From an uncultured Pelagibacteraceae bacterium (GTDB taxonomy: Bacteria > Pseudomonadota > Alphaproteobacteria > Pelagibacterales > Pelagibacteraceae), in NCBI GenBank assembly GCA_902600855.1, contig CACKKY010000006.1:1-34116 (forward strand): a DNA stretch of 34,116 bases, given 5' to 3'. Shown piece by piece: positions 1 to 34,116 of this stretch (position 1 is its first letter; every line of letters begins with the position of its first letter). The position numbers and the translations under genes were made by a program. The notes under the pieces are model-generated. The model saw nothing but the letters and a program-made list of their open reading frames with translations, searched no databases and was not told the DNA's origin.

Positions 1-49
1 AATATATAATGTATAATTAATATTTATAATTTTGGATAATATTTTAAAC

Positions 50-310
50 CTAAATTAAAGAAATTTTCTTAGTAATTCTTGAAACATTTCTTGAAGCATT
101 TTGTTTTTTAATTATACCTGTCTTTGCTATTTTCATTAACTCTGAGTTAAATTTTGGTAAAAACTTAATTGCTTCACTTTTCTTTTTGTTTTCAATAAGA
201 AGATTCATCTTCTTCAAAGCATTTCTATATCTACTTTTTCTTGCTTTATTAACTGCGGTTTGCTTAGAAATTCTTCTTATTCTCTTAATTGCTGATTTAG
301 TATTTGCCAT
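50..310 (-). CDS. rpsT: 30S ribosomal protein S20
   Basis: MANTKSAIKRIRRISKQTAVNKARKSRYRNALKK is an S20 signature; the supplied ORF is N-terminally over-extended, real start is the internal Met (ATG at 310). Confidence 0.95.
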   Translation of the reverse strand: MANTKSAIKRIRRISKQTAVNKARKSRYRNALKKMNLLIENKKKSEAIKFLPKFNSELMKIAKTGIIKKQNASRNVSRITKKISLI

Positions 311-348
311 ATCCGCAGGGGTATAGCTTGCGAAATTATAGTGGTCAA
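311..348 (-). promoter_or_regulatory. Putative sigma70-type promoter of rpsT with GC-rich discriminator
   Basis: Minus strand TTGACC (348-343), 17-nt spacer, TATACC (325-320), then CCTGCGGAT directly before ATG 310; lies in the mutM-rpsT gap. Confidence 0.6.
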
Positions 349-360
349 TAAAATAATTAA

Positions 361-1224
361 TTATTTTTGACAAAATTCACAAAAATAAGTTGATCTATTA
401 GAAATTATCTTTTTCTTAATAAGATTTATGCATCTTAAATTTTTACATCTTTTACTTTCTCTCTGATAAACTTTAAATTCATTTTGAAATTTACCAGTTA
501 ATCCATATGAATTTTTAAAATCTCTTATACTAGAACCTCCATAAGAAATGGCTTTTAAAAGTATTTTCTTTGAATTTAATATAATCTTTTGACACTCTTT
601 TTTAGTTAAAGTGTTTGCCTTTTTAAATGGATATATTTTACTTAAAAACAAAATTTCATTTGCATAAATATTTCCAATTCCAGATACAAATTTTTGATCA
701 AGTAGAAAGCTTTTAATATCTTTTTTTTTTCCTTTAAAATAATTGTAAACATAATCTAAATTATATTTTAGATCAAAAGGCTCTGGACCTAAATGATCAA
801 ATTTTTTTTTTAATTCTAAAGGAGTTTTTATAATTTGAAAAAAACCAAATCTTCTTGGATCGTTATATATTACTTTAAATTTATCAAACAATAATTCTAC
901 ATGATTATGTTTTTTTGGAAGACTTGGAGAATTGTAAAAACTTGTGTTAGTAAACTTATTTGACAAATTGTTATTAACAATATGTATTGTACCTGACATA
1001 CCCAAATGAATTAAACAATAGGTGCCGTCTGATAGATATATAATTAGATATTTTGAAAATCTTCCTACTTTTATTATTTTTTGATTCTTAATATAGTTCT
1101 TAAAATAAAAAGGTATTTTTAATCTTAAATTTTTATTTCTGATAATTACTTTTTTTACCTTTTTTTGTTTAATTTTTTTGTCAAGAGACTGTCTGACAAT
1201 TTCTACTTCTGGTAATTCTGGCAT
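361..1224 (-). CDS. mutM: Formamidopyrimidine-DNA glycosylase
   Basis: N-terminus MPELPEVEIVRQSL, GGSSIRDF motif, C-terminal zinc finger CKNLRC...TYFCEFCQ. Confidence 0.96.
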   Translation of the reverse strand: MPELPEVEIVRQSLDKKIKQKKVKKVIIRNKNLRLKIPFYFKNYIKNQKIIKVGRFSKYLIIYLSDGTYCLIHLGMSGTIHIVNNNLSNKFTNTSFYNSPSLPKKHNHVELLFDKFKVIYNDPRRFGFFQIIKTPLELKKKFDHLGPEPFDLKYNLDYVYNYFKGKKKDIKSFLLDQKFVSGIGNIYANEILFLSKIYPFKKANTLTKKECQKIILNSKKILLKAISYGGSSIRDFKNSYGLTGKFQNEFKVYQRESKRCKNLRCINLIKKKIISNRSTYFCEFCQK

Positions 1225-1253
1225 TTCACACTATATTGAATATATAATTTATT

Positions 1254-1958
1254 ATGCAACAATATCTTCAAAATAAAAAAGGTCTTGTAGAGGGTGTTTT
1301 TAACAAAGTCTACAACAAATATGATTTAATGAATGATTTCATGTCTTTGGGTATTCATAGATTTTGGAAAAAGAGTTTAATTAATATGATGAATCCATCA
1401 TTGAATAAAAAACTAATTGATGTTGCATGTGGGACCGGTGATATTGGAAAACTGTTTTTAGATTATACGAACAAAAATGCTGAAATCACATGTGTTGATC
1501 CAAATAAAGGAATGATTAATCAAGGTAAGAAAAAATTATCTACTTACAAAAATATTAATTGGGTAATTTCTTATGCTGAAAAAATACCTTTTATGGATAA
1601 TACTTTTGATTTTTACACTATAGGGTTTGGTTTAAGAAATACGAAAGATTTGAATAAAACTATTTCTGAAGCTTACAGAGTTTTAAAGCCGGGAGGAAGA
1701 TTTCTATGTCTTGAATTTTCTAAAATTCAAAATTCAAATCTTGATTTCATTTATAAAAACTATTCTAAATTAATTCCGATTGTAGGAGAATTTATTGTTG
1801 GTCAAAAAGAACCATATGAATATTTAATCAAAAGTATTGAGGAATTTATTAACCAAGATGAATTAATTGATTTAATGAAAAAAAATAAATTACAAAAATG
1901 TTCATATAGAAATTTTACCGGTGGAATTGTGTCGATCCATAGTGGATGGAAATTTTAA
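1254..1958 (+). CDS. ubiE: Demethylmenaquinone/ubiquinone biosynthesis C-methyltransferase
   Basis: Class I SAM methyltransferase; NKYDLMNDFMSLGIHRFWKK, DVACGTGDI, GFGLRN motifs; next to ubiB. Confidence 0.95.
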   Translation: MQQYLQNKKGLVEGVFNKVYNKYDLMNDFMSLGIHRFWKKSLINMMNPSLNKKLIDVACGTGDIGKLFLDYTNKNAEITCVDPNKGMINQGKKKLSTYKNINWVISYAEKIPFMDNTFDFYTIGFGLRNTKDLNKTISEAYRVLKPGGRFLCLEFSKIQNSNLDFIYKNYSKLIPIVGEFIVGQKEPYEYLIKSIEEFINQDELIDLMKKNKLQKCSYRNFTGGIVSIHSGWKF

Positions 1959-3526
1959 TGATAAAAAAAATTATAACATTATTTAAGATTGGAAGGAAAG
2001 TAGCTAAATCAGATATATTAAATATAGCTTCAAAATTCCAAAAACCCCCTCTAGCTATTACAATACTATTTCAACTTTTATCATTTTCATTTTTTGAAAA
2101 AAAACAAAATTACAAAAATAAAGATGAGGGTGAGAGACTCTCTCATTCTTTAGAATCTTTGGGAACTACATTTATCAAACTTGGACAATTTTTGGCAACA
2201 AGACCAGATATTATTGGAGAAGATTTGTCTAAAAAACTAGAAAATCTTCAAGATAGATTGCCTGCTTTTTCTATCAGTAAAGCAAAAGAGATAATTAAAA
2301 ATGATCTAGGCAGTGATACCTATAATTCTATAATTGATTTAAGTGAACCTGTTGCTGCAGCTTCTATTGCCCAAGTACATAAAGCAAAAATAAATGATAA
2401 TGGCACAATTAAAGATGTGGCTATAAAAATTTTAAGACCAGATATAAAGAAAATATTTAATGAAGAAATAGACGCAATGATGTTATTTGCTTTCATTGTA
2501 GAATCATTTGTTAAAAAAACCAAAAGACTAAAGCTTGTTGAGGTCGTATTTCTTTTAAAGGAAATTACAAATCTTGAAATGGATTTAAGATTTGAAGCTG
2601 CTGCAGCAAATGAATACGCTGAAAATACAAATAATGATATTGGTTTTAAGGTTCCTAAAATCTATTGGAATTTTACAAGTGAAAATGTAATGACTTTAGA
2701 TTGGGTGGATGGTATTTCTATAAGAGAAACAGAAGAATTAAAAAAGAGAAATGTAGATACTAATAAAGTTGCAGAGAACATAATTCAACATTTTTTAAGA
2801 CATGCAGTTAGAGATGGATTTTTTCATGCTGATATGCATCAAGGAAATATCTTTATTGATAACAGTGGGCAAATTGTACCTATAGATTTTGGAATTATGG
2901 GAAGGTTAGACAAAGCTAGTAAGCGTTTTTTAGCGGAAATTTTATTTGGTTTTATTCAAAGGGATTATAAGAAAGTAGCAGAAGTACATTTAGTGGCAGG
3001 GCTAGTGCCAAATAATGTACCAATTGATGATTTAGCACAAGCTTTAAGATCAATTGGAGAACCGATATTTGGTCAAGCAGTTAAAGATATATCTGGAGGA
3101 AAACTGTTAAAACAATTATTTGATGTGACTGAAAAATTTAACATGCAAACTCAACCTCAATTATTAATGTTACAAAAAACAATGGTTGTGGTTGAAGGGG
3201 TTGCAAGAAAGCTAAATCCAAATACTAATATTTGGATTACCTCAAAACCTGTCCTTGAAAGTTGGTTAAAAGAAACAAAAGATCCAATAAATAATTTTAA
3301 TGAAACAATAAGAAATACCTCAGAAGTTATTAAAAGATTGCCTGAGTTTCCTGAAATTATGGATAAGGCTAATCAGGCTTTAACATTTTTAGCTAGTGGT
3401 CAAATACCTCAAAACTCAAATTCTTATACAGCTTTAAATAATAAAAAATCTGAAATGATAACTTTTAGAAACCAATCTATTATTGGATTTTTAGGTCTTG
3501 TAATTCTTGGACTATTGGTATTTTAA
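1958..3526 (+). CDS. ubiB: UbiB/ABC1 family ubiquinone biosynthesis kinase-like protein
   Basis: SLGTTFIKLGQFLATRPD, AAASIAQVH, FFHADMHQGN, PIDFGIMGRL; C-terminal TM; start overlaps ubiE stop (TAATG). Confidence 0.95.
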   Translation: MIKKIITLFKIGRKVAKSDILNIASKFQKPPLAITILFQLLSFSFFEKKQNYKNKDEGERLSHSLESLGTTFIKLGQFLATRPDIIGEDLSKKLENLQDRLPAFSISKAKEIIKNDLGSDTYNSIIDLSEPVAAASIAQVHKAKINDNGTIKDVAIKILRPDIKKIFNEEIDAMMLFAFIVESFVKKTKRLKLVEVVFLLKEITNLEMDLRFEAAAANEYAENTNNDIGFKVPKIYWNFTSENVMTLDWVDGISIRETEELKKRNVDTNKVAENIIQHFLRHAVRDGFFHADMHQGNIFIDNSGQIVPIDFGIMGRLDKASKRFLAEILFGFIQRDYKKVAEVHLVAGLVPNNVPIDDLAQALRSIGEPIFGQAVKDISGGKLLKQLFDVTEKFNMQTQPQLLMLQKTMVVVEGVARKLNPNTNIWITSKPVLESWLKETKDPINNFNETIRNTSEVIKRLPEFPEIMDKANQALTFLASGQIPQNSNSYTALNNKKSEMITFRNQSIIGFLGLVILGLLVF

Positions 3527-3533
3527 TTCATCA

Positions 3534-4739
3534 ATGAAAAATCTTTTTAATAAAAAAATTCTATTTATTATTTGTGGAGGAATATCGGCATATAAGAGTC
3601 TTGAGATAATAAGGCTTTTTAAGAAAAATGGAGCAGAGATAAAAACTATTTTAACAAGTAGTGCTAAAGAATTCATTACACCTCTTTCTGTTACCTCACT
3701 CTCTCAAGGCAAAGTCTACAGTGAACTATTTAGTGTTGAGAATGAGATTGAGATGGATCATATTGCTCTTTCAAGATGGGCTGATGTAATTTTGGTTGCT
3801 CCAGCAACTGCCAATACTATTTCCAAATTAGCTCAAGGATTAACTGATGATTTAGCATCAACAGTTATTCTTGCATCTAATAAAAGTATTTATTTAGCTC
3901 CAGCAATGAATGTTAGGATGTGGGAACATCAATCTACAAAGCAAAATTTAAATAAACTAAAAGAATTTAAATATAAAATTATTGGTCCTGAAGTTGGTGA
4001 TATGGCATGTGGAGAATATGGAGAAGGCAAAATGTCCGACCCAATAAAAATTGCAAATGTAATAGATGACCACTTTTTAAGAAAAAAAGATGATAAGAAA
4101 TTTAAAGCACTCGTTACTGCTGGCCCGACAAATGAATATATTGATCCAGTCAGATTTATCACAAATAAATCAAGCGGTAAACAAGGTTATGAAATAGCTA
4201 GATCTTTAAATAAAAAAGGTTTTGAAACGACTTTAATATCAGGTCCAACTAATTTGAAAATTGAGGACGATATTAAATTAGTTAAAGTTGAAACTGCGAA
4301 TGAAATGTTAATTGCCACTCAAGAAAATTTACCTGTAGATGTGGCTATTTTTTCTGCAGCCGTTGCAGATTTTAAGATTAATAACAAATTTAAAAATAAA
4401 ATTAAAAAAAAAAATAATCTTAACTTAAATTTAGAGAAAAATATTGATATCCTGAAATATGTTTCAAATCATAATTCAATGAGGCCTGGTCTAGTTATAG
4501 GGTTTGCTGCTGAAACTGAGGAGATTGAAAATAATGCTGAAAACAAATTAAATAAAAAAAATTGTGATTGGATAATTGCAAATGATGTATCTAACAAAAA
4601 TATTGGATTTGACTCTGATTTTAATGAAGTGACAGTTTATTATAAAGATAAAAATATTGAAAAAGAAAAACTTACCTACAGAAGAAAATCTGAAATATCT
4701 GATGAAATAGTTGATAGAATAATAAATCAATTAAATTAA
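3534..4739 (+). CDS. coaBC: Bifunctional phosphopantothenoylcysteine decarboxylase / phosphopantothenate-cysteine ligase
   Basis: GGISAYKSLEIIR, LVAPATANTISKLAQG, APAMNVRMWEH, TAGPTNEYIDPVRFITNKSSGKQGYEIA; start taken at internal ATG 3534. Confidence 0.96.
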   Translation: MKNLFNKKILFIICGGISAYKSLEIIRLFKKNGAEIKTILTSSAKEFITPLSVTSLSQGKVYSELFSVENEIEMDHIALSRWADVILVAPATANTISKLAQGLTDDLASTVILASNKSIYLAPAMNVRMWEHQSTKQNLNKLKEFKYKIIGPEVGDMACGEYGEGKMSDPIKIANVIDDHFLRKKDDKKFKALVTAGPTNEYIDPVRFITNKSSGKQGYEIARSLNKKGFETTLISGPTNLKIEDDIKLVKVETANEMLIATQENLPVDVAIFSAAVADFKINNKFKNKIKKKNNLNLNLEKNIDILKYVSNHNSMRPGLVIGFAAETEEIENNAENKLNKKNCDWIIANDVSNKNIGFDSDFNEVTVYYKDKNIEKEKLTYRRKSEISDEIVDRIINQLN

Positions 4740-5176
4740 TGATAAAAGTTCTCATAAAAAAATTAAATTCATCAGTAGAACTTCCCTCTTACAAAACTGA
4801 AGGGGCCTCAGGTATGGATTTAATGGCATCTATAAAAAAACCTATAAACGTTAAACCAAAAACATCATGCTTAGTTCCAACTGGAATATCTGTTGCTTTT
4901 CCAGCAGAATTTGAAATTCAAATAAGACCTAGATCAGGTTTAGCAGTAAAAAATAATATAAGTGTTTTAAATACACCGGGAACAATTGATAGCGACTACA
5001 GAGGTGAGATAAAAGTAATACTTTTTAATCATGGTAATGATGACTTTGTGATAAACAATAAAGATAGGATAGCTCAAATGATTTTAACTCCAGTGTGTAA
5101 AATAAGTCTTGAAGAGACAAATAATTTACCCGAGACTGTGAGAGGAGATGGTGGATTTGGCTCAACTGGCAAATGA
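4739..5176 (+). CDS. dut: dUTP diphosphatase
   Basis: GASGMDLMA, RPRSGLAVK, GTIDSDYRGEIKV, RIAQMIL, RGDGGFGSTG: dUTPase motifs. Confidence 0.97.
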   Translation: MIKVLIKKLNSSVELPSYKTEGASGMDLMASIKKPINVKPKTSCLVPTGISVAFPAEFEIQIRPRSGLAVKNNISVLNTPGTIDSDYRGEIKVILFNHGNDDFVINNKDRIAQMILTPVCKISLEETNNLPETVRGDGGFGSTGK

Positions 5177-5922
5177 GTTTAAGATTAAATAAAAGTCAAA
5201 TTGAGAGATTTTCAAGACAAATTATACTTAAAAATATAGGTGTTAAAGGACAAGAAAAGATCACAAATTCAAAAGTACTTATAATTGGTATGGGTGGATT
5301 AGGCTGCCCAGTTGCTGAATTTCTAACAAGAGCTGGTATTGGAACGCTAGGGATTGTAGATCATGATATTGTCAATCTTTCAAATTTACATAGACAAAGT
5401 TTGTATGACAGAAATGATTTGGGGAAATCAAAAGTAAAAGTTTCAAAAAAGAAATTAAAAAATATTAACTCTAAAATCAAAATTAATACTTATAATTTTA
5501 AATTAAATAAAATGAGATTTGAAAAAATAATCAAACTATATGATTATATTATCGATGGTACTGATAATTTTATAGCTAAGTTCTTAATCAATGATTTAAG
5601 CCTAAAATATAAAAAATTTCTTGTAACTGGAGCTATAAGTAAATTTGATGGTCATGTTTTTTCTTTTGATTTTAATAATAAAAAAACTCCCTGTTTAAGA
5701 TGTTTCTATCAAGAGGAAACCATCTCAGACGACATTTTAAATTGTGAATATGAGGGAGTACTAGGTACTGTTGCTGGGATTGTGGGTATAATTCAGGCTA
5801 ACGAAATTTTAAAAAAAATTTTAAAGATAGGAAAAAATTTGAATGGATTTATTTTAATTCTTGATTTATTAAATTTAAACTTCAGAAAAGTAAAACTTAA
5901 TAAAGTAAGAAAGTGTAAATAA
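5173..5922 (+). CDS. MoeB/ThiF/HesA family adenylyltransferase
   Basis: RFSRQIILKNIGVKGQEKI, GMGGLGCPVAEFLTRAGIGTLGIVDHDIVNLSNLHRQ, DGTDNF, TPCLRCFY. Confidence 0.92.
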   Translation: MSLRLNKSQIERFSRQIILKNIGVKGQEKITNSKVLIIGMGGLGCPVAEFLTRAGIGTLGIVDHDIVNLSNLHRQSLYDRNDLGKSKVKVSKKKLKNINSKIKINTYNFKLNKMRFEKIIKLYDYIIDGTDNFIAKFLINDLSLKYKKFLVTGAISKFDGHVFSFDFNNKKTPCLRCFYQEETISDDILNCEYEGVLGTVAGIVGIIQANEILKKILKIGKNLNGFILILDLLNLNFRKVKLNKVRKCK

Positions 5923-5924
5923 AG

Positions 5925-6371
5925 TTGACTAAAAAGATAATTTGTATTTTATTTTTTATTTCTCTGCTAATGTGCTCTAGTCAAGCTGATGAAGTTTTTC
6001 TATCATTAAAAAAAAGTAAGGTTTTTGTTCGTTATGGACCTAGTTTTGAGTCTGATATTAAATATATTTATAGAAAAATTAATCTACCAATAAAACAAAT
6101 AGATAAAAAAGAGAACTTTAGAAGAATAGTTGACTTTAAGAAAAACAGTGGATGGATTCATGTTTCTCAATTAAAAAAAAATAACTCTGTTATAGCGGTA
6201 AATGATAAAGTTTTATTTAAAGAACCTACCACTTTTGCAAAACCAGTAGCTTTAATAAAAAAAGGCAGATTGTTAATTGTAGAAAAATGTCAAATGAATT
6301 GGTGTAAGGTCAATACAAATAAGTTTTCAGGTTGGATTGATAAAAAAAATATTTGGGGAAGTGTAAGATAA
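5925..6371 (+). CDS. Secreted SH3-domain protein
   Basis: Signal peptide (MTKKIICILFFISLLMCSSQA) and two SH3-like repeats (KVFVRYGPSFESD...SGWIHVSQL; WCKVNTNKFSGWIDKKNIWG). TTG start. Confidence 0.75.
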   Translation: MTKKIICILFFISLLMCSSQADEVFLSLKKSKVFVRYGPSFESDIKYIYRKINLPIKQIDKKENFRRIVDFKKNSGWIHVSQLKKNNSVIAVNDKVLFKEPTTFAKPVALIKKGRLLIVEKCQMNWCKVNTNKFSGWIDKKNIWGSVR

Positions 6372-6372
6372 G

Positions 6373-6906
6373 TTAACTATTTTTATCTTTTAAATAACTT
6401 AACATAGTGTCTACATCACTTAATTTAAAAGGATCGTTGTCGGAACTTTCATTATTTTTACCATCTTCAACAAATAATTTTTCTACTTTACAATTATCTA
6501 TAAATGCAGAATATCTCCAAGATCTCATACCAAAACCTTGCTTAGGTTTGTTTACTAACATCCCCATTTCTTTAGTAAATTTTCCTTCACCATCACCGAT
6601 TGGTTTTACTTTTTTAATATTTTGATCTCTAAACCAAGCATTCATTACAAAAGAGTCATTCACTGAAATACAATAAACTTCGTCTACGTATTTTTTCAAC
6701 TCATCATATTTTTCTTCATAGCCAGGTAATTGTCGTGATGAACAAGTTGGTGTATATGCTCCTGGTAGTGAAAATAAAACTACTTTTTTACCTTTAAATA
6801 AATCTGTAGTGTTAAGATCTTTCCAACTTCCTCCTATCGAACATCCACCTCCTAGATTTTGGTTATCACCTATTCTTGTTTTAAAAATTATTTCAGGAGT
6901 ATTCAT
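6373..6906 (-). CDS. Peroxiredoxin (Prx5/redoxin family)
   Basis: LFSLPGAYTPTCSSRQLPGYEEKYDEL: Prx5-type peroxidatic Cys motif. Confidence 0.9.
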   Translation of the reverse strand: MNTPEIIFKTRIGDNQNLGGGCSIGGSWKDLNTTDLFKGKKVVLFSLPGAYTPTCSSRQLPGYEEKYDELKKYVDEVYCISVNDSFVMNAWFRDQNIKKVKPIGDGEGKFTKEMGMLVNKPKQGFGMRSWRYSAFIDNCKVEKLFVEDGKNNESSDNDPFKLSDVDTMLSYLKDKNS

Positions 6907-6942
6907 AATGTTACTTTATAATGATTCTAATGTATATGTCAA
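6907..6942 (-). promoter_or_regulatory. Putative sigma70 promoter of the peroxiredoxin gene
   Basis: Minus strand TTGACA-N16-TATAAA, with TATAAA at 6920-6915 and ATG at 6906. Confidence 0.55.
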
Positions 6943-6945
6943 TAG

Positions 6946-6962
6946 TTTAGAACTATTCTAAA
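6946..6962. promoter_or_regulatory. 17-bp perfect inverted repeat TTTAGAA-CTA-TTCTAAA, candidate Irr/Fur-family operator
   Basis: Read directly; 7-3-7 inverted repeat immediately upstream of the prx -35 and adjacent to an irr-like gene. Confidence 0.6.
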
Positions 6963-6993
6963 TTATTTTTTACAACAGCTTTATAGGATTTAT

Positions 6994-7416
6994 TTAATTT
7001 TGATTATTGTTCTTAACTTTAATTAAAACTTCGATAGAATTAACTTTCTTACCTGTCACGTTTTTTTTTATACTTATATTTCCAATATCATTTTGATGAC
7101 AGTCTATTAGCTGATTTGTATCCTCGTCGTAAAAATGATGATGAACAGATGTATTTGTATCAAAATAACTTTTATCACTATTTATTGAAATTTCCTTTAA
7201 ATAGCCCTTTTTCTTAAAAGCGTGAACAGTATTGTACACTGTAGCTAAAGATATTTTTTCATTGACCTTTTCTTTTATAATTTTTGATAGATCATTTATT
7301 GTAAAATGAAAAGTTTTTTCAGTATTAAACAAAACTTCACAAATTTTTAGTCTTTGTTTGGTAGGTCTTAAGCCAGAGTTTCTTAATTTTTCAACAAAAT
7401 CAGCGTTTATATTCAT
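6994..7416 (-). CDS. irr: Fur-family transcriptional regulator, Irr-like
   Basis: LRPTKQRLKICEVLF, ISLATVYNTVHAFKKKGYLKEI, HHHFYDE; divergent from fabA-fabB-fabI, an arrangement known for irr in alphaproteobacteria. Confidence 0.8.
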   Translation of the reverse strand: MNINADFVEKLRNSGLRPTKQRLKICEVLFNTEKTFHFTINDLSKIIKEKVNEKISLATVYNTVHAFKKKGYLKEISINSDKSYFDTNTSVHHHFYDEDTNQLIDCHQNDIGNISIKKNVTGKKVNSIEVLIKVKNNNQN

Positions 7417-7421
7417 TATAA

Positions 7422-7438
7422 ATTATAATAGTTCTAAA
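7422..7438. promoter_or_regulatory. Second copy of the palindromic operator (ATTATAATAGTTCTAAA), overlapping a TATAAT of irr
   Basis: 15/17 identical to the reverse complement of 6946-6962; minus-strand TATAAT lies 5 nt before irr ATG. Confidence 0.55.
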
Positions 7439-7490
7439 CAATTATTATATTATATTGTTGATAAATCAAGTAATAAGGGTTTCGAAATTT

Positions 7491-7991
7491 ATGAAAAAAA
7501 ATTCTTATTCATATGATGATCTAATCACATGTGGAAACGGTGAACTATTTGGCCCTGGGAATGCTAAATTACCCCTTCCTCCTATGCTCATGTTTGATAG
7601 AATAACAGAAATTAATGATAATAATGGAGCTTTTAAAAAAGGTTGCCTGAAAGCTGAACTAGATATTAAAGACGATTTATGGTTTTTTGATTGTCATTTT
7701 AAAGGAGATCCGGTTATGCCTGGTTGCTTAGGTCTTGATGCTATGTGGCAATTAGTTGGTTTTTATCTTGGATGGCTTGGAAACCCAGGTAAAGGAAGAG
7801 CTTTAGGAGTTGGCACTGTTAAATTTACTGGTGAAGTCTTGCAAAGTGTTAAAAATGTAAGATACGAAATTGATATGAAAAAAATAATGTCTCCAGGGGG
7901 TACTACAGTAGGTCTTGCAAATGGGTTAGTTTTAGCTGATGATAAAAAAATATATACAGCAGAAAGTTTAAAAGTAGGTTTGTTTAAATAA
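7491..7991 (+). CDS. fabA: 3-hydroxydecanoyl-[ACP] dehydratase/isomerase
   Basis: [66 protein letters not shown] track uses a TTG at 7455; ATG 7491 preferred. Confidence 0.96.
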
Positions 7992-9202
7992 TGAGAAGAG
8001 TGGTTATAACAGGTTTGGGAATAGTGTCTTGTTTAGGAAATAATCAAGAAGAAGTTTATCAATCTTTATTAAATTCAAAATCAGGAATATCATTTAGTGA
8101 AGAATATAAAGAACATAATTTAAAAAGTCATGTTCATGGTAAACCAAATATAAATCTTAGTGATCATGTGGACAGAAAAACTATAAGATTTATGGGATCT
8201 GGATCAGCTTATAACTACATTGCAATGAAGGAAGCAATTAAAGATTCCGGGTTAGAGGAAAAAGAAGTAAGTAATTTTAAAACTGGGATCGTAATGGGCT
8301 CAGGTGGACCTTCAATAGAAAATGTGATACTTGCTGCTGATAAGACTAGAGCTAAAACTCCAAAATTAATGGGTCCTTTTATTGTCCCAAGAACTATGGC
8401 TAGTACAGCCTCAGCTACACTTGCTGTTCCTTTCAAAATCAAGGGAACTAACTATACAATGAGTTCTGCATGTGCAACTAGTGGACACTGCATTGGAAAC
8501 TCTATGGAGTTAATTCAAATGGGAAAACAAGATGTTATTTTTGCAGGTGGAAGTGAAGAGATTCACTGGGCAATGACTGCAATGTTTGATGCTATGACAG
8601 CTTTATCATCAAAATACAATAATGCACCTGAAACAGCATCAAGAGCTTACGATAAAACTAGAGATGGTTTTGTAATTGCTGGTGGTGGTGGAGTATTAGT
8701 TCTTGAAGAATATGAGCATGCAAAAGCAAGAGGTGCCAAAATGTACGCAGAATTAACTGGCTATGGAGCAACTTCAGATGGATACGACATGGTAGCGCCA
8801 TCCGGTGAGGGAGCTGTAAGATGTATGCAAATGGCTATGTCTACAGCTAAAAATAAAATTGATTATATCAATACTCACGGAACTTCTACTCCTGTTGGAG
8901 ATATCACAGAACTAAATGCAGTTAAGAATACTTTTGGAGATATCATTCCAAAAATTAGTTCAACAAAATCTCTTTCGGGACATCCTTTGGGAGCTGCATC
9001 TGTTCATGAGGCTATTTATTGTCTAATTATGATGAAAAATAGTTTCATTGCTGGCTCGGCAAATATAAATGAAATGGATGAAGAAGCTAAAAAATTCCCT
9101 ATTATTTCTAAAACAGAAACAGGCACAACATTAAATACAGTGATGTCTAATAGTTTTGGTTTTGGTGGAACTAATGCAGCTTTAATTTTTGAAAAGGTTT
9201 AA
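7991..9202 (+). CDS. fabB: 3-oxoacyl-[ACP] synthase I
   Basis: KAS motifs: [45 protein letters not shown]; downstream of fabA. Confidence 0.95.
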
Positions 9203-9205
9203 ATT

Positions 9206-9991
9206 ATGAGTTTAATGAAAGGTAAAAAAGGATTAATCATGGGTGTTGCTAATGAGAGATCTATCGCCTGGGGTATTTCCCAAAAACTTGCAGAGGCTGG
9301 TGCAGAGCTTGCATTTACTTATTTAGGTGATGCTTTAAAAAAAAGAGTTGTTCCTTTAGCAGAAAAATTAAATTCAAACGTTACATTTAGCTGTGATGTT
9401 GAGAAAAAAGAGGACGTAATAAAATTATTTAAAGATGTAAAATCTCAATGGAAAGAAATTGATTTTGTAGTTCATGCAATTGCATTCTCAGATAAATCAG
9501 AGTTATCAGGAGAATATTTAGATACAACCAGAGAAAATTTTTTACGAAGTATGCTTATATCTTGCTTTTCATTTACTGAAGTTGCAAAAGAAGCTTCAAA
9601 AATAATGAAAAAAGGTGGAAGTCTAATCACCTTAAGTTATGAAGCAAACAAAGCTATTCCAAATTATAATGTTATGGGTGTATGTAAAGCAGCATTAGAG
9701 TCTAGTGTTAAGTATCTAGCAAGAGATTTGGGTGAAAAAGGAATGAGAGTAAATGCGATAAGTGCAGGGCCCATTAAAACATTAGCAGCTTCTGCTATTG
9801 GGGATGCAAAATTTCTCTATAAATGGAATGAAGACCATTCTTTACTTAAAAGAAACGTTGATATCTATGATGTTGGAAATTCAGCATTATATCTACTAAG
9901 TGACCTTGCAAACGGTGTTACTGGTGAAATTCACTACGTAGATGCTGGATATAACAAGGTTGGGATGCCAGATCCTAAAAATATTACTTAA
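9206..9991 (+). CDS. fabI: Enoyl-[ACP] reductase (NADH)
   Basis: GKKGLIMGVANERSIAWGI, SYEANKAIPNYNVMGVCKAALE, NAISAGPIKTLAASAIGD. Confidence 0.95.
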   Translation: MSLMKGKKGLIMGVANERSIAWGISQKLAEAGAELAFTYLGDALKKRVVPLAEKLNSNVTFSCDVEKKEDVIKLFKDVKSQWKEIDFVVHAIAFSDKSELSGEYLDTTRENFLRSMLISCFSFTEVAKEASKIMKKGGSLITLSYEANKAIPNYNVMGVCKAALESSVKYLARDLGEKGMRVNAISAGPIKTLAASAIGDAKFLYKWNEDHSLLKRNVDIYDVGNSALYLLSDLANGVTGEIHYVDAGYNKVGMPDPKNIT

Positions 9992-10025
9992 AATTTAAAT
10001 TTTAAGAAATAGGAAAATATAATAA

Positions 10026-11195
10026 TTAATTACATCTTTTTTTAATAATACTTAAAATATCTTTTCCCATCATTTTTGAAACTTTAATCCTAGAATCTTG
10101 ATCAATATGAACATTATCAAAAAAATTAATTTTTTCATTTATCTCACTATAATTAATAAAATCATTATTATTAATTACAGATTTTTTCATTTTATTCCAT
10201 AATTTAACTTCTTTATCAGTTTTTGGATTAACGGGCTGGAGTATAGGAATAAAAATTAAATTTTTACATTTATTGGTTTGAATATTTTGGCCAAATAATA
10301 ATTTAGCATTGTTTATAGTTGTCGTATAATTTTCGACAACTTTGTTACTCCAATCATCAAAATCTTTATCAATTAAATTTCTTGAATAATAAATGCCAGA
10401 AATTAGACCTGTTTTATTTTCAATAAATCCAAATATAGAAGAATATTTTAATAAAAAAACTTTAAATATTGGTAAATCATTTTTAATAAAATAATTATAT
10501 GGAAACGATGGTCTTGTATCGTATTGTAAATACTGTATTGATTCATTGTTACCACCATAAAATATTATTACGTCATATGGATAATCAATGTATTTAACAA
10601 GCCTATGTATATGTTGATTATGATTTGAAGAATTAACTGAAAAATTATAGACTATATTTTGTATTCCTTTTTCAGATAAATATTTTCCTAATAATTCTGG
10701 AATTGGTGGGTTACCGGTGTAGCCTGTTGAACCTCCCATAAATGCTATAGACAATGTATTATTATTTATATTTTTTTGTAATAATGGCCCTCTGAACCCA
10801 AGGCTATTGTGATCAAAAACATTGGGTTTATTGCTAAACATATCATAAGGAGTATTAAATCTAATTGTATCTTCATCAAACCAGTGTTTAGAAATACCAA
10901 AACCAAAAAATTTTAATAAAATATCAAAAAAAATTAAAAATAAAAAAATAATTGAAATTTTTTTAAAAAAAGAGAAAACCTTTTTGTTTATAAAATTTAA
11001 ATTATCATTAAGAAAAATTAACTTTATATAGAAAAAAAAAAGAATTACTGTAAAGTCTATTTTTCTAATATTGTTAATTGTTTCATCACTTAATGGAGGT
11101 GTTTTATCAAAGTGTGCTATTGTAAACTCATTAAAAATTAATAAAAAAAGTAGGAGTGAATAATAATTAAAAAGTTTTAAAAATAATTTCTTCAT
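10026..11195 (-). CDS. Membrane-anchored SGNH/GDSL-like hydrolase, function unknown
   Basis: N-terminal TM helices, then AFMGGSTGYTGNPP (block I), IIFYGGNNES (block III), FFDNVHIDQDS (block V DxxH). Confidence 0.65.
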   Translation of the reverse strand: MKKLFLKLFNYYSLLLFLLIFNEFTIAHFDKTPPLSDETINNIRKIDFTVILFFFYIKLIFLNDNLNFINKKVFSFFKKISIIFLFLIFFDILLKFFGFGISKHWFDEDTIRFNTPYDMFSNKPNVFDHNSLGFRGPLLQKNINNNTLSIAFMGGSTGYTGNPPIPELLGKYLSEKGIQNIVYNFSVNSSNHNQHIHRLVKYIDYPYDVIIFYGGNNESIQYLQYDTRPSFPYNYFIKNDLPIFKVFLLKYSSIFGFIENKTGLISGIYYSRNLIDKDFDDWSNKVVENYTTTINNAKLLFGQNIQTNKCKNLIFIPILQPVNPKTDKEVKLWNKMKKSVINNNDFINYSEINEKINFFDNVHIDQDSRIKVSKMMGKDILSIIKKRCN

Positions 11196-11252
11196 ATATT
11201 TGATTAGAGTAACAGAACATTAAATTATACAGCCACTCTAATTTTATGATAA

Positions 11253-13325
11253 CTATTCATTAGCTTGTTTTATAGAAAGCTTAACTTTACCTCTATCAAA
11301 ACCAATCACTTTAACTTTAACTTCATCGCCTTCTTTGACAACATCAGTAACTTTAGCAACTCTTTTATCTGCTAGTTCTGAAATATGAACAAGTCCATCT
11401 TGTTTTCCTAAAAAATTTACAAATGCACCAAACTCCATAATTTTCATAACCTTTCCAGAATAAATTTTATTTAGTTCAGCTTTTGCAGTTATATCTTTAA
11501 TCATTTGTAAAGCGATATTTCTTGACTCTTCATCGGGAGCAGCAACTGTTACTACACCTTCATCATTTACATCTACTTTAGCACCCGATTTTTCAACAAT
11601 TTCCCTGATTGTTGCGCCACCTTTTCCAATTACAGCGGCAATATCTTTTTTATCAACATTAACTTGCTCCATTTTTGGAGTGTGTTTCCCAACGTCTTCC
11701 CTTGAGGATGATAATGCTTTGTTCATTTCACCTAAGATATGAATTCTTCCATCCTTAGCCTGGCTTAGTGCCTGCTCCATAATTTCAAAAGTTATACCCG
11801 TTATTTTGATATCCATTTGAAGTGAAGTTATTCCATCTTTAGTTCCTGCTACTTTAAAATCCATATCCCCTAAATGATCTTCATCACCTAAAATGTCTGA
11901 TAGGACACTAAAATCGTTACCCTCTTTGATTAAACCCATTGCAATACCTGCCACTGGCTCTTTTATTGGTACGCCGGCATCCATTAAAGCTAAAGATGCA
12001 CCACAAACAGTTGCCATTGAGGAAGAACCATTAGACTCCGTAATTTCTGATACAATTCTAAAAGTATATGGAAACGCCTCTTTTGATGGTAGTGAGGAAT
12101 TAATTGCTCTCCAAGCTAACTTACCATGACCAATTTCACGTCTTCCAGTTCCAATTCTGCCAGTTTCACCAACTGAAAAAGGGGGGAAATTATAATGAAG
12201 CATAAATCTTTCTCTTTGAAGACCATCTAAACTTTCAATTCTTTGTTCATCATCAGATGTACCTAAAGTAGTAACAACAATTGCTTGTGTTTCTCCTCTA
12301 GTAAACAAAGCAGAACCATGAGTTCTTGGTAATACACCAACTTCACATGAGATTGGTCTTACATCAGATAATCCTCTGCCATCAATTCTATTTTTGTTTT
12401 TAAGAATGTCTGTTCTAACAATTTTCTTTTCTAAATTTTTAAGCTGAGAGTTAACATCAAGATCAGAATAACTTTCATTCTCTTCAAAAAGTTTTTTAGC
12501 TTTGTCAGTAATTTCTGAAATTTGATTTGATCTATCCTGTTTATCTCTTGTTGCAAAAGCTTTTTTAAGATCCTCTGTAAAAGTTTCCTCAAGTTTTTGT
12601 TTAACTTCAGATAAATCTTTTTTCTCAACAGTCCACTCAGGTTTTCTACATTCTTTTGCAAGATCTTCGATCATTTCGATTACAGGAACAAATCCCTCAT
12701 GACCAAATTTAACTGCCGCTAACATTACCTCTTCAGATAATCCTGATGTTTCTGACTCAACCATAAGTACTGCATCTTTTGTACCTGCTACAACTAAATC
12801 TAAGCTTGAATTTTCCAATTCTTCTTTTGATGGATTAAGTATATATTTACCATCAACATAACCTACTCTAGATGCTCCTACAGGACCCATAAATGGCATT
12901 CCTGAAATAGCTAGCGCTGCGGATGATGCAGTGATCGCCAGAATATCTGGTTGATTTTCTTTATCATAGGAAATTACAGTTGGTAACAACTGTACTTCAT
13001 TTTTAAATTCATCAGGAAACAAAGGTCTGATTGGTCTATCGATTAATCTTGAAATTAATGTTTCACTTTCAGTTGGTCTTGCTTCTCTTTTAAAATATCC
13101 ACCAGGGATTTTTCCTCCAGCATAATATTTTTCTTGATAGTTAACTGACAAAGGAAAATAATCCATATCTGGATTAACTTTCTTTGCTCCCACTACCGTT
13201 GCTAAAATAACTGTTTCACCACATGAAGCGATGATTGCTCCGTCTGCCTGTCTTGCTACTTTACCTGTTTCTAAACTTATCTTCTTTCCTGCTACTTCTA
13301 TTTCCTTCTTGTGTACTTTAAACAT
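11253..13325 (-). CDS. pnp: Polyribonucleotide nucleotidyltransferase
   Basis: Full-length PNPase: two RNase PH domains, KH ([15 protein letters not shown]), S1 ([28 protein letters not shown]). Confidence 0.97.
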
Positions 13326-13330
13326 TTCAT

Positions 13331-13362
13331 TTCCATTTCGTTTCGTTCGTTTCGTTCCGTTC
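13331..13362 (-). repeat. Degenerate (R)AACG tandem repeat in the rpsO-pnp spacer
   Basis: Minus strand GAACGGAACGAAACGAACGAAACGAAATGGAA. Confidence 0.6.
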
Positions 13363-13377
13363 TATCTATCTTGACTT

Positions 13378-13626
13378 CTATTTTCTTAAATTCAATTTCG
13401 ACAGTACATTTTTGTAAGAATCCATTTTTGTTTTCTTTAGGTATTCTAACAATTTCTTTCTTCTATTTACCGCTCTCAATAATCCAACAGACGAATGTTT
13501 GTCTTTTTTGAATTGCTTAATATGTTTAGAGAGAGTTTCAATTTTCTCAGTTAACAAAGCAATCTGAATCTCTGAAGATCCAGTATCTTTATCATGCATT
13601 GCTAATTCTTGTGCCTTTTTATTCAT
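13378..13626 (-). CDS. rpsO: 30S ribosomal protein S15
   Basis: DTGSSEIQIALLTEKIETLSKHIKQFKKDKHSSVGLLRAVNRRKKLLEYLKK. Confidence 0.97.
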   Translation of the reverse strand: MNKKAQELAMHDKDTGSSEIQIALLTEKIETLSKHIKQFKKDKHSSVGLLRAVNRRKKLLEYLKKTKMDSYKNVLSKLNLRK

Positions 13627-13638
13627 GCCTATTTTTTC

Positions 13639-14478
13639 CTATTTATTTGTTTGTTTTATTAAATTTTCTATTTTTTCCGCATACTCAAAAGATTCATCTT
13701 TTCTAAAAAGTAATTTTGGTAAAAACTTCATATCTACTTTTTGTGATAAAATTTTTCTAATTAAAAATGAGTATTCCTTTAAAACACTTATAATTTCCTC
13801 TGCCTTTTCTTCTCTAATCGGGTTATGTCCAAATTCTTTAACTAAAAATTCAGCTGTATCTGCAGCTAAAGTTTGGTTGATTGTTACTGTTACACCCATT
13901 CCAAATAAGTATTTTATTACATTGCTTGATTGCTCAGCCATTCTATTTGCAAGATCTCTTACTGTAATTGCTTCTGGTATGTTGATATCTCTTTTTACAG
14001 GTTTTAAATTTTCCTTTACATCATCTTTAGATAAATTTTTTATTTCTTTTTGTCTTGCTCTCTTTACCGAAGCTAGACTTCTTTCTTTTGCCTCAATTTC
14101 ATCACTTAAAGCTCTTGAAACAGTTAATTTTGTTTCTCTTTTTTTTTCACCAATTTTTAATGTTTTTTTATTTTTAATTCCTTCTTGACCCTTAATTCTT
14201 TTTGTTGCTCTTTGTTCTGCTAATTTTCTTCTTTCAAAATCACTAGTGCCTGAAGATGGCTTTGAAATTATAGATGGTTTTGAAACCATATTTCTATGAA
14301 ATGTAGAGGATGTTTTTGATCTTGGCTGGCTAGATCTAAACGAGCTTCCTTTATTTACAGACCTACTTGCTTTTTTTTCAATTAATGTGGAATTTTTTCC
14401 CTGAGTTTTGGCTAACTCTATATTTTTAATCGATTTCTTGGCTGAGCCCGATATTGTTAGTTTTGTTTTTTTTTCCAT
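13639..14478 (-). pseudogene. Chimeric infB'-'rbfA ORF: IF2 N-terminal region fused in frame to RbfA C-terminal half; IF2 GTPase domain missing
   Basis: Residues ~1-228 read as IF2 N-terminus incl. IF2_N domain (INIPEAITVRDLANRMAEQSSNVIKYLFGMGVTVTINQTLAADTAEFLVKEFGHNP); ~227-279 (EEIISVLKEYSFLIRKILSQKVDMKFLPKLLFRKDESFEYAEKIENLI) align by eye with RbfA C-terminus (...FIR..L......VPEL.F..D.S). No GHVDHGKT G1 motif in any ORF of the window. Confidence 0.82.
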
Positions 14479-14488
14479 AACTCATCAC

Positions 14489-16042
14489 TCAATCTTTATA
14501 AATAATATTTCTAGCAGACATAATTAATTCATCAGCCTCTTCTTTTGATAGTGCAAAATCTTCGAGATAACCCTGAATTTTTACTCTCTCACCTTTTATA
14601 ACATCATATCCGCCTGTTAATTCATCAGATGCAAGGTCAGCAAAATTTTCTAAGGTTAAAATTTTTTGTTCACCTAATGTAACCAACATTCCTGGGGTTA
14701 AACCTTTTAAATTTATAAGACTATCCTCTAATCCTAATTCCTTAATTCTTTCTGAAATATCCTCTTGATCTTTTTGATAAAAATCTTTTGCTCTTTCTAT
14801 CAAAGCTTTAGCTGTATCTTCCTCTATTCCCTCTATTTTAATTAAACTTTCAGTTGTTGTGTCTTTTATATCATCAATAGTTGAAAAGCCTTCTGCAACA
14901 AGTAATTGACCAAGTGTTTCATCTAGCTCTAAATTTTTCACAAAATTCTCTGTTTTTTCTTTAAACTCCAATTGTCTTCTCTCTGAGTCCTCAGCATCAG
15001 TCATTATGTTTATTTCATAATTTAAAAGTTTGGTTGCTAGTCTTACATTCTGTCCTCTTCTACCTATTGCTTTACTTAAATTTTCCTCGGTAAGTATTAC
15101 ATCAAGTTTTTTTCTATCCAAATCTACGTTAACTCTTTGTACCTCAGCTGGTGACAATGCATTTGAAACTAATATAGCCGGATCTTCTGACCAATTAACA
15201 ATATCAATTTTCTCACCCTGAAGTTCGTTAACAACAGCCTGAACCCTAGAACCTCTCATCCCAACACAGGCCCCGACAGGATCTAGAGAAGTATCAACTG
15301 CTTTTACACAAATTTTTGCTCTACTTCCTGGATCTCTTGATGAAGATTTTATCTCAATTAATCCATCATATATTTCTGGAACTTCTTGAACAAAAAGTTT
15401 TTCCATAAATTTTGGATGTGCTCTTGATAAAAATATTTGCTGTCCCCTAGACTCTCTTCTAACATCATAACAGTATGCTTTAATTCTGTCGCCTGCTTTA
15501 ATATTTTCTCTTGGTATTAATTCGTTTTTTTGAATAATAGCCTCTGTTCTCCCAAGATCGGTAATAACATTTCCAAATTCCAATCTTTTAACAATTCCAC
15601 TTAAAATTGTGTCTTTTTTATCTATAAAATCATTGTATTGTCTCTCTCTCTCTGCCTCTCTTACATTAAAACTAATTACTTGTTTAGCTGTTTGAGCTGC
15701 TATTCTTCCAAAATCAAATGATGGTAAAGGTTGCAAAATCTCATCACCTATTGTTTTATCTTTATTTAATTGATTTAAATTAATTGCATCTTCTAGTTTT
15801 ATTTCAGTGTTCGAATTTTCTGGATTTTCAGAAACAATTAATTTTCTAAATATTTCTATATCACCATTATCTCTATTGATAGAAACTTTAATTTCATTAT
15901 CTTGACCAAATTTCGATTTAGCTGCTTTTGCTATACCTGTTTCCATTGAACTAATTATTAATTCTTTATCAATAGACTTCTCTAAAGCTACAGCTTCAGC
16001 AATTCTCAATAATTCTAATTTATCTGCTCTTTTATTTAACAT
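14489..16042 (-). CDS. nusA: Transcription termination/antitermination factor NusA
   Basis: S1/KH signatures (RSRGQQIFLSRAHPKFMEKLF, DPVGACVGMRGSRVQAVVNELQGEKIDIV, AIGRRGQNVRLA). Start taken at MLNKRADKLELL (ATG 16042); the longer ORF start lies in a hairpin. Confidence 0.95.
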   Translation of the reverse strand: MLNKRADKLELLRIAEAVALEKSIDKELIISSMETGIAKAAKSKFGQDNEIKVSINRDNGDIEIFRKLIVSENPENSNTEIKLEDAINLNQLNKDKTIGDEILQPLPSFDFGRIAAQTAKQVISFNVREAERERQYNDFIDKKDTILSGIVKRLEFGNVITDLGRTEAIIQKNELIPRENIKAGDRIKAYCYDVRRESRGQQIFLSRAHPKFMEKLFVQEVPEIYDGLIEIKSSSRDPGSRAKICVKAVDTSLDPVGACVGMRGSRVQAVVNELQGEKIDIVNWSEDPAILVSNALSPAEVQRVNVDLDRKKLDVILTEENLSKAIGRRGQNVRLATKLLNYEINIMTDAEDSERRQLEFKEKTENFVKNLELDETLGQLLVAEGFSTIDDIKDTTTESLIKIEGIEEDTAKALIERAKDFYQKDQEDISERIKELGLEDSLINLKGLTPGMLVTLGEQKILTLENFADLASDELTGGYDVIKGERVKIQGYLEDFALSKEEADELIMSARNIIYKD

Positions 16043-16057
16043 AATTTTATAAGTTGC

Positions 16058-16086
16058 AAAAAAAAATGGGCCAAAGCCCATTTTTT
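16058..16086 (-). terminator. Intrinsic terminator downstream of metK, just upstream of nusA
   Basis: Minus strand AAAAAATGGGC-TTTG-GCCCATTTTTTTTT: 11-bp perfect stem, tetraloop, T9 tract. Confidence 0.85.
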
Positions 16087-16143
16087 AAATTCAACAATGT
16101 AATTGGAATATAGGTATTTTTAATATATTTTCAACTTTATTGA

Positions 16144-17310
16144 TTATTTGAAAACTCCTGATTTATCAGTTTTTTCCCATGAAAATGAGCCATCAGACTC
16201 TGGTTCTCTTCCAAAATGACCGTATGCTGCTGTTTTTTGATATATTGCTTTATTTAAACCTAACATTTCTCTAATTCCTCTAGGGCTTAAATCAAAATTT
16301 TCCTGTATCAATTTTTCAACATGTCTGTTCTTTTCCTCATCATTAGCAAATAAGTCTACATAAATTGATAGAGGTTTAGAAACACCTATGGCATAAGCTA
16401 ATTGAATCAAACATTTATCTGCAATTCCTGAAGCTACGACATTTTTTGCAACATATCTTGAAGCATATGCTGCTGATCTATCAACTTTTGTTGGATCTTT
16501 TCCTGAAAATGCTCCACCACCATGCGGTGCTGCACCTCCATAAGTGTCAACAATAATTTTTCTTCCTGTTAAACCACTGTCTCCATCTGGGCCCCCTATA
16601 ACAAAATTTCCAGTAGGGTTTATATAAATTTCATTTTCATCTAAATTTCCTAATAAATTTTTTGGAATTGATTTCTCAATGTACGGCATACAAAGCTCTT
16701 TTACTTTTGCAAGATTAATATCTTTAGAATGTTGCGTGGAAATCACCACTGATTTTACTGCTGATGGCTTACCATCTTTATATTCAATAGTAATCTGACT
16801 TTTTGAATCTGGTTCTATTCCATTTAAATTTCCAGATTTTCTATCTTCTGCCATTAATCTCAAAATTTTATGAGAATAATGAATAGGTGCTGGCATTAAT
16901 ACATCTGTTTCATTACAAGCATATCCAAACATAATACCTTGATCGCCAGCTCCTTCATCTTTGTTCCCTGAAGAATCTACACCCATTGCAATATCCGCTG
17001 ATTGGGCATGTAAGTGACTTTCTATTTTAGTAGCTTCTTTCCAAGTAAAGCCATCTTGATCGTAACCTATATCTTTAATGCAATCTCTTACTTTATCAAT
17101 TAATTCATCTTTTTTGATGTTTGGACCTCTAACTTCACCAGCTAAAACAACTTTATTCGTTGTTGTAAGGGTTTCACATGCTACTCTTGAAAACGGATCT
17201 CCTGATAGATAGCTATCAACAACCATATCAGAAATCCTATCTGATACTTTATCTGGATGACCTTCTGAAACTGACTCGCTAGTAAAAAGATAATTTTTTA
17301 GGTTACTCAT
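16144..17310 (-). CDS. metK: S-adenosylmethionine synthase
   Basis: [54 protein letters not shown]. Confidence 0.97.
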
Positions 17311-17326
17311 TTTTTTGCCTTTCTTA

Positions 17327-18907
17327 TTAATTCTTTAAATTCGATTTATTTCTTTTTATTGAAAAAATGAAATTAATTGAAAATAAAAGGAAAATATACA
17401 ATAAAATTAATAAACCAAAAATTTTATTTCCAAGTCTAGAAAAAACTGTTGGTTGTATTTTTCTTTCTACCCTAAAGTCAATGAAGCCAATATTGTTTAA
17501 ATCAAGGCTTTTTTCAATTTCACCAACTGGGTTAATTATAGCTGAAGTGCCATTATTAGCTGACCTGATAAGATATTTTCCACTTTCGATTGATCTAAAA
17601 ATACTATGAGCAAAGTGCTGTATTGGTCCAATAGATTTACCAAACCATCCGTCCTCTGAAATATTGACAATAATATTAAAATTATTTTCCTTAAAAATTT
17701 CGCCTGTGTAAATTATTTCATAGCAAATTAATGGTAAAATTTTTAAGTAAAATTTATTTTTTTTTATTTGAATAATATCACGTTTATTACCTTTTGAATA
17801 AGATTGATAATTATTTGTTATTGACTTTAGACCAATCATAGAAAAAAAATTTTCAAAAGGTAGGAACTCACCGAAAGGAACTAAATTAATTTTACTGTAA
17901 GAATCTATTAAATTTAATTCATGATCATAAACAGAAAAAGTATTAAAATATCTTTTAGTATCATCTTCAATAATCTGCTTATTAATACCAAGTGCTATTA
18001 AATGATTTTTATTAAATTTATTTTCAAACAACCATTTATATTCTATTAATTCTTTTTGAGAAATATTTGGTAAAATACCTTCAGGCCAAATAAAAATAGT
18101 TTTTTCATCAAAATTAGGATTACTAATCTCAATTAATTCTTCAATAATTGAAACTGGATTATTGCTTGAATAAAACCTATCTAAACTAATATTTGAACCA
18201 ATAACTCTTAGTTTATAATCATATATAATTTCATTTGTTTTATAAAATTTTTTTTTATAGTGATATCCGTACAGATAAGAAATAAATAAACATAATATAA
18301 CAATTATAAAAATACCTATTTCTTTATTTGATTCTTTTAATATTAAAAGTGCTGGACAACTAAATAATGAAATACAAAATAAGTTAAACCCATATGTTCC
18401 AATTATTGAAGTTATACTTATAATTTCTAATTGTTTCAAAAAACTATATGCAATTAAATTCCAAGGAAAACCAGTTAAAATTGATCCTCTGATAAATTCA
18501 AGAATTCCAAATAGTAATGAAAAAATTAAAAATGAATTTGCTATTTTTTTTACTTTTGAAATCATAAAAAAATAAGAGACCAATCCATAAAATATAGATA
18601 AAAACGCGGGTATTAAAAAAATTACTATTGGAATTAAAAATTTAAAATTCTCATCAAAAGTTAAAGAAATTGATATCCAATAAAGATTTGATACAAAATA
18701 ACCAAATCCAAAAAACCATCCATATAAAAAAGAAATTTTTCTTGCATCTTTTAAATTCAGTTTTTTATATAAAAAAATAAAAAATGTGGAAAAAGTAAAA
18801 AAATTAATAAAAAAATAATTATAAGGAGGCAAACTTAAAGACGTTACAGCGCCTAAAAAAACTAAAAATATGGTTTCAACTAATAATTTTTTACTCAAAT
18901 TAACCAA
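17327..18907 (-). CDS. lnt: Apolipoprotein N-acyltransferase
   Basis: Multi-TM plus CN-hydrolase domain: [61 protein letters not shown]. Confidence 0.93.
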
Positions 18908-19361
18908 TCTTTGAAATTACGTAATTATAAATATATTTTTCCTCTTTTAACATTTTTTTGTAATCATTATTTTTTATGTGATCAAATCCTACTAAATGAA
19001 GAAATCCATGAATAAATGTTTTGATTACTTTTTCTTTAAAAAAAATTAAATTTTTTGATTTAGGTTTATCCATAAAATTATAACTGATTATTATATCTCC
19101 AATATAAGCCTCATCTATAATCTTATTTTTTTTATTAAAAGGAAACGATAATACATCTGTAGATTTATTTTTTTTTCTAAAAACTTTATTAAGTCTCTTT
19201 ATATTTTTGTTATTTGAAAGTAATAAAGTTAAACTTATTCTTTTATTAATGAATCTATATTTTTTTGGAAATGCTTTACAAATTTTTTTAAAAAAAATCT
19301 TTTTATTTTTAAGCTTTTTAGACCAAGCCTTCTCATCAGAGAAGACATTTATACTAATCAT
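18900..19361 (-). CDS. ybeY: Endoribonuclease YbeY
   Basis: RKKNKSTDVLSFPF, YIGDIIIS, HGFLHLVGFDH (HGxLHLxGyDH motif). Confidence 0.94.
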   Translation of the reverse strand: MISINVFSDEKAWSKKLKNKKIFFKKICKAFPKKYRFINKRISLTLLLSNNKNIKRLNKVFRKKNKSTDVLSFPFNKKNKIIDEAYIGDIIISYNFMDKPKSKNLIFFKEKVIKTFIHGFLHLVGFDHIKNNDYKKMLKEEKYIYNYVISKIG

Positions 19362-20349
19362 TTTTAGAATAAGCTTTTACAATTTTTGAGACTAAAGGAT
19401 GTCTAACAACATCAGAGTGATCAAAATCAACAACAGCAATCTCGTTTAGGTGACCTAATAATTTTTTTGACCTGTCTAATCCAGAAGAATTTTTGTTAGC
19501 CAAATCTATCTGGGATGGATCACCATTAACTATTATTTTTGAATTTTCTCCAATACGAGTTAAAAACATTTTGATCTGAGTATCCGTTGCATTTTGTGCT
19601 TCATCTAAAATAGCGAAAGAATTCTTTAAAGTTCTTCCTCTCATAAAAGCCAATGGTGCAATCTCAATGTCTCCAATTTCAATCATTCTTTGAATTTTTT
19701 CAAAATCAAATAAATCATATAAAGAATCGTATAAAGGTCTCAAATAAGGATCAACTTTTTCCCTCATATCTCCTGGCAAAAAACCTAATCTTTCACCTGC
19801 CTCAACTGCTGGTCTTGATAAAATTATTCTTTCAATTTTTTTTTCTAACAGCATGGTAAGACCAACTGCTACTGCCAAAAAAGTCTTACCTGTTCCTGCT
19901 GGACCGGCTGAAATTATTATTTCACTCTGTCTTAAAGCTCTAACATAATTTTTTTGCTTTTCGGATCTTGGTATTATAGATTTTTTTGGAGTTTTGATTA
20001 TATCAGTCACATTGTTATTTTTTACTTTTTCATTAATCATAAATTTGTCTACAGATGAAACTATATCTTTATTTTCTATACCACCATTGGTTATATACTG
20101 ATTAACTAAAAATTGTATTGCATTTTTTATTATTTCATTTTTTTTTGGATCAGATTTAATTACTATGGAGTTACCTCTTGAATATAAACTTGTTTCTGAA
20201 ATTTTTTCAAGTTGTTTGAGATTTTTATTAAACTCCCCAACAACACCCATTAATAAATCATTGTCATGAAAAATGACACTTAATGAATTATTTTCTGAAT
20301 ATACAAACTTTAATGATCGATCGATATTTTTTTTAATTAAACTGCTCAA
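19354..20349 (-). CDS. phoH: PhoH family ATPase
   Basis: SAGPAGTGKTFLAVAVGL, RLGFLPGDMREKVDPYLRPLYD, FAILDEAQNAT, VNGDPSQIDL. Confidence 0.95.
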   Translation of the reverse strand: MSSLIKKNIDRSLKFVYSENNSLSVIFHDNDLLMGVVGEFNKNLKQLEKISETSLYSRGNSIVIKSDPKKNEIIKNAIQFLVNQYITNGGIENKDIVSSVDKFMINEKVKNNNVTDIIKTPKKSIIPRSEKQKNYVRALRQSEIIISAGPAGTGKTFLAVAVGLTMLLEKKIERIILSRPAVEAGERLGFLPGDMREKVDPYLRPLYDSLYDLFDFEKIQRMIEIGDIEIAPLAFMRGRTLKNSFAILDEAQNATDTQIKMFLTRIGENSKIIVNGDPSQIDLANKNSSGLDRSKKLLGHLNEIAVVDFDHSDVVRHPLVSKIVKAYSKND

Positions 20350-20352
20350 TTA

Positions 20353-21681
20353 TTAGGCTACCTTTTGATTGTAATTTAAGACTAATTCTCCAAACAAAGT
20401 ACTTCTATTACTTTTTAAAATTTTTATAGGTAAAACTTTTCCAATATCTGATTTTTTACCACTAAAGATTACAGATGTCATATACTCTGATCTACCAAAT
20501 ATCTTAGTGCCATCTTCTGTTAAGTTTTCAGCTAAAACGTTAATAGTTTTATTATTTAATGATTGATTCATGTTTTTTTGATTTTCATACAATTGGTATT
20601 GAATTTGCTCTAATCTTTTTGAAGAAATTTTCTTTTCTATCAAATCTAAATTTGCAGCAACAGTTCCGGGTCTTGGATTAAAAACATATGAATATGAATT
20701 AATAAATTTGATTTCTTTAATAAGATTAAGAGTATGATTAAAATCTATTTCTTCCTCACCAGGGTAACCTATTATGAAATCACTTGAAAATTCAATATTT
20801 GCGTTAATATTTTTAAATTTATTAAATATTTTCATGTAATAATCTATGGTGTGTTTTCGATTCATAAGATTTAAAACTTTATCAGATCCACTTTGTACTG
20901 GTAAATGAACCAATGGCATAAGTTTTTTTGAATTTTTATAAACATCTATCAAATCTTCAGTCATATCTTTTGGATGAGACGTGGTGTATCTAATTCTTTT
21001 TATTTCTGGAATTTTTTCAATTTCTAAAATTAAGTTTGACAATTTTTTATTTTCATTGTTGTAAGCATTTACATTTTGTCCCAACAAAGTTATTTCTCTT
21101 GCACCATTTGCTGCTAATGATTTAGCTTCGTCTAATATTTGTTTAAAAGGTCTTGAATATTCTGGTCCTCTTGTATAGGGCACAACACAAAAATGGCAAA
21201 ACTTATCACAACCCTCTTGAATAGTTAGAAAAGAGGAAATTTTTCCAGATTTATTTTTTATTTCACCAAAATATTCAAACTTTGTAATAGCATCAAATTC
21301 TGTTTCTTCTTCTTTTCTTTTTTTTTCATTGTATTTTATAATCATATCATTTATTTTATGATAAGATTGAGGTCCAATAACTAGGTCTATATAAGGTTCT
21401 CTCTTAAGCATTTCTTCATTTTCTGCTTGGGCAACACATCCAGCAATAATAACTAAGGGTTTTTGTTTAAATCTAAAAGATTTTTTTACCCTCCCTATAT
21501 CATGATAAACTTTTTCTTTAGCTTTATCTCTTATGTGGCATGTATTTAATACATAACAATCAGCATCCTCATGACTTTCAGTTTTTTTGTAACCAATTTG
21601 TTTTACTGCGTCGTAAATTCTATTCGAATCATACTCATTCATTTGACATCCAAATGTTTTGATAAAAATTTTTTGATTCAT
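20353..21681 (-). CDS. miaB: tRNA-2-methylthio-N6-dimethylallyladenosine synthase
   Basis: IKTFGCQMNEYDSNRI, QEGCDKFCHFCVVPYTRGPE radical-SAM cluster, LLGQNVNAY, C-terminal TRAM. Confidence 0.95.
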   Translation of the reverse strand: MNQKIFIKTFGCQMNEYDSNRIYDAVKQIGYKKTESHEDADCYVLNTCHIRDKAKEKVYHDIGRVKKSFRFKQKPLVIIAGCVAQAENEEMLKREPYIDLVIGPQSYHKINDMIIKYNEKKRKEEETEFDAITKFEYFGEIKNKSGKISSFLTIQEGCDKFCHFCVVPYTRGPEYSRPFKQILDEAKSLAANGAREITLLGQNVNAYNNENKKLSNLILEIEKIPEIKRIRYTTSHPKDMTEDLIDVYKNSKKLMPLVHLPVQSGSDKVLNLMNRKHTIDYYMKIFNKFKNINANIEFSSDFIIGYPGEEEIDFNHTLNLIKEIKFINSYSYVFNPRPGTVAANLDLIEKKISSKRLEQIQYQLYENQKNMNQSLNNKTINVLAENLTEDGTKIFGRSEYMTSVIFSGKKSDIGKVLPIKILKSNRSTLFGELVLNYNQKVA

Positions 21682-21682
21682 G

Positions 21683-22108
21683 TTATTGAGATTTTTTCTT
21701 TATCCCGTACAATTCTAGTTTATGGTCTACCAGAGTGTATCCATATTTTTCAGCAATTTTTTTTTGTAGTTGATTAATTTCTTCATCAACAAATTCTATT
21801 ATTTCACCCGTTTTTATGTCAATTAAATGATTATGGTCATCGTTGAGCTCATACCTAGCTTTACCTCCTTTAAAATCATGCTTTGCCAATATTCCTGCTT
21901 CCTCAAAAAGCTTCACAGTTCTATAGACTGTAGCAATACTAATTTTTGGATCTTTTTTAGAGACTCTACTATATAATTCATCTACATCTGGATGATCTGA
22001 TTCCCCATATGCCTCTTTAGACTCCAAAATCACTCTTGCAATAGTTCTTCTTTGATCGGTTAATTTAAGTCCAGTTTTTTGAAATTTTTGTTCTATTTTG
22101 TCTGACAT
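21683..22108 (-). CDS. fur: Ferric/manganese uptake regulator (Fur/Mur)
   Basis: LKLTDQRRTIARVILES, PKISIATVYRTVKLFEEAGIL, DDHNHLIDIKTGEIIEF; in miaB-fur-tsaB neighbourhood. Confidence 0.9.
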   Translation of the reverse strand: MSDKIEQKFQKTGLKLTDQRRTIARVILESKEAYGESDHPDVDELYSRVSKKDPKISIATVYRTVKLFEEAGILAKHDFKGGKARYELNDDHNHLIDIKTGEIIEFVDEEINQLQKKIAEKYGYTLVDHKLELYGIKKKSQ

Positions 22109-22116
22109 ATCTAATT

Positions 22117-22503
22117 TTAAACCATATAATTAGGATTAATCAAATTTTTTTCAATTTTAAATTTATCACACAAACGTGGGATATTTTGGTATTTAAGGTC
22201 AATTTCTCCATTAAAATCGTCAAAACTAAAGCAAAAATAATCGATTTTATTTGTCAGATAAAAAGCCTTTACAACAGATAATGAGTTTCTAATTCCAGCA
22301 AAGCTACCAGGGCCTTTATTGACATAGATTTTTTTTATATTTTTTACTACTAAATTATTAGACTTCAAAAAATCATTTATTAATATAATTAACTTTTCAT
22401 AATTAATTTTACTATTATCATGGGTAATACTATATGTTTTATTATTAATAATGAGCATCAAGAATATTACTTCATCAGTAGCATCAATTATAAGTTTAAT
22501 CAT
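22117..22503 (-). CDS. tsaB: Compact TsaB-like protein (tRNA t6A biosynthesis)
   Basis: MIKLIIDATDEVIFLMLI N-terminus and VNKGPGSFAGIRNSLSVVKAF (TsaB GPGSFTGxR motif); only about 128 aa. Confidence 0.8.
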   Translation of the reverse strand: MIKLIIDATDEVIFLMLIINNKTYSITHDNSKINYEKLIILINDFLKSNNLVVKNIKKIYVNKGPGSFAGIRNSLSVVKAFYLTNKIDYFCFSFDDFNGEIDLKYQNIPRLCDKFKIEKNLINPNYMV

Positions 22504-23509
22504 TTTTTTTTCACTTCTTCCAAATTCTAAATCAGATGAAAAAAAAATCAAACATTATTCTAATGATGAAGGTATTTTGTCTATAATGTATCATCGTTTT
22601 AACGAAAATAAATATCCTTCAACAAATATTAAAATGGAAATTTTTAAAGAGCATATTAATCTGATTAAACAAAGTAATTATAAATTTTATAACCCATTAA
22701 ATTTTAAAAAAGAATTTCTAATTCCAAGAAACAAAAAAGTAATATTACTTACAATAGATGATGCCTTTCAATCTTTTTATTTGGAGGCTTGGCCATTTTT
22801 AAAAAAAAATAAAATACCTTTTATTCTATTTGTATCTACTGAACCAGTTGGAAAAAAAGGATATATGACGTGGAATCAAATAAAAGAAATTGAAAAAGAA
22901 CCTTTTGTTTTTATTGGTCATCATTCACATTCTCATGGATATTTAATAGATAAAACTGAAAATGAATTTATTAATGATATTAAGATTGCCGATAAAGAAT
23001 TTTTAAATAACCTTGGATATATCCCAAATTTTTTTTCTTATCCATTTGGTGAATATTCTGAATTCATGAGAAAATTTATATCTAAAAATTTTGATTTTGC
23101 CTTTGGTCAACATTCTGGTGTTATTGATCTTAATAAAGATAAGTATGAATTACCTAGATTTCCTATTAATGAAAATTATGGAGAAATAAAGAGATTTAAT
23201 TCTATATTAAAATCATATCCGCTCGAATTTAAAAATTTATTTCCATCAGAAAAACAAATAAATAAAGAAAATAATCCTCCACCATTTAAAGTTGAGTTTT
23301 TTAATGAACAAGAAAATTTAAAAGACTTAAATTGTTATTCAAATGAATTGGGTGAATGGGAAAAATCTGAGATAAAAATTACAGATAATATCCTCACTAT
23401 CAATTTTAGAGGTGCATTTGTTCCCAGGAGAGGAAGAATTAATTGTTCATTGAGGGATAATGGAAAATGGAGATGGTTTGGTTCACAATTTATAATTAAA
23501 GAAAATTAA
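22451..23509 (+). CDS. Secreted polysaccharide deacetylase family protein
   Basis: Signal-peptide-like N-terminus; LTIDDAFQSFYLEAWPFLKKNKIPFILFVST, IGHHSHSHGYL, SYPFGEYSE: NodB-type motifs. Confidence 0.88.
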   Translation: MSIKNITSSVASIISLIIFFSLLPNSKSDEKKIKHYSNDEGILSIMYHRFNENKYPSTNIKMEIFKEHINLIKQSNYKFYNPLNFKKEFLIPRNKKVILLTIDDAFQSFYLEAWPFLKKNKIPFILFVSTEPVGKKGYMTWNQIKEIEKEPFVFIGHHSHSHGYLIDKTENEFINDIKIADKEFLNNLGYIPNFFSYPFGEYSEFMRKFISKNFDFAFGQHSGVIDLNKDKYELPRFPINENYGEIKRFNSILKSYPLEFKNLFPSEKQINKENNPPPFKVEFFNEQENLKDLNCYSNELGEWEKSEIKITDNILTINFRGAFVPRRGRINCSLRDNGKWRWFGSQFIIKEN

Positions 23510-24603
23510 ATAAGACTTTCCAAATCTATGCTGGATGGTAATAATTTTGCATCATCAAAGTCTTTTAATCTATTTTGAGTGATAATTTTTTTTAAAACTG
23601 TTACATATTGAGTGCCTGTCTCTGCATATTTATCTAAATGTTCTGAAAGAGTAATACCATCTAAAGGTTTTCCTAAATCTCTTAATTCTGCTCTCGCTTC
23701 TCTAAAATCCTTATAAGTAGAATGGGTGTTTAGATTTCTTTTGTAGGCTCTTACAGAAGCTTGCAAAACATTAAATTTCATCACTTTATGTCCTTTATCA
23801 ACATCAGCATCTTTTGGTTTTAATCCCTCACCAGACCAAGTCCATTGACCAAATAAAGCATTCCCTTCTTGAGCAAATCTAGAGGTTCCCCAACCAGTTT
23901 CTTTTGCCGCTTGAGCTATTGCCAAAGAGACTGGAATCTCATCCATCCTAATCTTGAGTTCAGATAAATCTTTTGTTTTAATTCCATATTGTTTATATTT
24001 TTTTTCTAACCATTTTTTTTCAAGTTCTGAATTATTGCTTTTATTAATAATGTTAAAAAGAGTTTTTCTATCAAGTCTAATATTATTATTTTCTTTTAAA
24101 ATTAAAGGTAAAACAATTTGTATAAATAATTCTTTTCTTTTTTTTGTGTCTTCAATCATTTTAATTTCATTTGGTAATAACGTTAGAGCCACAGGTTTAA
24201 CTAATTTTTTTTCTCTAACATCATTTAAATTATAACCCGTGTCTTGAAAAAGCTGCTTAATAGTAGCTGCGCTCAATCTAACAGTATCTGTTTCTAAATC
24301 ATTTAAACTAAAAATATCTAATAACAGCTCTTTTTCATTTAATAATTCATTTTCATTTTCAAGATTATTTTTCTTATTTAAGGTATAGGCTAAAATTTTT
24401 TTAGAATTATTAGAAAATTCTTTAGTCTTCAAAATATTTTTTTCTGTAAAATTCATTAATAGTGGTGCTACATAAAAAAAACTAATCACTAAAAGACTAC
24501 TCAAAAAAATTCTAGAAATTGAGTGAATTTTAGATTGAAATAATATTTTTTGATTAATTCTATATTTTCTATTACTAACTTTTTTTACTAATTTAGTTTT
24601 CAT
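23506..24603 (-). CDS. Bax-like glucosaminidase-domain protein, membrane anchored
   Basis: IPVSLAIAQAAKETGWGTSRFAQEGNALFGQWTW, LNTHSTYKDFREARAELR; N-terminal TM segment. Confidence 0.85.
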   Translation of the reverse strand: MKTKLVKKVSNRKYRINQKILFQSKIHSISRIFLSSLLVISFFYVAPLLMNFTEKNILKTKEFSNNSKKILAYTLNKKNNLENENELLNEKELLLDIFSLNDLETDTVRLSAATIKQLFQDTGYNLNDVREKKLVKPVALTLLPNEIKMIEDTKKRKELFIQIVLPLILKENNNIRLDRKTLFNIINKSNNSELEKKWLEKKYKQYGIKTKDLSELKIRMDEIPVSLAIAQAAKETGWGTSRFAQEGNALFGQWTWSGEGLKPKDADVDKGHKVMKFNVLQASVRAYKRNLNTHSTYKDFREARAELRDLGKPLDGITLSEHLDKYAETGTQYVTVLKKIITQNRLKDFDDAKLLPSSIDLESLI

Positions 24604-24607
24604 CGAA

Positions 24608-25153
24608 TTAAACTGCTTGCACTTCTTTTACTTCGGGTAAATAATGACATAAAAGGTTTTGAACTCCTTGCTTTAATGTCATTGTTGAACTAGGACATCC
24701 TGAACAACTACCTTGCAACTGAACTTTTACTACACCATTTTTAAACTCTTTAAATTTTATGTCCCCACCATCTCTTGCAACAGCTGGTCTAATTTTTTGA
24801 TCTAAAATCTTGATAATTTTTTGATCTATTTCACTTAAATTATTAATATCTTTGTTTTGCTCTTTACTTTCATCAATAATAAATTCTTTACCGTCAGCAT
24901 AAAAATCATTTATTAAAGAAATTACTATATGTTTTATTTCCTCCCATTTAATTTGATCATTTTTATTTACTGATAAAAAATCTTTTCCTAAAAAAATACC
25001 AACTACACCATTTACAGATAATATGTTTCTTACTAACTCATTATCAACATCATCTTTATTAGTAATTTCATAATGACCACTATTAGAGACATTTTTTCCT
25101 GGAAGAAATTTTAATGAATTAGGATTTGGAGTTACTTCAGTTTGAACAAACAT
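24608..25153 (-). CDS. NifU family Fe-S scaffold (NFU)
   Basis: N-terminal Nfu domain (MFVQTEVTPNPNSLKFLPG) and C-terminal VARDGGDIKF...GSCSGCPSSTMTLKQGVQNLL CxxC motif. Confidence 0.94.
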   Translation of the reverse strand: MFVQTEVTPNPNSLKFLPGKNVSNSGHYEITNKDDVDNELVRNILSVNGVVGIFLGKDFLSVNKNDQIKWEEIKHIVISLINDFYADGKEFIIDESKEQNKDINNLSEIDQKIIKILDQKIRPAVARDGGDIKFKEFKNGVVKVQLQGSCSGCPSSTMTLKQGVQNLLCHYLPEVKEVQAV

Positions 25154-25205
25154 AATTTAAATATAGTTATTATTTTAAAAATTAAAACTTGATATTAATT
25201 TTTTT

Positions 25206-26207
25206 TTAAAAACCTACTATTTCTTTTATTCTTTCTATCTTTTTTGATGCAATCAAATCGGCTTTTTCAACTCCATCTAGAAGAATTTTATCTAAATAAG
25301 ATTTATCTCTTAAAAGTTTTTTGATCTCTTTTGATATTGGGTCAATTTTATTTACTAATTGATCTGATAATTTTTCTTTAAATTCTGAAAAGTTTTTGCC
25401 TGCAAAAATTTCTACAGAATTTTTTAAGGAAGAGTTGGTTAAACTTGAATAAATTCCTAAAAGATTTTTTGCCTCCAATCTGTCCTCTAACTCATTTATA
25501 TTTTGTGGCATTGGTAAAGGATCGGTTTTTGCTTTTTTAATTTTATTAATTATCTGATCTTTTTCATCAGTTAAATTTATTCTACTTAAATCTGATAATT
25601 CCGATTTACTCATCTTTTTAGATCCATCTTTTAAACTCATTATCCGTGAAAATTCTTTCTGAATTAAGGGTTCAGGAACTTTTAGAAAATTTTCAACCTC
25701 AAAATCATTGTTAAATTTTTGTGCAATATCTCTACATAGCTCTAAGTGTTGCTTTTGATCATCACCAACAGGGACATGAGTAGCATCGTACAATAAAATG
25801 TCTGAAGCCATTAAAACGGGATATGAATATAGACCAATACTTGCTTTTTCCTTATCCTTTCCAGCTTTTTCTTTAAATTGAGTCATTCTATTTAACCATC
25901 CCATTCGAGCAACACAACTTAATATCCAAGCACCCTCTGCATGAGCGGATACACTCGATTGATTAAAAATTATACTTTTTTTTGGATCAATTCCACTTGC
26001 AATAAAAGTTGCAACAGTCTCTCTAATATTATTTCTTAGTTGTTTTGGGTCTTGTCTAACTGTTATGGCATGTAGATCAACAACGCAAAAGATACATTCA
26101 TTATTTTTGTTGTTATTTAAATCTACAAAATTTTTAATAGCACCTAGATAATTTCCTAAATGAAGATTACCCGTAGGCTGAACTCCTGAAAAAATTTTTT
26201 TATCCAT
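25206..26207 (-). CDS. trpS: Tryptophanyl-tRNA synthetase
   Basis: [43 protein letters not shown]. Confidence 0.96.
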
Positions 26208-26210
26208 AAA

Positions 26211-27740
26211 TTAATACTTTAAATTAATATCACGAATATTAAAAGCTTTGATCAGATAACAAACTATCAAATAAAACAATAATCCCAATATAACACTTAA
26301 AATTAAATATAAAGACTTTATAGTTTTATGAAATGATAATTCATTTTGGAAATAATTTAATAAAAAATCAAAAAATAAACCCATTAACATTGATGCAATA
26401 ATTATTTTAAAAAGATTTAGAAAAAATTTTTCATTGAAAATGAATAAATCTCTATTTTTTAAAAATAAAAATAATAATATGGAATTGAACCATGATGATA
26501 TAGAGGTTGCAATTGGGATTATAATAAAGCCAATTTGTTTAAAATAATAAACACTAATTAAAATATTTAATATGACTGAAATTAATGAAATTAAAAATGG
26601 TGTTTTTGTATCGTGATTTGCGAAAAAAAAACTTGAAAATACTTTAATTAATGCAAATGCAGGCAATCCAAGAGCAAAATAATACAATGCCAAACCAGAA
26701 TTATAGACTGAATTTTTATCAAAAGATCCATAACCGAATAAAGCAGATATGATTTGTTCAGAACCAATTACTAAAGCAATTGTTGCTGGTAAACTTAAAA
26801 ATAAACTAAGCTCAAGAGCTTTGTTTTGTATAAATAAAATTTTATTTTTTTTTCTAGTTTGAATATGCTTTGAGAGCTGTGGTAAAATAACAACACCAAT
26901 AGCAATACCAGCTATTGCTAGATTAATTTGATATATTCTATCTGCATAATATAAATAAGAAACTGCACTTGCTTGAAATGAGGCAATTATAGTTCCGATT
27001 AAAATATTAATTTGGGTTACACCAGAGGAAAAAATACTTGGTAAAAGTTTCTTAAAAAAAAATTTTACTTTATTATTTACTTTTAATTTAAAATTAAATG
27101 TTAAATCAAAATATTTTTTTACGAAAAAATATAAAAAAAATAATTGTAAAAGACCAGCTAAAGAAACACCATATGATAAATAATAAATAAGTTTATCTCC
27201 TATTGATTTAGAAAAAATTAATATTAAAATTAAAACAATATTTAAAATTATAGGCGCCGCAGCTGCTGATGCAAATTTATTGTGAGAATTAAGAATTGCA
27301 GAAAAAAATGAAGCTAAACAAATAAAAAATAAAAATGGAAAAGTGATTCTTGTTAGATTTATTGCAATTTCCATTTTTTCAAAATCACCAACAAACCCTG
27401 GAGCAATCATAAAGATAAATGCTGGCATAAAAATTTCAATTAAAATTGTTAAAAATAATAATCCCAAGAAAAGAAGGTTAAAAATATCGTTAGCAAAATT
27501 GTTCGACTGTTTTTTACCCTTTCTTATTTCAGAAGAATAACTAGGAACAAAAGCAGCGTTAAAAGTACCCTCGGCAAACAATCTTCTAAAAGTATTTGGA
27601 ATTCTAAAAGCAACAAAAAAAGCATCAGCTAACAACCCTGTACCAAGAAAGATTGCTATTAAAATATCTCTTAAATAACCCAGTAATCTACTGATTACAG
27701 TATAGAAACCAAATGTGCCTGTTGACTTAATTAGGTTCAT
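26211..27740 (-). CDS. murJ: Lipid II flippase MurJ
   Basis: GTFGFYTVISRLLGYLRDILIAIFLGTGLLADAFFVAFRIPNTFRRLFAEGTFNAAFVP; multi-TM. Start at internal Met (27740). Confidence 0.95.
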   Translation of the reverse strand: MNLIKSTGTFGFYTVISRLLGYLRDILIAIFLGTGLLADAFFVAFRIPNTFRRLFAEGTFNAAFVPSYSSEIRKGKKQSNNFANDIFNLLFLGLLFLTILIEIFMPAFIFMIAPGFVGDFEKMEIAINLTRITFPFLFFICLASFFSAILNSHNKFASAAAAPIILNIVLILILIFSKSIGDKLIYYLSYGVSLAGLLQLFFLYFFVKKYFDLTFNFKLKVNNKVKFFFKKLLPSIFSSGVTQINILIGTIIASFQASAVSYLYYADRIYQINLAIAGIAIGVVILPQLSKHIQTRKKNKILFIQNKALELSLFLSLPATIALVIGSEQIISALFGYGSFDKNSVYNSGLALYYFALGLPAFALIKVFSSFFFANHDTKTPFLISLISVILNILISVYYFKQIGFIIIPIATSISSWFNSILLFLFLKNRDLFIFNEKFFLNLFKIIIASMLMGLFFDFLLNYFQNELSFHKTIKSLYLILSVILGLLFYLIVCYLIKAFNIRDINLKY

Positions 27741-27788
27741 AAATAATATTAGTCTTAATTTTATCCTATTGTACACTTATTATCAGAA

Positions 27789-30074
27789 ATGAAAAAAACA
27801 AAGATTGATCATTATACAGATAAAGAAGCTTTAGACTTTCATAAGGATAAAAAACCAGGCAAGATAGAGATCATTTCATCCAAAAACATGACAACCAAAA
27901 GAGACTTAGCATTAGCATATTCTCCTGGTGTGGCTGCTCCAGTAAAAATGATTAGCCAAAACCCTGACGCTGCATACGATTACACCAGTAAAGGAAATTT
28001 AGTTGCAGTAATCAGTAACGGTTCGGCTATATTAGGAATGGGAAACCTAGGTGCACTTGCATCAAAACCTGTAATGGAAGGAAAGGCCGTTTTATTCAAA
28101 AGATTTGCAGATATAGATTCAATTGATTTAGAGATAGATTGTTACAATACAGATGAAATAATTAATTCAATTAAAAATTTTGCACCAAGTTTTGGTGGAA
28201 TAAACTTAGAAGATATTGCTGCACCAGATTGTTTTATAATTGAACAAAATCTTAAAAAAGTTCTCGATATTCCTGTTTTTCATGACGATCAACATGGAAC
28301 TGCAATAATTACAACTGCCGCTCTTATTAATGCATTGGACATAAGTGGCAAATCTATTAAAAAAATAAAGATAGTTATAAATGGAGCAGGCGCATCCGCT
28401 CAAGCATGTGCTGAACTTTTTAAAAAATTAGGAACGCGTAGTGAAAATATAATTATGATTGATAGAAAAGGGGTCATTTATAAAGGAAGATCTAAGGGTA
28501 TGGATCAATGGAAATCAAGACACGCTATCGATACGAAATTAAGATCTCTTAATGATGCAATCAAGGGTGCTGATGTTTTTTTAGGATTATCAGCAAAAGG
28601 TACATTGAAAAAAAATCATGTAAAATTAATGGCAAAAAAACCTATTATATTTGCATGTGCAAATCCTGATCCTGAGATCACCCCTGAGGAAATTAATGAG
28701 GTAAGAAAAGATGCCATTATAGCTACTGGAAGATCAGATTATCCAAACCAAGTAAATAATCTAATTGGTTTTCCATATATTTTTAGAGGAGCGTTGGATG
28801 TAAGAGCAAAAACAATTAATGAAGAGATGAAAATGGCTGCAGCAAAAGCTATTGCAAAACTAGCTAGGGAATACGTGCCTGATGAAGTTGTTGCTGCTAT
28901 GGGGGGAGAGAGACCGCACTATGGAAAAGACTATATAATTCCATCAACATTTGATCCAAGACTGATAAGCGTAATACCAGCTGCTGTTGCGAAGGCAGCA
29001 GTAGAAAGTGGAGTAGCAAGAAAAAATATTGATAACCTGGAAATTTATAAAGATCAACTTAAACAACGTTTAGATCCAACTGTAACTATAATGCAAGGAA
29101 TTAATTCTTTCATTAAAAATAATCAGAAAAGAATTGTATTTGCTGATGGTGAAGATGAAAATACTCTTAAAGCCGCTATCGCTTTTAAAAATTCAAAATT
29201 AGGTGTTCCAATTTTGGTAGGAAAAAAAGATAAAATTAAAGAACAGATAAAGAAAATTGGATATGACTCAGATTTTAATATCGAAATAACTAATTCTAAA
29301 GATGTTGAGAAAAGAAACAAATATGCAAAAAATTTATTTAAAAAACTTCAGAGAGATCAGGGTTTATTAGAAAGAGATTGTGATCGACTTGTTAGAAACG
29401 ATAGAGTTATTTGGGCAGCTAGCATGGTCGCTTGTGGTGATGCAGATGGAGCTGTAACAGGTAATACTAGAAGATTTGGCTCCTCACTAGAAAAAATTAA
29501 ACAAGTTGTTGACGCCAGAGATGGCGAAATCATGTTTGGTCTTAATATGGTAGTTCATAAAGGAAAAACAATATTTGTTGGTGATACTAGTGTTCATGAA
29601 TATCCAACATCAGAACAAATGGCTGAAATAGCAATATCTGCAGCAAGAGTGGTTAAATTATTCGGTTTTGATCCAAAGGTTGCTTTTGTGTCTCATTCTA
29701 CTTTTGGTCAACCTATCACAAGTAGAACTAAACATATTAGAAAAGCTGTTGAAATTTTAAGAGAAAAAAAAGTAAACTTTGAATTCGATGGTGATATGCA
29801 GCCTGATGTGGCTCTTAATAAAGAATATCAAGATTTATATCCATTTTCAAAAATAGTTGGGAATGCAAATATTTTGATAATGCCAGGTCAACATAGTGCA
29901 GCTATATCATATAAAATGATGAAAACTTTAGGAGACACAAAAGTGATAGGGCCGCTATTAATAGGTCTGGGCCTTCCTATTGAAATTGTGCCTTTAAGAT
30001 CCTCTACTTCAGAAATAATTAATTTAGCATCAGTTGCGGCATACTCAGCTGAAGTAATTAATTATAAAAACTAG
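27789..30074 (+). CDS. maeB: NADP-dependent malic enzyme with C-terminal phosphotransacetylase-like domain
   Basis: [34 protein letters not shown], then PTA-like region ([16 protein letters not shown]...); 761 aa two-domain architecture. Confidence 0.95.
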
Positions 30075-30664
30075 TCTTTTTGGATTCTTAAATCCTCAAC
30101 AAGAATTATACTTGCGATTACCTTCTCTACATCGAGTATTTCCTCTCCCTCGCTTATTACCAAGTCTTTTTCATCAGAGGTCATTGCTATCCCATAAATA
30201 TATATTTTTTTTTTATAAGTATCTATTTGATAGTTTGAAGCCTTAATATTTTTATTTAAGATCATTGCAGTACGCAGTTGTGAAGTAATCAAAATATCTT
30301 TTGCTGATCTTTTAAAATTAAATTCTTCTTTTATTTTAATATCATTTTTTACAGATCTAGCACCATCTGTTTCCCAGGCTAGTTTAGTTAATTGTAATTT
30401 TTCTTCAGGGTTGTTTACTTTGCCTGTCAAAAAAATTCTTCCATCGAGCACTTTTGTTTTTACAGATAGAACATAATTTTTATTTTTTAAAAGAATTCTA
30501 GCTGATAAGCTTTTTTGCATTATTGAGTCATCAATTTGAGTACCCACTGAACGAGGATCAAATGCAACACTTACACCTGTTCCAAAAATTCCTTTTGATG
30601 AAAAGCCAACACAACCTGAAAAAAAAACTCCTATCAAAATAACTAAAATATATTTAATTTTCAT
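30071..30664 (-). CDS. BON-domain outer-membrane lipoprotein (DolP/YraP-like)
   Basis: Lipobox VFFSGC; two BON repeats (VLDGRIFLTGKVNNPEEKLQLTKLAWETDGARSVKNDIKI; IYIYGIAMTSDEKDLVISEGEEILDVEKV). Confidence 0.85.
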   Translation of the reverse strand: MKIKYILVILIGVFFSGCVGFSSKGIFGTGVSVAFDPRSVGTQIDDSIMQKSLSARILLKNKNYVLSVKTKVLDGRIFLTGKVNNPEEKLQLTKLAWETDGARSVKNDIKIKEEFNFKRSAKDILITSQLRTAMILNKNIKASNYQIDTYKKKIYIYGIAMTSDEKDLVISEGEEILDVEKVIASIILVEDLRIQKD

Positions 30665-31517
30665 TTTTTAATTTTAAACAATAATTATAAATTTCTTTTT
30701 TAGATATATCGTTATTTTGTTTTATAATATTTATAATTTCTTTGACACTTAATTTATTAATCATTTTTTTTATATTTATTTTAATCGACTCATTTAATTC
30801 TTTTGAATTCTTATTATTGTGATTATTCTCAGAAATTACAATAGTAAGCTCTCCTTTAAGGTCGTTAGAAAAAGGTTTTAAATCATCAACATTAGACCTA
30901 ATAAATTCTTCATAAATTTTTGAAATTTCTCGGCAAAATACAATCTTCCTAGAACTAAAGAATTTTTTTAATTCTGGAATTATCTTATTAATCTTTTTTG
31001 GTGAAACAAAAAAAACTATTGAACAATTAATTTGAGACAAATTTTCTAAGTCATTTTTTAGAACTTTAATTTTTTCTGGGAAAAAACCATAGAAAAAAAA
31101 TTTATCAGAAAATCCACTTATAGAAACTGCTGCTGCAACCGCAGAAGCTCCTGGTATAGGCATGACATTAATATCATGTTTAACACACTCGTTAATCAGA
31201 ATATTACCTGGATCAGAAATACTTGGAGTTCCAGCATCAGAAATTATAGAAACTTTTTTATTTGATTTTAATAATTCTATTACTTTTTTTAAATTTTTTT
31301 TTTCGTTGAATTTGTGGTTTGAAATTAATTTAGACTTAATATCAAATCTATTTAATATGTTTTGAGAAACTCTTGTATCTTCACACAAAATATAATCAGA
31401 TTTTTTTAATATATCTATAGCTCTATAGGTGATATCTTGCATATTACCTATAGGGGTTGATACTAAATATAGATTATTTTTAGTATTTTTTTTTTTAGAT
31501 TGTGGTTTTATGTTCAT
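30654..31517 (-). CDS. rsmI: 16S rRNA (cytidine1402-2'-O)-methyltransferase
   Basis: LYLVSTPIGNMQDITYRAIDIL, CEDTRVS, ISDAGTPSISDPG, PIPGASAVAAAVSISG. Confidence 0.95.
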   Translation of the reverse strand: MNIKPQSKKKNTKNNLYLVSTPIGNMQDITYRAIDILKKSDYILCEDTRVSQNILNRFDIKSKLISNHKFNEKKNLKKVIELLKSNKKVSIISDAGTPSISDPGNILINECVKHDINVMPIPGASAVAAAVSISGFSDKFFFYGFFPEKIKVLKNDLENLSQINCSIVFFVSPKKINKIIPELKKFFSSRKIVFCREISKIYEEFIRSNVDDLKPFSNDLKGELTIVISENNHNNKNSKELNESIKINIKKMINKLSVKEIINIIKQNNDISKKEIYNYCLKLKNEN

Positions 31518-31551
31518 AATTAAGATTAAAAAATATTATAATATCATTAAA

Positions 31552-32706
31552 ATGGGTAGATTTATTAAAATTATTTTCTTTTTAATTTTGAGTCACTTTC
31601 TATTAAACTTAAGCTTCGCAAAAGCACAAGAAAAAATTAAAATTGGTTTGCTAATACCAATGACTGGTTCAAATAAAAAGATTGGCGAATCAATAGTAAA
31701 AGCAGTAAGGATGGCTGTTAAAGATATTGATAGTGATTTAATAGAAATCATTCCAAAAGATACCAATACAAATCCTGAAAAAACTCTTAAATCTGCTATA
31801 GAATTAAAAGAAGCGGGAATAAAAATTGTAATAGGACCTGTATTTTACAAAAGTTTATTATATTTAGATAAAATTCGAGACCTTACTTTTTTATCTTTAA
31901 CAAATAGAACTTTAGACCTGCCATCGAATGTGATCTCAGCAGGTATTAATTCAACATCTCAGTTTAATACTATTAAAAAATTTATTCAAACAAAGAGTAT
32001 AAAAAAAACTTTATTTTTAACACCGATGCAGGACTTTGAGTTTGAAATAAATGATGGTATTAAAAAATCAAAAATCAAAGTTTTTAAGGAGCACGTTTAT
32101 GACTCTGATCCTACCAAGTTAACTAATCAAATTGAAGAAATCACAAAATACAGGATTAGGAAGCAAAATTTAGAAGATGAAATCAATAGAGTAAAAAACT
32201 CTAATGACCCAAACAAAGAAAAAAAAATTAAAAAACTTGAGCAAAAGTATAGCTTAGGTGGTCTTAATTTTGATGCAGTGATGATTTCTGACTTTAATGA
32301 GAGTTTAAAAAGTGTATTCACTTCACTTTTATATACAGACGTATCACCTAAAAAAAAATATTTTATTACATTGAATCAATGGTTTGACATGAGCTTACAG
32401 AATGAAACGGATATTCAACCTTTATATTATCCATCAATAAATAAAAAAAATTTTGAAAATTTTAAAGAAAAATTTTTTAAAGAATTCGGATTATATCCTT
32501 CGCACTTATCTTTGCTAAGTTATGATCTCGTTGGTCTTCTTTATTATTTATCTCTGAAGACTGATCTATCAAATGTAGAAAAAATTTTTAAAAACAAAAA
32601 CTCATTTAAGGGAAAAATTGGCATATTTGATATCAAAAATAATACGATAAATCATAAATTAAATTTTTATAAAATAGAGAATAATAAAACTATAAAAATT
32701 TTCTAA
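31552..32706 (+). CDS. Periplasmic ligand-binding-fold protein, LpoA/penicillin-binding protein activator-like
   Basis: Signal peptide, then KIGLLIPMTGSNKKIGESIVKAVRMAVKDI and IVIGPVFYKSL; next to rsmI as lpoA is in Gammaproteobacteria. ORF track start (31429) too long; ATG 31552 gives the signal peptide. Confidence 0.8.
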   Translation: MGRFIKIIFFLILSHFLLNLSFAKAQEKIKIGLLIPMTGSNKKIGESIVKAVRMAVKDIDSDLIEIIPKDTNTNPEKTLKSAIELKEAGIKIVIGPVFYKSLLYLDKIRDLTFLSLTNRTLDLPSNVISAGINSTSQFNTIKKFIQTKSIKKTLFLTPMQDFEFEINDGIKKSKIKVFKEHVYDSDPTKLTNQIEEITKYRIRKQNLEDEINRVKNSNDPNKEKKIKKLEQKYSLGGLNFDAVMISDFNESLKSVFTSLLYTDVSPKKKYFITLNQWFDMSLQNETDIQPLYYPSINKKNFENFKEKFFKEFGLYPSHLSLLSYDLVGLLYYLSLKTDLSNVEKIFKNKNSFKGKIGIFDIKNNTINHKLNFYKIENNKTIKIF

Positions 32707-33292
32707 TTTTTTTAAAAGCTTGATATCTATGATCCATATTATATTTTTGTGAAGGTTGCATTTCTCCAAAAGTTTTTCTTTTTTTTTCTGGAATAAAAAT
32801 TGGATCATAACCAAATCCTTTTTTCCCCTTTGGCTCTTGTGCAATTTGCCCTTCTACCTTACCTAATACACAAGCAATTTTTTTATTAAAATAAGAGATA
32901 GACAAAGCACAAATAAATCTAGCTTTAATTTTTTTATTTTTCCAATTTTTATCCTTTTTTTTAAGTTCTTTATAAACTCTTTTTATGGCTTTGCCGAAAT
33001 CTCCATGCTTTCCTCCCCATCTTGCAGAATAAATTCCTGGATTTTTATTTAAAAAATCTATTTCCAAACCAGAATCATCAGCTAGACAGATCAACCCTGT
33101 TTTTTTTGAAAAATACTTAGATTTTATCAAAGAATTTGCTTTAAATGTTTTACCATTTTCTTTTGGGCTTTTAAGGTGAAATTCAGAAGTTGAATGAATT
33201 TTAATGTTTTTTGGTAATAAACTCTTTATTTCACGGAGTTTACCTCTGTTATTGGTTCCAACAAGTAATTTATAAATTTTTTGTTTAGACAT
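32690..33292 (-). CDS. rdgB: Non-canonical purine NTP pyrophosphatase (RdgB/HAM1)
   Basis: LLVGTNNRGKLREIKSLL, LADDSGLEIDFLNKNPGIYSARWGG, GKKGFGYDPIFIPE. Confidence 0.95.
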   Translation of the reverse strand: MSKQKIYKLLVGTNNRGKLREIKSLLPKNIKIHSTSEFHLKSPKENGKTFKANSLIKSKYFSKKTGLICLADDSGLEIDFLNKNPGIYSARWGGKHGDFGKAIKRVYKELKKKDKNWKNKKIKARFICALSISYFNKKIACVLGKVEGQIAQEPKGKKGFGYDPIFIPEKKRKTFGEMQPSQKYNMDHRYQAFKKIRKFL

Positions 33293-33328
33293 CTAGAAAT
33301 TATCTAAATCCTTACCATATAAGAGGTA

Positions 33329-33958
33329 ATGGAAAAAGAAGAAAACCAAAATAACTCCTCTGAAGAACAAAATTTCAGTACAGCTGAAGAAAAAGATAAA
33401 TCTGAGGTAAATTCGAATACTGAAGATAAAAAAGAAATCAAAGAGTCTACTCCAGAAGAAAAGATTGTAGAACTCGAAGACAAGATTACAAGAACTTTTG
33501 CCGAAATGGAAAATCAAAGAAGAAGATTTGAAAAAGAAAAAGAAGACGCTTTTGAATATGGTGGTTATAGTTTTGCCAAAGAAGCACTGACTTTGATTGA
33601 TAACTTAGATCGTTCTAAACAAGTTCTTGAGAGTGATGATAAATTAAAAGAAACTGAAGCATTAAAAAAAACACTTGAACATTTAGATATCATTAAAAAA
33701 GATTTAATTTCGATTTTTGAAAAAAATAATATCAAACAAATAGATAGTTTTAATAAAAAGCTAGATCCAAACTTTCATCAAGCAATGATGGAAATAGAAG
33801 ATGACACAAAAGAACCTGGCACAATAATTCAAGAAATTCAAAAAGGTTTTACTATTAAAGATAGACTTCTGAGACCCTCATTAGTTGGTGTATCAAAAAA
33901 AGTAACAAAAAAAGAAGAAAAAACCGAGGAAAATCAGGAAAATTCAAAGGATAAATAA
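33329..33958 (+). CDS. grpE: GrpE nucleotide exchange factor
   Basis: Acidic N-terminus, TRTFAEMENQRRRFEKEKEDAFEYGGYSFAKEALTLIDNLDRS, FNKKLDPNFHQAMMEIED. Confidence 0.93.
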   Translation: MEKEENQNNSSEEQNFSTAEEKDKSEVNSNTEDKKEIKESTPEEKIVELEDKITRTFAEMENQRRRFEKEKEDAFEYGGYSFAKEALTLIDNLDRSKQVLESDDKLKETEALKKTLEHLDIIKKDLISIFEKNNIKQIDSFNKKLDPNFHQAMMEIEDDTKEPGTIIQEIQKGFTIKDRLLRPSLVGVSKKVTKKEEKTEENQENSKDK

Positions 33959-33970
33959 TTATGAGATCAA

Positions 33971-34116
<146 letters not shown>

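Follow-up and report, generated by a model that had tools for sequence, protein, structure and literature searches.

An in-frame join of infB to rbfA in a SAR11 assembly: a deletion that probably arose outside the living cell

Initiation factor 2 (IF2), the product of infB, is essential in bacteria, and a genome assembly in which most of infB has been replaced by the end of a neighbouring gene raises the question of whether the arrangement belonged to a living cell or was produced in amplification or assembly of its DNA. We have examined such a case in the window, by which we mean the whole of contig C6 (34,116 bp) from a Pelagibacter-type (SAR11) genome whose 45 contigs total 829,363 bp, with a completeness of 56.9% and very low contamination. 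The ORF listing of this window gave a single ORF of 279 codons on the minus strand, from 13639 to 14478, in which the 5' part of infB is joined in frame to the 3' part of rbfA.

Pfam and NCBIfam searches and comparison with the separate infB and rbfA genes of relatives confirmed that this ORF, described in the sequence-only reading as an IF2 N-terminus continued by an RbfA C-terminus, is real as sequence. The infB-derived part (13806-14478, minus strand; about 75-78% in closest relatives) consists of the IF2 N-terminal extension and the IF2_N domain (PF04760; residues 168-218, 13825-13977 on the minus strand, E 1.6e-12), and residues 1-234 align to the relatives' infB of about 740 codons. The rbfA-derived part (13639-13786, minus strand; 85-90% identical to the closest relatives' rbfA) is the highly conserved C-terminal half of RbfA. 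Residues 217-279 align to the relatives' separate rbfA of about 120-135 codons, and the RBFA profile matches residues 223-274 at its positions 54-105 of 105 (E 2.5e-9). NCBIfam agreed with Pfam on both assignments. Neither search found the IF2 GTPase and C-terminal domains in the ORF; everything of IF2 from the GTPase domain onward is missing, and there is no full-length RbfA domain, since the start codon and N-terminal half of rbfA are missing.

The genome's relatives in a named collection are Pelagibacteraceae. In a protein search of 100 relatives, the infB part lay in same-genus open frames of mostly about 715-755 aa, with rbfA as a separate match further on. In 20 relative regions, full or partial, the gene order was metK, nusA, infB, rbfA, rpsO, pnp wherever the stretch reached. 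The end of infB and the start of rbfA are overlapping codons (TAATG in the closest relatives), and the two genes are thus in different frames. Among 104 relative loci, which include some genomes twice, from two collections, 95 were intact, seven were cut at contig ends and two carried a single frame break; the infB-rbfA deletion was absent from all 104. The two frame breaks, in the public relatives L057 (infB) and L118 (rbfA), are probably sequencing or assembly errors. We also considered natural infB-rbfA fusions in three relatives (G004, G031 and G044), whose rbfA matches sat in open frames of 735-875 aa; these were rejected because a TAA stop lies between infB and rbfA in all three.

Relative to these loci, the window lacks one segment of 1,748 bp that spans parts of infB and rbfA. 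Per-base comparison showed that the spacing of the matching sites was exactly this length in 72 of 75 readable relative loci, and it placed the junction within 13787-13805 (minus strand), in good agreement with the switch previously proposed at 13786-13800: the sequence is infB-like up to 13806 and rbfA-like from 13786 on. Between 13786 and 13806 both genes carry a similar stretch, read in the window as GCAGAGGAAATTATA, and the join site is an imperfect short match, GCAGAGGAAA(TTAT), found in both infB and rbfA. Alignment with the relatives thus bore out an earlier guess of microhomology, in that the deletion is bounded by short matches which in either gene code for about (A)EE(I/T)I. The exact in-register run common to the two genes was 2-10 nt as measured in the relatives, the window species having lost one copy. 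It is the loss of 1,748 bp that brought the frames of infB and rbfA together; by chance, one deletion in three would be expected to preserve the frame.

Both remaining pieces are under ordinary purifying selection. Measured against relatives, the IF2_N domain and the RbfA end have a pN/pS near 0.04, with pN values that fall within the range of means obtained among the relatives themselves. For the basic linker pN is 0.185, compared with a range of 0.064-0.161 among relatives, but at silent sites, too, the window species lies further away. Because both pieces are constrained in this ordinary way, nothing suggests an old fusion. An old pseudogene or long-lived stub was considered and rejected on the same grounds, as a useless stub would be expected to drift.

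Outside the deletion, five relatives are collinear with the 34-kb window, the common genes being full length and in the same order, and this comparison showed no second rearrangement. The upstream neighbour nusA (14489-16081), full length relative to its counterparts, and the downstream genes rpsO (13378-13626) and pnp (11253-13325) are all intact and lie on the minus strand. A 20-kb sample of another contig of the same genome was collinear with one relative over about 14 kb. Two genes of the window, both on the minus strand, set it apart from the compared stretches of the five relatives: a 389-aa ORF (10026-11195) with no Pfam match and no counterpart there, and a Redoxin/AhpC-TSA-family gene (6373-6906) absent from the same stretch.

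A search of the genome for intact copies of the two genes, as had been proposed, found no full IF2 and no second RbfA in the assembly. The IF-2 domain PF11987 was not found in the whole 829 kb (57% complete), nor was any piece of the lost IF2 segment, except for a single weak match (28%) in a frame of 693 aa that we take to be another GTPase. By itself this absence decides little, as 43% of the genome is missing from the assembly. Of 300 genomes of the genus, 243 show IF2, as do 42 of the 44 that are at least 90% complete; among the matches listed, the IF2-bearing genomes show one IF2 match each.

Several hints make the assembly look like a single-cell amplified genome: it is 57% complete with very low contamination, the smallest contig seen is 2,199 bp, and the best 80 named relatives mostly carry AG- or AH- isolate codes. 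In one published single-cell pipeline, contig ends are trimmed by 100 bp and contigs >2,000 bp are kept (PMC5519541). Chimeras made in multiple displacement amplification (MDA) with phi29 polymerase join at complementary stretches of 2-21 nt; of 475 mapped in an E. coli single-cell study, 85% were inverted and 15% direct, and direct joins of <10 kb numbered 11, compared with 337 inverted joins of <10 kb (PMC1855051, Lasken and Stockwell 2007). Short complementarity was present at 90.9% of the direct joins of <10 kb (PMC1855051). The infB-rbfA join would be of this known but minor kind: two segments of one strand lying <10 kb apart are joined at a short match, here the imperfect match at 13787-13805, and the piece between them is lost relative to the relatives. 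The likeness is not complete, in that our join is seen in a contig whereas the published ones were seen in reads, and direct joins are the minority class. Palindromic MDA chimeras were also looked for, and no long near-identical inverted repeat was seen in sampled stretches of the genome's contigs, a comparison of little power.

The deletion relative to the relatives, its size and site, the fact that it is unique, and the lack of the lost segment in the assembly were all observed directly; we infer that the event arose in amplification or assembly, outside the living cell, with a probability of roughly 0.86. As phi29 amplified the DNA of a single cell, a displaced 3' end that had been copied from one gene would probably have reannealed at the short match in the other, on a strand close by, and extension from it would then skip the GTPase part of infB and the start of rbfA. 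The chimeric molecule, if it came to dominate the reads, would be the one assembled. The intact lost segment would by itself give a contig of about 1.75 kb, too short to pass a 2-kb filter, and this contig would have been dropped if this genome was made with the pipeline that keeps only those >2,000 bp. Several observations weigh against such an origin: direct joins of <10 kb are a rare class (11/475), the contig showed no second rearrangement, the sample of the other contig was collinear over about 14 kb, a chimera reaches the assembly only by dominating the reads, the reading frame survived at one-in-three odds, and the single-cell origin of the genome is itself deduced. A misjoin made purely by the assembler, for which no chimeric DNA molecule need have existed, is a sub-case counted within the above probability, and it appears improbable. 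The two sites do carry a common short near-match, but an exact run of 2-10 nt, as measured in relatives, is short compared with the k of at least 21 at which a de Bruijn join would be made. Misassemblies do occur in single-cell assemblies (PMC5519541). Most likely there is no such fused protein in nature. If the join is an artefact, the case is a caution: amplification or assembly can by itself yield a clean in-frame fusion of two core genes, and a filter on contig size can hide the missing piece.

Short direct matches drive deletions in cells too, and a very recent deletion in the chromosome of the sorted cell, made at the infB-rbfA match by slippage of replication or by end joining, is an unlikely rival, with which the lack of any other rearrangement in the contig agrees. 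The cell would then have lost IF2 and RbfA function and been dying, or would have held a second chromosome copy with intact genes. Against this, the deletion is absent from all 104 relative loci and, IF2 being essential, was probably lethal; a cell of this kind has no descendants, and only chance would lead to its capture. It is very improbable that the deletion is fixed in a lineage whose full infB (and rbfA) lies in the 43% of the genome left unassembled, the stub being free to keep or gain a role. A genome only 57% complete leaves room for a second copy, but such a copy would be new, since the listed IF2-bearing genomes of the genus show one IF2 match each, and the stub pieces are constrained like the relatives' intact genes, which is unexpected for a long-standing stub. 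That a living SAR11 lineage draws its IF2 from elsewhere in the genome and makes the IF2_N/RbfA-C stub as a free protein is less credible still. A real and inherited deletion would imply a bacterium whose IF2 gene lies outside its operon. This would be a surprise, and the evidence points away from it. Thus, of the options that the sequence-only reading had offered, a real deletion with a functional infB elsewhere gained no support, there being no IF2 domain or recognizable lost-segment piece in 829 kb of a genome 57% complete. A strain- or cell-specific lethal or sequencing-derived deletion and an assembly or MDA chimera fit best, the last most of all, in view of a deletion unique among 104 relative loci, a single-cell-like assembly and a known type of MDA junction (PMC1855051).

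The same reading had set the ORF in an operon with truB between rbfA and rpsO. The flanking nusA and rpsO agree with that context, but truB does not: the gene (tRNA pseudouridine-55 synthase) is missing at 13627-13638 of the window and at the same place in relatives L032-L051, and in the compared relatives rpsO starts about 15 nt after rbfA. We therefore rejected loss of truB as part of the deletion event, because the compared relatives are without it at this locus too. None of the five near-complete genomes of the genus that were tested has TruB_N. A wider search, covering 118 members of the order, gave it in no same-genus genome among those listed and in 19 genomes of other genera among the matches listed. 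The absence of truB is normal for the genus and looks like a genus-wide loss.
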